Source: an uncultured Schlesneria sp. (GTDB lineage Bacteria; Planctomycetota; Planctomycetia; Planctomycetales; Planctomycetaceae). From it: 60,774 bases of DNA. A program made the translations under genes and the position numbers. Below the pieces are notes generated by a model, which was not told the DNA's origin, searched no databases, and was given only the letters and a program-made list of their open reading frames with translations. The DNA lies in assembly GCA_903834925.1 (NCBI GenBank), contig CAILLA010000086.1:1-60774 (forward strand), written 5' to 3'. This document shows positions 1 to 60,774 of the stretch, piece after piece (the stretch's first letter is position 1; each line of letters begins with the position of its first letter).

Positions 1-141
1 ACGAATCTTCGCCTGCCAGGACCTTCGAAATGGTCAGCAGATCGACCCGATTCACAGACCGTTTGTCTGGAAGTAGTGCGATCTGTCTGACGAATTGAAG
101 ACCGTCACCCGAATCTGCACGTTGCGGATTCGGGTGATTTT
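1..141. repeat. Left copy of exact 141-bp terminal inverted repeat
   Basis: The first 141 bases are the exact reverse complement of the last 141 (60634-60774), and the match breaks at base 142 (c here; the partner position reads g). Reading inward there is an open frame from base 2 that ends at a TAG at 74-76 with the residues IHRPFVWK, followed 30 bases later by a hairpin and a T-run. This looks like the 3' end of a multi-copy gene that carries its own terminator. I do not recognise the protein fragment. An insertion-sequence end is an inference. The exact length of 141 equals the largest default k-mer of the MEGAHIT assembler, so the contig probably stops where a repeated element begins. 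Confidence 0.85.
106..141 (+). terminator. Hairpin plus T-run, inward-facing
   Basis: The arms CACCCGAATC (106-115) and GATTCGGGTG (127-136) form a perfect 10-bp stem with an 11-base loop, followed by ATTTT. In the + direction this is a standard intrinsic terminator. It lies 30 bases after the TAG at 74-76, so it would end a transcript entering the window from the left. The same structure occurs inverted at the right end. Confidence 0.6.
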
Positions 142-151
142 CTTTCATGAC

Positions 152-1393
152 TCACGGATTCGATTTACCTAGCGTTTCCAGCAGTCCAATCGCGGACCAG
201 GCCGTTCCCCAATAATGATAGATTTCGTCTCGCACTCGTAATCGTTCGGGATCAGTTGACTTGGTGATGTTCTTTGAGGGGGTCAACCAGGAGCCATCCG
301 ATTGCTGTGATTTCAGCAAAAACGCGCGAGCTTCTTTTAGCGCCGCGAAATCCTCGCTGGCGGAGGCCTTTGCCAGGACATAAATGACCAGGCCAGTTGT
401 CATTGAATCGCTGGCAATTCCCTTTTCCCAGCCCCAGCCGCCATCCGTGTTGCGGCTCTCGAGTAATAGTTGATGCCACCTGGCGACGTCGTCTGCCGAA
501 CCGAATTCCCGCTCAAACAACAATCGCGTGGCGAGCCATTCTCGATTGTCCAGATTCGGTGGTTGTTGACGCTGATAGGCGATCGCTTTCTCGATCGTGG
601 CTGATCGTTTCGATTCCCGAGTCTTATAGGGGGCGAGTGCCAGTGTGGCCCACATCGTTGTCGCCTGATTCGCTGCGGGCAGCGGCCAGCGTCGCATCGT
701 CGCGAACTGAGTCCCCGGGGTCCACGAACCATCCTCCAGCTGAATCCGGTTCATCAGTTCGATCACACCGTCCCGAAATTCCGGTTGTGTCAGAACACTC
801 GCCGTCCCCTGATTGCCCAGCAGCAATTGTCCCAGAACATCCAGGCCGCCACCCGCGCGATCGACAGCGTACGGCGTCCGCTCGGCTGTTTTCAGCACGA
901 TCGCTTGATACGACTTCTGTTCCTCCTCGGTCAGCTCCGTTGCCAACTTGGTCAGGAATTCTTCCTCGGTCTTAAATGGTAGTTCGATCAGCGGCTTGAG
1001 TTTTTCCTTCACCGCGTCTGGCAGCATGGCTGGATCGACTTTGCCGAGATCGTAATTCTGAAGACGATAAAGATTGCGATGCGAAAGAGAATCTTTCCGG
1101 GTCCACTCATCCCATTCCGCTAACTTCGTGGCATCGACATCCAGCCCGTGAGCCTGAGCCGCTCGATGAGACCACAAAAGAAACGGGACGTGATGACACG
1201 AAGCACAACCTCGATCGCGCATCCATGCCACGCCATCAGTCTCAAGGACGTGCAAGCTTCGTGACACGGCTTCGCGAACGGCTGCATCACTGACTCGGTT
1301 CGAATCGTCAGCGATCGCATCGGCAACGTTCAGACCGAGATAACTAACCGTAACGAAAAGAGTGTCGATAACATAATGACGGGGCATTCTCAT
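152..1393 (-). CDS. Secreted squalene-cyclase-like repeat protein with CxxCH motif
   Basis: A 413-residue protein with an N-terminal hydrophobic segment (about residues 8-28), so probably exported. About residue 63 it has CASCHH, a c-type haem attachment motif. The C-terminal half carries repeats of the prenyltransferase/squalene oxidase (alpha/alpha toroid) type: EDGSW, NTDGGWGW and QSDGSW. These DG-W motifs are known from squalene-hopene cyclases, but the protein is far shorter than a cyclase (about 630-700 residues) and I see no DxDD-type catalytic motif, so cyclase activity is unlikely. I infer a periplasmic haem protein with a repeat scaffold. The gene after it in its transcription direction lies outside the window. 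Confidence 0.75.
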   Translation of the reverse strand: MRMPRHYVIDTLFVTVSYLGLNVADAIADDSNRVSDAAVREAVSRSLHVLETDGVAWMRDRGCASCHHVPFLLWSHRAAQAHGLDVDATKLAEWDEWTRKDSLSHRNLYRLQNYDLGKVDPAMLPDAVKEKLKPLIELPFKTEEEFLTKLATELTEEEQKSYQAIVLKTAERTPYAVDRAGGGLDVLGQLLLGNQGTASVLTQPEFRDGVIELMNRIQLEDGSWTPGTQFATMRRWPLPAANQATTMWATLALAPYKTRESKRSATIEKAIAYQRQQPPNLDNREWLATRLLFEREFGSADDVARWHQLLLESRNTDGGWGWEKGIASDSMTTGLVIYVLAKASASEDFAALKEARAFLLKSQQSDGSWLTPSKNITKSTDPERLRVRDEIYHYWGTAWSAIGLLETLGKSNP

Positions 1394-1441
1394 TTTCGCC
1401 GTCCTCTTTGATCATCGTTTTGAACGATCGTTTTAATTCGT

Positions 1442-2767
1442 CTATTTCTTCTCTGAAATCGTAACGATACGATCGGGCCAATGTCGAACGGCATCAGCGG
1501 CCTGATGGACTAATGGATCGATCAGATCCGACAATACTTTTTCTTTTTGATCACGGTCGGTATTGAAGAGGACCGCCCAATTGAGGCCATCGTGACGGCG
1601 AACGAGCAGCGAAGAGGTTCCTGCGATCAGTCCCCCATGCCACGTATTGGCCCGTCCCTGATTGCCGACCGGACGGACATTCCAGCCACAGCCATAATAG
1701 GCGGCTTTCTGCTGACCAGCTGGCTCGTGGCCCGCAGCTCCCGCAGGACAGGCCCACATTTCGGTAATCTGATCGAGCTTCAGTAACTTCGACGACCCCG
1801 GATCATCAAAAGCACTGGCAAACTTCACGAGATCGACGGCCGATGCGATCCAACCACCGTGTGCTTCGAACGCCTCAAAATTCTCGGCACCGTAGACAAG
1901 GGGAACTTTGACATTCAGTTTTGGCCCGTTGACGGCCGGACCTTGACGACGCAAAACGTCGTAGTAATGGACTTCACCCTTCGCCAGGTCTCCTTTCCAG
2001 ACGCGACCCAACTTCATACTGGTCACACCTGATGGTTTCAGGACGTGCTGCTGCACGTATTCCTCGTAACCCAGTCCACTCAGGTGTTCAATTAATCGAC
2101 CGAGTAACAAGTAACCGATGTTCGAGTAGGCAAAACGAGTTCCCGGGTCGAAGTCGAGCGGTAGCGTCAGCGAAAATCGGACAACCTCTTTCGGGCCCAT
2201 GGGAAGCTTATGCTGTAGAACTTGAGCCACCTGATGCGGCCGGCTGATCGGGTCAAAGGACTTGTCGCGATCCCAACCTGCTGTATGCTGCAACAATTGT
2301 CGAATCGTAATCGATGCCAGTCGCGTATCGAATTTTTGGGGTAGCCAGTCTTTGGCTGGCAGGACATCGAATACTCGGTCATCGAGTTTCGACGCGGGAA
2401 CAAGCTGTAAAACGGCGACTGCTGTTATTGGCTTTGAGACACTTGCAATTCGAAACAACGAATCCGGTTCCACAGGACGCTTTGATTCAACGTTCGCCCA
2501 ACCAAAACCCCGTGCGTAGATGAGATTCGAATTTCGAGTGACGGCAAGTGCCGCTCCGGGAACTTGATGTTCCTGAACAAAGCGAATCATCAATTCGTCA
2601 AAAGATACAAGATCCTCGTGCGGTTCTCCTGAGACCGGCAATTTTTTTGCCCCAGACTTGGCTGTATTGCGATCCTGCGCCCACAGGTCTGACGACTGAA
2701 CCGTGATCGCAGACGCGACCGAAACGATCGATTGTAAAGCGTATCGACGCGTCAGGCGATCGTTCAT
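1442..2767 (-). CDS. Beta-lactamase/penicillin-binding-protein-like serine hydrolase
   Basis: A 441-residue protein of the class C beta-lactamase / DD-peptidase / esterase fold. Its motifs are SVSK (nucleophile Ser and Lys), YSN (Y-x-N) and WHGG (the K/H-x-G motif). The N-terminus has RRYALQS followed by a hydrophobic stretch, resembling a Tat or Sec signal, so it acts outside the cytoplasm. I chose the ATG at 2767 because the longer open frame upstream (to 3004) is only the translation of a tandem intergenic repeat. The true substrate (peptidoglycan peptide, beta-lactam or ester) cannot be read from the sequence. It lies 48 bases upstream of the preceding haem/repeat gene on the same strand. 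Confidence 0.8.
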   Translation of the reverse strand: MNDRLTRRYALQSIVSVASAITVQSSDLWAQDRNTAKSGAKKLPVSGEPHEDLVSFDELMIRFVQEHQVPGAALAVTRNSNLIYARGFGWANVESKRPVEPDSLFRIASVSKPITAVAVLQLVPASKLDDRVFDVLPAKDWLPQKFDTRLASITIRQLLQHTAGWDRDKSFDPISRPHQVAQVLQHKLPMGPKEVVRFSLTLPLDFDPGTRFAYSNIGYLLLGRLIEHLSGLGYEEYVQQHVLKPSGVTSMKLGRVWKGDLAKGEVHYYDVLRRQGPAVNGPKLNVKVPLVYGAENFEAFEAHGGWIASAVDLVKFASAFDDPGSSKLLKLDQITEMWACPAGAAGHEPAGQQKAAYYGCGWNVRPVGNQGRANTWHGGLIAGTSSLLVRRHDGLNWAVLFNTDRDQKEKVLSDLIDPLVHQAADAVRHWPDRIVTISEKK

Positions 2768-2803
2768 ACTACGAGCCTCAACGAGGGGCGGGTGTTCGGG
2801 TTC

Positions 2804-2920
2804 TGTGCCACTGCATCGGAGTCTTCTCCGACGCAGTGTCTTCTCATCCTGCCGTGCAAAAAGCACTGCATGACCGAAGACGGTCATACAGTGGCACTCA
2901 GATTTCGAACCATCAACATC
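2804..2920. repeat. BIME-like double-hairpin repeat, tandem copy 1
   Basis: Two hairpins lie head to head. Hairpin 1 has stem CACTGC/GCAGTG capped by CGGAG-TCTT-CTCCG. Hairpin 2 has CACTG/CAGTG capped by GACCG-AAGA-CGGTC. The whole 93-base core is bounded by GTGCCAC and GTGGCAC, so the two hairpins are diverged inverted copies of one unit. It is repeated in tandem at 2921 with a period of 117 bases, including the spacer CAGATTTCGAACCAT. Confidence 0.85.
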
Positions 2921-3029
2921 TGTGCCACTGCATCGGAGTCTTCTCCGACGCAGTGTCTTCTCCTCTTGCCGTTCAAAGAGCACTGCATGACCGAAGACGG
3001 TCATACAGTGGCACTCAGATTTCGAACCA
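2921..3029. repeat. BIME-like double-hairpin repeat, tandem copy 2
   Basis: Second tandem copy of the element at 2804, differing at only a few positions between the two hairpins. Its trailing spacer runs directly into the stop codon of the glycyl-tRNA synthetase gene (TAA at 3032-3030). In that gene's direction the pair of elements forms its 3' untranslated region and could work as a transcript-end structure. Confidence 0.85.
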
Positions 3030-4496
3030 TTACGAATTCATTCTGGCTTTGACGTGATCGACGATTTCTTTCACGGGAACACGAATCTGTTCGAGTGTAT
3101 CGCGGTCGCGGATCGTGACTGTGTCGCCCGACATCGTGTCGCTGTCGATTGTCACGCAGTAAGGAGTACCGATTTCGTCCATGCGGCGATAGCGGCGACC
3201 GATCGCTGCCTGTTGATCGTATTGCACCGCGATACCGGCCTGTTTGAAGGCTCGATAAATCTCGGCGGCTTTTTCGGGCATCCCTTCCTTTTTGATCAGA
3301 GGGAACACAGCGACCTTGATTGGCGCCAACTTGGGATGCAGCTTCAACATCACACGTGACTGCATCACTCCCTTTTCATCCGGTTGCTCGTCTTCGTAAT
3401 AGGATTCGCAAAGGAAGGCGAGTGTCGCTCGGTCGCAGCCGGCCGCTGGTTCGATCACGTGAGGCACGAAGCGTTCTCGCGACTGGTCGTCGAAATAACT
3501 GAGATCCTTTCCGCTACCGACGTATTTCGGTTTGCCATCGGAACCCAGTTCCACAACCAGCTTGCCGTCCTGCTTACACAGCTTTCCTTCCGAATGCGAA
3601 CGAAGGTCAAAATCACCACGATGGGCAACCCCTTCCAGTTCACCATACGAACCCGCTTCCAAGAACGGGAAGGCGTATTCGAGATCGGCCGTTCCGACGG
3701 AGTAATGTGCCAGTTCTTCAGCGGCATGTTCGCGGAGAATCAGATTACTGGTCGAGATCCCGTGTTTGATGTACCAGTTGTATCGACGGTCTCGCCAGTA
3801 TTGATACCACTGTAACGACTGACCCGGATGACAGAAGAATTCCATTTCCATCTGTTCGAACTCACGCGAACGGAACGTGAAGTTTCGCGGCGTGATTTCG
3901 TTACGAAAGCTTTTGCCGATCTGGGCAATCCCGAAGGGGATCTTAACCCGGCTGGAATCGCAGACATTCTTAAAGTTGACGAACATCCCCTGAGCGGTTT
4001 CGGGCCGCATGAATGCCTTGGTATCGTCCGAGCGGACGGCCCCGGTGTGCGTTTCGAACATCAGGTTGAAGTCACGAGGTTCGGTCAACTGACACTTGTC
4101 GAATTCGCCGGGATGCTTTGACGGTTTGAGCGGACATTCGCTGGTCCCGATATGATCGGCGCGGAAACGGCCTTTACATTCACGGCAATCGACCAGTTTG
4201 TCGGCGAACAGATCGAAGTGACCTGACACCTTCCAGACCTGGGGGTGCATGATGATCGAAGTTTCGACGCCGACCATGTCAAAGCTGCTGGGGGCACCTG
4301 CCGGTTGCGAGATTTCGTCATGTTCGGTGATCATGTCCGACCACCAGGCCTGACGGACATTCCGCTTTAATTCGACGCCAAGTGGACCATAGTCCCAGAA
4401 GCCGTTCAGGCCACCGTAGATTTCAGATGACTGAAAGACGAAACCCCGTCGCTTCGCGAGCGCGACAATCTTGTCCATGCGATTTTCGACGGCCAT
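3030..4496 (-). CDS. glyS: Glycyl-tRNA synthetase (alpha2, class II)
   Basis: This 488-residue enzyme charges tRNA-Gly with glycine in the cytoplasm and is the single-chain class II form (also called glyQS). Visible features are the N-terminal FVFQSSEIYGG and YGPLGVELKRN, RPETAQGMFVNF, motif 2 FRNEITPRNFTFRSREFEQ, motif 3 VAHRGDFDLRSH, and a C-terminal anticodon-binding domain (from about residue 390) with IGRRYRRMDEIGTP. Length and order match the family. The 3' end abuts the tandem hairpin repeat. Confidence 0.95.
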   Translation of the reverse strand: MAVENRMDKIVALAKRRGFVFQSSEIYGGLNGFWDYGPLGVELKRNVRQAWWSDMITEHDEISQPAGAPSSFDMVGVETSIIMHPQVWKVSGHFDLFADKLVDCRECKGRFRADHIGTSECPLKPSKHPGEFDKCQLTEPRDFNLMFETHTGAVRSDDTKAFMRPETAQGMFVNFKNVCDSSRVKIPFGIAQIGKSFRNEITPRNFTFRSREFEQMEMEFFCHPGQSLQWYQYWRDRRYNWYIKHGISTSNLILREHAAEELAHYSVGTADLEYAFPFLEAGSYGELEGVAHRGDFDLRSHSEGKLCKQDGKLVVELGSDGKPKYVGSGKDLSYFDDQSRERFVPHVIEPAAGCDRATLAFLCESYYEDEQPDEKGVMQSRVMLKLHPKLAPIKVAVFPLIKKEGMPEKAAEIYRAFKQAGIAVQYDQQAAIGRRYRRMDEIGTPYCVTIDSDTMSGDTVTIRDRDTLEQIRVPVKEIVDHVKARMNS

Positions 4497-4607
4497 GTCG
4501 GGAAAAACCTTGAAAAAAAGGATCTAACTGGAAGGATAAAAATTGAATCAGAAAGAGGTGCGGACAAAAATTCGTCCGTCACCCGTTCTTATTGATCGAG
4601 AAAGTTT

Positions 4608-5723
4608 TCACGAAAGAGTGAATTCTGGCAGACGAATGACTTCGCCACCTTTCAACGCCGATTCGTGAGCGAGGATACCGACACACGTCCAGTTTGCCGA
4701 CAGCGTGGCGTTCGGCCAGGGATCGCGGTTTTCAACCAGAGCACTGACCATTTCGTGGACCAGGTGCGGATGCGACCCCCCATGCCCGCCACCTTGAATG
4801 AACGACAGGTGATCGGCATCTTGGATCGTCTGCGTGAATTTGCGGATTGGCTCGGGCAACCGATGAGCGAAGTCAGGGACTTCGACCTTGGAAGCAATTT
4901 CGTGTTCCGGCTTTTTGGCGGTATGAATGACGTGTGGTTCCCCTTCAACCAATGTCCATTCAAAGCTTTTCTTCGTGCCATAGACGTCAAAGCTTTCACG
5001 GTACTGACGTGCAACGTCATACAGGAATCGCCAGATATGAGCTGAAACGTCCGAGTCTTTAATCTTGATATGACAGGACTCGACGGCGAATTTGTTACCC
5101 GACTTTTGAGCGATGTCATCGCGAACGGTCCCGGAACCGAAGCAGCTGACGTATTCGGCCCTGCCGTTGACCAGACCAAGGCACGGGCTGACGACGTGCG
5201 TCGCGTAGTGCATTGGGATCATTTTTTCCCAGTAGGCAGGCCAGCCGTCCATGTCTTGCGGGTGCGAAGCTGCCAGGTGCTGAATCTTGCCGAGTTCACC
5301 TTTTTCATAAAGATCTTTGATGAAGAGGAACTCGCGTGAATAGACGACCGTTTCGGCCATCATGTATTTCAGGCCGGTCTGCTTGACCAGTTCGCAGATC
5401 TGACGGCATTCCTCGACGGTCGTCGCCATCGGGACAGTACACATGACGTTTTTACCAGCTCGAAGAGCCTGCATCGACATGCTGGCGTGGTCAGGAATCG
5501 GCGAATTGATATGGACGAAATCGACGTTCGGGTCCTTCAGGACCTCGCTGTAATCGGTAAATCGTTTTTCGATTTTGAACCGGTCACCGATCGTGTTCAG
5601 ATGCTCTTTGTTTCGCTGGCAGATGGCATAGACATTCGCGTTGGGATGCGCCTGATAAATCGGAATGAACTCGGCACCGAATCCCAAACCGATCATCGCG
5701 ACATTGACTTGTTTGTTTGACAT
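4608..5723 (-). CDS. Gfo/Idh/MocA family oxidoreductase
   Basis: A 371-residue NAD(P)-dependent oxidoreductase of the Gfo/Idh/MocA family, which typically acts on sugars, inositols or their derivatives. The N-terminal Rossmann fold shows MIGLGFGAEFIP (GxGxxA-type loop). The middle has the family pattern around GKNVMCTVPMATTVEEC, where the usual EKP of the family is TVP. I chose the ATG at 5723 rather than 5768 because GAGAGG lies 9 bases upstream of it and the extra 15 residues look random. No transport or sugar operon surrounds it, so the substrate is unknown. Confidence 0.85.
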   Translation of the reverse strand: MSNKQVNVAMIGLGFGAEFIPIYQAHPNANVYAICQRNKEHLNTIGDRFKIEKRFTDYSEVLKDPNVDFVHINSPIPDHASMSMQALRAGKNVMCTVPMATTVEECRQICELVKQTGLKYMMAETVVYSREFLFIKDLYEKGELGKIQHLAASHPQDMDGWPAYWEKMIPMHYATHVVSPCLGLVNGRAEYVSCFGSGTVRDDIAQKSGNKFAVESCHIKIKDSDVSAHIWRFLYDVARQYRESFDVYGTKKSFEWTLVEGEPHVIHTAKKPEHEIASKVEVPDFAHRLPEPIRKFTQTIQDADHLSFIQGGGHGGSHPHLVHEMVSALVENRDPWPNATLSANWTCVGILAHESALKGGEVIRLPEFTLS

Positions 5724-6427
5724 GGTGAGTAACCTCTCGGAAATGGATGTGGTCGATGATCGAGCCATCGCAACGCAGACTTACGGAGTTCTATTTTATA
5801 AGGATTGGCAAAGCGGATGGCGTCAGCTGACGCTGTCTTTGATCAACGGATCAGCTGGTAAACCGATGCTATCGAACAATGTGGCTGACCCTGGCCGATT
5901 CGCTTGATCGTTTTTTTCCCGCCGACAACACCATTTTGTAATCCAAATTTGAACGCGTTGCCAACGACCGACTTCCAAACGGCTTTTGGTTTGGGAGGGC
6001 ACGGCTCGTACCAAGCCGCGATATGGGGACACACATCGACGAAAAGGCGGGGCGAGTGCAGGATTCTGTGCCACTGCATCGGAGTCTTCAGAGACGCAGT
6101 GTCTTCTGTTTAAGAGGGAAAGAGCACTTCTTGACGGAAGACCGTCAAGAAGTGGCACGTTTTCCGATGAGAAGATCTAGCGATTCACCAAACCAGATCG
6201 GTCTTGAGGAAAATAAAGCTTCTTTGAGAAACAATTTGGAAATCTTTTGTTTCAGGACTAAAAAACATCCGTTGACAGATCTTTATAGCGCGCATAATGA
6301 AAACCACGGAGGCAATGGAGACTGTTACAAAACGAGCTGACTTGTGTTGTCCTCGTGCCCCATGCTGCGGATCGGCTGAGGCTTTTTGCCGTTCGATTGG
6401 GTTTAGCTTCAGAGAAGCGAGACAACA
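5724..6427. other. Gene-free 704-bp stretch
   Basis: I see no coding region here. It separates divergently transcribed genes (the oxidoreductase leftward, DUF1573 rightward), so it should hold promoters for both. The only clear structure is the double-hairpin repeat at 6068-6158. Confidence 0.6.
6068..6158. repeat. BIME-like double-hairpin repeat
   Basis: Same architecture as the elements at 2804-3029, bounded by GTGCCAC and GTGGCAC. Hairpin 2 has a different stem, CACTTCTTGACGG paired to CCGTCAAGAAGTG (perfect 13 bp, loop AAGA), so the pairing is kept although the bases changed. Hairpin 1 is weakened by CAGAGA in place of the usual loop side. Confidence 0.8.
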
Positions 6428-7489
6428 ATGTATTTCCCCGCCCTGGTTCGCCCCGCCTGTGTATTTTTCTCAATTCTCGCCGTTGCCCCATTGTCCGCAC
6501 AGGACCAGGATTGGGGCAAAAAGATGTTCGATAAGCGCGAGATCAAATTTGGCTCCGTTGCCCGGAATTCGGACGTTACGTTCAAGTTCACTGTGAAGAA
6601 CATCTTTAAAGAGTCGATTCAGATTTCCAGCCTTTCGACGAGTTGCGGGTGCATTTCTTGGCAGGAAAAATCGCCAATTACGATTCCTTCCGGACAATCG
6701 CAAGAATTGACGATTCGTCTCGACACGGTTCGTCACCAGGGTGACAAGCGAGTGACTGCGTTTGCTTCGCTGCTGGAACCGACACGCGGATCAACCGCAA
6801 CGGTTTCGATTCCTGTCGAAGGTCGCATCCGTCAGGATGTCGTTCTGCAAACCAATACCCTCAATTTCGGTCAGGTTGACCAGGGTCGCGCGATGGAACA
6901 TCGCTTAAACGTTTCTTATTCGGGTGGGCGACCTGACTGGAAAGTGACCCAGGTCAAAGTCAATAACCCACACCTGACAACAAAAATCGTAGAAAAAGGG
7001 CGAAGCGGGGGAACTGCCAATTATGATGTCGTTGTGACGTTGGACGGGACCACCCCGGTTTCGAAACTTCGCGATCAAATGTTGATCATGACAGACGACG
7101 TGGGAGACACGGGATATGCAGTTAGCGTTGAAGCGCAAGTTGAACCGGATATTGTGGTTGCGGACGTACAGTTTGGTCAGGTCGCTGCCGGTCAGCCAAA
7201 GACAGTGATGGTCGTTGTTCGGGGCAAGAAACCGTTCAAAATCGAAAAAGTCGAATCTGCGAAGAAGGACGAACAGTTCAAGGTCAAACCAAGCGAAGCC
7301 GCCTCGCAAGTCCACATGTTGTCACTGACTTTCACTCCTTCTACTCAAGACGGGTTGTTTGAAGAGGAATTCTTTCTTACTATCTCTGGTCGTGAGCAAC
7401 AGGTGACCTTTAAGGCCAAAGGTCGCGTCGTGGAACAATCCGTCACGGTTGCCAAACCGGTGGTGCCACCATCGGTGACACAACCGTAA
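6428..7489 (+). CDS. Exported DUF1573 protein, copy 1
   Basis: 353 residues with a cleavable-looking signal peptide (about 1-24, ending PLSAQ). It continues with the DUF1573 N-terminal pattern WGKKMFD..IKFGSVAR and the conserved SCGC cysteine pair in TSCGCISW at about residue 74. The rest forms immunoglobulin-like beta domains. The family is common in Planctomycetes and Bacteroidetes; no biochemical role is established, and a periplasmic or cell-envelope role is inferred. It is closely related to the next gene, 53 bases downstream, and to the gene at 32348-33457. The pair reads as a local duplication. Confidence 0.8.
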   Translation: MYFPALVRPACVFFSILAVAPLSAQDQDWGKKMFDKREIKFGSVARNSDVTFKFTVKNIFKESIQISSLSTSCGCISWQEKSPITIPSGQSQELTIRLDTVRHQGDKRVTAFASLLEPTRGSTATVSIPVEGRIRQDVVLQTNTLNFGQVDQGRAMEHRLNVSYSGGRPDWKVTQVKVNNPHLTTKIVEKGRSGGTANYDVVVTLDGTTPVSKLRDQMLIMTDDVGDTGYAVSVEAQVEPDIVVADVQFGQVAAGQPKTVMVVVRGKKPFKIEKVESAKKDEQFKVKPSEAASQVHMLSLTFTPSTQDGLFEEEFFLTISGREQQVTFKAKGRVVEQSVTVAKPVVPPSVTQP

Positions 7490-7542
7490 CTGGAAAAGTT
7501 GCTCAGCACGATCATTTGTCGTGTTTGCAGGAGGTGTGAGCA

Positions 7543-8613
7543 ATGTCGAATACGCTCGTTGTCCGTTGTTTAGCGTCGATCGGAATCCTTCTGACTGCCG
7601 TATCGACGCTGCACGCACAAGACGCCGAATGGGCGCGGGCGATGATCGACAAGGATCAGCTGAAGATCAACTATAAGAGCGTCGCCAAGGGGCAAGACGT
7701 TAATTTCAAGATCCGCATCAATAATATCCATCCCGATGATATTCAGGTGACCGCACTGTCGACGTCGTGCGGTTGCCTCTCTTGGGATGAGAACCGGGTT
7801 GCTCCAGGCGGTCAATTAGTTCTCCCCGCGCCAATCAATATCCCTGCGGGCCAGGCAAAGAATGTAACGCTACGCCTGGACACAATCCGGCATCATGGTG
7901 AAAAAAAGGGGACCTATGGGACAGTCACATTCTTCATCCCTTCCAAAAATCAGTTTGGTTTAGCCACCATCTATGCCGAAGGCTACATCCGAACAGATGT
8001 CGTGCTTCAACCAGGTTCCGTCAATTTCGGGTCAGTTTCTCCAAATAAAGGAGCCGAACAACGGTTGACCGTAAATTATGCGGGACGCAATAACTGGACC
8101 TTGTCGTCTGCCAAATTCAACAGTCCTCATCTGTCAGCAGAAATCGTCGAAAAATCTCGCGGAAATGGGCTCGTTAACTATGACTTGATCGTGAAACTGA
8201 AAGACACAGCTCCGATCGGCCCGATACGCGATCAGATGGTGCTGGTGACCGACGACGCCAACAACCCTCAAATTCCCGTTCAGGTCGAAGGGAGGGTTGA
8301 GCCTGAAATCGTCGTGACCGACGCAAATTTCGGAACATTGATCCCAGGTAAGCCGAAAGAGATTCAGGTCATCGTCAGGTCCACGAAAACTCCAAGTAAA
8401 CCGTTTAAGATTGAAAAATTTGAGCGGACTGAGCAAGATTCGTCGGTCAAAGTCAAAAAGACGGACGAAATGAAAGCCTTGCATCAGTTGACGCTGACTT
8501 TCACGCCGCCGAATAAACCTGGCGTATTCGAAGAAACGTTTTACCTGACGGTCAGCGGTCAGGAAGAGCCCATTACATTCAAGGCAAAAGGGCGAATTAT
8601 GGAAGCTCAATAG
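7543..8613 (+). CDS. Exported DUF1573 protein, copy 2
   Basis: 356 residues, paralogous to the preceding gene along its whole length (signal peptide, [18 protein letters not shown], repeated beta domains ending in [14 protein letters not shown]). The start is well supported: GCAGGAGG precedes the ATG with good spacing. It carries a short insertion after [12 protein letters not shown] compared with copy 1. It is probably co-transcribed with copy 1 and perhaps with cysK, 67 bases downstream. Function is unknown. Confidence 0.8.
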
Positions 8614-8680
8614 CTTTCAGATTCGCCAAGAGACGTCAAAACTAACCTCGAGCGATTTAAAACTACAAAGGAGTCGGCAG

Positions 8681-9613
8681 ATGGCGTATTTCAAGGATAA
8701 TTCTGAGTCCATTGGCCGAACACCGCTCATCAAGATCAATCGATTGACTGAAGGCCTCAATGCAACAGTCCTTGCAAAGATTGAAGGCCGAAATCCCGCT
8801 TACAGTGTGAAGTGCCGAATTGGCGCTGCCATGATCTGGGATGCGGAAGCAAATGGGACCTTGAAGCCAGGAATGCACGTCGTTGAGCCGACCAGTGGAA
8901 ACACCGGTATCGCATTGGCTTACGTCTGTGCCGCCCGTGGATATTCACTCACGTTGACGATGCCCGAAACGATGTCGGTTGAACGCCGAATGATGCTTCG
9001 CAGTTTCGGCGCGAACCTGATCCTGACGCCGGGTGCCGATGGGATGAAAGGGGCTATTTCCAAGGCTGAAGAGCTTTCCAGGCAGGAAGGCTGGTTTATG
9101 CCACAACAGTTCAAGAACCCGGCCAATCCCGCGATCCATTTCAAGACGACCGGTCCTGAGATTTACAACGACACCGATGGCAAAATTGACATTTTTGTGG
9201 CAGGCGTGGGGACCGGAGGGACGATCACCGGTGTCTCGAAATACCTGAAACATGAGAAACACCTAGCGATTAAAACCATTGCTGTCGAACCAGCAAATAG
9301 CCCGGTCTTGTCGGGCGGTGCTCCTGGAAAGCATAAGATTCAAGGGATTGGAGCCGGGTTTGTGCCCGATATCCTTGATCGGTCGATCATTGATGAAGTG
9401 ATGCAAGTCACAGATGATGAAGCGATTGAAACGGCCAAGAAGTTGATGAAGCTTGAGGGGATCACTTGCGGTATCAGTTGCGGTGCTGCGATGGCAGCAG
9501 CATTGAAAGTTGCTGCCCGACCTGAATCAGCCGGAAAAATCATCGTGACGATACTTCCTGACAGTGGCGAACGATACCTGTCGACTGCTCTGTTTGAAGA
9601 TCTTCGCGGTTAA
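8681..9613 (+). CDS. cysK: Cysteine synthase A (O-acetylserine sulfhydrylase)
   Basis: This 310-residue pyridoxal-phosphate enzyme makes cysteine from O-acetylserine and sulfide in the cytoplasm. The PLP lysine lies in [12 protein letters not shown], and the substrate loop is TSGNTGIA. The phosphate-binding glycine loop is [10 protein letters not shown], and the C-terminal region has [11 protein letters not shown]. Length matches CysK (about 310-325). A strong ribosome binding site, AAAGGAG, lies 7 bases before the ATG. No cysE is nearby. The SVKCRIGA form resembles CysK rather than CysM or cystathionine beta-synthase. Confidence 0.93.
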
Positions 9614-9728
9614 TCCGTATCCAACTTGCATCCACGGACGCAATAGTTATACTTTTGCGTTCCGCACTGGCAGAATTTCGCCAGTGGCATTCATAACAAG
9701 AGATTTCAGCACGCGATTTGAGGTTGTC

Positions 9729-9986
9729 ATGGGTTCGGAATGCGCAATTTGTTCAAAGAAACCGGTTCGCGGCAACCAGAAGGTCGAGCGCGGTAAGGCG
9801 AAGTACCTGGGTGGTAACGGTCGTAAAACGACGGGAATCACCAAGCGATGGTTTCGTCCAAACCTTCAGTCACTGCGGATGCAGGACGGCGAAACTTCAA
9901 AGCGAGTTCGCGTCTGCGTTCAGTGCCTGCGTTCAGGACTGGTTGTGAAGCGAGTCGTGAAGAAGCCGTTCACGATCGAAGGCTGA
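9729..9986 (+). CDS. rpmB: 50S ribosomal protein L28
   Basis: 85 residues, the normal size for L28. It starts MGSECAICSKKPVRGNQ and contains the basic TTGITKRWFRPNLQ segment and the C-terminal VCVQCLRSG. The two CxxC pairs (CAIC, CVQC) suggest the zinc-binding form. The open frame extends upstream to 9564, but the ATG at 9729 gives the conserved N-terminus. rpmG, often next to rpmB, is absent here. Confidence 0.95.
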   Translation: MGSECAICSKKPVRGNQKVERGKAKYLGGNGRKTTGITKRWFRPNLQSLRMQDGETSKRVRVCVQCLRSGLVVKRVVKKPFTIEG

Positions 9987-10006
9987 TTGAACCGTAGATC
10001 CAAATT

Positions 10007-10031
10007 GGGGGGGTCACTTTGTGCCACCCCC
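10007..10031 (+). terminator. Possible terminator between rpmB and gatC
   Basis: A G-run followed by GTCAC, then TTT, then GTGCCACCCCC folds into a GC-rich hairpin just after rpmB, followed by TCATTT. The T-run is poor, so termination is uncertain. Confidence 0.35.
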
Positions 10032-10046
10032 TCATTTCGTCTTTGA

Positions 10047-10352
10047 ATGAGACCATCAATGGAACTCTCACGGGATGTCGTGCGTAAAGTTGCCGACTTG
10101 GCACGCCTGAAGGTGTCCGAGGACGAGTTGGATTCGCTCGTCACTGATCTGAGTGCCATGATTGGGTACGTACAGGTGTTGAACGAGGTCGACACGACCG
10201 ATGTGGCACCGATGGTTCACGCGGTTGAACTGCACAATGTGCTGAGAAGCGATTCGATTGTTGAATCTCTTCCACGTGCCGAGGCGCTATCGAACGCACC
10301 CCGTTCGGACGGCAGCTATTTTCTCGTGCCAGCAATCATCGACAGCGAATGA
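10047..10352 (+). CDS. gatC: Asp-tRNA(Asn)/Glu-tRNA(Gln) amidotransferase subunit C
   Basis: About 101 residues (97 if the ATG at 10059 is used). It matches GatC: VRKVADLARLKVSEDELDSL, then LNEVDTTDVAPMVH, and LRSD with a final YFLVPAII. GatC stabilises the GatAB amidotransferase that converts Glu-tRNA(Gln) or Asp-tRNA(Asn) in the cytoplasm. gatA and gatB are not in this window, so the subunit genes are dispersed or lie elsewhere. Confidence 0.92.
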   Translation: MRPSMELSRDVVRKVADLARLKVSEDELDSLVTDLSAMIGYVQVLNEVDTTDVAPMVHAVELHNVLRSDSIVESLPRAEALSNAPRSDGSYFLVPAIIDSE

Positions 10353-10429
10353 TGCCTCGGGTTTGTCAGAGACGCCGCTTGACTCGCTTCTCTTCGAGGC
10401 GCGGTTAAACGATTTATCTTCGAAATGCG

Positions 10430-10639
10430 CTACGCGACGCGGCGACCCGTATCGGGTCGCGAAACCAGTCGGTCAGCAGGCTTTTCTGGAACGTTGACCC
10501 AGAAGAAGACCCGGAAAAGATAGCAGCAGCGATGACACCGCGCGGATTTCGTCAAAAACCCAAAGAGACCGGAATTCCCGCTTGAACTCAAATAGACGTC
10601 ATTTGTCTTGCACTGTGGACAACGCATACTCGACCCCAC
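10430..10639 (-). CDS. Small zinc-ribbon protein
   Basis: 69 residues (65 from the internal ATG at 10627). MRCPQC and ARCHRC provide two CxxC pairs about 25 residues apart, a classic zinc ribbon. The second is followed by an aromatic-rich segment YLFRVFFW. It is probably a real small gene because the cysteine layout is unlikely by chance, but I recognise no family with a known role. It is convergent with gatC. Confidence 0.5.
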   Translation of the reverse strand: MGSSMRCPQCKTNDVYLSSSGNSGLFGFLTKSARCHRCCYLFRVFFWVNVPEKPADRLVSRPDTGRRVA

Positions 10640-10797
10640 GCGAGAATATCAGTTCATATCTCTTGGCAGACCTGGCACGAACTGGCCTTGTCTGGTGGTT
10701 TTGTAGTTTGATCAACGTTGTCTGAAAACCCCAGTTTTTGCGTCTCGTCCGGCCCAAGGATGTCAGTTTTATCATTCGAAAATGACAGGCCAAAAAC

Positions 10798-10858
10798 CGT
10801 AGCAGCGGCTTCCAGACGCAGAGCGAAAATTCGTGCGGAGGCTGGAAGCCTCCGCTAC
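10798..10858. repeat. Imperfect palindromic repeat
   Basis: CGTAGCAGCGGCTTCCAG (10798-10815) faces GGAGGCTGGAAGCCTCCG and GCTAC (10837-10858), with an internal hairpin GGAGGCT/AGCCTCC. It lies between the zinc-ribbon and STAS genes. It resembles the dispersed palindromes common in planctomycete intergenic DNA, but only one copy is seen here. Confidence 0.5.
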
Positions 10859-10878
10859 AAAAAATGATCGCTTTCCGC

Positions 10879-11325
10879 TCATACGGATTGGCTGGAAAGA
10901 CAGCTTTCAGCGACTGGCTCGGGAATGACAAGTGATTCGGTCGGTTCGAGGATCAGCTCGAACAAGCCCTCGTCATTCAGTTTAAAGAATTGACGGAACC
11001 AGAGCATTCTTTGGACGTTTGGTTGCGGAGGTGTTAATGCAAACCGCGTCCCACACTTCTCTTGCCAGTCGAATAACATCCCAAAAAATCCGCTGGGGAT
11101 GTACTTCACGTACAGCATGTCGATGGCGATCGAATCGCAGCCTTCCTCGTCAATCAGACGAAACAGGCCTTCACGCAGCAGGGCTAAATCGGCGCCGTCC
11201 CAGATTTCCATCTCGCCGAGATGGAGAAGAAGGAAATCATCCCGAACGTCGATCAGCATCCGTTTAAAGCGTCGCTGAGCTATCATGCATGGCCCTGTCG
11301 TGTCAATGTGTTGACCGAATGTCAT
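10879..11325 (-). CDS. STAS-domain-like protein
   Basis: 148 residues from the ATG at 11325 (an alternative ATG lies at 11286). The core runs from RMLIDVRDDFLLLHL through DSIAIDMLYVKYIPSGFFGML to RMLWFRQFFKLND. This is the strand-helix order of STAS (anti-sigma-factor antagonist) domains. The usual phospho-serine after the S-x-G motif appears as SGFFGML. It could regulate a partner-switching system, but no anti-sigma kinase or phosphatase gene adjoins it. Neither candidate start has a clear ribosome binding site. Confidence 0.55.
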   Translation of the reverse strand: MTFGQHIDTTGPCMIAQRRFKRMLIDVRDDFLLLHLGEMEIWDGADLALLREGLFRLIDEEGCDSIAIDMLYVKYIPSGFFGMLFDWQEKCGTRFALTPPQPNVQRMLWFRQFFKLNDEGLFELILEPTESLVIPEPVAESCLSSQSV

Positions 11326-11558
11326 CTCGAAAATCAGATCTTTCGAGCACGAACACTCCGTAACGCAAACACCGGGCCGACGAAAGAAATTGTCAAAAGT
11401 TGAGTCCGAATTAGATCGCAACTCTAGAAAAAGCAACACCTTGCAGCAATCCTGACAACCGATCAAGACTTGCCATAGCTTCATTAACGTTGATATTTAA
11501 CAACGTGGTGAACAGGCAACGTGGCGAGACGGCATCATTCGAAACGGATTTTTTAGCT

Positions 11559-11617
11559 CGTAGCATGGGCTTTAGCCCGTGCAATTCCTAATTGCACGGG
11601 CTAAAGCCCATGCTACG
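11559..11617. repeat. Perfect palindrome, 28-bp arms
   Basis: Arms 11559-11586 and 11590-11617 are perfect reverse complements with a 3-base centre. Each arm contains GCATGGGCTTTAGCCCGTGC, itself a smaller hairpin. It sits between the STAS gene and the coiled-coil zinc-ribbon gene, where both transcripts read leftward, so it could act as a terminator. A related diverged copy lies at 54819-54877. Confidence 0.85.
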
Positions 11618-11648
11618 ATTCGGACGTTTTCCTGCCCTGAAAAATTCA

Positions 11649-12353
11649 TTAATCTTCATCAGGAACGTACATCAATCGTCCGCAGGTACAAAACCGAGTC
11701 TTGCCGGCTCGAAGTTCAAGATAGACTTGAGTGGTGAGGGAAACGTAACAGGAACTGCACGACTTGTTGACGACGGGGGCAAGTGCGTCTGAGCCGTAGG
11801 CCTGCACAAGTCGGCGGTACTGAGGAACCAGATCTGGTGGCAGAACCTTTTCGGCTTCAGCGACTTCGACCTCTAATGCAGCGGCACTCGCTTTCAGTCC
11901 CGCCTCTTTTGCCTGGACCTCAGCAGTCAAGACTTGTAGTTCCTTCTCGATTGCAACGATGTCGATTTCCACCTTCTTGGCGTCGATCTGAACGGCGTCG
12001 ACCTTTTCAAGAGCTTCCAGGATTTCGTCCTCGAGTACGCTCTTCGCCATCGTGTCCGCTGCAATTTGCGAACGCAATGCTTCGTATTCGCGATTATTGG
12101 CGGCCGAGTTCAACTTACCGGACAAGTCATAAATTCGACTTTCGCTCGTTTTCAGTTGCAGGTTCTTGGTATCTGCAGCCACCTTCATCTGCTTCAGCTT
12201 GTTGCGCTGTGCTTCGAGTTCTTCTCTTTTCTTCTCGATCAATTGCTTTCGTGCGGCAATCTGCCGCGGTCCTTTTTCCAACTGATCGGAAATCTCACGC
12301 AGCTTTATCCGCAAGTCATGCAACTGTTTCATGCCAGCTGAAGTCGAACTCAT
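11649..12353 (-). CDS. Coiled-coil protein with C4 zinc ribbon
   Basis: 234 residues. A long coiled coil (about 10-170) is followed by a C-terminal zinc ribbon with CSSC and CTC-type cysteines (KSCSSCYVSL ... RFCTCGRLMY). This is the widespread bacterial C4-type zinc ribbon family (CT398-like, formerly DUF164), thought to bind nucleic acid or act as an adaptor; no firm function is known. The start is supported by GAGGAGAG about 8 bases upstream of the ATG. Confidence 0.8.
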   Translation of the reverse strand: MSSTSAGMKQLHDLRIKLREISDQLEKGPRQIAARKQLIEKKREELEAQRNKLKQMKVAADTKNLQLKTSESRIYDLSGKLNSAANNREYEALRSQIAADTMAKSVLEDEILEALEKVDAVQIDAKKVEIDIVAIEKELQVLTAEVQAKEAGLKASAAALEVEVAEAEKVLPPDLVPQYRRLVQAYGSDALAPVVNKSCSSCYVSLTTQVYLELRAGKTRFCTCGRLMYVPDED

Positions 12354-12598
12354 CCACTACTCTCCTCGGGGTCAAACAATGCGTTGTTCCAAGTACTATA
12401 TCAGAAACCTTCCCGATGCGCATTCCGTTCGATGAAATCTCGACGAAGAACCTCGTTTGGCTACCAGGCCGTACCGCGGTAGGGAACCTCGCCGGGACTT
12501 TGAGAACTGACTTTCGGCACAACCGGCTTGCACTTGGCTCGCTCTTCCTCCATCCTAATTCTTAAAGCACCAATCCGGACGAATAAGAGGATTTCGTG

Positions 12599-13819
12599 AT
12601 GACGGGTTTGATTCTGGGCGCGGTCGTACTGCTGAGCGCAGGCTATGCAAAACTGTCGTCAATGATCTTGAATCGACTTTTGGCAGTGACGCTGCCGACG
12701 TGGGCGAACAAAATCCTGGAAATCATTCAGCTGTTATCGATGCCTGCCTACGGAGTGACCTTATTAATCGCTCTGTATTCTCGCAACGCTGGATTCGGTG
12801 GTTTGAACTGGCAAACAATCACTTCTGGAGAACTGGCTCTTATTCTGGCGGGGGCAATCGGGTTCGGATTTCTGGTTCATTCAACGATTGCTTTTCAGTC
12901 TTATCGGCCTCCACTTTGCGAAATCGCCAATGACTCTCGAATTATCGACTTTCGTACATCCGGCACCAAACGCGTTTCCGATGAAGTCACTCCCCCCGAC
13001 GACTGGCATACCGCACTCGTCGGACCTGGACCAAGGCGAAAAATCGCGTTGCTTCCTGGTAACCAACAATTTTCACTGGAAGTGAGTACAAAAACGTATT
13101 CGCTCCCCAGGCTACCGAAAGCTTGGGACGGCCTGTCGATCGTCCAACTTGCCGACACCCATTTTCGCGGCGCAGTGACTCGCAAATATTTTGAGCTTGT
13201 TTGCGAACAGGCTCGGGGACTCAAACCAGATCTGTTCGTGTTCTCGGGGGATCTTTTCGATGACATGGAACTTCTGGACTGGCTTCAGCCAACATTGGGT
13301 CAACTGAAAGCACCTCTCGGACAGTATTTCATCCTGGGGAATCACGATTGGTATCTCGACCCGAACGTGGTCCGACAAGAGTATGAGCGAGACGGCTGGA
13401 TCGATCTGTCGAGTCGATGCATCGAGTTACACACAAGCAACTCCGCCCCTCCGATTGTCATCGCCGGAGATGAAACGCCGTGGATGGGTAAGCACCCCGA
13501 TCTGAGTCACGTTTCCCCGGAAACGTTTCGGATCTTGCTCAGCCACACTCCGGATAACGTCTATTGGGCGAGGAAGCAGAAATATGATCTGATGCTGGCA
13601 GGCCACACTCATGGCGGCCAGATTCGACTACCGCTGTTGGGCCCGGTTTACGCTCCAAGCCGATACGGATGTCGTTTCACATCGGGTGTCTTCTGGCTCG
13701 ACCCAACGCTGCTCTATGTCTCACGCGGAATCAGTGGTCGAGAACCGATCCGGTATAACTGCGTCCCCGAACTGACAAAGCTCGTGCTGCGAAGCGGACA
13801 AAGTTCCTCAATCCTTTGA
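12599..13819 (+). CDS. Membrane-anchored metallophosphoesterase
   Basis: 406 residues. The N-terminal 110 residues hold about three membrane segments. From about residue 175 follows a calcineurin-like phosphoesterase domain with metal ligands in LADTHF, GDLFDD, GNHDWY and GHTHGG. The family includes YkuE/YaeI-type enzymes that may act on lipid-linked substrates such as UDP-diacylglucosamine, but the substrate is not readable here. I prefer the ATG at 12599, since AAGAGGA precedes it at proper spacing, over the GTG one codon upstream. Confidence 0.85.
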   Translation: MTGLILGAVVLLSAGYAKLSSMILNRLLAVTLPTWANKILEIIQLLSMPAYGVTLLIALYSRNAGFGGLNWQTITSGELALILAGAIGFGFLVHSTIAFQSYRPPLCEIANDSRIIDFRTSGTKRVSDEVTPPDDWHTALVGPGPRRKIALLPGNQQFSLEVSTKTYSLPRLPKAWDGLSIVQLADTHFRGAVTRKYFELVCEQARGLKPDLFVFSGDLFDDMELLDWLQPTLGQLKAPLGQYFILGNHDWYLDPNVVRQEYERDGWIDLSSRCIELHTSNSAPPIVIAGDETPWMGKHPDLSHVSPETFRILLSHTPDNVYWARKQKYDLMLAGHTHGGQIRLPLLGPVYAPSRYGCRFTSGVFWLDPTLLYVSRGISGREPIRYNCVPELTKLVLRSGQSSSIL

Positions 13820-13873
13820 CGATGGCATATGCTGATCGCCGATCACCGCGTCTTCAAATCGAAAACCGAGGTT

Positions 13874-14386
13874 TCAGATCATTTCAGGGATTTTGTTTTG
13901 ATTCGATCTGCGAGGATAGGTGAGAAGCAAGAAAGCGGATACGAGCGTCAACGGAATGACAATCGACCAATACGGGATGATGCACATTTCGATTTGTGCA
14001 ATCGCATTGTTCTTGATCCGGCCGTCGCAAACACTGAAGAACAACCAATCCGATTGCCAGGTAAGGTCCAGCTTTTCGTACGGATTGAACGGCAATGGTT
14101 TACCGTTGACAGCAAATTTGAGAAAAGGCGGGGCCCAGAGGTTTTCAGAACCGAACTGAATTGGAGAACTTGGAGCGACTGGTGTCCCTTTGGTCAGAAG
14201 AATCATTCCGTGAAGCGATTCGATGCTATAGCAAGAGGTGTTAGAGGGATACCATACGAAATCAGCGGTCAAACAACTCCTCACCCACCCCGCTGCAAAC
14301 GCGCAGGCCAATACCAAGGTCACCACGCCAATTTTCCGTCGAAACGGTTTGAAGAAGGTCACTTTCAGGCTCCCTCGGAAGTACAC
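13874..14386 (-). CDS. Hypothetical membrane protein with two TM segments
   Basis: 170 residues with a hydrophobic segment near the N-terminus (VVTLVLACAFAAGWV), a soluble middle of about 90 residues, a second membrane segment near the C-terminus (WSIVIPLTLVSAFLLL), and a short basic tail. I recognise no named domain. The layout is typical of small uncharacterised planctomycete membrane proteins. It ends convergently with the phosphoesterase gene. Confidence 0.55.
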   Translation of the reverse strand: MYFRGSLKVTFFKPFRRKIGVVTLVLACAFAAGWVRSCLTADFVWYPSNTSCYSIESLHGMILLTKGTPVAPSSPIQFGSENLWAPPFLKFAVNGKPLPFNPYEKLDLTWQSDWLFFSVCDGRIKNNAIAQIEMCIIPYWSIVIPLTLVSAFLLLTYPRRSNQNKIPEMI

Positions 14387-14397
14387 GGGTCAAGGGA

Positions 14398-17277
14398 TTA
14401 ATCAACAAATATCAGTTCGTCTGACATCAATAACACATGCACAAAACGTTCCCAGGGGCTTAGTGGGCGCAAACCGGCCTTCGCACCAGGATTGGTTGTC
14501 GAACGTTTTTGCAGTGATGACGCCGCTAACTCTTCGGCATCAAGGTAGCGGGCGGCCAGTTCGATTTCGGTCGTCGTGGGATCGCGTTGGAATAGCTGCT
14601 GATAGACGTATTGGATTCTCTCCTCCGTAGTCTCAAAAAGCTGAAAATCGGCTTGCGCCGCAAGACTACACGCCTGCCGCATGACAAACAGGTCATTGAA
14701 AAAGAACAGCGCCTGCTGTGGCACGGTTGTGATATCACGTTGAGCCGTGGAAAGGTCCGGGTTCGCAAAATCGAAGTACCCAAACCAGGACTGTAAGTTG
14801 TTTCGATCAATCGTTCCGTAGACGGTGCGTCGATTTGAGAACATGGTCTGACTTGTCTGCTGCTGATCCACCAAAGCGACCGGCCGGCCACCGATAGCTG
14901 GGTCGAGTTTGCCTGTCACAAACAGCAGCGTGTCACGCATCGATTCGAAGTCGAGTCGCCGTCGGTTCATTTTGTAGAGCAGTCGGTTGTCCGCATCCAG
15001 AAGGTCATTGTGCTGGTGGTTGTCGCTTTGCTGCTGATAGACGCTCGACAGCATCAACAGGCGGTGCATTGCTTTGATCGACCAACCGTCGTTCATTAAC
15101 CGCCATGCGAGGTAGTCCAAGAGTTCGGGATGGCTCGGAGGTTCTGAACGCAAACCGAAATCATCGGTGGTCGTCACTAGACCGGCACCGAAATGATGTT
15201 GCCAGATGCGGTTGACGATCACACGGGCCGTGAGTGGATTGTCGCGACTGGCGATCGCTTGTGCCAGTTCCAGTCGGCCGCTGCCACGGGTGAACGGTTG
15301 CGGGTTGTCGCGCGTTAAACTTGCCAGGAACTGACGCGGGGCCTCATCCCCCAATCGATTGGCATCGCCACGGATGAAGATTCGGCTATTGTGCGGGTGC
15401 GGACTGTCGGCGAGCACCATGGCTCGTAGTGGAGCACCGGGATGCGTGGCATCCAACTGGTCGACTTGTTCCTTAAGTGGTCCTAGCCGCATTGCGGCCG
15501 ACGTAGGAAATAACTGCGGCATCACCTCTTTTGGCAAGTTACCGGGACTCTCCTTGCCGTAAAACACTTGACGAAGCGATTCCTGTTCGGGATCGGGCAG
15601 TGCTTTTGAAGGAGTCGCATTTGCACCTCGGGTGGTCTCGCTCTGCAGATTCTGCCATTGCTTGTCTGCGTCCAGAAACAGCTTAGCATAGCGGTCTGCG
15701 GCGTCATTTAGTGAAGTTGGTGGTTCGCCTGCAAAAGCCTGGGCAACCAGTGAGTTCAGCGGATGACCAAGCCCCTTATCCGCAATTTTCGACGACAACA
15801 ACTTGGCGCGGTCTGCAAATTCGGATGCGGGCAAGGCGGCAAACGCGAACCAGGGAGCGAAAATCGGATCAGTTTCCGGGTTCATGCTTTCCAGCGCCTT
15901 TAGCCAGCGCTTGGCACCGGTCTGAAGGATTTTCCGATCACTCAGAAAGAATTCTCCCTCAATGAGATCGTCCAGTTTTTTCGGATCCCGACTGAGCAAA
16001 AGGGACTGAGCCGTCTGTTCGCGGTGTTGGTTGAGAATCGCCGCCTCCTGCTCGTGAACGAATTCATCGAGTTTGGCTTTGCGCGACTGATGTTCCATTG
16101 AATAGTTTGCGAACTCTGTCGGGTCAGGTTCGATCCCAAGCGATGGCAATTCACCCGGTGCGACCGAACTTGCGAAGACGCCGTGAAGTCCGTAGTAGTC
16201 TCGCGTGCCAATCGGATCATATTTGTGATCGTGGCATCGTGCACAACTGACCGACAGAGCCATCGTGCCGCGCGTGACGACATCAATTCGGTCGTCGATC
16301 GTATCGTGATTGTTCATGAACTGCCGACCGACGGTCAGAAACCCAAGAGCGGCGAGCGGTCGTTTGTCCTCGCCAAGATCAAGTTGATCGGCGGCAATTT
16401 GCTGCACGAGGAAATGGTCGTATGGCAGATCCTCATTGAATGCGCGGATAACATAATCTCGATAGGTGAACGCAAACGGCCCATCGCTCGTGGCAAACCG
16501 AGCGACATCCAGCCAGTGCCGCCCCCAGCGTTCACCATAATGCTGCGAGCGAAGCAATCGTTCGACGACGGTTGCGAACGCGTCGGGGGATTCGTCAGCA
16601 ACAAACACTGCAACTTCTTCGGGAGTCGGTGGCAGTCCGATCAGGTCGTAGGTTGCCCGCCGGATCAGCGTTCGCTTGTCGGCTTGCTGCGCTGGTTCGA
16701 GTCCCGTTCGTTCCAGTGTCGCAAGGACGAATGCATCGACGGGCGTTCGCACCCAGCCTTGCTGTTTGACGGCTGGAATGGCCTGCTCGGTCACTGGTTG
16801 AAAGGCCCAGTGAGTACGCGATTTTGTAGCGATCTGGTTTTGACGAACATCCGTCTTCGGTAGCGGCGCTCCAATCTTGATCCACGCTTCCAGATCCGAG
16901 ATTTGAGCCTCGGTCAGTCGTTCGCCGTTCGGCGGCATGCGCTTGTCTTCATCTTTCGAACGGACGACTTTGATGAGCAGACTGTTGTCTGGGTTTCCAG
17001 CGACGATGATCGGTCCTGAATCGCTTCCCTTCAGCAGCCCCTCGTGACTGTTGAGCAGCAGTCCTCCATTGGCCTTTTTGCTCTCTGGACTGTGGCACCG
17101 ATAACACCGATCAGCCAGCAACGGGCGGATCTGGCGTTCAAACAATTCGACGCCCTTGGCATCACTGTTTACTGGCGGCTCCGCGCCATGTACCGGCGGG
17201 GCAAACGCCACCAGACACAGAGATACCGTTAGCAATATCCATCGGACATTCAGCGTGCTCAACGTCGATTGTCGCAC
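14398..17277 (-). CDS. PSCyt1-DUF1549-DUF1553 protein
   Basis: 959 residues with a signal peptide (about 10-32), then a planctomycete cytochrome-c-like domain with CYRCH near residue 58. DUF1549 follows with TPVDAFVLATLE and YGERWGRHWLDVARF. DUF1553 fills the C-terminal half with the region around RVIVNRIWQHHFGAGLV. The domain order is the standard one for this very abundant planctomycete family. It always pairs with DUF1501 proteins, here 41 bases upstream. The pair is presumed to be exported and involved in degrading complex substrates, but the reaction is unproven. Confidence 0.9.
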   Translation of the reverse strand: MRQSTLSTLNVRWILLTVSLCLVAFAPPVHGAEPPVNSDAKGVELFERQIRPLLADRCYRCHSPESKKANGGLLLNSHEGLLKGSDSGPIIVAGNPDNSLLIKVVRSKDEDKRMPPNGERLTEAQISDLEAWIKIGAPLPKTDVRQNQIATKSRTHWAFQPVTEQAIPAVKQQGWVRTPVDAFVLATLERTGLEPAQQADKRTLIRRATYDLIGLPPTPEEVAVFVADESPDAFATVVERLLRSQHYGERWGRHWLDVARFATSDGPFAFTYRDYVIRAFNEDLPYDHFLVQQIAADQLDLGEDKRPLAALGFLTVGRQFMNNHDTIDDRIDVVTRGTMALSVSCARCHDHKYDPIGTRDYYGLHGVFASSVAPGELPSLGIEPDPTEFANYSMEHQSRKAKLDEFVHEQEAAILNQHREQTAQSLLLSRDPKKLDDLIEGEFFLSDRKILQTGAKRWLKALESMNPETDPIFAPWFAFAALPASEFADRAKLLSSKIADKGLGHPLNSLVAQAFAGEPPTSLNDAADRYAKLFLDADKQWQNLQSETTRGANATPSKALPDPEQESLRQVFYGKESPGNLPKEVMPQLFPTSAAMRLGPLKEQVDQLDATHPGAPLRAMVLADSPHPHNSRIFIRGDANRLGDEAPRQFLASLTRDNPQPFTRGSGRLELAQAIASRDNPLTARVIVNRIWQHHFGAGLVTTTDDFGLRSEPPSHPELLDYLAWRLMNDGWSIKAMHRLLMLSSVYQQQSDNHQHNDLLDADNRLLYKMNRRRLDFESMRDTLLFVTGKLDPAIGGRPVALVDQQQTSQTMFSNRRTVYGTIDRNNLQSWFGYFDFANPDLSTAQRDITTVPQQALFFFNDLFVMRQACSLAAQADFQLFETTEERIQYVYQQLFQRDPTTTEIELAARYLDAEELAASSLQKRSTTNPGAKAGLRPLSPWERFVHVLLMSDELIFVD

Positions 17278-17318
17278 AAGGTTTTCCTCAACATAAATCG
17301 TTTGTCATGGTCGCAACG

Positions 17319-18755
17319 TCAGGCAATCAGTTCGTGGACCACTTCACCATAGACATCGGTCAGGCGAAAATCGCGGCTGGCGTGTCGATAGGTCAACTGA
17401 GTGTGATCGAAGCCGAGCAGCTGCAGAATGGTCGCATGCAAGTCGTGGACATGCACCTTCTTTTCAACGGCCTGAAAGCCGAATTCGTCAGTCGCCCCGT
17501 GGACATATCCCCCTTTGACGCCGCCGCCTGCCAACCACGTAGTGAAACCGTGGTTATTGTGATCACGGCCGTTTCCAAACAGGTTATTCGGCAGCCCCAT
17601 CGGCACTTCCACCGTCGGAGTCCGTCCGAACTCGCCTCCCCAGATCACGAGTGTATCGTCGAGCATCCCACGCTGTTTGAGATCCTTCAGTAAGGCTCCA
17701 ATCGCCTGGTCGCATTGCTTCGCCATAGAACGGTGACTTTGTTCCAGATTCTGATGGTGGTCCCAATCGCTGCCGACCCAGGCTTGGACGAAGCGAACGC
17801 CGCGTTCCACAAGTCGCCGGGCAATCAGAATCTGTCGCGCCTCAGTGCCATCCCCATACATACGTCGAATCGATTCGGGTTCCTGACTGAGATCGAACGC
17901 GTCGGTTGCTTCCAGTTGCATCCGCGACGCTAATTCAAAGGATTGAATGCGCGCTTCAATCTGCGCGTTGTGGTCACGTTCGCGGCGATGGCGTTCATTG
18001 AGTTCCCGCAACAAATCGATTTGCCGAGTCTGCTCATCCCGAGAAACTCGTTGGTTGATAGTATTTTCAATCAGTTTCTCAATCTGCGTATGTCGGGTGT
18101 CGACATATGTTCCTTGAAGGGCACCCGGCAGGAATCCTGATCGCCAGTTTTGGGTACCGCCGTTTCCCGGATACCCGCCCGGCCGCATGGCGATAAAACC
18201 AGGCAGGTTCTGGTTTTCACTCCCCAAGCCGTAGGTCGCCCATGATCCGAGGCTCGGTCGAATCAACCGCGAGTCACCACAGTTCATCAGCAGAATCGAC
18301 GGAAGATGATTCGGCACGTCCGCCTGCATCGAACGAATCACGGCGATGTCGTCAATGCACTCACCAATGTGTGAAAAGATCTCACTGACTTCGATTCCGC
18401 TCTGGCCATATCGCTGGAACTTGTAAGGCGACCTCATCACCGTTCCTGTGCGGCGTTCAGTCACCCGATGCATGCTCTCGGGAAGCGGCTGACCGTGGTA
18501 CTTGTCGAGTGCCGGTTTCGGATCAAACGTATCGACATGTGACGGACCGCCGCTGAGGAACAAGTGAATCACACGCTTGGCTGTCGCGGCAAAGTGAGGT
18601 TGCCGTGGCGTCAAAGGGGACTCGGTGTCGGCTATCGACCGTGTCTCACTGCCGAATGCGTCCCGCATCACACCAGACAATGCCAGTGAACCGATCCCCA
18701 TGCCGCCGCAACGGAGTAAGTCTCGGCGGGTAACGAGCCGATCAGGTCCATTCAT
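17319..18755 (-). CDS. DUF1501 protein (sulfatase-like fold), Tat-exported
   Basis: 478 residues. The N-terminus VTRRDLLRCGGMGIGSLAL is a twin-arginine signal. It continues with HLFLSGGPSHVDTFDPKP, which resembles alkaline-phosphatase/sulfatase-type metal sites, and later VIWGGEFGRTPTVE and GRDHNNHGFTTWLAGGG. DUF1501 is the usual partner of DUF1549-DUF1553 proteins. Its start overlaps the stop of the upstream gene by 4 bases (18752-18755), so translation is probably coupled. Confidence 0.9.
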   Translation of the reverse strand: MNGPDRLVTRRDLLRCGGMGIGSLALSGVMRDAFGSETRSIADTESPLTPRQPHFAATAKRVIHLFLSGGPSHVDTFDPKPALDKYHGQPLPESMHRVTERRTGTVMRSPYKFQRYGQSGIEVSEIFSHIGECIDDIAVIRSMQADVPNHLPSILLMNCGDSRLIRPSLGSWATYGLGSENQNLPGFIAMRPGGYPGNGGTQNWRSGFLPGALQGTYVDTRHTQIEKLIENTINQRVSRDEQTRQIDLLRELNERHRRERDHNAQIEARIQSFELASRMQLEATDAFDLSQEPESIRRMYGDGTEARQILIARRLVERGVRFVQAWVGSDWDHHQNLEQSHRSMAKQCDQAIGALLKDLKQRGMLDDTLVIWGGEFGRTPTVEVPMGLPNNLFGNGRDHNNHGFTTWLAGGGVKGGYVHGATDEFGFQAVEKKVHVHDLHATILQLLGFDHTQLTYRHASRDFRLTDVYGEVVHELIA

Positions 18756-19936
18756 TTCGTTTCCTTGTTCAGTTGTTCGAGCACGCGATCAATCTCGGCT
18801 TCGGCTTCGAAAGGTCGTCCAGATTCCATGAGCGGCCGGACGTTTTCTTGCATGAGTTGTGCAATGGAGGACGCATCGCGACCGCTTGCTGCCCATTTTT
18901 GAACTCCCGTAGTGACGAGTTCAACTTTGGCAGTGATCCGTTTTCTGAACTCTTCCTCAAGCTTCGCGACCCCGTCAGGATTTCTCATGAGATCGCGCAA
19001 CGTGGCTTGTTGTTCCTTCGTCAGCAAGTTTTGAATTGTCACTCCCAGACCAAGTTGAAGTTTCTTTGTTTGGCTTTCGACATCCAGAAGCTTATTGAGT
19101 TGCGTAAGGGCCGCTTCCTCATCCACACGTTCTTGCGAAATCAATGCCGCAAATGCAGCTGACTCATGCTCCAGTGCGATCTTTAATTCGTCCAGTCGCG
19201 GCTGCGTCTTTTTAACCCGAGCCAACAAGACATCACGTTGTTCCGGCTTCAGAGCGATGCGATCACTGGCGAGGAAAACCAGTTGCTGCGGGAAAAACCC
19301 CGCCATCGGGTCGTTTGCTTTTTTCGAGTCGTCTGTGGTCGTGTGCCGTTCCGGTTGAGCGTCAGGAACGACCTTAACACCGATCATCTCCAGAATCTCC
19401 TCGGCGGTCTTTGCTCCTTCAGCGAATTTCTTAGCCGCCAGTTGTTCTTTCAGAAACCTCATCAATATATCCGCTTCCGCCTTCTTACCTGTTTTCTTAA
19501 TCCAGGCAGGAAGTTCCTTCTGGATCAGATGAATCTTTGTCAGCATGCGATCTTCGTCTGATGATCCGTTGGCGGGAGCGACAGCTAGTGCATTGATATC
19601 CAAACCGAGCCGTTTGAGCACACTATCCACGACCGCCTCAGCTTCGGAGACTTTGCCTGCATTCATAAGCGGCGCAAATTTCTCTTGCATGATCTTGATG
19701 ACTTCCGAGGGATCGCGGCCGCTGGCTGCCCATTTTTTGGCACCGGCCGTCACTCGTTCAACTTTTTCCGTCAAACGCTTCTCTGTCTCTTGAGGTGAAC
19801 TGGCTGCTGGCTTGTCCGATTTTTTTTCACTCTTCTCTTGTCCTGACGCCGTCGAAAAATCACGCCCAATCAAAAGCAGTGGAGCCAGCAACAGGAACGT
19901 CGAAGGTCGTATCATGACAGGTGTTTTTCTCATCAT
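18752..19936 (-). CDS. Exported helical protein with N- and C-terminal duplicate modules
   Basis: 394 residues (387 if the ATG at 19915 is used) with a signal peptide ending near TASGQ. An N-terminal module near residue 56 has VERVTAGAKKWAASGRDPSE. It recurs near the C-terminus as VELVTTGVQKWAASGRDASS, each followed by MQE..PLM.(S/A)G....EAE...DRVL. The middle is rich in helix-forming residues and resembles a Spy/CpxP-type helical domain only in composition. It is the first gene of the operon with DUF1501 and DUF1549-DUF1553. Function is unknown. Confidence 0.7.
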   Translation of the reverse strand: MMRKTPVMIRPSTFLLLAPLLLIGRDFSTASGQEKSEKKSDKPAASSPQETEKRLTEKVERVTAGAKKWAASGRDPSEVIKIMQEKFAPLMNAGKVSEAEAVVDSVLKRLGLDINALAVAPANGSSDEDRMLTKIHLIQKELPAWIKKTGKKAEADILMRFLKEQLAAKKFAEGAKTAEEILEMIGVKVVPDAQPERHTTTDDSKKANDPMAGFFPQQLVFLASDRIALKPEQRDVLLARVKKTQPRLDELKIALEHESAAFAALISQERVDEEAALTQLNKLLDVESQTKKLQLGLGVTIQNLLTKEQQATLRDLMRNPDGVAKLEEEFRKRITAKVELVTTGVQKWAASGRDASSIAQLMQENVRPLMESGRPFEAEAEIDRVLEQLNKETK

Positions 19937-20217
19937 TCAAGAACTCGATTGTGAGGTGGCAGGTTCAGGAAACAGACCGTTCGGTAAATCATACTCAAAA
20001 AAAAAGGATCTCGTTTCACGATCGCAGGGAATTCCGCACGCATTCTTTCAAAAACGCGAACGAGCGGCGCGTTTCGACACTAGCAGCATCGGCTACGTCG
20101 CCGAACTCGACTAGCGTCGGATGTGATGGACGTGACCATCGTAGTTTTCGACGAGAAAGTTGCACGAGTTCCTCTGACTCATCAAGCCAATAGCCAGCCG
20201 TTACAGAACCGTGAGTG

Positions 20218-20778
20218 CTACGGCGCTTTATTTCTGCGATACCAAAGCCGAATCATCCGCAGTGTCTGTTTGATTCGGTTCAGGTACTGGCCGCATACGG
20301 CTTTGATCGTAATCAGTTTGGATCGAATAAGCTGATACAGTGGCAACGCGTGAAGTGCAACATGGATTCGATCAGTGATCTGCATCAGCCAGTCATGAAG
20401 TCGCCTGAACCAGGCAATCGACATCAGTTGCGGCTTGCAGATGACGAACATCCGCGCTTCAATCGCAGTCCCCAGGATCTTTGCTGAGATGATCACTGCC
20501 AGGCTGGCGAGCCAATGTCCCTGAGTCATCCAGTAGACAGCCAGAAGCTTGAACGGCAGCAGAATCGTCAGCGGCAACAAAAACACGACGATCGTCGCGT
20601 AGGGCGGCAGCTGTCGAATCAGCGACTCGATCCATTGTACCCATTTCAGTAACGCGATCTTCGCGGTGATCCACTTAAGGTTGTCCCACAGCGTCTCTTC
20701 GATCCAGATTACGAGGGACGCAATCAGGATCAAAGGAGCTGTCAGCCAGCGTTTCCACCACCGCGAGTTTCGCGTCAC
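20218..20778 (-). CDS. Conserved membrane protein of unknown function
   Basis: 186 residues. There is one membrane segment near the N-terminus (LTAPLILIASLVIWIEE), then LPPYATIVVFLLPLTILLPFKLLAVYW and a third segment around LASLAVIISAKILGTAIEAR. The combination of P-P-Y, P-x-K and K-x-x-G-T-A is shared by an uncharacterised membrane family I know from proteobacteria. Its ATG overlaps the stop of the upstream epimerase gene by 4 bases, so the two are co-translated. Confidence 0.6.
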   Translation of the reverse strand: MTRNSRWWKRWLTAPLILIASLVIWIEETLWDNLKWITAKIALLKWVQWIESLIRQLPPYATIVVFLLPLTILLPFKLLAVYWMTQGHWLASLAVIISAKILGTAIEARMFVICKPQLMSIAWFRRLHDWLMQITDRIHVALHALPLYQLIRSKLITIKAVCGQYLNRIKQTLRMIRLWYRRNKAP

Positions 20779-21623
20779 AGGATCTCGGTTCGCAGCTTCG
20801 TGAGCAGTGCCGCAGCGGTTCCAATATCTCGCCGTTGACGTTCTCGATCATGCGCTATTTCACGCTCGATCGTCAAAGGTCCGGTATAACCGACCGCCTT
20901 CAGAGTTCTTAGATAGGTTTCCATTCCTACGTCGCCTTCGCCCAGCGCGACTTCCGATCCCCATTCTTTTCCACGAACAGGTTCAGCTGCCCACTTTGCG
21001 TCTTTACAATGAACGCTGCGGACGAGATGGCCAACTTTCTTCAGAGCTTCGATAGGATTGCCGGTTCCATACAGAATCATGTTGGCAGGATCGAAATTGA
21101 TGAACAGGTTTGGTCGCTCGACGTCATGAATGAATTCCAGCAGATGTTCGGCCGTTTCCTGGCCCGTCTCCAGATGCATCTTCTGGCCATTTTTTGACAC
21201 GTGATCGAGCAAGTCGCGAGTGGTTTCGATCAACCCTCGATAGCTGGAACTCGATCGATCACTGGGGACGAAACCGATATGCATCCCGACCGTGTCGCAT
21301 CCGAGCAGTTTCGTGAAGTCCGAAATCTGTTTCATTTCGTCGGCGCGGGCGGCACGAGTTGCTTCTGGAACAAGGCCAACCGTACGTGCTGTGATTTCGA
21401 TGTCAGCATAGCTTTCACCTTCAAACCCGCCGAAAACGCAGGTGACCGTGATTCCGGCAGCATGACACGAAGCCAGAAATTTGTCGGCGGCAGATTTGGT
21501 CCTGGTTCCTGCGTGAGGCGAATGAACCTGAACGGTTGGAATCCCTAATTCTTTAGCAACATCCAGGTGGACACCCAAGCCAGCATCAACGCTTGCAAAG
21601 ACTCCAATGGGCCATGTCGACAT
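20775..21623 (-). CDS. Xylose-isomerase-like TIM-barrel protein
   Basis: 282 residues of the sugar phosphate isomerase/epimerase superfamily. Metal-ligand candidates are in KMHLETGQET, FINFDPANMI, VHCKDAKW and TIEREI. The ATG at 21623 is preferred because AAGGGA lies just upstream and the reading frame before it overlaps the promoter region. The enzyme presumably isomerises or epimerises a sugar or polyol. It heads a two-gene operon with the membrane protein downstream. Confidence 0.82.
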   Translation of the reverse strand: MSTWPIGVFASVDAGLGVHLDVAKELGIPTVQVHSPHAGTRTKSAADKFLASCHAAGITVTCVFGGFEGESYADIEITARTVGLVPEATRAARADEMKQISDFTKLLGCDTVGMHIGFVPSDRSSSSYRGLIETTRDLLDHVSKNGQKMHLETGQETAEHLLEFIHDVERPNLFINFDPANMILYGTGNPIEALKKVGHLVRSVHCKDAKWAAEPVRGKEWGSEVALGEGDVGMETYLRTLKAVGYTGPLTIEREIAHDRERQRRDIGTAAALLTKLRTEIL

Positions 21624-21720
21624 GATCTTGTCCCTTGAGGGTGGAAAATCGGAGAACTGTCGCCGATGATACGCCCCGATTGATGGAACGGCTAGTGAAT
21701 TGCCAATCTTCTCAATTCGG

Positions 21721-21757
21721 GTGCCAGTGCATGGCCGTGTTCGGTCACTCAGTGCTC
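21721..21757. repeat. Half copy of the double-hairpin repeat
   Basis: GTGCCAGTGCATGGCCGTGT, then TCGGTCACTCAGTGCTC, is a degenerate single unit of the dispersed hairpin family, lying between the epimerase and FKBP genes that read away from each other. Confidence 0.45.
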
Positions 21758-21795
21758 GTTGATCGGCAGAAGTTCTCTTTCGAATCGATTTCCAC

Positions 21796-22293
21796 ATGAA
21801 CCGCTTTTACACGTTCGCTGTTCTGCTAGGTCTGATGGGCTGTGATCCTGGCGAACCGAAGCCGAGTGGTGCTGTTAAACCTCCGCCACAAGAGTTGATC
21901 GATAAGGATCGCATTAAAGTTGTCCCCGGCCCGGCCGACTCGGATGCTCCGACGGAATTCACAACGACGGAAAGCGGTCTGAAGTATCGCATACTTCGTC
22001 GTTCCGATGGCAAGAAGCCGACAGCAGAAGACCGTGTCCGTGTCCACTATCGTGGGACATTCGACGACGGAAGGATTTTTGATACTTCGTATGGAAAGAC
22101 CGGTATGGCCGTCGAATTTCCTTTGACCGCTGTCGCGAAAGGCTGGGCTGAAGGACTGCAGTTAATTGGCGAAGGAAGCATGATCGAACTCGAAGTCCCT
22201 CCGGAACTTGGTTACGGCAAGGACGGGTATCCGCCGACGATTCCGCCGGACTCGACGCTCCATTTCCTGGTCGAACTGCTGAATGTGAAATAA
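21796..22293 (+). CDS. FKBP-type peptidyl-prolyl isomerase, lipoprotein
   Basis: 165 residues. The N-terminus FYTFAVLLGLMGC is a lipoprotein signal with the acylated Cys near residue 16, so the protein is probably anchored in the cell envelope. From about residue 60 there is one FKBP domain: GLKYRILRRSDG, VHYRGTFDDGRIFDTSYG, GWAEGLQLIGEGSMIELEVP and LHFLVELL. It would speed proline isomerisation of exported proteins. The next gene is a two-domain paralogue. Confidence 0.88.
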   Translation: MNRFYTFAVLLGLMGCDPGEPKPSGAVKPPPQELIDKDRIKVVPGPADSDAPTEFTTTESGLKYRILRRSDGKKPTAEDRVRVHYRGTFDDGRIFDTSYGKTGMAVEFPLTAVAKGWAEGLQLIGEGSMIELEVPPELGYGKDGYPPTIPPDSTLHFLVELLNVK

Positions 22294-22334
22294 CTCGTTT
22301 TGTTAGAAAAGTACGTCTTTATTGTGAGGTCTCG

Positions 22335-23183
22335 ATGAATCGCCGATCGATCCTGGTTGCGAGTCTGCTGTGCATGCTCGCCTTCTTCTCAGAAAGAACG
22401 CCCATGAATGCTGCCGACAGAAACGCTCTTGAACCTGGTCCCGCCGACAAGGATGCGCCGAAAGAATTCACCGCCACGAAAAGCGGTTTGAAATACCGTG
22501 TTTTGCGGAAAACCGAGGGGGTCAAACCGACGGCCCGGGATACGGTCGAAGTCCACTACAAAGGTTGGCTTGATAGTGGAAAAGTGTTTGACCAGTCCTA
22601 TGGACAGGATGGAGAGACCATTAAGTTTCCGCTAAACGGAGTCATCCCAGGCTGGACGGAAGGGATGCAACTTGTTGGCGAAGGTGGAATGATCGAACTC
22701 GAAATTCCCTATGAATTGGGCTACGGAGTCGAGGGGCACCCGCCGGTGATTCCGGGCAAGGCCAAACTCCATTTTATCGTCGAATTACTCAAGGTTGTTC
22801 CCGCACCAAAGCCGATTGAACCGGGTGCGGTTGATAAAGACGCCCCTGAGGAATTCACGACCACTACAAGCGGTCTGAAATACCGTATCCGCCGCAAGTC
22901 GACTGGTAAAAAGCCAACTGCAACTGATCGTGTCGAAGTCCATTACAAAGGCTGGTTCGACAACGGCGACACTTTTGACAGCTCGTACAGCCGAGGGAAA
23001 TCAATTGCATTTCCACTTAATGGCGTGATCAAGGGCTGGACGGAAGGGATGCAACTGATCGGCGAAGGGGGCATGATTGAACTGTATGTCCCCTACGATC
23101 TTGCTTACGGCGAACGGGGTCGACCCGGAATTCCGCCGAAAGCCGATTTGCACTTCCTGGTGGAATTGCTGGAAGTGAAGTAG
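22335..23183 (+). CDS. Exported tandem-FKBP peptidyl-prolyl isomerase
   Basis: 282 residues with a signal peptide (about 1-27) and two FKBP domains, roughly 40-155 and 175-282. Each repeats VEVHYKGW, F-D-x-S-Y, W-T-E-G-M-Q-L-x-G-E-G-G-M-I-E-L and LHF-VELL. Internal domain duplication, together with the single-domain gene 41 bases upstream, points to local amplification of this fold. It likely assists folding outside the cytoplasm. Confidence 0.88.
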   Translation: MNRRSILVASLLCMLAFFSERTPMNAADRNALEPGPADKDAPKEFTATKSGLKYRVLRKTEGVKPTARDTVEVHYKGWLDSGKVFDQSYGQDGETIKFPLNGVIPGWTEGMQLVGEGGMIELEIPYELGYGVEGHPPVIPGKAKLHFIVELLKVVPAPKPIEPGAVDKDAPEEFTTTTSGLKYRIRRKSTGKKPTATDRVEVHYKGWFDNGDTFDSSYSRGKSIAFPLNGVIKGWTEGMQLIGEGGMIELYVPYDLAYGERGRPGIPPKADLHFLVELLEVK

Positions 23184-23205
23184 GCCATCAATCCGATCCC
23201 GTTGA

Positions 23206-23263
23206 GTTTTCAGTGTTCAGTTGGTCGTTTTCTCAGGAAAGCAACAAACTGAACACTGAAAAC
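23206..23263. terminator. Bidirectional hairpin between convergent genes
   Basis: Arms 23206-23222 and 23247-23263 (GTTTTCAGTGTTCAGTT and its complement) are a perfect 17-bp pair with a 24-base loop. T- and A-rich ends make it usable on both strands. It sits between the tandem-FKBP gene and the convergent lipoprotein gene. Confidence 0.6.
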
Positions 23264-23285
23264 AACCAACTCTCACCCTCAGAGA

Positions 23286-23630
23286 CTAGTTAAACGTTGG
23301 CAGGGGATTGACGGGAACAAGAGCTGCATTGTTGTAAATCGGAGCTCCTTGGACCACGGCAGGTGCCGTCACCGTCTGCTGCGGAATGAAGGCCGACTGG
23401 GTGGTATACCCAGCTGGTGCGAAGGCCGTCTGGCTCATGTCACCCTGGTACAGTTGCGCTCCTTGAGGAACGTAGCCGGCACCGGCCGGTGAGCATCCGT
23501 TTTGGCACGGAGCACATCCACCACCCATCGGATAACCAGCGGTGTATCCGCTGCGGCCAAAACAGCAACATCCGACCGATGAAACGGCCATCATCAAACC
23601 CGTAAATACCAATGCGTACTTGTTGAACAT
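23286..23630 (-). CDS. Small Cys/Gly-rich lipoprotein
   Basis: 114 residues from the ATG at 23630, preceded by AAAGGAA at good spacing. A hydrophobic N-terminus ends in SSVGCCC, so a lipoprotein signal with Cys near residue 20 is likely. The mature part is rich in Gly, Cys, Ala, Gln and Tyr (GGGCAPCQNGCSP, then low-complexity AP/QQ segments). I know similar short Cys/Gly-rich envelope proteins in Planctomycetes but no function. Confidence 0.6.
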   Translation of the reverse strand: MFNKYALVFTGLMMAVSSVGCCCFGRSGYTAGYPMGGGCAPCQNGCSPAGAGYVPQGAQLYQGDMSQTAFAPAGYTTQSAFIPQQTVTAPAVVQGAPIYNNAALVPVNPLPTFN

Positions 23631-23839
23631 ACAGTGTTCCTTTGAACCAAATTTCCAGCAGACAGGATGTAGGGAGGGGGAGATGTGACCGGCGAACATT
23701 GCTGGTTGCGGTGGGAGAACCGTCCAGCCAAAGTCTGAAGTCCGTCGGCGCGGGCGTGATATATGCGAATTCGGGATTTTCAGGAAATACCATTTTTCAA
23801 AAAAATGGGATTTTTTCAGGAATCTTCTCAAGAAATCCA

Positions 23840-24043
23840 TTACGGAAGTGGTTGTTTGAGTTGTTGGGAGTTTTGAGTATCAGGCTGGACTGAGTCGTCC
23901 AAGGTCACGATGTAGATCAGCATGGACGTCAGCATTAGCGATAATGCGACCCAGAATTTCCAGTCGTGGTGGGCTCGCTTCCAGTAAGGCAGGTTCTCTA
24001 TGTACCGTTCATGTTGGTCGGGATGATGTTTGGTATGGGTCAT
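23840..24043 (-). CDS. Small single-pass membrane protein at end of kai-xfp operon
   Basis: 67 residues. A His-rich N-terminus ([14 protein letters not shown]) is followed by [15 protein letters not shown] and one membrane segment (about 31-48, [16 protein letters not shown]), then a short polar tail. The ATG at 24043 has GGAAGGAAA 4-5 bases upstream and overlaps the phosphoketolase stop by 4 bases, so translation is coupled. I have no named family. Tight coupling to xfp suggests a membrane partner or regulator of that enzyme, which is inference. Confidence 0.7.
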
Positions 24044-26535
24044 GGGTTTCCTTCCAAAAATTGGTTGGGGACGGGTGTTGGTTGTGTTGGTGGGGCGGTC
24101 CATTTCCAGTTCCGAATCTCTGGCATGTCCTCGCCGTATTTGTCGATGTATTGCTTGTGTTCGAGCAATTTTTCCTTGAGTTGTGCTTTCAGATAGATCC
24201 CCTTGGCTCCGGTCTGAGGAAGTCGGTCGATCGTGTCGATCACCAGATGAAACCGGTCGAGGTTATTCAACACGGTCATATCAAAGGCGGTCGTGATGGT
24301 TCCTTCTTCCTTGTAGCCCCGGACGTGGATGTTGTTATGGTTGGTTCTTCGATAAGTCAGTCTGTGAATCAACCAAGGGTAGGCATGGAATGCGAAAATC
24401 ACTGGCCTGTCTTTGGTAAACAGGTCGTCGAAGTCGCGATCACTTAAGCCGTGAGGGTGTTCGGACTGTGGTTGCAGTTTCATCAGATCAACGACATTGA
24501 CCACGCGGATTTTCAGGTGAGGCAAATGCTCACGCATGATTGAGACTGCGGCGAGTGTCTCAAGCGTGGGGACGTCGCCACAGCAGGCCATCACGACATC
24601 GGGCGTCACCCCTTGATCATTGCTGGCCCATTGCCAGACACCGATCCCTTGAATGCAATGCTTTACGGCCGCTTCCATCGTCAACCACTGCGGCGACGGG
24701 TGCTTCCCCGCGATCACGACGTTGACGTAATGACGGCTGCGCAGGCAATGGTCCATCACCGACAAGAGGCAATTCGCATCCGGCGGCAGATAGACCCGGA
24801 CAATTTCGGCTTTCTTATTCACAACCAGATCGATGAATCCCGGGTCCTGATGCGTAAACCCGTTGTGGTCCTGGCGCCAGACGTGGGACGAGAGCAGATA
24901 ATTCAATGACGCGATCTTCCGACGCCACGGCAATTGAGCCGATACCTTCAGCCATTTGGCATGCTGGTTGAACATTGAGTCGACGATGTGGATGAAGGCT
25001 TCGTAGCAGTTGAATAATCCGTGTCGACCGGTCAGAAGGTAACCTTCCAGCCAGCCCTCGCACTGGTGTTCGCTGAGCATTTCCATCACGCGACCTTCCG
25101 GCGCGAGAAACTCGTCATTGGGAACCGTTTCGGCGTCCCATTGGCGCTGTGTTGTTTCAAACAGGGCTTCCAGACCGTTGGAAAGCGTTTCATCCGGGCC
25201 AAACACTCGGAAATTCCGCTGGGATTGATTCAGCTTCGTCACGTCTCGCAGAAACTTGCCCAGGACGTGTGTGTCGCCGATGCCGGGGATGCCCGGTGTG
25301 GCGACCTCAACGGCGTAGTCTCGAAAATCGGGCATACGCAGGTCCCGCAGCAGGCTGCCGCCGTTGGCATGAGGGTTCGAACCCATGCGGCGCTGGCCCA
25401 CTGGTGCCAGTTCGGCTAGCTCCTGATTCAAACGGCCCTGGTCATCGAACAGTTCTTCGGGACGGTAATTTTGTAGCCATTCTTCCAGCAATTCGAGATG
25501 TCCCGGATGGTTGGCAGGGGCTGAGATGGGAACCTGATGCGATCGAAAAGTTCCTTCGATCTGGCGACCATCAACGATTTTTGGTCCTGTCCAGCCTTTG
25601 GGCGAATTCAACACAATCATCGGCCAGCGAGGACGCGGAAAGGATGAAGGATGAGGGATGAAGGATGAATCAGAATCTTGTCCTGTCTTTTTTTCATCCT
25701 TCATCCTTCTGCCTTCATCCTTCGCTTCACGCGCTTCGCGCTGAATCGATTGGATCTGTTGCACGACTTTGTCGAGTGTCGTTGCCATCGCCTCATGCAT
25801 CAGGTCGGGTTCGTGACCTTCCACGAAATAGGGTGTCCATCCATAGCCTCGGAGTAGCTGTTCCAATTCTTCTCGTGGGATTCGGGCGAGCACCGTCGGG
25901 TTAGCAATTTTGTAGCCATTGAGGTGCAGGATCGGCAGGACTGCACCGTCCGTGGCAGGATCGAGGAACTTATTAGAATGCCAGGCTGTGGCTAATGGCC
26001 CCGTTTCCGCTTCGCCGTCGCCGACCACACAAGCGACAATCAGATCGGGGTTATCGAACACCGCTCCGAAGGAATGACTGAGTGAATAACCCAGCTCGCC
26101 CCCTTCGTGAATCGATCCGGGACATTCAGGCGATGCATGGCTGGGGATACCACCGGGAAATGAAAACTGAAGAAACAACTTCCGTAGTCCCGCTTCATCC
26201 TGGCTGATGTTGGGATAGATCTCGCTGTAGGTCCCTTCGAGATACGTATTGGCGACGACAGCGGGGCCGCCATGCCCTGGTCCCGATACGTAGATCATGT
26301 CGAGGTCATATTGTTTGATGACTCGATTCAAGTGGGCATAGATAAAGTTTTGACCGGGCGTCGTCCCCCAATGCCCGAGCAGCATCCGTTTCACATCGGC
26401 GAGAGCCAACGGCCGTTTCAATAACGGGTTGTCGTAAAGGTAGATCTGTCCGACCGAAAGATAATTGGCGGCTCGCCAATACGCGTCGATTTTGTGAAGC
26501 AGATCCGGTGTCAGTGTCATATTGTTGATTTTCAA
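24040..26535 (-). CDS. xfp: Xylulose-5-phosphate/fructose-6-phosphate phosphoketolase
   Basis: An 831-residue thiamine-diphosphate enzyme that cleaves xylulose 5-phosphate (and often fructose 6-phosphate) with phosphate to acetyl phosphate plus a shorter sugar phosphate. Typical blocks are [31 protein letters not shown], the ThDP region [48 protein letters not shown] and [17 protein letters not shown]. Known family members are about 790-825 residues. The excess is an in-frame insertion of about 30 residues (about 270-300) made by a palindromic DNA repeat. It is the sixth gene of the kai operon, 30 bases after the response regulator. The start may instead be the ATG at 26520. Confidence 0.95.
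25640..25722. repeat. GGATGAA palindrome inserted in frame in xfp
   Basis: Arms 25640-25669 and 25693-25722 are 30 bases each, built from GGATGAA units, and complementary except at three positions, with a 23-base loop. On the coding strand it adds an Asp/Glu/Lys-rich run and then [10 protein letters not shown] just before PRPRWPMIV. Such GGATGAA/TTCATCC palindromes are usually intergenic, so this looks like an in-frame insertion tolerated in a surface loop. Confidence 0.8.
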
Positions 26536-26565
26536 ACAGTGGTGAAGGAACGCCGAATCAAGCCG

Positions 26566-27420
26566 TTACTCAAAACGGGGTTCGGCGGCGAGGGAGAACA
26601 GCACGACTTCTTCCCCCGTCACGGTACTGATGTCGTGGTGCATGCTGACCGCTTTGACGCCAGTGACTTCGTGGATCAGCGATTCCAACATCGGACGTGC
26701 CAGTTCCAGCAACTGCGTTCTGACCTCTTTGATCAAATCACGTCCTTTGGCCGGAACGGACGCTGTCCCCAGTTGTCGTTCTGCTTGAGTCAGTGTTCCA
26801 TGGGCCCGCACAATCAGCAGGTCTTTAATGAAATGAGCGTGGATTTGTTCGGATGTCCAACCCATGTACTCTTGTTGAAAACGCCGCACTCCCAGACTGA
26901 TGGCCGCTTCGCATTCAATGCGTGTCAATGTTTTTGATTTGCGTTCCGCCCGAATCCGTCTCGCTTCATCGATTGACAATCGTTTTTCATTGCCAGGATT
27001 GTCAGGTAAAGTCGCGGGACCTGGGGGTCGGATCTTGTCACTGACGTTGACGCTGGCCAGAATTTCTTTCATTGCAGCGAGGGCGACCGGCTTGACGATC
27101 AACGCATCGAACCCGGCCTTCATGGCCAGTGCTGCATGTTCAGGGTCTTTATGGCCCGTGACTGCGACCAGTTTCGTATGAGCAAAATCGGGCAATTCTC
27201 GAAATCGTTTGGCGAGACGACAGCCATCCATGTCTGGCATCACCAGATCGACAAGCAACAAATCGGCTCGAAAAACTGCTGCGACGGCGAGAGCCTGAGT
27301 TCCGCTGTAGGTGACGTGGACTTGATTACCGAGTGCTTCCACGAGCATCCCTAATGCGTCGGCACCATCGCGATTGTCATCTACGATCAGAACTCGAATC
27401 GACTTTCCGGTTTTCGTCAT
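26566..27420 (-). CDS. Response regulator receiver fused to MpsC (DUF2294) domain
   Basis: 284 residues. An N-terminal receiver domain (about 8-122) has VLIVDDN, phospho-acceptor Asp in LLLVDLVMPDMDG, T in VAVTGH and K in LIVKPV. After a charged linker, residues about 165-284 match DUF2294/MpsC: EAAISLGVRRFQQEY, HFIKDLLIVRAHGTLTQAER, RPMLESLIHEVTGVKAV. MpsC was named from a sodium-translocating system that generates membrane potential; its precise action is unclear. The ATG at 27420 follows GAAGGAG and lies 4 bases after the kinase stop. It is the likely phosphorelay partner of that kinase. Confidence 0.85.
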   Translation of the reverse strand: MTKTGKSIRVLIVDDNRDGADALGMLVEALGNQVHVTYSGTQALAVAAVFRADLLLVDLVMPDMDGCRLAKRFRELPDFAHTKLVAVTGHKDPEHAALAMKAGFDALIVKPVALAAMKEILASVNVSDKIRPPGPATLPDNPGNEKRLSIDEARRIRAERKSKTLTRIECEAAISLGVRRFQQEYMGWTSEQIHAHFIKDLLIVRAHGTLTQAERQLGTASVPAKGRDLIKEVRTQLLELARPMLESLIHEVTGVKAVSMHHDISTVTGEEVVLFSLAAEPRFE

Positions 27421-27424
27421 GGGC

Positions 27425-29680
27425 TTACTCCTTCCCCGAGTCCGTGGATTGTCTCTTTTCGGACGCGGCAGCAAGAATCTCGTTCAGTTTTACAAAGTCG
27501 GGCGGCTTGACCAGATGGTGGTCAAAACCCGAATCGTGCGATCGTTTTCGGTCAGAGTCCTGTCCATACCCGGTCATCGCGACAAGGACGACGTCTTTAA
27601 AAATGGCCTGTTGTCGTAGCCTTGTGGCAACTTCATATCCATCCATTCCTGGTAATCCGATATCCAGAAGGACGACATTCGGACGAAAGTCGAGCGCCGC
27701 ATCTAATGTTGATGGGCCATCATGAACCGTTAACACCTCGTGTCCCGACGCGAGCAGCAGCATTCCTAACATTTGGGCCGCGTCGGCGTTATCGTCCACG
27801 ACCAGGATTTTTAAGGATGTACCGTTAAATTTCGAAGTGACGACGTGCGATTCGAGGCATTGTATTTCCGACTGGGGCATTAATGGAAGACGCACGATAA
27901 ATTCGCTGCCGCAGCCAAGTACGCTTTGTACTTCGACTTTGCCTTCGTGCATTTCGACAATTCTCTGGACAAGAGCCAATCCAATTCCCAACCCACCTTG
28001 CGATCGGTCAAGCGAGTGTTCAGCCTGGGTAAACAGGTCGAAGACATGGGGCAGCAATTCTTGTGCGATCCCAATGCCCGTGTCCCGAACGCGTATCACA
28101 GCAAATTGCGTGGCGTGCGATTTCGGGCTTGCGAGGGATGAATGAGACTTTGGCAGATCGCTGCTCACCTCTTCCCACTCCCCATTCTCAGTAAGGCATT
28201 CCCTCGTCACGACGACGTGAATGTGGCCACCGTCATGAGTAAACTTTGCGGCGTTCGACAGCAGGTTCACGACAACCTGTTCAAGCCGTGCCGCGTCCGC
28301 GAAAAGTTGGATTGGTTGCTGAGCAATCGACAATGTGAGACTGTGTTTGTGTCGGTCAATCAACGGACGAACGCTTTCGATGGCATTCGTCACGACTTCG
28401 TTCAGCAGGATTGGTTCTTGTTGCAAGTGGATTCTGCCGGTCGTAATTCGAGAGACTTCCAGCAAATCGTCAATCAGCCGGGTCAATTGCCCCACTTGAC
28501 GTTCGATGATCGTGCGAGCCTGGTGTTGCAGCCGATCTTCATTCTTTTGCAATCCCAAGAGTTGCAGGGCGCTTGCAATGGGAGAGAGCGGATTGCGAAG
28601 TTCGTGGCTGAGCATGGCCAGAAATTCGTCCTTGCGACGGTGCAGTTCCTCTAAAGATGCCGATTGTTCCTGCATCCGTTTTTCCAGCCGGTTACGCTCG
28701 GCTTCCAATCGGCTGCGCTCGGTGATATCGCGGATGTTGCACTGAATGACGCTATGGTCGTCTTCTTTATACGAGTTTGCGACAATTTCGACTTCAACTC
28801 GTTCCCCCAGACTCGTTTCCAGCGGCAAGTGTTCGAAACGAATGTAGCCTTGCTCTTGCAATTCGCGGACTGCGGCTTCATTTGCCGACCGGTCGCTGAA
28901 CAATCCAATTTCCCAGAGCTCCTTGCCGGAGAAATATTCTTTCGAGTACCCCAAGAGTTCGCTCATATAGGGATTCGCGTCCGTGATTCTTCCCGTGTGA
29001 GTATCGAGAATCAGGATTCCGTCTTTGGCCGTTTCGAAAAGCCTGCGATAACGAATTTCTGATCCTCGAAGCGCCAATTTCGAGACGACCAGTTCATCGT
29101 AAGTCTTCTGATGACTAAGGTCCGTGACCAGCAAACAAACCCTTTGTAATGGCAACATAAACAGGGCGAGCGATGCGGGGAACCATGTTCCGTTTTGCCG
29201 GTTCAGCTGAACCTCTTGATGAGCCGCCACTGGTGGTTTTCCAGGGACCCCCGCTCCATCAACCATTGGAATTTTTGTGGCAACGACAATGTCAAGCTCC
29301 TCAAAAGTTGGCGAATTCTCAACATCGTGCAACATTTCCGCCCAACGGACGGAATCGGTTTCGCAGACAAATCTGTCGAGCGACCTTCCAATCAGCGTCT
29401 CGCTGGACGACGCGAACAGATCGGCGAAGCAGGGATTGCAGTAGAGGATCATCCCTTCCTGATTTAACACGGCGACACCCTGCTGCATCGCTTCGATCAA
29501 CAGTCGATAGGGACGGTCTGCTCCTTCCAACGTGTAAACGTTTTCGCCGGGATTGGAGACGACAACGGCATCGACAATCCCGTTGCGAATGGCATCGACG
29601 ATTGCATCGGCTTCTTCGAGGCGCCAATGAAGCCGCTCATTTTCTTCGAGAAGTTCGTGATATGTCTTGGGGGTGATCAT
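27425..29680 (-). CDS. Hybrid sensor histidine kinase, PAS-PAS-HisKA-HATPase-REC
   Basis: 751 residues with no obvious membrane segment, so cytoplasmic. A short N-terminal coiled coil is followed by a PAS domain (about 55-165), a second PAS with PAC (about 210-325), and HisKA with the phospho-His in AMLSHELRNPLSPI. The ATPase domain has NLLSNAAKF, DTGIGI and GGLGIGLALV. A C-terminal receiver has ILVVDDNADAA and VVLLDIGLPGMDGYE. It lies between kaiB and the response-regulator gene in one transcription unit, so it is the natural reader of KaiBC state. This recalls KaiB-binding clock kinases, but here the input domains are PAS. Confidence 0.92.
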   Translation of the reverse strand: MITPKTYHELLEENERLHWRLEEADAIVDAIRNGIVDAVVVSNPGENVYTLEGADRPYRLLIEAMQQGVAVLNQEGMILYCNPCFADLFASSSETLIGRSLDRFVCETDSVRWAEMLHDVENSPTFEELDIVVATKIPMVDGAGVPGKPPVAAHQEVQLNRQNGTWFPASLALFMLPLQRVCLLVTDLSHQKTYDELVVSKLALRGSEIRYRRLFETAKDGILILDTHTGRITDANPYMSELLGYSKEYFSGKELWEIGLFSDRSANEAAVRELQEQGYIRFEHLPLETSLGERVEVEIVANSYKEDDHSVIQCNIRDITERSRLEAERNRLEKRMQEQSASLEELHRRKDEFLAMLSHELRNPLSPIASALQLLGLQKNEDRLQHQARTIIERQVGQLTRLIDDLLEVSRITTGRIHLQQEPILLNEVVTNAIESVRPLIDRHKHSLTLSIAQQPIQLFADAARLEQVVVNLLSNAAKFTHDGGHIHVVVTRECLTENGEWEEVSSDLPKSHSSLASPKSHATQFAVIRVRDTGIGIAQELLPHVFDLFTQAEHSLDRSQGGLGIGLALVQRIVEMHEGKVEVQSVLGCGSEFIVRLPLMPQSEIQCLESHVVTSKFNGTSLKILVVDDNADAAQMLGMLLLASGHEVLTVHDGPSTLDAALDFRPNVVLLDIGLPGMDGYEVATRLRQQAIFKDVVLVAMTGYGQDSDRKRSHDSGFDHHLVKPPDFVKLNEILAAASEKRQSTDSGKE

Positions 29681-29710
29681 CGTGTGTGCTCAGAAATGGC
29701 GAGGAATGGT

Positions 29711-30058
29711 CTAAACGATGATGTTCAAGCCAAGAAAGATCTTTTTTTCGTCAGACAGGTCTCCGATGAATAAACGCTTCGGTGACGGAGACTGTTTGAT
29801 CAACGTCGGGGCAACAATGATCTGGGCTTGTCGCGCCATTTCCGGGTAGACAAATAGATCGATAACAGTCAGTTCATAACGTCCTACCAGATAGCGATCA
29901 CAAATCCGTTGGATCCGTTCGACGGCAAGGGTCGAACGAGGCGATAGACCGGCGATATAGAGACATAGCACGAAGTATTCGTTCGGGACGGACCCCGACG
30001 TGACACCGACCGTGTCCGTCGTCACGTTATCCGTTGCTTTTGTCTTTTTGCTTTTCAC
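29711..30058 (-). CDS. kaiB: KaiB-like protein 1
   Basis: 115 residues. After about 25 variable residues it matches KaiB: FVLCLYIAGLSPRSTLAVERI, YELTVIDLFVYPEMAR, IIVAPTLIK and a final FIGDLSDEKK. KaiB switches folds and binds phosphorylated KaiC in the cyanobacterial clock. The start is GTG at 30058 with AAGGCGAAA upstream. It is 9 bases after the second kaiB. Only modest identity is visible between the two copies, so their roles may differ. Confidence 0.88.
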   Translation of the reverse strand: MKSKKTKATDNVTTDTVGVTSGSVPNEYFVLCLYIAGLSPRSTLAVERIQRICDRYLVGRYELTVIDLFVYPEMARQAQIIVAPTLIKQSPSPKRLFIGDLSDEKKIFLGLNIIV

Positions 30059-30067
30059 ACTTTCGCC

Positions 30068-30406
30068 TTATTCCTTCATTTTCAATCCCGAACGCAACTG
30101 CAAGCCGACCAGCGTTCGTTCTGTGTCGGAAAGATCGCCAATGATTTTGCGAATCGGTTCAGGTAATTTTCGCACGAGAGTCGGAATCGCCACGATCTGA
30201 TCGTCCTTTGCCAGGCGGGGATTAGCGATCAGATCAACCACTTCGATCTCGAACTCACCGGCCAGGTATTCCTCGCAAATTCGTTTGAGATTCGCGAATG
30301 CCGCGACAGACTTAGGTGTTTGCCCAGCAACGTACAAGCGAAGTTGCCATTGCTTCGGAGTTTCCGTTTGTATTGAATGGCCATTCGACGCGGACTCCCT
30401 GTTCAT
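30068..30406 (-). CDS. kaiB: KaiB-like protein 2
   Basis: 112 residues with the same thioredoxin-like KaiB pattern: [52 protein letters not shown] and [10 protein letters not shown]. Its ATG overlaps the kaiC stop by 4 bases (30403-30406), giving translational coupling to kaiC. Having two kaiB genes after one kaiC is common outside cyanobacteria. No kaiA is present anywhere in the window. Confidence 0.9.
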
Positions 30407-32148
30407 TTGCGAACTTTCTTTTGGCTTCCCGGCGACCCGTTTGATTCGGCTTTACGGCTGAACGCCATTTCCTGACGACTCTGTTCCAACTTTTTTAAAT
30501 ACACCTGCTCAGTGGTGATATCGCGTTCCATCTCTTCCTTATCAGTCTGGAATTGCAATTGAAGAACCGCGATTTGTGCTTCCAGCGCTTGTTGCCTGCG
30601 GGAAAGTTCGCCCCGTTTTCGTTCGATTTCCTGATTACGCTGTGCTGCTGTTGCCATTTCCTTCGCCTCCTGAGCCAGGCGGGCAGAACCTGTCAGTACG
30701 CCGTCGGGCCCCAGATAGACATCCGTCAGCAGAATTCCTTGATCAGTTAAAAGAAACTCTCGAATCTGGTTACTATGAGACATGCCACGCGACTTGAGGA
30801 TATACAGCCCCCGATTACGCTCACCGTTCAGTTCGATGTCCCGTAAAAGTAGCCAGGTGTCAATCAGCGACGAGATATCGAGTTCCGTCTGCTCCAAAGC
30901 CCCTCCGTTTCGGTTGAGATTTGTCAGCAGCGTCGTAATCTGCCTGGCCTTCAAATAATCGACCAGCCGCATCATCATGGAACTTGCCTCAGAGACCGTT
31001 CCCGACGAAATGAAGTTGGTAATGGGATCGACGATGACAAGAGAAGGCTGAAATTCCTCAACCAACTTGTGAATGCTCGCCAGATGCATTTCCAATCCGT
31101 TCATCGTTGGTCGAGCGGCGTGAAAACGAAGAAGTCCCTTCTTCACCCACAGTTCCAGATTGAGACCGATCGAACGCATGTTTCGCAGCAGTTGGGCTTC
31201 TGATTCTTCGAAAGCAATGTAAAGGCATCGTTCGCCCCGACGACAACAAGCATCGGCGGCATGGCATGCGAGACTGGTTTTTCCAACTCCTGCAGTGCCG
31301 GAAAGCAAAACGCTGCTGCCACGAAAAACACCCTCTCCGCCCAGCATGGCATCCAGCGCGGGAACACCGATCGAAACCCGTTCGGTCGACGCTTCGTGTT
31401 GTAGTTGAAGGGATGTGATCGGGAAGACCGAAATACCTCCTTCGTCAATCAAGAATGGAAACTCGTTGGTGCCGTGTGATGAACCTCGATATTTGACGAT
31501 CCGTAAACGGCGGGTCGAGATCTGACCGTCGACGCGATGGTCCAATAACAACACGCAGTCAGAAACGTACTCTTCCAAACCATGCCGCGTGAACGTGCCG
31601 CTGCCCCGTTCAGCCGTAATGATCGCCGTCACACCTTTTTCCTTGAGCCAACGGAATAAGCGGCGAAGTTCGGAACGTAGAATCGCAACGTTTGAAAGAC
31701 CCGCGAACAGGGTTTCAAGGGAGTCGAGGACAATCCGTTTTGCACCGATGGAATCGATGGCATAGCCCAGGCGGATGAACAGTCCCTCCAGGTCGTATTC
31801 ACCGGTCTCTTCAATCTCATTTCTCTCGATATGAATGTAGTCGACTGCCAGCTTCTTTTGTTCGATCAATCCTTCAAGATCGAAGCCGAGCGAACGAACA
31901 TTTTGAGCGAGTTCTTCTGCTGTCTCTTCGAACGCAATAAACACACCCGGTTCGTCAAACAGTGTGGCTCCCCTGACGAGAAACTCGACCCCGAGCAGAG
32001 TCTTGCCACAACCTGCACTGCCACACACCAGCGTCGGTCTCCCTTTGGGCAACCCGCCGCTGGTAATCTCATCCAGCCCCTGAATGCCCGTAGTACATTT
32101 CGGCAAACCTGGTGGTGCCGAATTTTTTTTTCCGACAGTCTTGGAAAT
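30403..32148 (-). CDS. kaiC: KaiC-family double-RecA ATPase
   Basis: About 581 residues with two RecA-like domains. CI has GSAGCGKT and the paired glutamates [11 protein letters not shown] has GTAGVGKT and AFEESEAQ. The cyanobacterial autophosphorylation region (S431/T432) appears as DISSLIDT, so two Ser can accept phosphate. The last about 70 residues are a Gln/Glu-rich coiled coil ([17 protein letters not shown]) where the cyanobacterial A-loop tail would be. The longest ATG/GTG/TTG frame starts at TTG 32106, which has no ribosome binding site. An ATT at 32148, in frame, has AAAGGA exactly 7 bases upstream and gives a plausible N-terminus, [14 protein letters not shown]. It heads the operon kaiC-kaiB-kaiB-kinase-regulator-xfp-membrane protein. 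Confidence 0.85.
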
Positions 32149-32164
32149 AAGGCGTTCCTTTAAA

Positions 32165-32215
32165 CAAAAAAAGCCGACGTGGTCGCCCCCGTAAGGGATT
32201 CGACCACGTCGGCTT
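32165..32215 (-). promoter_or_regulatory. Terminator-like leader hairpin of kaiC
   Basis: In the kaiC direction a perfect 15-bp stem (AAGCCGACGTGGTCG with CGACCACGTCGGCTT, 32171-32215) is followed by seven T, then GTTTAAAGGA, the kaiC ribosome binding site. A standard intrinsic terminator right before a start region suggests attenuation or processing. The outer 11 bp of the stem are identical to the hairpin before the BON gene (36791-36836). Confidence 0.7.
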
Positions 32216-32225
32216 ATTCATTGAC

Positions 32226-32252
32226 GAGCCACCCGAAATGAACGGGCGGCTC
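32226..32252 (-). promoter_or_regulatory. Second hairpin in kaiC leader
   Basis: GAGCCGCCCG and CGGGTGGCTC (minus strand) pair over 10 bp with one G-U and a 7-base loop. It pairs fully only as minus-strand RNA (the plus strand would have an A-C mismatch), which supports transcription towards kaiC. It lies 10 bases upstream of the terminator-like hairpin. Confidence 0.5.
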
Positions 32253-32347
32253 TTCATTTAATCTTCCGAGCACGGTAAAGACTATACGCCTTGTATCAGG
32301 CAAAGGCAATCCGAATCCGGTGCAACACAGTAAATCAGTAAATCAAT

Positions 32348-33457
32348 TCAACGTGACAAACTCGTGACCGCATGATCTTGAATCCGGCCCCTGGCGTGAA
32401 ACGTCACCGGCAGATTTCGGCCACGGATCGTGACCATAAACGTTTCGTCAAACATGCCCGCTTCGTTGAGAGGCGTGAATGTCAGCCGCAGCATGTGAAC
32501 CTGAGTAACGCCGGATGCAAATTCGGTTTTGAAAGCGTCGATTGGATCGATTGGCGATGACTCGATTGGATTGGCAGCCTTCAGTTGAGCGTTTTCACGT
32601 GGCACTGCCTTCCCTTTTCCGTCGCGAGCAATCCGTTCGAATGTCTCGATTTCAAAGGCTTTTTTGCCTCGCAAAATCACGGTGATCGACTTCGAGTCAC
32701 CAATCGTCACTGAGCCAAACTGAGCATCCGTCACAACGATGTCGTCCTCAACGCGCGCTTCGACGGAGATCGCGATTTCCGAGCCACCAACCTCGTTCGT
32801 GGTGAGGATCAAGCGATCTCGGAGAACTCCGACCGAAGCATCGGGTTTCAATTCTACGACGACATCGTATTGTATCGTTCCATTACTTCGAGCTTTTTCC
32901 ACGATTTGGGTTGTCAAATAAGAGCTGTCCACTTTGGCTGATAAAATCTTCCAGTCCGCTCGTCCCTTGTAAGTGACCGAAATTCGTTGTGTGTAACCGG
33001 TTCCCAGGTCAACGGTACCAAAGGCCACAGAACTCGGTCTGACTTCGAAATCGTCTCGAATCCGGCCTTCGACCGGCAGCGTCACAGTCGACGACAGTCC
33101 TTTGATGGGTTCAAGCAAACCCACGATCGCTTTGACTCGTTTGTCCCCGACATGGCGAACCGTATCCAGGCGGATCGTCAAGACTCGCTCAGCCCGGGAC
33201 GCAATTGAAACTGGTGCTTGGTCCGTCCAGGAAATGCATCCGCATGAAGTGGTCAGGCTGGTTATCCGAATTTCTTCTGCGAACGGGTTTTTGACAGTCA
33301 CTGTGAAGGTGGTGTCCGCCAGCCTGGCCACGGTGCCAAATTTGATTTGCAACCGGTCGAACATCTTCTCGCCCCATTCCTCGGCCATGATCGGTCGAGA
33401 CAACATCGTGAGGACAAACAGAGAAGCGACACATTTTCCGTAACAGTGAGTTTTCAT
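32348..33457 (-). CDS. Exported DUF1573 protein, copy 3
   Basis: 369 residues with a signal peptide ending PIMAEE, then WGEKMFDRLQIKFGTVAR, and the SCGC pair in TTSCGCISW. It is colinear with the genes at 6428 and 7543 but carries an insertion of about 25 residues near residue 285 (around AANPIESSPIDPIDAF). Lying between the DksA-like gene and kaiC, it is the only member of the stress block without an evident stress role. Confidence 0.8.
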   Translation of the reverse strand: MKTHCYGKCVASLFVLTMLSRPIMAEEWGEKMFDRLQIKFGTVARLADTTFTVTVKNPFAEEIRITSLTTSCGCISWTDQAPVSIASRAERVLTIRLDTVRHVGDKRVKAIVGLLEPIKGLSSTVTLPVEGRIRDDFEVRPSSVAFGTVDLGTGYTQRISVTYKGRADWKILSAKVDSSYLTTQIVEKARSNGTIQYDVVVELKPDASVGVLRDRLILTTNEVGGSEIAISVEARVEDDIVVTDAQFGSVTIGDSKSITVILRGKKAFEIETFERIARDGKGKAVPRENAQLKAANPIESSPIDPIDAFKTEFASGVTQVHMLRLTFTPLNEAGMFDETFMVTIRGRNLPVTFHARGRIQDHAVTSLSR

Positions 33458-33559
33458 TTTCCAAAGCCATTACCCGATTTCGGGGTTTGAAAATCCTGAC
33501 GCAGCTGCGTCGAAATGCAAGAAAGTCGACTGGGGAGATCATCAAAGTCTGGATGGACT

Positions 33560-33961
33560 TCATTGCCAGCGGTGTCGTGGCTCGCCATGTACGGGCCTTT
33601 CAATCGAGACACGTTCTTTTCGTGCGCAATCAATGCAGTGCGCCGCATACGGAACGGCCCTGAGACGTGGTGTGGCAATCATTTTTCCGCACAACTGGCA
33701 AACGCCGTAGGTTCCCACTGGAATCCGTTCAATTGCCGCTTCGACCTGCTCTAGCAGTCGCTCTTCATTTTGAGCGATGGCAACCTGGACGTCGAAGCCC
33801 TCAACGTCTGCGTCGGCAGGATGAGTCGGCAAACTGGAAATGTCTCCTGCCTTGACCACATCCTCACGCAAGGACTCTTCCGCCGAATCCACTTCATGGA
33901 TCAGTCGTTTGCGTAACGTATCCAATTGCAACGCAAAACCTGATTGTCTCTTTTGGTTCAT
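33560..33961 (-). CDS. DksA/TraR-type zinc-finger protein
   Basis: 133 residues. An acidic helical N-terminus is followed by VEAAIERIPVGTYGVCQLCG and then CIDCAR, the four-cysteine zinc finger of the DksA/TraR family. Such proteins act in the RNA-polymerase secondary channel, often together with ppGpp in the stringent response. The usual DksA coiled-coil tip acidic pair cannot be assigned with certainty, so it may be a short DksA-like regulator. AGGA precedes the ATG. Its leader shares a block with the BON gene. Confidence 0.8.
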   Translation of the reverse strand: MNQKRQSGFALQLDTLRKRLIHEVDSAEESLREDVVKAGDISSLPTHPADADVEGFDVQVAIAQNEERLLEQVEAAIERIPVGTYGVCQLCGKMIATPRLRAVPYAAHCIDCARKERVSIERPVHGEPRHRWQ

Positions 33962-33990
33962 TTGTCTGTTCCTGGAAAGCTTAGGTAACC

Positions 33991-34034
33991 GGCACCCGAT
34001 GACTCGGATTGCCTTTCACGGTGTCGTCCAACGA
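33991..34034 (-). promoter_or_regulatory. Shared leader block of DksA-like gene
   Basis: In gene direction the block reads TCGTTGGACGACACCGTGAA then AGGCA, followed by a small hairpin (TCCGAGTCATCGGG). The 25 bases TCGTTGGACGACA..AGGCA match 22 of 25 at the BON leader (36848-36893). GTCGT-TGG-ACGAC is itself a short hairpin. Confidence 0.5.
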
Positions 34035-34050
34035 CTTGTTCTCAACTGAT

Positions 34051-34075
34051 GTGTAAGAACACGGGGTTCTTACAC
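34051..34075 (-). terminator. Hairpin after tspO
   Basis: GTGTAAGAAC (34051-34060) pairs perfectly with GTTCTTACAC (34066-34075), loop ACGGG. It lies 10 bases after the tspO stop and upstream of the DksA-like leader block. No T-run follows. A hairpin at the equivalent place is found upstream of the BON gene (36908-36934), so it may belong to the leader instead. Confidence 0.4.
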
Positions 34076-34085
34076 CGGCTGGCAT

Positions 34086-34595
34086 TTAAGGGTTCAAATG
34101 CCACATAGTAAAATTCAGTACGGCGGCAAAGCTGACCCAGGCCAGATAGGGAATCAGTAAATTCCCGGCACGCTGGTTGACTCGATAGAAGCAAACCACT
34201 GTCGCCGCGAGTGCCAGCCAGAGCATCAAAATCTCTGCGAAGGCAAATCCAATAAGGTGTGCCCCGAAGAACAGAGGCGTCCAAAGCACATTGAACAGCC
34301 ATTGAACCAGAAACAAGCTCAACGGCAAGGTTTGAGTTTTCCAGCCCCCTTCTCGCCACACCAGCCACGCCGCGACCCCCATCATGATGTAGAGCAACGT
34401 CCAAACCGGACCAAAGATCCACGCGGGCGGATTCCACTCGGGCTTATGCAGGCTGGCGTACCAATCACCGGTCGAAACGAAGACTGCTGTACCGGACGCA
34501 CTAAGACACAATACCAGCCACAGAATCAGGGCAATTGTCTGATGACCTGGCGGTGTTAATGTCGTCTTGTCCGTTGTTTGTGTGATAGTACTCAA
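34086..34595 (-). CDS. tspO: TspO/MBR family membrane protein
   Basis: 169 residues with five membrane segments and family motifs WYASLHKPEWNPPAWIFGPVW, LVQWLFNVLWTPLFFG and the C-terminal YLAWVSFAAVLNFTMWHLN. TspO binds porphyrins and is linked to tetrapyrrole handling and oxygen or light stress. Two TTG codons are possible starts. The one at 34595 is preferred because AAGAGGAG lies 7 bases upstream, while the TTG at 34601 is too close. It is downstream of the Dps gene (gap about 50 bases). Confidence 0.92.
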   Translation of the reverse strand: MSTITQTTDKTTLTPPGHQTIALILWLVLCLSASGTAVFVSTGDWYASLHKPEWNPPAWIFGPVWTLLYIMMGVAAWLVWREGGWKTQTLPLSLFLVQWLFNVLWTPLFFGAHLIGFAFAEILMLWLALAATVVCFYRVNQRAGNLLIPYLAWVSFAAVLNFTMWHLNP

Positions 34596-34644
34596 ATTCA
34601 AACTCCTCTTGTTTCGGAACTTGACAGCGTTGCTTGGTTAGGCA

Positions 34645-35238
34645 TCACTCCTCAATGCAAATCGATTCACAAGGGACATGTTCGGCAAGAAACCAAACCT
34701 GCAATTCATTGGTCCGAAGGACATTCGAAATGAGAATGTCATTCGTCCCCATGTCACCATTCGCAGCGGAATCGCGGGCCATTGCCCTGGTTTCCAGCAG
34801 GATGACTTCATGCGCATGAAGCAGCCGTGCAATTTGCGTTGCTGTATTCTCGCGGCCTTTCGGAGCACGTGGAATCAAGGTCGCTTCCGCGACGTCGGGA
34901 GCCATTGCGATAGCAACACCACCCAGCGTCTGGACTCGTTCAGCAATCAGATCGACAAGTGCAGACTGCTCTTCGAAGTGCTTATCGAATAGCAAATGCA
35001 TTATATAGAACGTTGGTCCCGATGCTTGCCAGTGATGTTTCTTATACAGATCTCGCAGAGTCATGACGTCGGCCAGAAGCTGGTTCAAGTCATTGATACT
35101 GGAGGCTGCAACGGTTTCATCCAGGGCCAGCGGAGTCCTTCGTATCATGTGGAATGTTTGCGTTTCGCCTCGCTTCGAGGCAGTGATTGGCTCTTTCATA
35201 GGGAATGCACCATTTCGTGTAATGAGTGAGGACGACAT
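34645..35238 (-). CDS. dps: Dps-like ferritin (DNA protection during starvation)
   Basis: 197 residues (184 from the ATG at 35199). Dps motifs are LYKKHHWQASGPTFYIMHLLFDKHFEE, giving the ferroxidase ligands (His, His, Asp, Glu), followed by helices to the C-terminus. The family forms 12-subunit shells that oxidise and store iron using hydrogen peroxide and protect DNA. Neither start has a clear ribosome binding site. Its placement among stress genes fits starvation or oxidative response. Confidence 0.88.
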   Translation of the reverse strand: MSSSLITRNGAFPMKEPITASKRGETQTFHMIRRTPLALDETVAASSINDLNQLLADVMTLRDLYKKHHWQASGPTFYIMHLLFDKHFEEQSALVDLIAERVQTLGGVAIAMAPDVAEATLIPRAPKGRENTATQIARLLHAHEVILLETRAMARDSAANGDMGTNDILISNVLRTNELQVWFLAEHVPCESICIEE

Positions 35239-35302
35239 TGTTTAATTTCTACGTTTGACGCCGAGAAGCGGCTGAATTTGTCTTCGCAACCTATGGAGTA
35301 AC

Positions 35303-35333
35303 GGACATGACAAAGACTCTCCTTGTCCTGTCC
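35303..35333 (-). terminator. Hairpin between stress gene and dps
   Basis: GGACATGACAAAG faces CCTTGTCCTGTCC (11 of 13 positions pair), just after the stop of the 17M-like gene. No T-run follows, so terminator activity is uncertain. Confidence 0.3.
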
Positions 35334-35347
35334 ATTGAAACCACGTT

Positions 35348-35887
35348 TCAAGCGAGCACGGCAACAGGTTTCTGCACCATGTTGACCTCGGTTTTTGATG
35401 CTCCGGATGCTGTAAGAATCGACTTTGCCCGAGTCACTTCGTCCGGAGTCCCGTGAACGAGCATCATAAATTTTCCTGCTTTGATCGACGTCTCGTATTG
35501 CACGATGCTGTTTTCAGGAATTCCGATACTGGCCAGAGCCGCTCCGAGGGCACTCAATCCGCCAACAACGACGGCGCTTTCCAGGGCGGCGACGATCCAC
35601 GCGGCCATGGGACCAGCGACCAGCAATGGACCAAAACCCGGAATCATAAAGAATGCGGAACCGAACAGCAGGCTCCAGAACCCGCCCCAGAAGGCTCCCT
35701 GTTCGCCCCAATACAACATCCGATCACCGGCATTGTAATAACCGACTGCCTTTTCTTCGGTGTGATACCCCTTGCCGACAATCGATAAGTTTTTCATCTC
35801 GAAGCCGGCCTTTTGCAACTGTTTCACAGCCTCTTCGGCTTGTGTGTGTTTGTCAAACATCGCGACGACACAATTCAGGTGTTTCAT
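35348..35887 (-). CDS. General-stress protein 17M-like membrane protein
   Basis: 179 residues. The N-terminal half fits the heat-induced stress protein (YflT/GsiB-17M) fold: VVAMFDKHTQAEEAVKQLQKAGF. A glycine-rich hydrophobic region follows (FWGGFWSLLFGSAFF, FGPLLVAGPMAAWIVAALESAVV), then a ferredoxin-like C-terminus (GKFMMLVHGTPDEVTRAKSIL). Its role in stress is known only by association. It is the second gene of the stress block. Confidence 0.75.
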   Translation of the reverse strand: MKHLNCVVAMFDKHTQAEEAVKQLQKAGFEMKNLSIVGKGYHTEEKAVGYYNAGDRMLYWGEQGAFWGGFWSLLFGSAFFMIPGFGPLLVAGPMAAWIVAALESAVVVGGLSALGAALASIGIPENSIVQYETSIKAGKFMMLVHGTPDEVTRAKSILTASGASKTEVNMVQKPVAVLA

Positions 35888-35958
35888 ATTTTTTAGTTTT
35901 CTGTGAAAAATGATTAGCTGGACGCGAAAGTGCTACGCAGCTGTTCGATATAGCTCTT

Positions 35959-36059
35959 GTGCCACTGAATGACCGTCTTCGGTCACTCAGTGTGTTTCGG
36001 TCGCGAGTTGGCAAGTCGGACAAGACACTGCGTCGGAGAAGACTCCGATGCAGTGGCAC
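35959..36059. repeat. BIME-like double-hairpin repeat (reverse orientation)
   Basis: Bounded by GTGCCAC and GTGGCAC, with the TGACCGTCTTCGGTCA hairpin first and the GTCGGAGAAGACTCCGA hairpin second, so it is inverted relative to the copies at 2804-3029. It sits between the 17M-like gene and the end of the BON gene. Confidence 0.85.
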
Positions 36060-36110
36060 TTCCGACCGATACTGGTATGACAAAAGCCATTCCACCGTTG
36101 CCCATTGCGA

Positions 36111-36764
36111 CTACAAAATGGCAAGGTTGTTCTGGACTTCGGTCACTCCTGGGGCACTCCACGCGGCTCTTCCCGCTTCGTCTCGCTCGTCCCAGGTGCG
36201 GATGGTCCCTGTCAATGTCACCTTGCCACCAATTGCTGAAACCGAAACGTGCTCGGCGTCAATTTCAGCATCACGTTTCAAAGCGCTTTCGATGGCCTCT
36301 TTGACCGCTGTTGCCTGAACCTTTGGCTTCAGCGTGATATTGTTTGTGACCCCTTTCACGCCCGAAAGATAGGAGACAGCGCTGACTGCGGAATTCTGTT
36401 CGAACCCGAATGTGACGGCACCGGTTAGTGTCACCCAGCCCTTTTCGATGGTCGCCTGGATGCCGCTCGGCACCCACACGTGCCATTTCAGTGAATTCGC
36501 CACGGCTTCGGCGATTTCGGTATCGGCATGGTTGCGGTCATCCGTCAGTTTGACGTCCAACTCCTCGGCGATCGCCTTGACGCCATCCACTCGCTGGGTC
36601 GCCCGTTCCGCTGCTCCTTTTTCGGCATAATGCGGAACTGTGCCACTGAGTGTCACAACGCCATTATGCGTCGCGACGTTTACGTTAGTCGCCGTCAGGG
36701 ATGATTCCCAACGCAGTTCCTGCAGCACGTCTTGCTTCAACTGTTCGTCTGTTTTCATTTTCAT
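36111..36764 (-). CDS. Triple-BON-domain protein (OsmY-like)
   Basis: 217 residues from the ATG at 36764 (an ATG at 36758 is also possible). Three BON domains, about 5-70, 80-148 and 152-217, each contain V-T-L-(S/T)-G-(T/A) ([27 protein letters not shown]). BON domains bind phospholipid. OsmY has two and is induced by osmotic stress. No signal peptide is evident, so it may be cytoplasmic. The longer open frame upstream only translates the leader hairpin. Confidence 0.85.
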
Positions 36765-36783
36765 ACCGATCTCGCCTATGGCG

Positions 36784-36836
36784 AAAAAAAAAGCCGACGT
36801 GCTGAACGCCGAATTGGCGTTCAATCACGTCGGCTT
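36784..36836 (-). promoter_or_regulatory. Terminator-like leader hairpin of BON gene
   Basis: In gene direction AAGCCGACGTG pairs with CACGTCGGCTT (11 bp), topped by TGAACGCC/GGCGTTCA (8 bp), followed by nine T. It ends 20 bases before the ATG. The base stem is identical to that before kaiC, while the upper stem differs, which points to conserved use rather than chance. Confidence 0.7.
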
Positions 36837-36847
36837 ACTCTGCAACA

Positions 36848-36893
36848 GGCCCGCCGGCTGTCCGGTGTGCCTTTTACTTTGTCGTCCAACGAA
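36848..36893 (-). promoter_or_regulatory. Shared leader block of BON gene
   Basis: In gene direction it reads TCGTTGGACGACAAAGTAAA then AGGCA, followed by a hairpin (CACCGGACAGCCGGCGGG). The first 25 bases differ from the DksA-like leader (33991-34034) at only three positions. A further hairpin (TGTGCG/CGCACA, 36908-36934) lies just upstream, as in the DksA-like region. Confidence 0.5.
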
Positions 36894-36934
36894 GTCTGTT
36901 GAGTCATTGTGCGGAAATTAGGATTCCTCGCACA

Positions 36935-37238
36935 GCAATGATACTAGTAACGTTAAACGTCAGATAGCAATGAATAACAGTGAATTTCCAAAGAAGACCA
37001 TAAAATAAAACGACATGTCCTATGAATGAGAAAACGTTTTCTTCGTGTCGATGATTCGTGTCTATCGGTTCGGCCATTCAACGGTGACACGCATCGATAA
37101 AGGTTGTTATGATCTCAAGACCTTTTTCGAATCAACTGATTGAGAGCTTGGCCCTTCGAGAAGTCGCGTTTGCGTACGAGTCGATGACTGGCGTGATGGC
37201 AATCCAACAAATCGAGAGCAATATTAAGGGCATTCGAC
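36935..37238. other. Gene-free spacer between divergent genes
   Basis: About 300 AT-richer bases between the BON leader and the DUF1501 start. It should carry a promoter for each direction. No coding region or repeat is evident. Confidence 0.5.
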
Positions 37239-38702
37239 ATGAACCGATCGTGTTTTGCTCATCCACAATTGTCGCGTCGTACTGCGGTACAGATAGGTTC
37301 GATTGGCCTGCTCGGACTCGGCATGAATCATGTCGACGGCCTGCATTCGTTGGCATCCGAAAATCAGGTAAGTTTGCCGAATCGCCGGGTGAAAGGCGTT
37401 ATCTACATCTTTCTGTCGGGGGGACTTGGTCAGCACGACAGTTTCGATCCAAAGCCCGACGCTCCGGAGAACATCCGCGGTGAATTCGCTCCCATTGAAA
37501 CGAAAACGCCTGGTGTTTGCGTCTGTGAGCACCTGCCGATGCTGGCGGCCCGAAGTCATCAATGGGCACTCGTCCGGTCGTTGACGCATCCCTACAACGA
37601 ACATTCGGCAGGCCACCATGTGATGTTGACGGGCCGAACACCGCTGCCCGTCGGGTTTGACGGAAATCGACCGAAACCGACCGACTTCCCCTCGATTGCA
37701 TCTGTCGTAACGCGAGTGGTCCCGACAAGAAACAATCTTCCTCCAGCGGCAGTGTTGCCTGAAAAGCTGATTCACGTCACTGGCCGTACGATCCCCGGCC
37801 AATTCGCGGGTGAAATGGGGCCAAAATCTGAGCCTTGGTTTATCGAAGCCAGTCAGTATCGAGATACGAAGTACATTCACGGTGCCTTTCCGGAGTATGG
37901 ATTCCAACGCCAGCAAGGTCGGATGAATCCCCCGAATTACCGCTTTGAAGCACCGAAACTGGAACTCGCCGAAAATATGCTGAGGGACAAGTTTCAGTCC
38001 CGTCTTCAACTTTTGGAATCGATTCAACGACAGCGAACATCCCTTGATCAGGCCGCTGATGTCCTTGAGTTTGATCGTCATCGCCAAACCGCAGTCTCGA
38101 TGTTGCTCGAAGGAGGTGTGCATCGGGCCCTTGATGTCCATGTGGCTGACGCGAAGGATCAGGATCGGTATGGTCGCAATTCATTTGGCTGGTCCCTGTT
38201 GATGGCTCGTCAGCTGGTCGAAGCAGGTGTCAGCCTGGTTCAGGTCAATCTCGGTAACGACGAATCCTGGGATACCCATGAAGCCGCTTTTGGAAATTTG
38301 AAGAATTTTCTTTTGCCGCCAACTGACCGAGCCGTTTCTGCGCTGATTGACGATCTTTCCGAACGAGGAATGCTCGACGATGTCTTGATCGTTATGGCCG
38401 GCGAATTTGGGCGCACGCCGAAAGTCTTTACGTTCCCTGGTGCCGAAACGAAACTCCCCGGGCGAGACCACTGGGGTGCTGTTCAATCCGTCTTCTTTGC
38501 TGGTGGAGGAACTCGCGGAGGGACGGTAATCGGATCTTCCGACAGCCTTGGAGGGTATCCAAAGTCTGATGCTCAAACCCCTGAAAATATGGCGGCAACG
38601 ATCTACGAAGCACTCGGATTACCGGCAACCATTTCTTGGAAAGACGTTCTTGATCGGCCGCACCACGTTTATCATGGTGATCCAATCAAAGGCATGACGT
38701 GA
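37239..38702 (+). CDS. DUF1501 protein, Tat-exported, stand-alone
   Basis: 487 residues. The Tat-like N-terminus LSRRTAVQIGSIGLLGLG is followed by IYIFLSGGLGQHDSFDPKPD, RSLTHPYNEHSAGHHVMLTG and IVMAGEFGRTPKVF with PGRDHWG. It has the same fold as the gene at 17319, but the usual DUF1549-DUF1553 partner is not adjacent. A 305-residue frame on the opposite strand is a shadow of this gene. Confidence 0.88.
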   Translation: MNRSCFAHPQLSRRTAVQIGSIGLLGLGMNHVDGLHSLASENQVSLPNRRVKGVIYIFLSGGLGQHDSFDPKPDAPENIRGEFAPIETKTPGVCVCEHLPMLAARSHQWALVRSLTHPYNEHSAGHHVMLTGRTPLPVGFDGNRPKPTDFPSIASVVTRVVPTRNNLPPAAVLPEKLIHVTGRTIPGQFAGEMGPKSEPWFIEASQYRDTKYIHGAFPEYGFQRQQGRMNPPNYRFEAPKLELAENMLRDKFQSRLQLLESIQRQRTSLDQAADVLEFDRHRQTAVSMLLEGGVHRALDVHVADAKDQDRYGRNSFGWSLLMARQLVEAGVSLVQVNLGNDESWDTHEAAFGNLKNFLLPPTDRAVSALIDDLSERGMLDDVLIVMAGEFGRTPKVFTFPGAETKLPGRDHWGAVQSVFFAGGGTRGGTVIGSSDSLGGYPKSDAQTPENMAATIYEALGLPATISWKDVLDRPHHVYHGDPIKGMT

Positions 38703-38864
38703 ACCTGATTCTCTTGATCGAGTGAGCGACTTCGCTTTGCTCGCTGAGATTGCACGTGGGGCGGCTAAGTTTTCGAACAGGGACAAACCGTCCCCGCGTT
38801 TGCCGAGTTTTCCGTAGTGGCGTACACTCTGGGTTGAAGAAACTCTCTCAGGGAAAATTCGACC

Positions 38865-39725
38865 ATGTCTGCATCGCCGTATGTCATCAACGTTACCCGA
38901 GCTACGTTCCAGCAGGACGTCGTTCAGAAATCCATGGAACTTCCAGTCGTTATCGACTTCTGGGCGCCGTGGTGTAATCCTTGCCTGAAGCTGGCCCCGA
39001 TTCTTGAAGCACTTGCCGTCGAAATGGCGGGAAAATTTATCCTGGCCAAAGTGAACACCGACGAGGAGCCCGAGATCGCTCAGGCGTTTCGTGTCGAATC
39101 GCTTCCGACGGTGTTCGCACTGGTTCAAGGTCAACCCGTCGATCAGTTCGCAGGTTTGTTGACGGCTGAACAAGCGCGAGAATGGGTGACTCGACTCCTT
39201 CCCTCACCGGCTCAACTGCTGGCACAAGAAGGGATGCAGTTAGCCGAAACCGATCCGAAAGCAGCGGAAATCAAATTCCGCGAAGCATTGGCGCTGGCGC
39301 CGGAAGAAGACTCGCTGAAGATTTGTCTGGTGAGTGTCGTACTGAAGCAGGGACGGCTCGACGAATGTGCGTCGATGCTTGAAGAGCTGGAAAAGCGAGG
39401 GTTCCTGGAACCCGAAGCCGAGCGATTGAAATCGGAACTCGACGTTCGACGATCAGCGGCGGAAGTGGGTGGTGTCGATATTGCCCGGAAGGCCGCCGAG
39501 GCCGATCCGACAAACCTTCACCTGCAGATTCAATTGGCAGATGCCTACGCCGCATCCCAACAGCACCGCAAGGCACTGGAACTTTGTCTGAAGGTCGTGC
39601 AGGAAGATTTTGGTGAGGCCCGGGCCGAGGCCAAGTCGACGATGGTCAAAATCTTTGACATGCTTGGTCCGGCTTCCGAGCTGACAGGCGAATACCGACG
39701 CAAGCTGGCAACGGCGCTTTATTAA
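38865..39725 (+). CDS. Thioredoxin-TPR protein (YbbN/CnoX-like)
   Basis: 286 residues. The N-terminal thioredoxin domain has WAPWCNPCLKLAPIL, an intact CxxC, and cis-Pro in VESLPTVFAL. From about residue 125 a TPR-type helical region resembles the C-terminal domain of YbbN/CnoX. CnoX holds folding intermediates for chaperonin and protects them from oxidation. E. coli CnoX lacks a full CxxC, while this one keeps both cysteines, so redox activity is likely. CAGGGA precedes the ATG. Confidence 0.85.
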   Translation: MSASPYVINVTRATFQQDVVQKSMELPVVIDFWAPWCNPCLKLAPILEALAVEMAGKFILAKVNTDEEPEIAQAFRVESLPTVFALVQGQPVDQFAGLLTAEQAREWVTRLLPSPAQLLAQEGMQLAETDPKAAEIKFREALALAPEEDSLKICLVSVVLKQGRLDECASMLEELEKRGFLEPEAERLKSELDVRRSAAEVGGVDIARKAAEADPTNLHLQIQLADAYAASQQHRKALELCLKVVQEDFGEARAEAKSTMVKIFDMLGPASELTGEYRRKLATALY

Positions 39726-39739
39726 ACCTGCTCGATCCA

Positions 39740-40588
39740 GTGGAAGTTTTCACTTTGCTCAATTCCTTCGCCGAGATCGAACCTCGGGTCCTCGCCACGG
39801 GGTATCTCATCGCGTTGTTGTTCGCGGGAAGCGCCTTCGTTTGGAGGCAATTGTTCAAACGACAGTCTCACGAAAAGTCATTCTTGCCGTTGAACGAAGA
39901 ACCACGCGCCCGCTGGAACTCTTTTCCCGAAAATTTCATCGTCATTCTTACGGTCTCGCTGTTGTTGTTAGGGCCGATACTGTGGTTATTAAAGACGTCT
40001 ACCGAAGACCAACCGTCGATCTCCCTGGGCACATTGGTCGAGCGCGTTCTCTTTAATCTGAGCTTAAGCCTGATTTTTGCGGTCGTCCCCTGTTCAAAAG
40101 AACGTCCGTGGTCAGCGATCGGAATCCGATTTAACGATCTTCGCGAACAAGTCAGATTGGGCGTCTACGGATTCTTTGCGTCGGTCATTCCAATGATCGT
40201 TTCGATGTTCATGACATTGCCGTTTCGAGGTGCCGAGAATCAGCATTCCCTGTTGAAACAGCTCATGGAATCTCCTGACATGGCGACGGTTTCGATGATC
40301 GCCGTGACTGCGGTCATCGCGGCTCCCATTTTTGAGGAGTTAATTTACCGAGTGATCCTGCAAGGCTGGCTATCAAAAATCTTTCCCGCTTCCGTTTCAA
40401 TCCCGTTGGTTGCCGTGTTATTCGCCAGTGCTCATGGCTGGCGCGATGGCCTGGCATTGATGCCGCTGGCACTGATCCTGGGCTATGTCTTTCACCGTCA
40501 ACACAGTTATCTGGCGGTGGTCGTGATTCATGCGTTATTCAATGCTACTATGCTGACGTTACAGTTGCTGAGTCCAACATCAACGTAA
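39740..40588 (+). CDS. CPBP-family intramembrane metalloprotease
   Basis: 282 residues with about seven membrane segments. Active-site motifs of the CPBP/Abi (CAAX protease and bacteriocin-processing) family are EELIYRVILQG (EExxxR), VLFASAHGWRDG (His) and VVIHALFNA (His). The start is a GTG 15 bases after the preceding stop, with no ribosome binding site, so translation may be coupled to the thioredoxin-TPR gene. Substrate is unknown. Confidence 0.8.
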   Translation: MEVFTLLNSFAEIEPRVLATGYLIALLFAGSAFVWRQLFKRQSHEKSFLPLNEEPRARWNSFPENFIVILTVSLLLLGPILWLLKTSTEDQPSISLGTLVERVLFNLSLSLIFAVVPCSKERPWSAIGIRFNDLREQVRLGVYGFFASVIPMIVSMFMTLPFRGAENQHSLLKQLMESPDMATVSMIAVTAVIAAPIFEELIYRVILQGWLSKIFPASVSIPLVAVLFASAHGWRDGLALMPLALILGYVFHRQHSYLAVVVIHALFNATMLTLQLLSPTST

Positions 40589-40715
40589 CGAACTTGTTGC
40601 ACGGATGCGTTGTCCTTCACTCTGTTTTCCTTCCTGGAAATGGAATCCCACTGGTAAGGTGTCTGTACAATCGAATTCCATGTGAATCGCATGCATTTGA
40701 CACCAGGAATTGACG

Positions 40716-41981
40716 ATGAATTTCCCTCCCGTAGATGAACAACTCGCGATCATTCGTCGCGGCGTTGAGAAAATTGTTCCCGAAGAAGAACTGGCCGCAA
40801 AACTCGCCAAAAGCCGCGAGACAGGCAAACCATTACGAATCAAATACGGGATCGATCCGACGGGGATCGATGTCCATCTTGGTCATACCGTTCCGCTGAG
40901 AAAAATGCGGCAGTTTCAGGAATTGGGGCATCAGGCCGTCATCATTATCGGGAACTACACGGCGCTGGTCGGCGATCCCAGCGGTCGCGATCAGGCCCGG
41001 TCGAAAAAGCTGACCGAAGCGGACGTCGAAGCGAACGCAAGGGATTACCTGAATCAGGTCGGCAAGGTCATCGATATTTCGAAGGCAGAAGTTCATCGTA
41101 ACGGCGACTGGTTTGCGAAAATGAGCTTTGCCGACATCCTGCAACTGTGCGGCAAGATCACTGTCGCCCAATTGCTGACTCGTGACGATTTTGCCAAGCG
41201 GTACGCCAACCAGTCTCCGATTTTCCTGCACGAATGCCTGTACCCCATGATGCAAGCCTGGGATTCGGTCATGATCAAGTCGGATATTGAACTGGGGGGG
41301 ACCGAGCAGCTTTACAGCTTCATGCTGGCCCGCGACCTGCAGCGGGACCAGAACCTGCCGCAGCAGATCGGCGTCATGTCACCGATTCTCGTCGGTACCG
41401 ACGGCGAACAGAAAATGGGGAAGAGCCTGGGGAACTACATCGGGATCTCGGAATCACCATTCGACATGATGAAAAAGTTCATGCAGATCCCTGATGCGAC
41501 GATGGGGATCTATTTCAATCTGCTGACGAATGTCCCTCTGGAAGAAGTGGCCACGATTCTGGCGGGACATCCGAAAGACGCAAAAATTCGACTCGCAAAG
41601 CTGGTTATCGCCGGATACCACTCCGAACAACAGGCCAACGAAGCCGCCGACCGCTGGCAGCGTGAAGTCGGTGGCGGCGAACTACCAACCGATATTCCGA
41701 CCGTCACGCTGAATCTAAAAACGCTGGCGGGTCAGCTTCCGCAATGCCAGGCCGATCTGGCCAATGGTCGTCTGGCGATTGCCCAGTTGATGAAAGCAGC
41801 AGGCCTGGTTCCGTCGACAAGCGACGCGATGCGAATGATCTCGCAAGGGGGAGTTTCCTACTACGACGGAGATCAGCCAACCCCGATCACCGACACAAAG
41901 CTCGTTCTCGATCTGAAACCCGGTCGACTGATTAAGGCAGGACGGAAGAAGATCGTACGTCTGGAAATTGTCACGGAGTAG
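40716..41981 (+). CDS. tyrS: Tyrosyl-tRNA synthetase
   Basis: 421 residues. This class I synthetase charges tRNA-Tyr. HIGH-type HLGH lies in GIDPTGIDVHLGHTVPLRKM and KMSKS-type KMGKS in QKMGKSLGN. A C-terminal S4 RNA-binding domain has SDAMRMISQGGVSYYDGD. I prefer the ATG at 40716, with CCAGGA upstream, over the TTG at 40710. The overall pattern fits the TyrS2 (TyrZ) type with a long N-terminal segment. Confidence 0.93.
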   Translation: MNFPPVDEQLAIIRRGVEKIVPEEELAAKLAKSRETGKPLRIKYGIDPTGIDVHLGHTVPLRKMRQFQELGHQAVIIIGNYTALVGDPSGRDQARSKKLTEADVEANARDYLNQVGKVIDISKAEVHRNGDWFAKMSFADILQLCGKITVAQLLTRDDFAKRYANQSPIFLHECLYPMMQAWDSVMIKSDIELGGTEQLYSFMLARDLQRDQNLPQQIGVMSPILVGTDGEQKMGKSLGNYIGISESPFDMMKKFMQIPDATMGIYFNLLTNVPLEEVATILAGHPKDAKIRLAKLVIAGYHSEQQANEAADRWQREVGGGELPTDIPTVTLNLKTLAGQLPQCQADLANGRLAIAQLMKAAGLVPSTSDAMRMISQGGVSYYDGDQPTPITDTKLVLDLKPGRLIKAGRKKIVRLEIVTE

Positions 41982-41994
41982 CAGAAACCGATCG

Positions 41995-42033
41995 CAGCAA
42001 GAGTTCGTGGTGATGAACCGCGAACTCTTGCTG
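41995..42033. terminator. Bidirectional hairpin after tyrS
   Basis: CAGCAAGAGTTCG (41995-42007) pairs perfectly over 13 bp with 42021-42033, with a 13-base loop. It lies 13 bases after the tyrS stop and before the convergent ceramidase-like gene. There is no clear T-run. Confidence 0.5.
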
Positions 42034-42092
42034 GCGCGTGGCGACGAAATCGATTTGCGGCACGATCCAACGGCAGCGGCACCAAATCCGAC

Positions 42093-43541
42093 TCAATCTC
42101 GGACTTGTTTGACGAGTTTCTTGACGGACTGGGTGATTCGATCTTCCACGTCGCCCGACCAGCGCAATGCCGGGCGACCGTATTCGAAAAGGTTTGATCC
42201 CCCTTCGTAACCCCCTTCTTCCCATACTCGACGGGAGGGGATGTACGCGATCATGTCGTCGACGTAGCCGCAGACCCACGTCCCTGAACCGAACTCGCTT
42301 TTGAAGCGAAGTGCGTAGTCAACAACGGTTTCGGCCCCTTGACCGATGACCAGCGTCTCTTTCCCGAGACACCATGCGTGTACCGGATAGGGATACGATT
42401 CTGAAAACACTTCTCCGGCATCAAGCTGTTTCAGCAGCCTCGCTGCCCAGCGAGCGCGGATGGCGTTGTTATCCTTGGCGAAGACTTCAAGTTCTTCTCG
42501 AGTCACTGTCTTTAAATAGGGCAACTCGATGATCTCAAACGCGGTACGAAGTCCCGAGGTAACGAGAGTCATCGGTTGAGCCAACGCTTCGTCGACCCCA
42601 ACAGCCAGCATGTGACCGTAACGCTGACACAGTTCTACGGTCCGGCGTGGTAACGGGTTCTGATCGCCGCCGCAGGTATTCACGAACATGGCCGTCGCGC
42701 CCGGATGGTTCTGTTCCAGCTCAAGTTGTGCAAAACCGGGATAATCTCCGCACCAGGTGAGAAAACTGAGCGTCGTCGGATGACAGGCATAGCCGAACAG
42801 GATCGCTTCCAGTTTCCCATCGGGTCGAGTCACCTTCATCACAGGGACCACATGATCTACGGGACCAACAAAAGGGATTCCGCGTTCGATCATTGAGGGA
42901 ACATCCGCTTCTCGGTTATTACGCCGATTGACCGCGAATGTCGCTCGTCCTTCCCCAAGACTGAGAGTTGCCGGTGCAAGATTCGCCAAAGACTGGCCCA
43001 CCAGATCAACCGTTCGCTTGACCATCAGCGAGGTATATTCCTCGACCAGTTGCACTTGTTCGGCATCGACCGGGTAATAGTCGACCAGGTCGTTTCCCAG
43101 CCGGGGTCCGCAGTGATTGTGTGAGAACGTGAACATGATCTGGCTGCGGTCGAGACCATGTTTGAGCTTGACCTGTTCGAAAACCAGATCACTCATCCCT
43201 TTGGGAACTCCCTGAAAATCGCTGGTGATCAGGACAGCTCGATGTCCGTTGTGATCCTCAAGCGCCAGGGCTTTCATCCACAAATCGTGCAACTTGCCGT
43301 CCGGGGCGCGTCGGGTGCCATAACCGGCGAGCCAGACTGGCTTGTCGGGTGTGATCACAACCTTCGCGACACCGGCCTTCCAGACGAAAACGGGTTGCTT
43401 CGTAACGACGACGGAATCATCAGCAAGGCTGATGCTGATGAAGAGATAGGTCGCCGCGAAAAATAACACAAACAGATTGACGACAACCTTCATCGCGAAG
43501 CGACTATTTCGATTTTCGAGTGCGACCATCGACAAGTTCAC
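42093..43541 (-). CDS. Secreted neutral/alkaline ceramidase-like protein
   Basis: Up to 482 residues. The start is uncertain: GTG 43541, ATG 43529 or ATG 43493; the last gives the signal peptide KVVVNLFVLFFAATYLFIS directly. Family features are KVVITPDKPVWLAGYGTR near the mature N-terminus and the zinc-ligand region MFTFSHNHCGPRLG. Later come PGATAMFVNTCGGDQNPLPR and a C-terminal segment around AYIPSRRVWEEGGYEGG. In Planctomycetes this N-terminal ceramidase domain is common and the substrate may not be ceramide. It directly follows the response-regulator gene. Confidence 0.82.
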   Translation of the reverse strand: MNLSMVALENRNSRFAMKVVVNLFVLFFAATYLFISISLADDSVVVTKQPVFVWKAGVAKVVITPDKPVWLAGYGTRRAPDGKLHDLWMKALALEDHNGHRAVLITSDFQGVPKGMSDLVFEQVKLKHGLDRSQIMFTFSHNHCGPRLGNDLVDYYPVDAEQVQLVEEYTSLMVKRTVDLVGQSLANLAPATLSLGEGRATFAVNRRNNREADVPSMIERGIPFVGPVDHVVPVMKVTRPDGKLEAILFGYACHPTTLSFLTWCGDYPGFAQLELEQNHPGATAMFVNTCGGDQNPLPRRTVELCQRYGHMLAVGVDEALAQPMTLVTSGLRTAFEIIELPYLKTVTREELEVFAKDNNAIRARWAARLLKQLDAGEVFSESYPYPVHAWCLGKETLVIGQGAETVVDYALRFKSEFGSGTWVCGYVDDMIAYIPSRRVWEEGGYEGGSNLFEYGRPALRWSGDVEDRITQSVKKLVKQVRD

Positions 43542-44027
43542 TTATTCTTCGTCATCGTCAGATTCGGTTTCGACATCTGGCTTTGGCGCTTTCTTGCGAC
43601 TGAGTCGTTTGATGGGTGATGGCTTTTCTTTTTCGGAAACCATTGCCCTGGTTTCAAAAATCCGTCGCACAGATTCAAGCAGCACTTCCATCGGAAATGG
43701 TTTACGCAGGTAATCGGCGACGCCCAGCATCTCTGCATAAGCTTTGTGCCGTCCCCCTTCATTGGCGGTGATCATGATCACTGCGGGAGGGGCCGGCAGT
43801 GTTTTCAAGAACTCAAGAACGGGAAATCCACCCATGCGAGGCATCATCATATCCGTGATGACCAGGTCGGGATTCAACGTTTCGATCTGTCGCTGGCCTT
43901 CGATACCATTCGGAGCGAGAAAGACTCGATAACCATTTCCGGTCAGCACGCCGTGCAGCATCGACGCGATTTCACGGTCGTCATCAATAATCAGGATTGT
44001 TTTGTCAGTCGGTTCAGCGGCCATCAA
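43542..44027 (-). CDS. Single-domain response regulator with acidic tail
   Basis: 161 residues. The receiver domain (about 9-125) has ILIIDDDRE, the phospho-Asp in [14 protein letters not shown] in IMITANEGG and K in [10 protein letters not shown]. After it, a basic Lys-rich stretch and a C-terminal ESDDDEE replace an output domain. No kinase is adjacent. It lies directly upstream of the ceramidase-like gene (stop and next start abut), so they are probably co-transcribed. Confidence 0.85.
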
Positions 44028-44182
44028 ATCAGCCTCGGCGTGGAGATAATTTTCATCGTTATGTCACAGTCCATCGTAGAACGCCATCGCAAAGGAGACA
44101 AGCCGATCAACTTTGATGCTTTGGGATAACCTGGGATTTGCAGTTGTGCGAGAGTTTTTGCGGTTCTACGCAGTTTTTTACG

Positions 44183-44370
44183 GCTGTGCGCGGGTCTCCT
44201 GACCCCGTACCACATCTTCTCGGGGTCTCTCGACCCCTCTTCAATCGATATAATCGGGAAATCTTCCAAATTGTTCTTTTCAAGCATTGCGTTATGTGAA
44301 ATCGAAGAGGAGACCTTCGGTCGGTTCCGGTGAGCGGTCTCTGTGCGGGGTCAGGAGACCCGCGCACAAC
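44183..44370. repeat. GTCTCCTGACCCC repeat pair, 3' side of DUF1559 gene
   Basis: 44183-44241 reads TGTGCGCGGGTCTCCTGACC, then CCGTACCACATCTTCTCGGG and GTCTCTCGACCCC. 44341-44370 contains an inverted copy (GGGGTCAGGAGACCCGCGCA). A third copy, direct with the first, lies at 45584-45663 on the other side of the DUF1559 gene. Each holds small hairpins. Confidence 0.75.
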
Positions 44371-44380
44371 GCGACTCGGT

Positions 44381-45466
44381 TCAAAAATCAGACGTTTGAA
44401 GTGGCCTTTCCCCATATGACACACCGTTTGGGGTCAGAAGTTTAACGTAAACATGCGGGTCGATTTTTTCGTTCAGGAACCGTACCGATCCATCACAGAA
44501 CATCACGTTAACCCCACCTTCGTGATTGGAGCTCGGTCGTGGTTGAGTTCCCGTCTTGGCTTTGAGCCCCGCATTAATCCTCCAGTCTTGAGGAGCGGAT
44601 GAAGTCAATGTTCCGCCGGAAAACTGGGTATTGAGCGGCGATTTAACCGATTCGAAAAATGTCTCGGCACCGAAAAGAACTTGTCCATTTCTGTCATTAA
44701 TCGGCAAACCGAATCCAATTTTCGCGGTATCCGTATCGTACCAGAGACCTGCCTGAAGATTTTCGGTTAGCATCAAGGTCGTTGACATCCCGTCACCAGT
44801 GCCAACAAAGTCCAGACTTGGCTTAAACGAGGGATGCGCTCGCCAAAAAACACCTGTGGCCGTACTGACGATAACATCCTCTGGTTCGTCACTGGCGTTA
44901 TTCCCGTCCCAGCTTAACTTCCCAATCTGGTGCTTTCCTTTGGGGTCACCATGATAAAGGCTTCGAGAAATAAATCCCGCGTTGGCAACGTAACTCAAAC
45001 CACCCGGGGTTCGATCTGAGTCTGTATCATCCGGGCACGCGAATTCTGGTAGCCAGATCCGTTCCGTTTCGGCAATTTCCATACGGAAAACTGGATCTTC
45101 GCCGGAGACAACCACGGCGTTTTTCTTGATGTTTTTAAGCACTGCAGTCGCGTCGAGTGTCGGTAGGATTTGCATTTGCCAGCTCATCGGGATGGTTCCC
45201 TTTTTTCCAGACGCGTTCGTGACTTCGACGTCTTTACTGAGAAAGGGGAGTTCGCCGTTATAATTTGAACTGTAGTTGATAACGCCCAACCCGACTTGCC
45301 TGAGATTGTTCAAGCACCTCATGACTCTCGCTGGTCCACGTTTATTTTGAAGTAACCCTGGGCCGATGATGGCACACAGCAGGACGCAGACGGCGAGTAC
45401 CACGATGACATCGACTCGACCGATCCCTCGCCGACTTTGTGAACGCGCTGGAAGAATGAGTTTCAT
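44381..45466 (-). CDS. DUF1559 protein (pseudopilin-like)
   Basis: 361 residues. The N-terminus RRGIGRVDVIVVLAVCVLLC corresponds to the type IV pilin signal of DUF1559 proteins but is degenerate: the usual G-F-T-L-I-E is G-R-V-D-V-I, with Asp in place of the Glu at +5. CLNNLRQVGLGVINYSSNYNG and the C-terminal VNVMFCDGSVRFLNE are classic for the family. Planctomycetes carry many copies, and their function is unknown. Flanked on both sides by GTCTCCTGACCCC repeats. Confidence 0.88.
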   Translation of the reverse strand: MKLILPARSQSRRGIGRVDVIVVLAVCVLLCAIIGPGLLQNKRGPARVMRCLNNLRQVGLGVINYSSNYNGELPFLSKDVEVTNASGKKGTIPMSWQMQILPTLDATAVLKNIKKNAVVVSGEDPVFRMEIAETERIWLPEFACPDDTDSDRTPGGLSYVANAGFISRSLYHGDPKGKHQIGKLSWDGNNASDEPEDVIVSTATGVFWRAHPSFKPSLDFVGTGDGMSTTLMLTENLQAGLWYDTDTAKIGFGLPINDRNGQVLFGAETFFESVKSPLNTQFSGGTLTSSAPQDWRINAGLKAKTGTQPRPSSNHEGGVNVMFCDGSVRFLNEKIDPHVYVKLLTPNGVSYGERPLQTSDF

Positions 45467-45583
45467 GTTTACCCCTTCTGCGGTTGAGTCACCTCGCGAA
45501 TGCGGTCATTTTCACGCGAGTTTCATGGTAGCATGTCCTGCGATAATTCCAGCACAAAAATTTCGAGTCGTTGGAATTCGCCT

Positions 45584-45663
45584 TGTTGTGCGCGGGCCTG
45601 TGGTTCTGCGCAGGTCTCCTGACCCCGCAGAACATCTTCTCAGGGTCTCCCGACCCTTATTCA
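45584..45663. repeat. GTCTCCTGACCCC repeat, 5' side of DUF1559 gene
   Basis: TGTGCGCGGGCCTGTGGTTC leads into GCGCAGGTCTCCTGACCCCG, then CATCTTCTCAGGGTCTCCCG and ACCC. It matches the 44183-44241 copy in the same orientation. It lies between the DUF1559 gene and the epimerase gene. Confidence 0.7.
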
Positions 45664-45669
45664 TTCGTT

Positions 45670-46500
45670 TCAACCCAGATTCCGGCCCAGAAAATCAAAC
45701 GATTCCTGCATCACTTCAGGTGCCATATGACTATGGCGACTTAGTTCCACATTCAGACTTCCGGCGTAGTTGAGAGCTTTGAGTGTCTTCAACACCGGCT
45801 CAAACTCAATTGTCCCTTCCCCGAATCGCAGGTGGTCGTGAATCCCTCGTCTCATATCTTCAATGTGGATTGTGAAAATTCGATCGTGCCACGTTTCGAG
45901 ATAGTTCGAAATCGGTAGCGGCTCAAGACAGTGTACGTGGCCAATATCGACGGTGAGTCCAAAGCCGGGCCCGTCAACCAACGAGAGTAAGTATTGATAG
46001 TCGTCAAATGTCTGGACGAGCATCCCAGGTTCCGGTTCAAAGGCCAGGCGGATGTCTGACGGCTCGGCGTAATCGAGAACTTCACGACAACCATCGGCAA
46101 GTCGACGATAGGCTTCCGTCGGTTCGGGGTTGTCACGAACGATGCCGCTCCAGAACGAGACCGCTTCCGAATCGAGTTCTCTGGCGATCTGTACGCAACG
46201 TTTGAGAAAGTCGATGCGCACGGCACGGGCTTCTGCTGAGGGGCTGACCAGAGTCGGTTCATGTTTTCGTCGAGGATCAAGCAGAAAGCGGGCACCGGTT
46301 TCGATGACACTTGTCATTTCAAACCGCTCGAGAACTCGTCGCATGCGAATCAATTCAGCAGCAAGGTTGGTCGAATAGGGATCGAGACAGTGATGGTCAA
46401 TAGTGATCGCGACCGATCGATAGCCGATCTCAGCCATGAGTTCAATCGCCTGATCCCAACGATGTCCGGTCGTCCCGTTGGTGTTATAACCAAGTCGCAT
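45670..46500 (-). CDS. Sugar phosphate isomerase/epimerase family TIM barrel
   Basis: 276 residues of the xylose-isomerase-like superfamily (AP-endonuclease-2 fold). Candidate metal ligands are in RLAFEPEPGM, TVDIGHVHC, IHIEDMRRG and LNVELSRHSH. The C-terminus SLNVELSRHSHMAPEVM is typical. The Glu-Asp-His-Glu order suggests a functional metal site; the substrate is unknown. No partner gene lies next to it. Confidence 0.8.
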   Translation of the reverse strand: MRLGYNTNGTTGHRWDQAIELMAEIGYRSVAITIDHHCLDPYSTNLAAELIRMRRVLERFEMTSVIETGARFLLDPRRKHEPTLVSPSAEARAVRIDFLKRCVQIARELDSEAVSFWSGIVRDNPEPTEAYRRLADGCREVLDYAEPSDIRLAFEPEPGMLVQTFDDYQYLLSLVDGPGFGLTVDIGHVHCLEPLPISNYLETWHDRIFTIHIEDMRRGIHDHLRFGEGTIEFEPVLKTLKALNYAGSLNVELSRHSHMAPEVMQESFDFLGRNLG

Positions 46501-46820
46501 ATTTCATCTCGGTTGTGAATGGGGAAGTTTTTTAAAAGGTCCCGAAGGGCAATGTCGTTTAGGAGTTTTTACAGAAATAAATCGAAACCCCACCTCCCCT
46601 GCGGAGGTGGTAAACGGGCCTTTGCCCTAGGAATTTGCAGTTGTCTGAATCGATGAAGTTGGCACACCCTAAAAATGTGAACGATAACCAAATCTCGATA
46701 GTCAGGTAACGTTCAAAGAAATCTCGGGCTGTGACGATTGGGATCGAGTCACCCAGTCGGGTATGCTGCTGAACGCAAAACATTGCTGTTTGATGATCGT
46801 CTTCGGACTTCGGATATTTT
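46501..46820. other. Gene-free 320-bp stretch
   Basis: No coding region seen. It separates divergent genes and should hold both promoters. A small hairpin CCACCTCCCCTGCGGAGGTGG lies at about 46591-46611. Confidence 0.5.
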
Positions 46821-48959
46821 ATGACTTGGCTCTATTCGTTGTATTGGCTGGGTGCCTTGGCCGCCGCAGGGCCGGTTTTGTTTCACATGTGGCGGAGGAT
46901 GCCGCGTGGCGAACGGCCGTTTTCGACTCTGATGTTTCTGACACCGTCACCACCGCGTATTACCAGCCGCAGTCGGATCGAACATTGGTTACTGATGTTG
47001 CTTCGCGCAGCGGCGCTCGCGCTGCTGGCGTTTGCATTCACAAGGCCACTGTGGCGAGCGACCGCGACGGAACCCGACGAAGCGACAAACGAACAATTGC
47101 TGGCGATCCTGGTCGACACCAGTGCCAGCATGCAACGAGAGGGTGTCTGGAACGATCTGATTCAACAATTGGATGACCGGATCGCGAAGTTGCCCGTACA
47201 AACGAAAGTTGCACTGTATCGATTCGATCGGACGTTTGTTCCCGTCGCGGATTTTAAAGAACTCAAATCGTTGGAAGCTTCCGCTGGACGAGAATTGGTC
47301 AGAGCCCGACTGAAGGATTTGAAGCCGACCTGGGAATCGACTCGGTTAGGCGAAGCCCTGATCAGGACGGCGACATCGCTTCAGGAAGTTCAGACCGAAC
47401 GAGCCAAGCAGGCTTTTCAGCGAATCTGGCTGGCGACGGATTTACAAAGTGGTTCTGAGACCGTTACCTTGCAAGGTTATGAATGGCCCGACGACTTGCC
47501 TGTCGAACTGATTCTCGCCCATCCGAAATCAACATCGAATGCGGGACTGCAGGTCGTTGAACGAAACCCGGAATCCGCCGACGACGTCTTACGAGTTCGA
47601 ATAACCAACTCCGCCGACTCCGTCAAGGAAAAGTTTACGTTGAAATGGGGTCTGGACGATTCGCCTGAAGTTTCTGTTTACGTTCCACCGGGCCAAAGTC
47701 GGATTCTGCTTCCGCCGAAACTTCCGGCCGGAATGGTTTCATCTGTCCTTCGGCTGGCAGGGGATGATGACGACTTTGATAACCGGGTTTTTGTTGCAGA
47801 GAGTGTTCCCGAAACACGCCTGGTGATTTATTGCGGACCGGAATCGACCAACGATACCGAAGGAGCACGTTTTTATCTCGACCGACTTTTTTCCGCTTCA
47901 CATCGATTCAAAATCGAGTTGCGCGAGCCCGGCCAGGTGAATATCGCATCTGCAGATTTCCAACCATCATTGATCGTTTTGACCGAGCCGGACTCTGCGG
48001 TGCAGCCGATCGTTCGTAATCATCTGGCGAACGGCGGAACAGTGTTGATTGTATCGGCAACACCGGAAGCAACTGTGGCAAGCCTGACATTGTGCGGACG
48101 TGAAGGCATCTCGGCGAGTGAAGCAACTGTTTCCAAATATGCGATGCTCGGCGAAATCGATTTCGAAAATCCGGTGTTTGCCCCGTTTGCGGAATCTCAA
48201 TTCAGCGACTTCACGGGAATCCGATTCTGGAAACATCGAAAACTGGATGGGTTAAACGTCGTTGATGCGAAATCGGAAAAACCTGGGGTCGGAAAAATCG
48301 AGGACGCCGATCGGGTCTTGGCCCGGTTCGATGACGGAGATCCTGCGATTGTCGAATTTTCATTGGAGCGGGGTAATGTCATTGTGTTCGCGGCTGGCTG
48401 GCAACCAGCTGATAGTCAATTTGCGCGCAGTTCAAAATTCCCAATGTTAATGTTTCGCCTGCTGGAACACTCGACAAAACTCACCCCGCGAACAGAAGGG
48501 CAAGTGGTTGGTAGCGCTCTTGACTGGCCAACCACATCGCGAGCAGAAACCTCGGCGACGGGAACCGCTCGACTGCCGGATGGAACCGAGTTATCGTCGT
48601 TACCGACCGATGTCTCCTTTCAAGCGACGGCAACACCAGGCCTGTATCAGTTAAGCGTTCCGGGTCGAACGGAACAAATTGCCGTGAATCTTTCAGCCGA
48701 CGAGAGCCGGACGAATCCGCTGACGCTTGAGCAACTGGAAAGTTTTGGATTGAAAATGAAAGGGCGTGAAAGACCGGATGATCCGCAACGTCAACGCCAA
48801 CGGCAGCGTCAACTCCAACTGGTCGAGCTGGAACAATCGCAAAAGTTGTGGCAACAGATTCTGGTGGCGGTAATTGCGGTGTTGCTGCTGGAGACGTTTT
48901 TGACAGGCTGGTTCGGGTCAAAGCAAAACACAGAGGTGTCTCAAGCATTGCCTGTCTGA
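46821..48959 (+). CDS. BatA-like membrane protein with von Willebrand factor A domain
   Basis: 712 residues. The N-terminus MTWLYSLYWLGALAAAGPVL with HMWRRMPRGERPFSTLMFL matches the aerotolerance-regulator (BatA) N-terminal domain with two membrane segments. A VWA-like domain begins LLAILVDTSASMQRE (MIDAS DxSxS). A long extracytoplasmic region and a final membrane segment (ILVAVIAVLLLETFLTGWF) follow. In Planctomycetes such genes usually sit after MoxR and DUF58 genes; neither is here. Function unproven. Confidence 0.85.
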   Translation: MTWLYSLYWLGALAAAGPVLFHMWRRMPRGERPFSTLMFLTPSPPRITSRSRIEHWLLMLLRAAALALLAFAFTRPLWRATATEPDEATNEQLLAILVDTSASMQREGVWNDLIQQLDDRIAKLPVQTKVALYRFDRTFVPVADFKELKSLEASAGRELVRARLKDLKPTWESTRLGEALIRTATSLQEVQTERAKQAFQRIWLATDLQSGSETVTLQGYEWPDDLPVELILAHPKSTSNAGLQVVERNPESADDVLRVRITNSADSVKEKFTLKWGLDDSPEVSVYVPPGQSRILLPPKLPAGMVSSVLRLAGDDDDFDNRVFVAESVPETRLVIYCGPESTNDTEGARFYLDRLFSASHRFKIELREPGQVNIASADFQPSLIVLTEPDSAVQPIVRNHLANGGTVLIVSATPEATVASLTLCGREGISASEATVSKYAMLGEIDFENPVFAPFAESQFSDFTGIRFWKHRKLDGLNVVDAKSEKPGVGKIEDADRVLARFDDGDPAIVEFSLERGNVIVFAAGWQPADSQFARSSKFPMLMFRLLEHSTKLTPRTEGQVVGSALDWPTTSRAETSATGTARLPDGTELSSLPTDVSFQATATPGLYQLSVPGRTEQIAVNLSADESRTNPLTLEQLESFGLKMKGRERPDDPQRQRQRQRQLQLVELEQSQKLWQQILVAVIAVLLLETFLTGWFGSKQNTEVSQALPV

Positions 48960-49246
48960 TAGAGACCTGTAATCCAGTGCACGTTCGACGGTGGTTTTCA
49001 GCCAATAGAATTGATGGTTGCTGAATGTCCTGTTTGTGGGAGTTCGGGGTGACGATGAAGAGATTTCACGGTTCTACGGGTTTTGAGAATTGCAAGTCTT
49101 AAGCCACCGATATTGTGGGTCACCGCAGCCTGACGGTTTTTGGAACCGCCGATCGGTTTGACTCTTCGCGTTGGTGGTTTAGAATCAGAGCCCGGCGTGC
49201 AGGGATGCTGTTACGGAGGCTCAGTTTTTTATAGCGGGAGTCGCTT

Positions 49247-50029
49247 ATGTCCCTGCGAGTTTTGACGGCGTTACCTGTGTTCAATGAAGAACGTCACGTG
49301 ATCGATGTGATCACTGAGGTCCGGAAATACTCAAAAGAGATCCTAGTCGTCGACGACGGGTCATCCGATAAAACGCCAGAACTGCTGAAATCGATGCGCG
49401 ACGTGCATGTCGTGCGACATCAGCAGAACCAAGGCTATGGCGCTGGTCTCCGGACGGCATTTACGTATGCCCTATCCGGTCAGTACGACGTGCTGGTGAC
49501 GATTGATTGTGATGGCCAACATCAACCGGCGTTGATTCCCGAAATGGCAGCGACTGTTTTCAATCAGGAAGACGCACCAGCCGACATTGTCTCGGGCAGT
49601 CGTTATTTGAAAATCTTCGATGGGGCCAGTGAGCCGCCGATCGAACGACGCCGAATCAATCTTCAGATTACTGAATGGTTGAATCACCAGTTTTGCCTGA
49701 ACCTGACCGACGCGTTCTGTGGTTTCAAGGCGTACCGAGTTGATTCCCTTGCCAGGCTGCGAATTACCGAACTCGGCTACGCAATGCCGCTGCAACTTTG
49801 GGTGCAGGCTGCCGCTCAAAAAATGAAGATTGTCGAGTTTCCCGTGCCGCTGATCTATCTGGAAGAAGAGCGATCATTTGGTGGTTCATTGGATATCGCA
49901 GCGAAGCGACTGGCGTATTACCAGGAAGTGCTCGATCGCGAGATGGCATCACTTCAACTGACTCAAACCAAGAAGTGCGAATCGACACCTCCCTCGGGAC
50001 ATCGGCCTCTTGCTTGTTGCTCGCGATAG
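49247..50029 (+). CDS. Family 2 glycosyltransferase (dolichol-phosphate-mannose-synthase-like)
   Basis: 260 residues, GT-A fold: TALPVFNEERHVIDVI, VVDDGSSDKTPELL, VTIDCDGQHQPALIPEM (catalytic DxD-like), SGSRYL and FCGFKAYR. There are no membrane segments, so it is a cytoplasmic or peripheral enzyme that likely moves a sugar from a nucleotide donor to a lipid carrier. GGGAG precedes the ATG. The C-terminal about 20 residues after the catalytic domain are Cys/Pro-rich and variable. Confidence 0.85.
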   Translation: MSLRVLTALPVFNEERHVIDVITEVRKYSKEILVVDDGSSDKTPELLKSMRDVHVVRHQQNQGYGAGLRTAFTYALSGQYDVLVTIDCDGQHQPALIPEMAATVFNQEDAPADIVSGSRYLKIFDGASEPPIERRRINLQITEWLNHQFCLNLTDAFCGFKAYRVDSLARLRITELGYAMPLQLWVQAAAQKMKIVEFPVPLIYLEEERSFGGSLDIAAKRLAYYQEVLDREMASLQLTQTKKCESTPPSGHRPLACCSR

Positions 50030-50054
50030 CCCTTCATCAATCTTCTTATTTCCT

Positions 50055-50141
50055 GTGCCACTGCTTGACCGTCTTCGGCCAAGCAGTGCTCTTCGACCAG
50101 CATGAGAAGAAGCCAATGCGCCTGAGACGACTCCACCGATG
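50055..50141. repeat. Degenerate double-hairpin repeat
   Basis: The first unit is intact (GTGCCACTGCTTGACCGTCT, TCGGCCAAGCAGTG). The second is decayed (CGCCTGAGACGACTCCACCG). It lies between convergent genes, so it may help end both transcripts. Confidence 0.6.
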
Positions 50142-50252
50142 AGTTATCTCAGTCCAAATTAGCCATCTCGCTCCGCCGAGACGATAGCCGAATTACAACA
50201 AACCTCGACTGGCACTTGAAAGCCCCGATGGATCCCAAGGCAAATGGCAAAT

Positions 50253-52619
50253 TTACTCGACCACTGCGCGCGGTGATTCATCGGTCTTAATCGTCCACTT
50301 TACAGATTGTTTTTGGACTTCAGGGTGTTTTGAATCGAGAAACGCGCCAAGTCGCTCACGCAGCTCAAACAGCTTTTGAGCGACCGCCGGTTTGTATTCA
50401 GCTGTTCCGGCGTCTTCGGAATTTTTCTTTTTTAAGTCGACTTCGAGACCAAGAAATTCTTTTACCGCTTCGGCCACCGCCTGCCGAGATTGTCCGGTCA
50501 CCAATGTATAAGCGGTCAAATATTCCACCAGTTGCTGACCTTCACGGTAGGATTTGAGCCTGAGGCTGGGCGAGACCTTCGGGTCTTGCGGATTACGAGC
50601 TGGATAGAACAGCGACAGTGCGTCCGGCTTGTCCCAGGATTCTCTTCTTCCGATCGTCTGCCACGGCAAAACTCCGTCCGCTCCGAGGCACCACGCATCC
50701 AGACACCATGCCACGGGCTGCACAGGAAATTCTGTTGGCGGCGCGGTCGTTCCATAGAAGGTCACCATCGTGCCAAATCGGGCCTGACGGCGTTCAATCC
50801 GTTCGCGATACGGACGAAGGGCACCACTGATTACTTCCACGCCACTCACGCCGTCGAGTAGATCACGTTGCCATTCCGGCCTGGAAATGTCGCAACGAAA
50901 AACGGCATTCGGGGCAATCGATCGGGCCGCTCGATTAAATTCCTGGCCGTAACGACGCAAGGCCCAGAAGTCTTGAGTATTGACCGGTTCGTCGAAAACC
51001 CAAGGTGCAGAACAGGAGTTCCAGTTTCCTCGCTGCTCTTTGAAATAGACTTTGTTGTTGAGATAGAACTGCAGCCAACTCTTCGTCCAACCCCTTTTCG
51101 CCGCGTGTTCCGCGAATTCTCTGGCAGTCGTCGAAAACTCGTTCCAATAACTTTCGTCGAAGGCATCCTCAACCCAATAACCTCCTTTGAAATGACGATG
51201 AACGTCCGCAGGCCAATGTTCGTTGAGCGGCAAATAGAACGCATCAACAGGAACGCCGGTTCGTGGCAAACCGGAAAACGCCGTCCCATCCAGCAGGGGG
51301 CCAAACCGGCGATCCCAGGCCTCCCAATCCCACGCGTTAGCTTTCTTGACCGGTGCGCAACCATCGGCCACACGTCCATTCCAACCATAGCGTAGGACGT
51401 TGAGGTTTAATCGATGCTCATGCGCCAAACGGTACCAGGCGACTTCTTCCTCGGCAGGAACCGGCAATCCATAAGCATTCATTTCGGGAACAAAAGAGAG
51501 CTGATCCGGCAGCGTGAAATCCCAGACAAGCAGCGTGATTGGTAAGCTCTTTTTACCAATGCGAACCGTCACCGAATGCGCACCACTGCGAACCGAGTGT
51601 GGCAGATAGATTTCACAAACGACACGGCTCTGGTGAATAGAATCGATCAATACATCCGCCACGTCACCTGCAGAGATCGCTTTGACGAGCGAAAACAGTT
51701 TTGGCTTCAGACCTGCCGCTTCGACTTCGACCGGTTCATTCTCGTTGCGTTCAATGAAGAAAGTGACCGCTTCGTTTTTTGCGGCGTACAGCTGGTTTCC
51801 AAGGGGAACACCCATCAGATCGGTCAGCAGCGATTTTTCCGCGTTCGGTCGTTTGGTCGTCGCAACAGGAAGAATGCACTTTTCCGTTTGATCGAGTTTT
51901 GGTTTCATCGGAACTGGTGATTGACTTGCATTTCCGTCCGTCCAGACGATGAAGTAAGGTGCCACCGTCTTATTCATATCGCGTGAAGCGACCATTCGAT
52001 TGGGAAACAGCTTCCAGGCGAACTTTTCGCCATCGCGTTCGTACTCAGAACCGACATCGTCTTGGACGAATACTCCGTGACTTCGTCCGTCGGCGCAGGC
52101 CTCGATTACTTTGGGATCAACAGGAATGACCTGCCAGCCATTCGCGTCGGGCGGCGTTGCATCACCAAAGCCCCAGATGGATCCGGCTTCGCTATTGACC
52201 ACGGACGTGACATCCGAACCAGGACCATTCCAGGATTGGTCGGGTTTCGCCCAGCGAAACGAAGCTCCCGTCCCCTTCGCGTATCCACTGCCAGTACCTT
52301 CTTCCCAAGGGCTGGCAACCGTGGAAACCGTCATTCGCCGTAAAGGTGCGTCCTTCGATTCCAGATGCAGCCATAACTGTGCACGACTCACCCGCTTTCC
52401 TCGCAATGCCTTACTGTCAAAGTCGAGCAATGAAAACTCTTGAATCCCCTTAAACTTTAAACGGGGCGCCCCACCGTTATTTCCTTCCTGCTCGCCAGGA
52501 TAGGCGGAGATCCAGACGTCTCGCGTCACGGGCAATTTCAACGGTTCCGCTGCCGAAACAATGGTGACGAAACTTAGTAAGAAAACGCACGAGAGAAGTT
52601 GGGTGAAGGTGTGCATCAC
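50253..52619 (-). CDS. Large secreted glycoside-hydrolase-like protein
   Basis: 788 residues with a signal peptide ending VSAAEP. The N-terminal about 220 residues form a beta-rich module (RDVWISAYPGEQEGNNGG, QEFSLLDFDSKALRGK) of the DNRLRE/carbohydrate-binding kind. From about residue 360 follows a TIM-barrel-like region (HRLNLNVLRYGWNG, FYLPLNEHWPAD, WLQFYLNNKVYFK, APWVFDEPVN) resembling DUF4091-type glycoside hydrolases. An acid in VFDEP is a catalytic candidate. Exact substrate is unknown. No transporter or regulator is adjacent. Confidence 0.6.
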   Translation of the reverse strand: MMHTFTQLLSCVFLLSFVTIVSAAEPLKLPVTRDVWISAYPGEQEGNNGGAPRLKFKGIQEFSLLDFDSKALRGKRVSRAQLWLHLESKDAPLRRMTVSTVASPWEEGTGSGYAKGTGASFRWAKPDQSWNGPGSDVTSVVNSEAGSIWGFGDATPPDANGWQVIPVDPKVIEACADGRSHGVFVQDDVGSEYERDGEKFAWKLFPNRMVASRDMNKTVAPYFIVWTDGNASQSPVPMKPKLDQTEKCILPVATTKRPNAEKSLLTDLMGVPLGNQLYAAKNEAVTFFIERNENEPVEVEAAGLKPKLFSLVKAISAGDVADVLIDSIHQSRVVCEIYLPHSVRSGAHSVTVRIGKKSLPITLLVWDFTLPDQLSFVPEMNAYGLPVPAEEEVAWYRLAHEHRLNLNVLRYGWNGRVADGCAPVKKANAWDWEAWDRRFGPLLDGTAFSGLPRTGVPVDAFYLPLNEHWPADVHRHFKGGYWVEDAFDESYWNEFSTTAREFAEHAAKRGWTKSWLQFYLNNKVYFKEQRGNWNSCSAPWVFDEPVNTQDFWALRRYGQEFNRAARSIAPNAVFRCDISRPEWQRDLLDGVSGVEVISGALRPYRERIERRQARFGTMVTFYGTTAPPTEFPVQPVAWCLDAWCLGADGVLPWQTIGRRESWDKPDALSLFYPARNPQDPKVSPSLRLKSYREGQQLVEYLTAYTLVTGQSRQAVAEAVKEFLGLEVDLKKKNSEDAGTAEYKPAVAQKLFELRERLGAFLDSKHPEVQKQSVKWTIKTDESPRAVVE

Positions 52620-52689
52620 AAAAGACTAAGCATCCAAAGTGAGCGATGCAATTGATCTGCGGGCGTTTCGGGAATGAGCAACAAATCTT

Positions 52690-52787
52690 GTGCCACTGAA
52701 TGACCGTCTTCGGTCACTCAGTGTCTTTCAATCACCCCGTTACAAATCAAAGACACTGCGTCGGAGAAGACTCCGATGCAGTGGCAC
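52690..52787. repeat. BIME-like double-hairpin repeat (reverse orientation)
   Basis: Intact element in the same orientation as the one at 35959. It is bounded by GTGCCAC and GTGGCAC with both hairpins well paired. It lies between the glycoside-hydrolase-like gene (5' end) and the mnmA 3' end. Confidence 0.85.
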
Positions 52788-52815
52788 CTCCGATTTCGAA
52801 TGAGCAACGTTGAAT

Positions 52816-54012
52816 TCAACGGCTTTCACTTTGTCGAATCCAGCCACCACCCAGAACTCGATCGCCCTCATAGAGAACAAGTGCCTGACCAGGCGCGACG
52901 CCGAATTGTGCTTCGGTGAAATTCACTCGCACATGGTCCGGGGTGACACGTACGACATGAGCGACCGCTGCCGTGTGCTGATAACGGATTTGGGCCAGAC
53001 AATCGAATTCCTCGGGAAGGCCATCGACCAGCCAACTGATTCCGTCCGCTTCCAGTTCACGACAGGCCAAATCTTGATGAGTCCCCAGGACAACGCGGCG
53101 TGTTTCCGGCTCGATCCGAATCACGAAACGAGGTTCACCGAACGTGATGCCCAGTCCGCGCCGTTGGCCGATCGTGAATTGATCGAATCCAGAATGCTTT
53201 CCAAGAACTTTACCTGCCGGATCAACGAATTCACCCGACATGTCGGGGCGACCACGGTAACGTTCCAGAAATCCGACATAGTCGTTATCGGGAATGAAAC
53301 AGATTTCCTGGCTGTCGGGCTTGGTCGCCACTCGAAGGCCGGCCTGTGCCGCCAGTTCGCGAATCTCGGGCTTATTGAAACCGCCGACTGGGAACAGTAT
53401 TCGATCGAGGATATTGCAATTGATCCCCGCCAGCACATACGACTGGTCCTTCGTCAGATCGCGACCTCTTATCAGGGCGGGCTTACCTTCGATTGTCTGA
53501 ATTCTGGCGTAGTGTCCTGTTGCAATCAGGTCGGCTCCGACGCTGACAGCAAAATCCCAAAGCTTGCCGAACTTCAGCCAGTTGTTACACATTACGCAGG
53601 GATTGGGAGTTCGTCCCGCGAGATATTCATCGACGAAGTAATCCTTAATCCGCCCGAATGCGTCCGAAAAGTTCAGCGCGTGAAAGGGGATATCAAGCAC
53701 ATCCGCCACGCGACGCGCGTCGGCAGCATCCGATGCACTACAGCACCCTTGTTTGTTGGCCTTTGTTCCGAGAATCGGCAGCGTTGGAAGTGCCGTTGAA
53801 GCGTGCTGCTGTGATTCTGCTCCAGACATCGCACCGGATGACACTAAGTTTGCCTTGGGTTCGACGCGACAGGCGGTTTCTTCGACAGCGCCTGAGCGCA
53901 TGAAAAGTCCGATGATCTCGTACCCTTGCTCTTTCAACAGTACCGCCGCAGCAGAACTATCAACGCCACCACTCATCGCCAGGACAACTCGCTTGGACAT
54001 TTCGTCTTTCAT
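52816..54012 (-). CDS. mnmA: tRNA-specific 2-thiouridylase MnmA
   Basis: 398 residues from the ATG at 54012 (394 from 54000). It uses ATP to thiolate uridine-34 of tRNAs for Lys, Glu and Gln. Motifs are the PP-loop VLAMSGGVDSSAAA, GCCSASDAADARRVAD, the first catalytic Cys in TPNPCVMCNNWLKFG and the second in SQEICFIPDNDY. About 45 residues are inserted between FMRSG and GCCSASD, a Gln/Ala/Ser-rich spacer absent from short MnmA proteins. The upstream ATG overlaps the fur stop (ATGA), so the two are coupled. Confidence 0.93.
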   Translation of the reverse strand: MKDEMSKRVVLAMSGGVDSSAAAVLLKEQGYEIIGLFMRSGAVEETACRVEPKANLVSSGAMSGAESQQHASTALPTLPILGTKANKQGCCSASDAADARRVADVLDIPFHALNFSDAFGRIKDYFVDEYLAGRTPNPCVMCNNWLKFGKLWDFAVSVGADLIATGHYARIQTIEGKPALIRGRDLTKDQSYVLAGINCNILDRILFPVGGFNKPEIRELAAQAGLRVATKPDSQEICFIPDNDYVGFLERYRGRPDMSGEFVDPAGKVLGKHSGFDQFTIGQRRGLGITFGEPRFVIRIEPETRRVVLGTHQDLACRELEADGISWLVDGLPEEFDCLAQIRYQHTAAVAHVVRVTPDHVRVNFTEAQFGVAPGQALVLYEGDRVLGGGWIRQSESR

Positions 54013-54446
54013 TGGCAAAGCAGACAATGTCCGCGGATCAAAATCTCGGTCACGTTGCCGACTTCCGTTACGGACTTGAGTGCCGATTTCGGAAAATCGA
54101 ATTTGTGAAGACAGGTGACACGACCACAATCAACGCAAATAAAATGGGCATGTTCGCAACCGTCGGGATGTGATGCATCACGCAGTTCAAATCGCCAGAC
54201 GTGGTCACCTAATTCCTTGCGTGTCACCAGTCCCGCCTCGACGAGTTCGGTTAGATTGCGCAGCACGGTGGCCTTGTCGATACCCATCGGAACCAGGTCG
54301 GCAGAAATCTCGGCGTGCGTTGAGGGCGAGTTCGCTCGTTGCAACCAATGCATTACGGCCAATCGAGCCGCTGTCGTTCGCAAACCGCAATCCGATAGCA
54401 GCTTCCGAGTTTTGGCAACTGTACCTGCCTCTGTGTTTAATGACAT
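54009..54446 (-). CDS. Fur-family metal- or redox-responsive repressor
   Basis: 145 residues. The winged-helix N-terminus has LRTTAARLAVMHWLQ and IDKATVLRNLTELVEAGLV. The metal region HPDGCEHAHFICVDCGRVTCL with final HCLLC supplies the two CxxC structural zinc pairs of Fur/PerR/Zur. The ATG at 54446 is preferred to a TTG at 54509. It is transcribed with mnmA (4-base overlap), an unusual partner. Whether it senses iron, zinc or peroxide is not readable. Confidence 0.85.
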   Translation of the reverse strand: MSLNTEAGTVAKTRKLLSDCGLRTTAARLAVMHWLQRANSPSTHAEISADLVPMGIDKATVLRNLTELVEAGLVTRKELGDHVWRFELRDASHPDGCEHAHFICVDCGRVTCLHKFDFPKSALKSVTEVGNVTEILIRGHCLLCQ

Positions 54447-54666
54447 CTTCAACCGTTCATGCAACTCGCAATTCGTCTCTTCCAGTAAAACAGAGAATAC
54501 CTTCCGCAATCAGGTAACGCCAATTCCAAGGGACAAATGGGAAACGCCGTGTATAATCTTTTCAAAACGGCACCGAACTAATGTGCCACGGCATCGGACT
54601 TCTTTGAAGTTGAAGCTCGACTCAATCAATCAAGTTTCAGGATTTTTCCCAAAGTAGCCATCATCG

Positions 54667-54803
54667 CTCCGCGTGATGAGCATGTGTCGAAAACGATTCA
54701 AACGTTACCTCATCCTCGGAACAGATACTTCGTTTGAATTCCTCATTTGAAAACATGCTGATTCGTATTCGCCTGGTTCTCGAAAAAGGCTCATCACGCG
54801 GAG
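54667..54803. repeat. Wide inverted repeat with 15-bp perfect arms
   Basis: CTCCGCGTGATGAGC (54667-54681) is the exact complement of 54789-54803. Inside, GATTCAAACG and CGTTTGAATT also face each other, so the 137-base region can fold as a long imperfect stem. The outer edges carry small CTCCG hairpins also seen near 50170. Confidence 0.55.
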
Positions 54804-54818
54804 AGGTTGTTAGTTTTT

Positions 54819-54877
54819 GTAGTGTGGGCTTTAGCCCGCACAAGATGTTGTGTAGCACGGGCTGAAGCCCATGCTAC
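54819..54877. repeat. Diverged copy of the GGGCTTTAGCCC palindrome
   Basis: GTAGTGTGGGCTTTAGCCCG faces CACGGGCTGAAGCCCATGCT and AC. It matches the family of the perfect palindrome at 11559-11617 but with several mismatches. Confidence 0.65.
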
Positions 54878-54950
54878 GGGTTGTGGCTTACCATTCTCAG
54901 CTTACAAAAACTGACAACCTCGGAGCGACGACGGCTGCGTTGGTCTGAGG

Positions 54951-55048
54951 CAAAGCCTCTCTGGAGTCTTCTCCGACGTAGTGTTTCCGCGTCGTAAACT
55001 TTTAGCCGATGAGCACTGCATGACCGTACTCGGTCATGCAGTGCTCAC
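54951..55048. repeat. BIME-like double-hairpin repeat, left unit decayed
   Basis: The right unit is intact (GAGCACTGCATGACCGTACT, CGGTCATGCAGTGCTC). The left unit keeps GGAGTCTTCTCCGACGTAGT but has lost its outer arm. It lies about 200 bases upstream of the SDR start. Confidence 0.65.
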
Positions 55049-55250
55049 GATTCCTCTCAATTGTCCCTGTTTTACCGTTGAAGAATCCTTCAACGGCATT
55101 GCTAACACGTGTGGACAAGACAATTCGGGTCAGTCGCATTAGGCTTGTCGGCAAATCCGCCAATGAGCGATTTGAAAACTTGCGGCAAAATGAGAAACGA
55201 AGGTCATTTCCAGCCGGGACCCCGCTTCTCAACATGAACAAGAGAATCGA

Positions 55251-56060
55251 ATGGACCTTCAATTACGAAATAAAGTCGCCGTCGTAACAGGCGGAGCAAG
55301 CGGTATCGGGCTTGCTTGTGCCACAGAACTGGCCCGTGAAGGTTGCCGAGTCGCCATCTGGGATGCCTCATCGAAAAGCGTCGACGCCGCTTCCAAGCTA
55401 AGCGCGGATTGCGGTGTTTCATCGCTAGGACTGACGGCCGATGTCAGCCGCCTGCAGGATGTGGAATCGGCCGCAAATCAGACGGAACAACAACTCGGGC
55501 CGATCGACCTGGTTGTTCATGCGGCAGCCGTTTCGTCTGGAAAATTTGGATTTCCATTCACGAATGTCGGTCCCGCCGATTGGAATCGGGTGCTCGACAT
55601 CAATATTTTAGGAATGGTCAACGTGGCACACGTGATCGCGCCACGTATGATTCCTCGATGCAGTGGTTCGATGATTTTCGTTGCTTCGGTCGCAGGCCAG
55701 ATTGGATCTCAAACCGATCCGCCGTACAGCGCAAGCAAAGCAGCGAACATCAATTTTGCCCAGTGCATGGCAAAGGACCTGGCTCGGCACGGAATTCGAG
55801 TGAACACAGTCTGCCCCGGAATGGTTCAAACGCCACTGAATCGGTCTGTCTGGCAAGCCTGGAATGATCAACAACCGCCGGAGCTTCAACGCAGCTATGA
55901 GGACTGGGCGAACGAAAAAGTCCGAAATGTGATTCCTTTAGGACGCTGGCAGCGGCCCGAAGATGTCGCCAATCTGGTGACGTTTCTCTCCTCTGACCGA
56001 GCCTCAGAGATGACCGGCCAGACCATCAACATCGACGGCGGGTTTGTTATGCACTGGTAA
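55251..56060 (+). CDS. Short-chain dehydrogenase/reductase
   Basis: 269 residues, classical SDR: TGGASGIG cofactor loop near residue 14, active-site YSASK with upstream catalytic Ser in FVASVAGQIG, and C-terminal PGMVQTPLN and DGGF. An Asp in AIWDASSKS after strand 2 points to NAD(H) preference. Substrate is unknown. AAGAGAA precedes the ATG. RidA and rhamnulokinase genes follow on the same strand, so a link to sugar catabolism is possible. Confidence 0.88.
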   Translation: MDLQLRNKVAVVTGGASGIGLACATELAREGCRVAIWDASSKSVDAASKLSADCGVSSLGLTADVSRLQDVESAANQTEQQLGPIDLVVHAAAVSSGKFGFPFTNVGPADWNRVLDINILGMVNVAHVIAPRMIPRCSGSMIFVASVAGQIGSQTDPPYSASKAANINFAQCMAKDLARHGIRVNTVCPGMVQTPLNRSVWQAWNDQQPPELQRSYEDWANEKVRNVIPLGRWQRPEDVANLVTFLSSDRASEMTGQTINIDGGFVMHW

Positions 56061-56166
56061 CCACAATTTTCACAGTGATCCCTACCCTCGATTCAGTATA
56101 TCAGTGCGAGCCTCATGGTTATGATGGCACCCCAATCGTTTCCCCGTGACCGAAAGGATTTTTTGA

Positions 56167-56631
56167 ATGAGTGCCGAAGCCCGCGTCGCCGAATTGCAAC
56201 TCGAACTTCCTCCAACTCCGAAACCGGGCGGGATTTATCATCCGGTCTTGATCGTGGGGAAGCTGGCATACGTCTCCGGACACGGTCCGCTGCGGGCTGA
56301 CGGTTCGATGATTACGGGAAAAGTCGGCGACACGATGACCGAGGCTGAAGCCTATCAGGCGGCACGTCAGGTTGGGCTGACGATGCTGGCGACTCTTCGT
56401 CGCGAACTTGGTTCACTCGATCGAATCGACCGGCTCGTGAAAACGCTCGGCATGGTGAATTCAACACCGGATTTCGGTAGCCACCCGCAAGTCATCAATG
56501 GCTTCAGCAATCTGATGGTCGAAATCTGGGGCGAGGTCAAAGGCCGAGGGGCACGCAGCGCCGTCGGTATGGGTTCACTTCCCGCGAACATCGCGGTCGA
56601 AGTTGAAACGATTTTTGAACTGGTCGATTGA
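56167..56631 (+). CDS. RidA/YjgF-family protein
   Basis: 154 residues. The Rid family core includes GKLAYVSGHGPLRADG, LRRELGSLDRIDRLVKTLGMVNS and a C-terminal RSAVGMGSLPANIAVEVE. The SLPANIAVEVE ending belongs to a Rid subgroup in which the usual catalytic Arg of RidA is not evident, so enamine/imine deaminase activity is uncertain. Confidence 0.85.
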   Translation: MSAEARVAELQLELPPTPKPGGIYHPVLIVGKLAYVSGHGPLRADGSMITGKVGDTMTEAEAYQAARQVGLTMLATLRRELGSLDRIDRLVKTLGMVNSTPDFGSHPQVINGFSNLMVEIWGEVKGRGARSAVGMGSLPANIAVEVETIFELVD

Positions 56632-56704
56632 TGACTTCAGGTACGAGATTGACTCAATTTTATGATCATTGATTCTTTAGATTAAATAGTAAGAAAGTTC
56701 GGAC

Positions 56705-58198
56705 ATGGCAGAACAAGTGTATCTGGCGATCGATTTGGGTGCAGAAAGTGGCCGCGTGATGGCGGGGATGTTTGATGGCCAGCACATTCGCCTGGAAGAA
56801 CTGCATCGATTTTCGAATGGACCCGTCAACGTCGCCGACACGATGCGCTGGGACCTGCTCAGATTGTGGTCACAGATCCAGGTCGGTCTCCAAAAGGCGG
56901 CGGCCCGGTTCGGACAGAACATCGTTTCAGTCGGGGTCGACACATGGGGCGTCGATTTCGTATTGCTGTCGAAGACAGGCGAAATGCTGGGACAGCCCTA
57001 TCACTATCGTGACGCAAGAACTCGCGGCGTCATGGAACACACATTCCAACGTGTTCCGCGAGCCGAAGTCTTTGCCAACACAGGCCTGCAGTTCATGGAG
57101 ATCAATTCGCTGTACCAGTTACTGGCCATGAACCAGACGAATCCGGCTCTTGTCGAAATGGCCGACAAGTTCCTGATGATTCCGGACTTCTTTCATTGGC
57201 TGCTGTCGGGGAGTCGAGTCGTCGAGTTCACCAATGCAACCACTTCGCAAATGTATCATCCGACAAATCGGAACTGGTCGATCGATATGTTGCGAAAGCT
57301 CGGCCTTCCGACGCAGATGTTCCCCGAAGTTGTCGCCCCAGGGACGAAGCTAGGCCGATTGCGTGAAGATGTCGCCAGGCGAGCCGGCTTGCCTCGCCTA
57401 GAAGTCGTCGCCCCTGCAACTCATGACACTGGTGCCGCAATCGCTGCCGTTCCAACGGAACGAACGGGGTCAGCGAACTGGGCCTACATCAGTTCCGGGA
57501 CGTGGTCGCTGATGGGTCTCGAATTGCCCCATGCGGTTCTGACACAGCGGGCACTGGAACTGAACGTCACCAACGAAGGTGGTATCGATGGCACGTACCG
57601 ACTGCTCAAGAACATCATGGGCTTGTGGCTGGTTCAGGAATGTCGCAAATCGTTCGAACGAAGCGGTTCGGCTTATGACTACGGGTTGCTGGCCCAGGTT
57701 GCTCGCGATGCCAGACCGTTCCGAGCCTTCGTCGATCCCGATTCCCCCGCGTTCCTGGCCCCACATGACATGCCCGAAGCGATTCGAGACTGGTGCCGCC
57801 AAACGAATCAAGAAATTCCCGATACCGACGGAGGCCTGATCCGCTGTGCTCTGGAAAGCCTGGCGCTCAAGTATCGAATGGTCCTCGGCTGGCTCGAAGA
57901 ATTGTCTGGTGAGAAGACCGAAGTGATCCATATCGTCGGTGGTGGGACCCAGAACGAACTTCTGAATCAATTCACTGCCAACGCCACAGGCCGACCGGTC
58001 ATTACCGGTCCGGTCGAAGCCACGGCACTTGGCAACGTGCTGGTCCAGGCACGAACCAGCGGTTCGGTCGGCTCGCTTGGCCAGATCCGGGACATCGTCC
58101 GCGCCTCATCGACGATGCAACGGTACGAACCGCAGAACACAGAGCAATGGAACGACGCCTACGGACGATTTCTCGATCTGGTGAAACGGGCAAAATAG
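56705..58198 (+). CDS. rhaB: Rhamnulokinase
   Basis: 497 residues, FGGY sugar-kinase family, phosphorylating L-rhamnulose to rhamnulose 1-phosphate. Features are [50 protein letters not shown] and [16 protein letters not shown]-domain motifs are [31 protein letters not shown] and [10 protein letters not shown]. The rhamnulokinase pattern is clearer than glycerol kinase. rhaA and rhaD are not in the window. Confidence 0.9.
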
Positions 58199-58217
58199 GA
58201 AAGATTGAAGCTCGGCT

Positions 58218-58251
58218 TTCCACTGCTTTGGAGTCTTCGGAAAAGCAGTGG
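58218..58251. repeat. Single hairpin unit of the BIME-like family
   Basis: TTTCCACTGCTTTGGAGTCT, then TCGGAAAAGCAGTGG, is one unit placed just after rhaB, where it could act as its terminator. Confidence 0.5.
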
Positions 58252-58827
58252 CTTCTCCTTTGGCCGGTCCAAGAGCTCCGTATAACCCCAGGCGGTCAAA
58301 AAGTAACACCCAAAGAAGGCGAGAGGCCGGTACGCTGCGGGCAACGTACCGGCCTGTGTAGGCGGAAAGTCGAGGTGTGGTGTAGGCGGGTGCTTGGCCT
58401 GTCTCCCTCAGGCCGGCAGGATGTATGAATCTCGAACTACCGAAGGGTAGTTGCGTGAATCACTTGGGTGATTGTTCACTCCGATGCTGTGTAAAGCAGT
58501 CGGCGTGCCAAAAGAGTATTTCTTGAAAGAATTTTTCGCCGAACTGCGAATACCCCTGAAAAACAGCCTGTTTTCAAAGGGGAACCGCTGGGGCATGCCG
58601 TAACCGTTGTTTTGGACGCCGCCGAATTGTAACGCTTACAAGCATTCTCGATTGAAAAAGTTGCAAAAGGAGAGTGCGGCGTTGCCTGAAAACGGGGACA
58701 GACCTCCGGCCAGAAGAGCGGGTGCCGACGGCGAACAGAGCGGGAGGGGCGAGGCTGGCCGGATGAAACCGACGAGCTTCATACAAAAAATGTGATGCCT
58801 TAGGCCTAAGTAGGGTCGAAACGCAGG

Positions 58828-58927
58828 GTGCCACGGTTTTGGAGTCTTCGACAAGGCCGTGCCTTCATGGTTCGACACCGTGGTCCGAAGAGCACGGCTT
58901 TAACCGAAGACGGTAAAACCGTGGCAC
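58828..58927. repeat. BIME-like double-hairpin repeat with changed stems
   Basis: Bounded by GTGCCAC and GTGGCAC. The stem base is CACGG/CCGTG instead of CACTGC/GCAGTG, in both hairpins, while GGAGTCTTC and CCGAAGACGG in the tips stay. The paired changes are what selection for structure would leave. Confidence 0.8.
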
Positions 58928-59018
58928 CCATTTTCGTGACTTTCTGTTCTTAAAGAAGATTGCCCCATTAACCTAAACATCCCGACCTCACGTCGTTTCA
59001 TCAGGACTGACTGATGCC

Positions 59019-59870
59019 TTACTTCAGGACAGTATCCGCCAGCCATTCTTCCAGTCGTGACGGCCAGCGAGCGGCGGCTCCTTTGTTCGCATTGCGGACT
59101 CCGAATCCGTGTCCGGCGGCAGAATAGATATGCAGTTCGGCCGGGACCCCCGCTTCCTTAAACTTCAAATAGGCTTCGGCCATCCCATGCGAAATATCCT
59201 TGCGGTCTCCGTATCCGCACACGATGAACGCTTGGGGCATTCCCTTGGTAACGGCAATTCGATCGGATTTGCCGGGATAAATCAGACATTGAAAATCGGG
59301 CCGAGCACTCTCTTTGTCGACGTCGTCCGAGGCGGCGGGATCTCCCATGCCTTCCTGCATTGCAGCGAGGAATGCGAGTTCCCCACCTGCTGAAAAACCG
59401 AGAGCTCCGATTCGCTTGGGATTCACATGCCAGGCCTTCGCCTGGTTTCGAACCAGCCGAATCGCCCGCTGCATGTCGGCAACCGCGTGTCCTTCGAGCG
59501 TGTAAGTCGAATCTTTCTCACGACAGAGTCGATATTTCAGAATAAAGGCCGCCACGCCATGTTCCGCCAGCCAATTGGCCAGATTATGCCCTTCATGGTC
59601 CATGCAAAGTTTGCTATGTCCGCCACCCGGAGCGATGACAATAGCCACACCATTCGCCTTGTCGGCATCTGGTAAATACGGGGTCAATGAAGGCTTATGG
59701 ACAGAGGTAATATTCCGCTCACCCGAGCCAGTCGTTTCCACAACTTCGTCCGCCGTTTTTCCCTCAGAACCGGGGGCACCATTCGGCCAGAGCAATATCG
59801 ATTGCGGTTCGGCGGCGAACAGCGTTTGAGCGAAACCAACGGTCAAGCAGACGGTCAAAAGTCGTAACAT
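59019..59870 (-). CDS. Secreted alpha/beta-hydrolase (acetyl-xylan-esterase-like)
   Basis: 283 residues from the ATG at 59870 (288 from 59885), with a signal peptide ending TLFAAEP. The fold is the BD-FAE/acetyl-xylan esterase type: LWPNGAPGSEG, IVIAPGGGHSKLCMDHEG (oxyanion region), nucleophile in GALGFSAGGELAF, Asp region in VCGYGDRKD and His in AAGHGFGVRN. It probably removes acetyl or feruloyl groups from plant polysaccharides. Confidence 0.85.
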   Translation of the reverse strand: MLRLLTVCLTVGFAQTLFAAEPQSILLWPNGAPGSEGKTADEVVETTGSGERNITSVHKPSLTPYLPDADKANGVAIVIAPGGGHSKLCMDHEGHNLANWLAEHGVAAFILKYRLCREKDSTYTLEGHAVADMQRAIRLVRNQAKAWHVNPKRIGALGFSAGGELAFLAAMQEGMGDPAASDDVDKESARPDFQCLIYPGKSDRIAVTKGMPQAFIVCGYGDRKDISHGMAEAYLKFKEAGVPAELHIYSAAGHGFGVRNANKGAAARWPSRLEEWLADTVLK

Positions 59871-60633
59871 CGAAATAATCTCCAAAGCGGTTCTAATCAG
59901 GGTTTCGTTCTAGAACTTGGTCGATTTCATTTGTCGGACGGATTTCGAAATTGCGGGAAATTCTTAAAGCAAACGTCGAGTGGCGTCGAGTCATCAAGGC
60001 TCAAAAAACGTCAATCATTCAACTCTTCGCGATCCAAAAAAAGTTGGCAGATTTGACTAAGTTCCGTATTTCATAGGCTTTTTTGCAGAGTTGAATTTGG
60101 CCAACTTGGCTAAGTTCTTTTCTTTTTCGTGCTTTCGTGATTGGTTTTCATCTTGAATTCGCGGAAAACAAAATCACCAGAAGGATCACGAAAGAATGAA
60201 AGCACGAAAAAATGCGGCCGTTCATGGTTCCAAGGAAATTGATGTCACAATTCGATCGAGTTTGCGTCCTATCATTCCTCCCAGGCGAGCCGAGGATGTG
60301 AATCCTCGGATTTCTTTGTCGGCAAGAAACGCCTCTAGGCATCTCACATGACCAGAATTCCCCCTTCCTGAATCCACTCACTCCGTTAAATCAAAAAGCG
60401 ACAACAATATTTTTTAGAAGATGCAGTTTGTCAAATAGAAAGTAATAGGTACATTCTTAACGTTTGGAAGGTGCTCAGCGCAGGTCCATCGGCTGCTTGG
60501 CGTGGGAGCCAAGGGGGTCGGGCAAGCTCGTCTTCGAGCACCCGCCCTGGATTTGGTCTGACGAGATATCGTCCCTTGAATGGGCATGGGAATCGGTTCC
60601 CGACACTTTGATTTTACCGCTTCAACAACCAAC
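59871..60633. other. Gene-free right-end stretch
   Basis: No convincing gene. It has an imperfect inverted repeat TTTTTCGTGCTTTCGTGAT (60124-60142) facing ATCACGAAAGAATGAAAGCA and CGAAAAA (60185-60211), and a weak direct repeat TTGGC..A.TTGACTAAGTTC near 60043 and 60097. It continues to the terminal repeat. Confidence 0.5.
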
Positions 60634-60669
60634 AAAATCACCCGAATCCGCAACGTGCAGATTCGGGTG
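60634..60669 (-). terminator. Hairpin plus T-run, inward-facing (right end)
   Basis: Mirror copy of the structure at 106-141: CACCCGAATC/GATTCGGGTG stem followed by ATTTT in the minus direction. Confidence 0.6.
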
Positions 60670-60774
60670 ACGGTCTTCAATTCGTCAGACAGATCGCACT
60701 ACTTCCAGACAAACGGTCTGTGAATCGGGTCGATCTGCTGACCATTTCGAAGGTCCTGGCAGGCGAAGATTCGT
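60634..60774. repeat. Right copy of exact 141-bp terminal inverted repeat
   Basis: Exact reverse complement of bases 1-141. Read inward (minus strand) it shows the same gene-end fragment with TAG at 60701-60699, then the hairpin and T-run. Both ends therefore point the same multi-copy 3' end into the window. Confidence 0.85.

Follow-up and report, generated by a model that had tools for sequence, protein, structure and literature searches.

The kai locus of an uncultured Schlesneria sp. raises the question of what a KaiC/KaiB pair outside the cyanobacteria might control, and by which route. It lies in a stretch of 60,774 nucleotides, the window, in which a sequence-only reading had predicted an operon of seven minus-strand genes, with Kai proteins that signal through a kinase to an MpsC regulator and with the phosphoketolase gene xfp as a member. 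The genes are:

30403-32148, minus strand, kaiC, probable ATT start (alternative TTG at 32106), Pfam KaiC PF06745
30068-30406, minus strand, kaiB, first copy, Pfam KaiB 96 bits
29711-30058, minus strand, kaiB, second and more divergent copy, Pfam KaiB 70 bits
27425-29680, minus strand, hybrid PAS-PAS-HisKA-HATPase-REC kinase with C-terminal receiver (Pfam)
26566-27420, minus strand, REC-MpsC, response regulator with MpsC output domain, Pfam MpsC 98 and Response_reg 76 bits
24040-26520, minus strand, xfp, lineage-specific phosphoketolase, ATG start (TTG at 26535), XFP_N 576 bits
23840-24043, minus strand, 67-residue protein with a single hydrophobic stretch, adjoining xfp in loci L009, L017 and L099-L101

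Gene coordinates, tight junctions and Pfam matches all agreed with the predicted seven-gene operon, which we regard as real. In window coordinates kaiC and the first kaiB have an ATGA in common, as do xfp and the gene of the 67-residue protein; the other gaps measure 9 nt (kaiB/kaiB), 30 nt (second kaiB/kinase), about 4 nt (kinase/REC-MpsC) and 30 to 45 nt (REC-MpsC/xfp). The codon at the 5' end of kaiC, 32148, is ATT, and the homologous site in relatives holds ATG, TTG, ATT or ATC; because the relatives' start codons fall there, the end previously assigned to kaiC is probably correct. The gene upstream of kaiC, encoding a DUF1573 protein, lies on the minus strand like kaiC.

A Pfam search identified two KaiC ATPase domains in KaiC (PF06745, 360 bits over two stretches). 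Its best PDB matches in phmmer were 8DBA, 8FWI and 8DB3 (E 6e-193, residues 3-540), which we take to be Rhodobacter sphaeroides KaiC, the PDB title reading only "Circadian clock protein KaiC". The alignment to 8dba_A reaches query residue 540 and thus includes a C-terminal extension, and alignments to other full-length KaiC chains stop at about 462-497. The motif DISSLID in the second domain corresponds to GLSSLMD in 8dba, and 8fwi carries EE there; the two adjacent serines are therefore a candidate phosphorylatable site as in 8DBA. With R. sphaeroides KaiC as comparison system (PMC5520375), the likeness to the 8DBA type consists of the two ATPase domains, the C-terminal tail and the Ser-Ser site. 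Candidate differences from that type are the two kaiB genes adjoining kaiC, kaiC in first position, REC-MpsC, xfp and a leader RNA.

Across 80 kai loci, kaiB accompanies kaiC in 77 and is present as two genes in 61. A related kinase lies within 5 kb downstream in 26 of the 59 loci with enough room, a count made with the Schlesneria kinase as query, which will miss distant kinases; MpsC is present at 5 of the 80 loci. Because of these linkage counts, KaiC, KaiB, the kinase and REC-MpsC can reasonably be seen as a signalling unit, and this part of the earlier proposal is partly supported, without xfp as a stable part. According to the accessible part of a survey of kai contexts, many bacteria outside the cyanobacteria encode a histidine kinase or a GGDEF/EAL protein directly downstream of kaiC or kaiB (PMC3164672). 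The Schlesneria operon likewise has a downstream kinase, and MpsC, xfp and the leader RNA are features that this part of the survey does not mention for kai contexts.

Upstream of kaiC we found a conserved RNA of 107 nt whose terminator ends 15 nt before the kaiC start. Its parts are:

32164-32270, minus strand, leader RNA of the kai operon, candidate terminator/antiterminator, covariance model 113 bits, covariation
32260-32269, minus strand, P0 5' strand, UCGG AAG AUU (covariation)
32222-32256, minus strand, hairpin P1 (covariation)
32209-32218, minus strand, P0 3' strand, AAU AAG CCGA, overlapping the terminator 5' arm (covariation, folding)
32171-32215, minus strand, P2, terminator hairpin with a U-tract behind it (covariation)

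The sequence-only reading did not contain this RNA. P0 and P2 have bases in common, so the two helices are mutually exclusive. In an alignment of the leader from 11 kai loci, 94.7% of cells were paired, and two-sided changes occurred at 12 pairs, compared to 6.0 in shuffled alignments (reached by 0 of 500). The alternative helix P0, which was left out when the covariance model was built, was assessed in 85 distinct alignment rows, where 94.8% of cells were paired (slid controls, 17-48%), with 25 two-sided cells versus 5.7 after shuffling (0 of 500). One P0 pair occurred as CG in 64 rows, UA in 20 and AU in one and was broken in none, which demands six changes on a tree built with these columns left out. 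Three wrong-strand or cut rows of the underlying 89-row alignment (A2) were kept in the P0 covariation and folding tests and removed for the tree. When just the 11 kai copies are considered, covariation of P0 is weak, 189 of 500 shuffles matching the number of two-sided pairs. In predicted folds of transcripts cut 3 nt past P0, at least four of the seven P0 pairs formed in 81 of 85 cases, and the full kai leader was predicted to fold as terminator (-59.7 kcal/mol, versus -49.7 kcal/mol with P0 enforced). No Rfam family reached its gathering score in the window, the best matches in the leader region scoring 13-21.5 bits against cut-offs of 55-166. A promoter scan gave four promoter-like sites, fewer than the 6.8 in shuffled sequences; the support for a putative promoter is thus the conservation noticed by visual inspection of L009 and L017. 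We propose that the kai genes are transcribed as a single unit headed by the leader RNA.

Elsewhere in this genome the same RNA occurs at no fewer than about 25 places, mostly as a 5' leader and in many cases before stress-type genes. A second copy in the window (36784-36890, minus strand, 69 bits) is followed by such genes (32348-36824, minus strand), with Pfam matches to BON, YflT, ferritin-like, TspO, a DksA/TraR finger and DUF1573. Genes behind RNA copies encode Usp, SpoIIAA-like, YflT, ferritin, TspO, BON and DUF308 proteins, PAS kinases and an aldolase. This recurrence before stress-type genes suggests that the kai operon belongs to an RNA-led stress regulon. All copy numbers are lower bounds, since each scan scored a limited set of candidates: 22 per genome in the family scan, 9 in another and 150 in the own genome. 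A close kaiC is present in 18 family genomes; the RNA lies directly upstream of it in 13 of them and is missing there in 5. The RNA is spread over planctomycete families, and its copies next to mpsC genes are the most striking. Outside the Planctomycetes the scan covered kai loci; among the 71 loci L018-L088, matches with E ≤0.01 were obtained only in L022 and L023, both planctomycetes.

Of 170 family genomes, at least 51 contain the RNA, 61 contain mpsC (128 MpsC matches used, the last few weak ones left out) and at least 42 contain both, compared to 18.3 expected, in a Fisher count that ignores phylogeny. Using the 150 RNA places listed in the family scan, we found a divergent mpsC 131-531 nt from the RNA in 18 of the 39 genomes with listed copies. 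Among 12 loci outside the family, 9 have an mpsC gene no more than 1.5 kb from the best RNA, and in other genera the leader also precedes mpsC. Based on this gene association, REC-MpsC is a candidate effector acting on the leader RNA. Nine of the 51 RNA-bearing genomes gave no MpsC match, five of them 93-100% complete (G139, G142, G008, G134, G085), and therefore MpsC is not an obligatory factor everywhere. A fold comparison of MpsC yielded no informative match. The staphylococcal mpsABC locus includes an MpsC (PMC6689103), which carries the same Pfam name, MpsC (PF10057), as the domain described here.

The RNA-bearing genomes without MpsC would suit a riboswitch, in which P0 and P1 bind a small molecule or ion as a signal of stress or of the energy state, MpsC being just a frequent member of the regulon. 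The conserved A.G/N.A/G.A internal loop of P0 and its overlap with the terminator are aptamer-like; however, P1 varies in its apical part, the RNA has few unpaired bases that are conserved, and the tight association with mpsC is left unexplained. We consider this reading possible but doubtful.

Still less probable are stand-alone small RNAs acting in trans, with promoters of their own for the genes behind them. A strong terminator closes each copy, and some downstream genes start at least 200 nt away, as this explanation would predict. Against it, same-strand genes lie close behind most copies: of 44 copies, 35 have a next downstream gene of the same orientation (opposite in 7, contig edge in 2), the corresponding numbers for the next upstream gene being 22, 18 and 4. 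Moreover, just 15 nt separate the terminator from the kaiC start, and a covarying alternative helix makes sense only for regulated termination. Very improbable is a locally assembled operon in which chance placed xfp behind kai, the RNA being an ordinary terminator of the DUF1573 gene: the same-strand upstream gene and the kai-xfp linkage in a single clade agree with it, but P1 and P0 are conserved upstream of the terminator, and the RNA recurs at some 25 genome places, across families and before kaiC genes whose upstream neighbours differ widely, so that for the RNA it is largely refuted.

For xfp a local origin is possible. Beside kaiC, xfp was found in 4 of the 18 family genomes that have a close kaiC; these 4 form one clade, with KaiC about 94% identical, and a stable place of xfp in the operon is not supported. 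In 8 of the 18, xfp is distant or on another contig (kaiC stands at a contig end in two of these, where linkage is possible), and in 6 it was not found. On one Verrucomicrobia contig (L036), about 2.5 kb lie between kaiC and an xfp gene upstream of it. Elsewhere xfp follows the leader RNA directly (G045) or in the order RNA-P-type ATPase-xfp-ackA (G113), and in other genera the RNA precedes xfp units in two or three genomes. Co-occurrence of RNA and xfp was not significant (21 versus 16.5 expected, p 0.08, in a Fisher count ignoring phylogeny), and 22 of 26 other xfp loci had no RNA within the stretch fetched, many contigs being short. The xfp gene is probably a recently recruited passenger, and it belongs to RNA-led units of a few further genomes as well. 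The broader tie between kai and mpsC, and at times xfp, is the common leader RNA.

The explanation that we favour, and hold to be probable, is that kai is one operon of a stress regulon led by a terminator/antiterminator RNA, MpsC being the likeliest protein to act on the leaders. In the emerging transcript P0 and P1 would fold first; the P2 3' arm, on appearing, would displace P0, with the terminator forming 15 nt ahead of the start of kaiC, and a factor holding P0 would allow read-through (P0 held = ON). KaiC and the KaiBs may pass information on time or on the ATP/ADP state to the hybrid kinase, and the kinase would then phosphorylate REC-MpsC. A bolder version, which we offer tentatively, is that the KaiC/KaiB timer steers the regulon through this RNA switch instead of a DNA-binding regulator, with MpsC as a previously unrecognised RNA-binding antiterminator domain that opens the approximately 25 leaders and the kai leader itself, closing a feedback loop.

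A leader common to kai and stress-type genes provides a concrete candidate regulon and a testable output for KaiBC outside the cyanobacteria. The MpsC/DUF2294 domain, for which we found no known function, would gain a candidate role, and the RNA would be a multi-operon switch in planctomycetes, in which we know of little RNA-based regulation.

Antiterminators of the BglG/SacY/LicT type act on RAT, an imperfect hairpin overlapping the terminator 5' arm, and the overlap of P0 with the terminator resembles this arrangement. Their RNA-binding domain CAT_RBD (PF03123) had no match in the own genome, in a search whose control matched in 4 of 14 genomes. The Rhodopirellula-1 candidate motif, listed for Proteobacteria and Planctomycetes as probably cis-regulatory (PMC2864571), may or may not be identical to the leader RNA. 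ANTAR (PF03861) gave no match in the own genome, in a search whose control likewise matched nowhere. In EutV-type ANTAR antitermination, the output domain of a phosphorylation-controlled regulator binds the leader RNAs of its regulon and prevents termination (PMC3369931). These leaders have two small hairpins with conserved loops, whereas the RNA described here has P0 and P1, and MpsC is not an ANTAR domain; by analogy, the same idea is proposed for REC-MpsC and its leader RNA.

Gene calls in the window bore out the sequence-only reading of seven genes in one operon, in order and position. The window corresponds to contig 86; the genome comprises 9.0 Mb in 307 contigs, and its closest named relatives are uncultured Schlesneria. 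KaiC found its best structure match in 8dba (E 6e-193), which we take to be the KaiC of Rhodobacter sphaeroides; the Ser-Ser site was aligned, and the tail was covered up to residue 540. Comparison of relatives gave ATT at 32148 as the apparent kaiC start codon. Among the fetched loci (L numbers), the corresponding codon was ATT in L009 and L017, ATC in L011, TTG in L010 and L012-L015, and ATG in L016, L018, L019, L022, and L023.

The gap 5′ of kaiC contained a promoter-like site followed by two hairpins, P1 and P2; after P2 comes a U-tract, a short way ahead of the start codon. A promoter scan returned 4 sites versus 6.8 in shuffles, which is no evidence for a promoter. Such a rare start codon so close behind the terminator hints that synthesis of KaiC is tightly controlled. 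The two hairpins belong to a conserved leader RNA with two copies in the window:

32164-32270, minus strand: 107-nt leader RNA 5′ of kaiC
36784-36890, minus strand: second copy, followed by genes for BON, YflT, ferritin-like, TspO, DksA/TraR, and DUF1573 proteins
32116-32222 and 36744-36843, plus strand: opposite-strand matches to the model

The opposite-strand matches arise because the terminator is nearly symmetric, and they were left out of the copy counts. The RNA was also present 5′ of kaiC in ten more planctomycete loci among those aligned, with a weaker form (48.5 bits) in L022; in relatives it lay 58-282 nt before the position equivalent to TTG 32106. In a MAFFT alignment of 11 kai leaders, covariation in P1 and P2 was far above that in shuffles and slid controls. 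An Rfam search of the leader gave no fitting family. In L011-L013, a possible short reading frame of ~50 codons was read by eye between the leader RNA and kaiC.

Apart from a 3x3 internal loop (A.G, N.A, G.A), leader bases 2-11 (UCGG AAG AUU) are complementary to a stretch (AAU AAG CCGA) made up of the linker and the terminator's 5′ arm. This helix, P0, played no part in building the covariance model. On 85 distinct rows, 94.8% of its cells were paired, with 25 two-sided changes versus 5.7 by shuffling; one pair was CG in 64 rows, UA in 20, AU in 1, and broken in none, and required 6 changes on a tree built without those columns. Within the 11 kai leaders alone, P0 covariation was weak. At the lengths tested, predicted folds of growing kai transcripts showed P0 and P1 as far as 92 nt, only part of P0 at 96 nt, and the terminator at 100 nt. 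Since P0 uses bases of the lower terminator stem, P0 and P2 can never both be complete. This mutual exclusion is the design of an attenuator, with the effect of each state inferred.

The covariance model gave 51 matches at E ≤0.01 in the own genome, many of them weaker complementary-strand echoes of better ones. Inspection of 27 places yielded 25 copies besides that of kai and one apparently false match (contig C81); two weaker additional places were C212:448 and C304:51814. Contig C304 (L170-L173) carried an island at 31-95 kb with ten copies and one weaker one, and several copies formed divergent pairs (C190, C304). Across the family, 57 of 170 genomes had a match at E 0.01, 51 of those at 1e-6; a thinner phylum scan found the RNA in 13 of 392 genomes, and a set of 40 genomes centred on a member of a different family had it in 13.

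For 35 of 44 copies, the nearest downstream gene was on the same strand. Behind copies we found genes for a double Usp protein, SpoIIAA-like and receiver proteins, PAS hybrid kinases, aldolase class I, and MCRA-family, DUF308, PRC-barrel, ice-binding-like, DUF4142, FtsX-type, and chalcone-synthase-like proteins. Some of the genes led are not stress genes, and several of the proteins tested had no match in a Pfam search. The likeliest reading makes the kai operon an autoregulated member of a leader-RNA stress regulon.

At E 1e-60, 22 of the 170 family genomes matched kaiC, 18 closely (~60% identity or more) and four at 36-39%. The RNA lay directly 5′ of kaiC in 13 of the 18 and was absent from this position in five (genomes G005, G077, G078, G131, and G135). 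The linkage of kaiC with xfp, on which the sequence-only reading had built a compact system, was seen in a minority of these genomes: xfp adjoined kaiC in 4 of 18 (G000, G143, G145, and G146), lay elsewhere in 8, including G112 (~22 kb from kaiC on the same contig) and G077 and G113 (kaiC at contig ends), and was not found in 6. Therefore, xfp joined recently. Beyond the own clade there were 26 xfp loci, with the two G045 fragments treated as a single locus. In three of them, the RNA preceded xfp on the same strand: directly in G045, in a unit RNA-P-type ATPase-xfp-ackA in G113, and loosely in G112 (~7 kb). The RNA was located behind xfp in L226, and none was present within the fetched stretch in 22 of 26. 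Co-occurrence of the RNA and xfp across family genomes had no significance. Matches of the window xfp (24040-26535) to many family copies are interrupted near residues 270-298, leaving ~30 residues unmatched; this looks like an in-frame insertion.

Among the best 80 of 219 candidate stretches encoding a KaiC relative, kaiB followed kaiC in 77 and two kaiB genes were present in 61. A same-strand kinase related to that of the window lay no more than 5 kb away in 31 (26 of 59 loci with ≥4.5 kb of downstream sequence). MpsC was seen in 5 (L009, L012, L014, L016, and L017) and xfp in 3 (L009, L017, and, 5′ of kaiC, L036). In the Verrucomicrobia contig L036 (4947-7523 and 10001-11698), xfp lay ~2.5 kb 5′ of kaiC; its 84% identity to the window's, with KaiC only 62% identical, indicates xfp transfer. 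REC-MpsC behind the kinase is older than the xfp link, because it was seen at loci with KaiC 80-84% identical (L012, L014, and L016). REC-MpsC at L017:14603-15442 was just 68% identical to that of the window, versus 94-95% for kaiC and xfp; the regulator of this close relative seems to have been exchanged.

The genomic link between mpsC and the leader RNA is strong. Both occurred together in 42 family genomes versus 18.3 expected; mpsC was divergent at 131-531 nt in 18 of 39 genomes with listed RNA copies, and in 11 genomes the RNA preceded an mpsC gene by no more than 1.5 kb. In other families, 9 of 12 loci had mpsC no farther than 1.5 kb from the best RNA, several of them with one divergent and one led mpsC. 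MpsC found no match in 9 of 51 RNA-bearing genomes, which counts against an obligatory role. KaiC/KaiB, the kinase, and REC-MpsC probably feed a signal into the regulon, with MpsC as candidate RNA-binding factor; the latter is our boldest step, drawn purely from genomic association. In Staphylococcus, mpsC deletion gave no phenotype in the part of the report consulted (PMC6689103).

A literature search found no report of the leader RNA; Rhodopirellula-1, a candidate planctomycete motif tabulated in 2010 (PMC2864571), may or may not be the same RNA. Linkage of KaiBC with histidine kinases is already known from the sections consulted of two papers (PMC3164672, PMC5520375).
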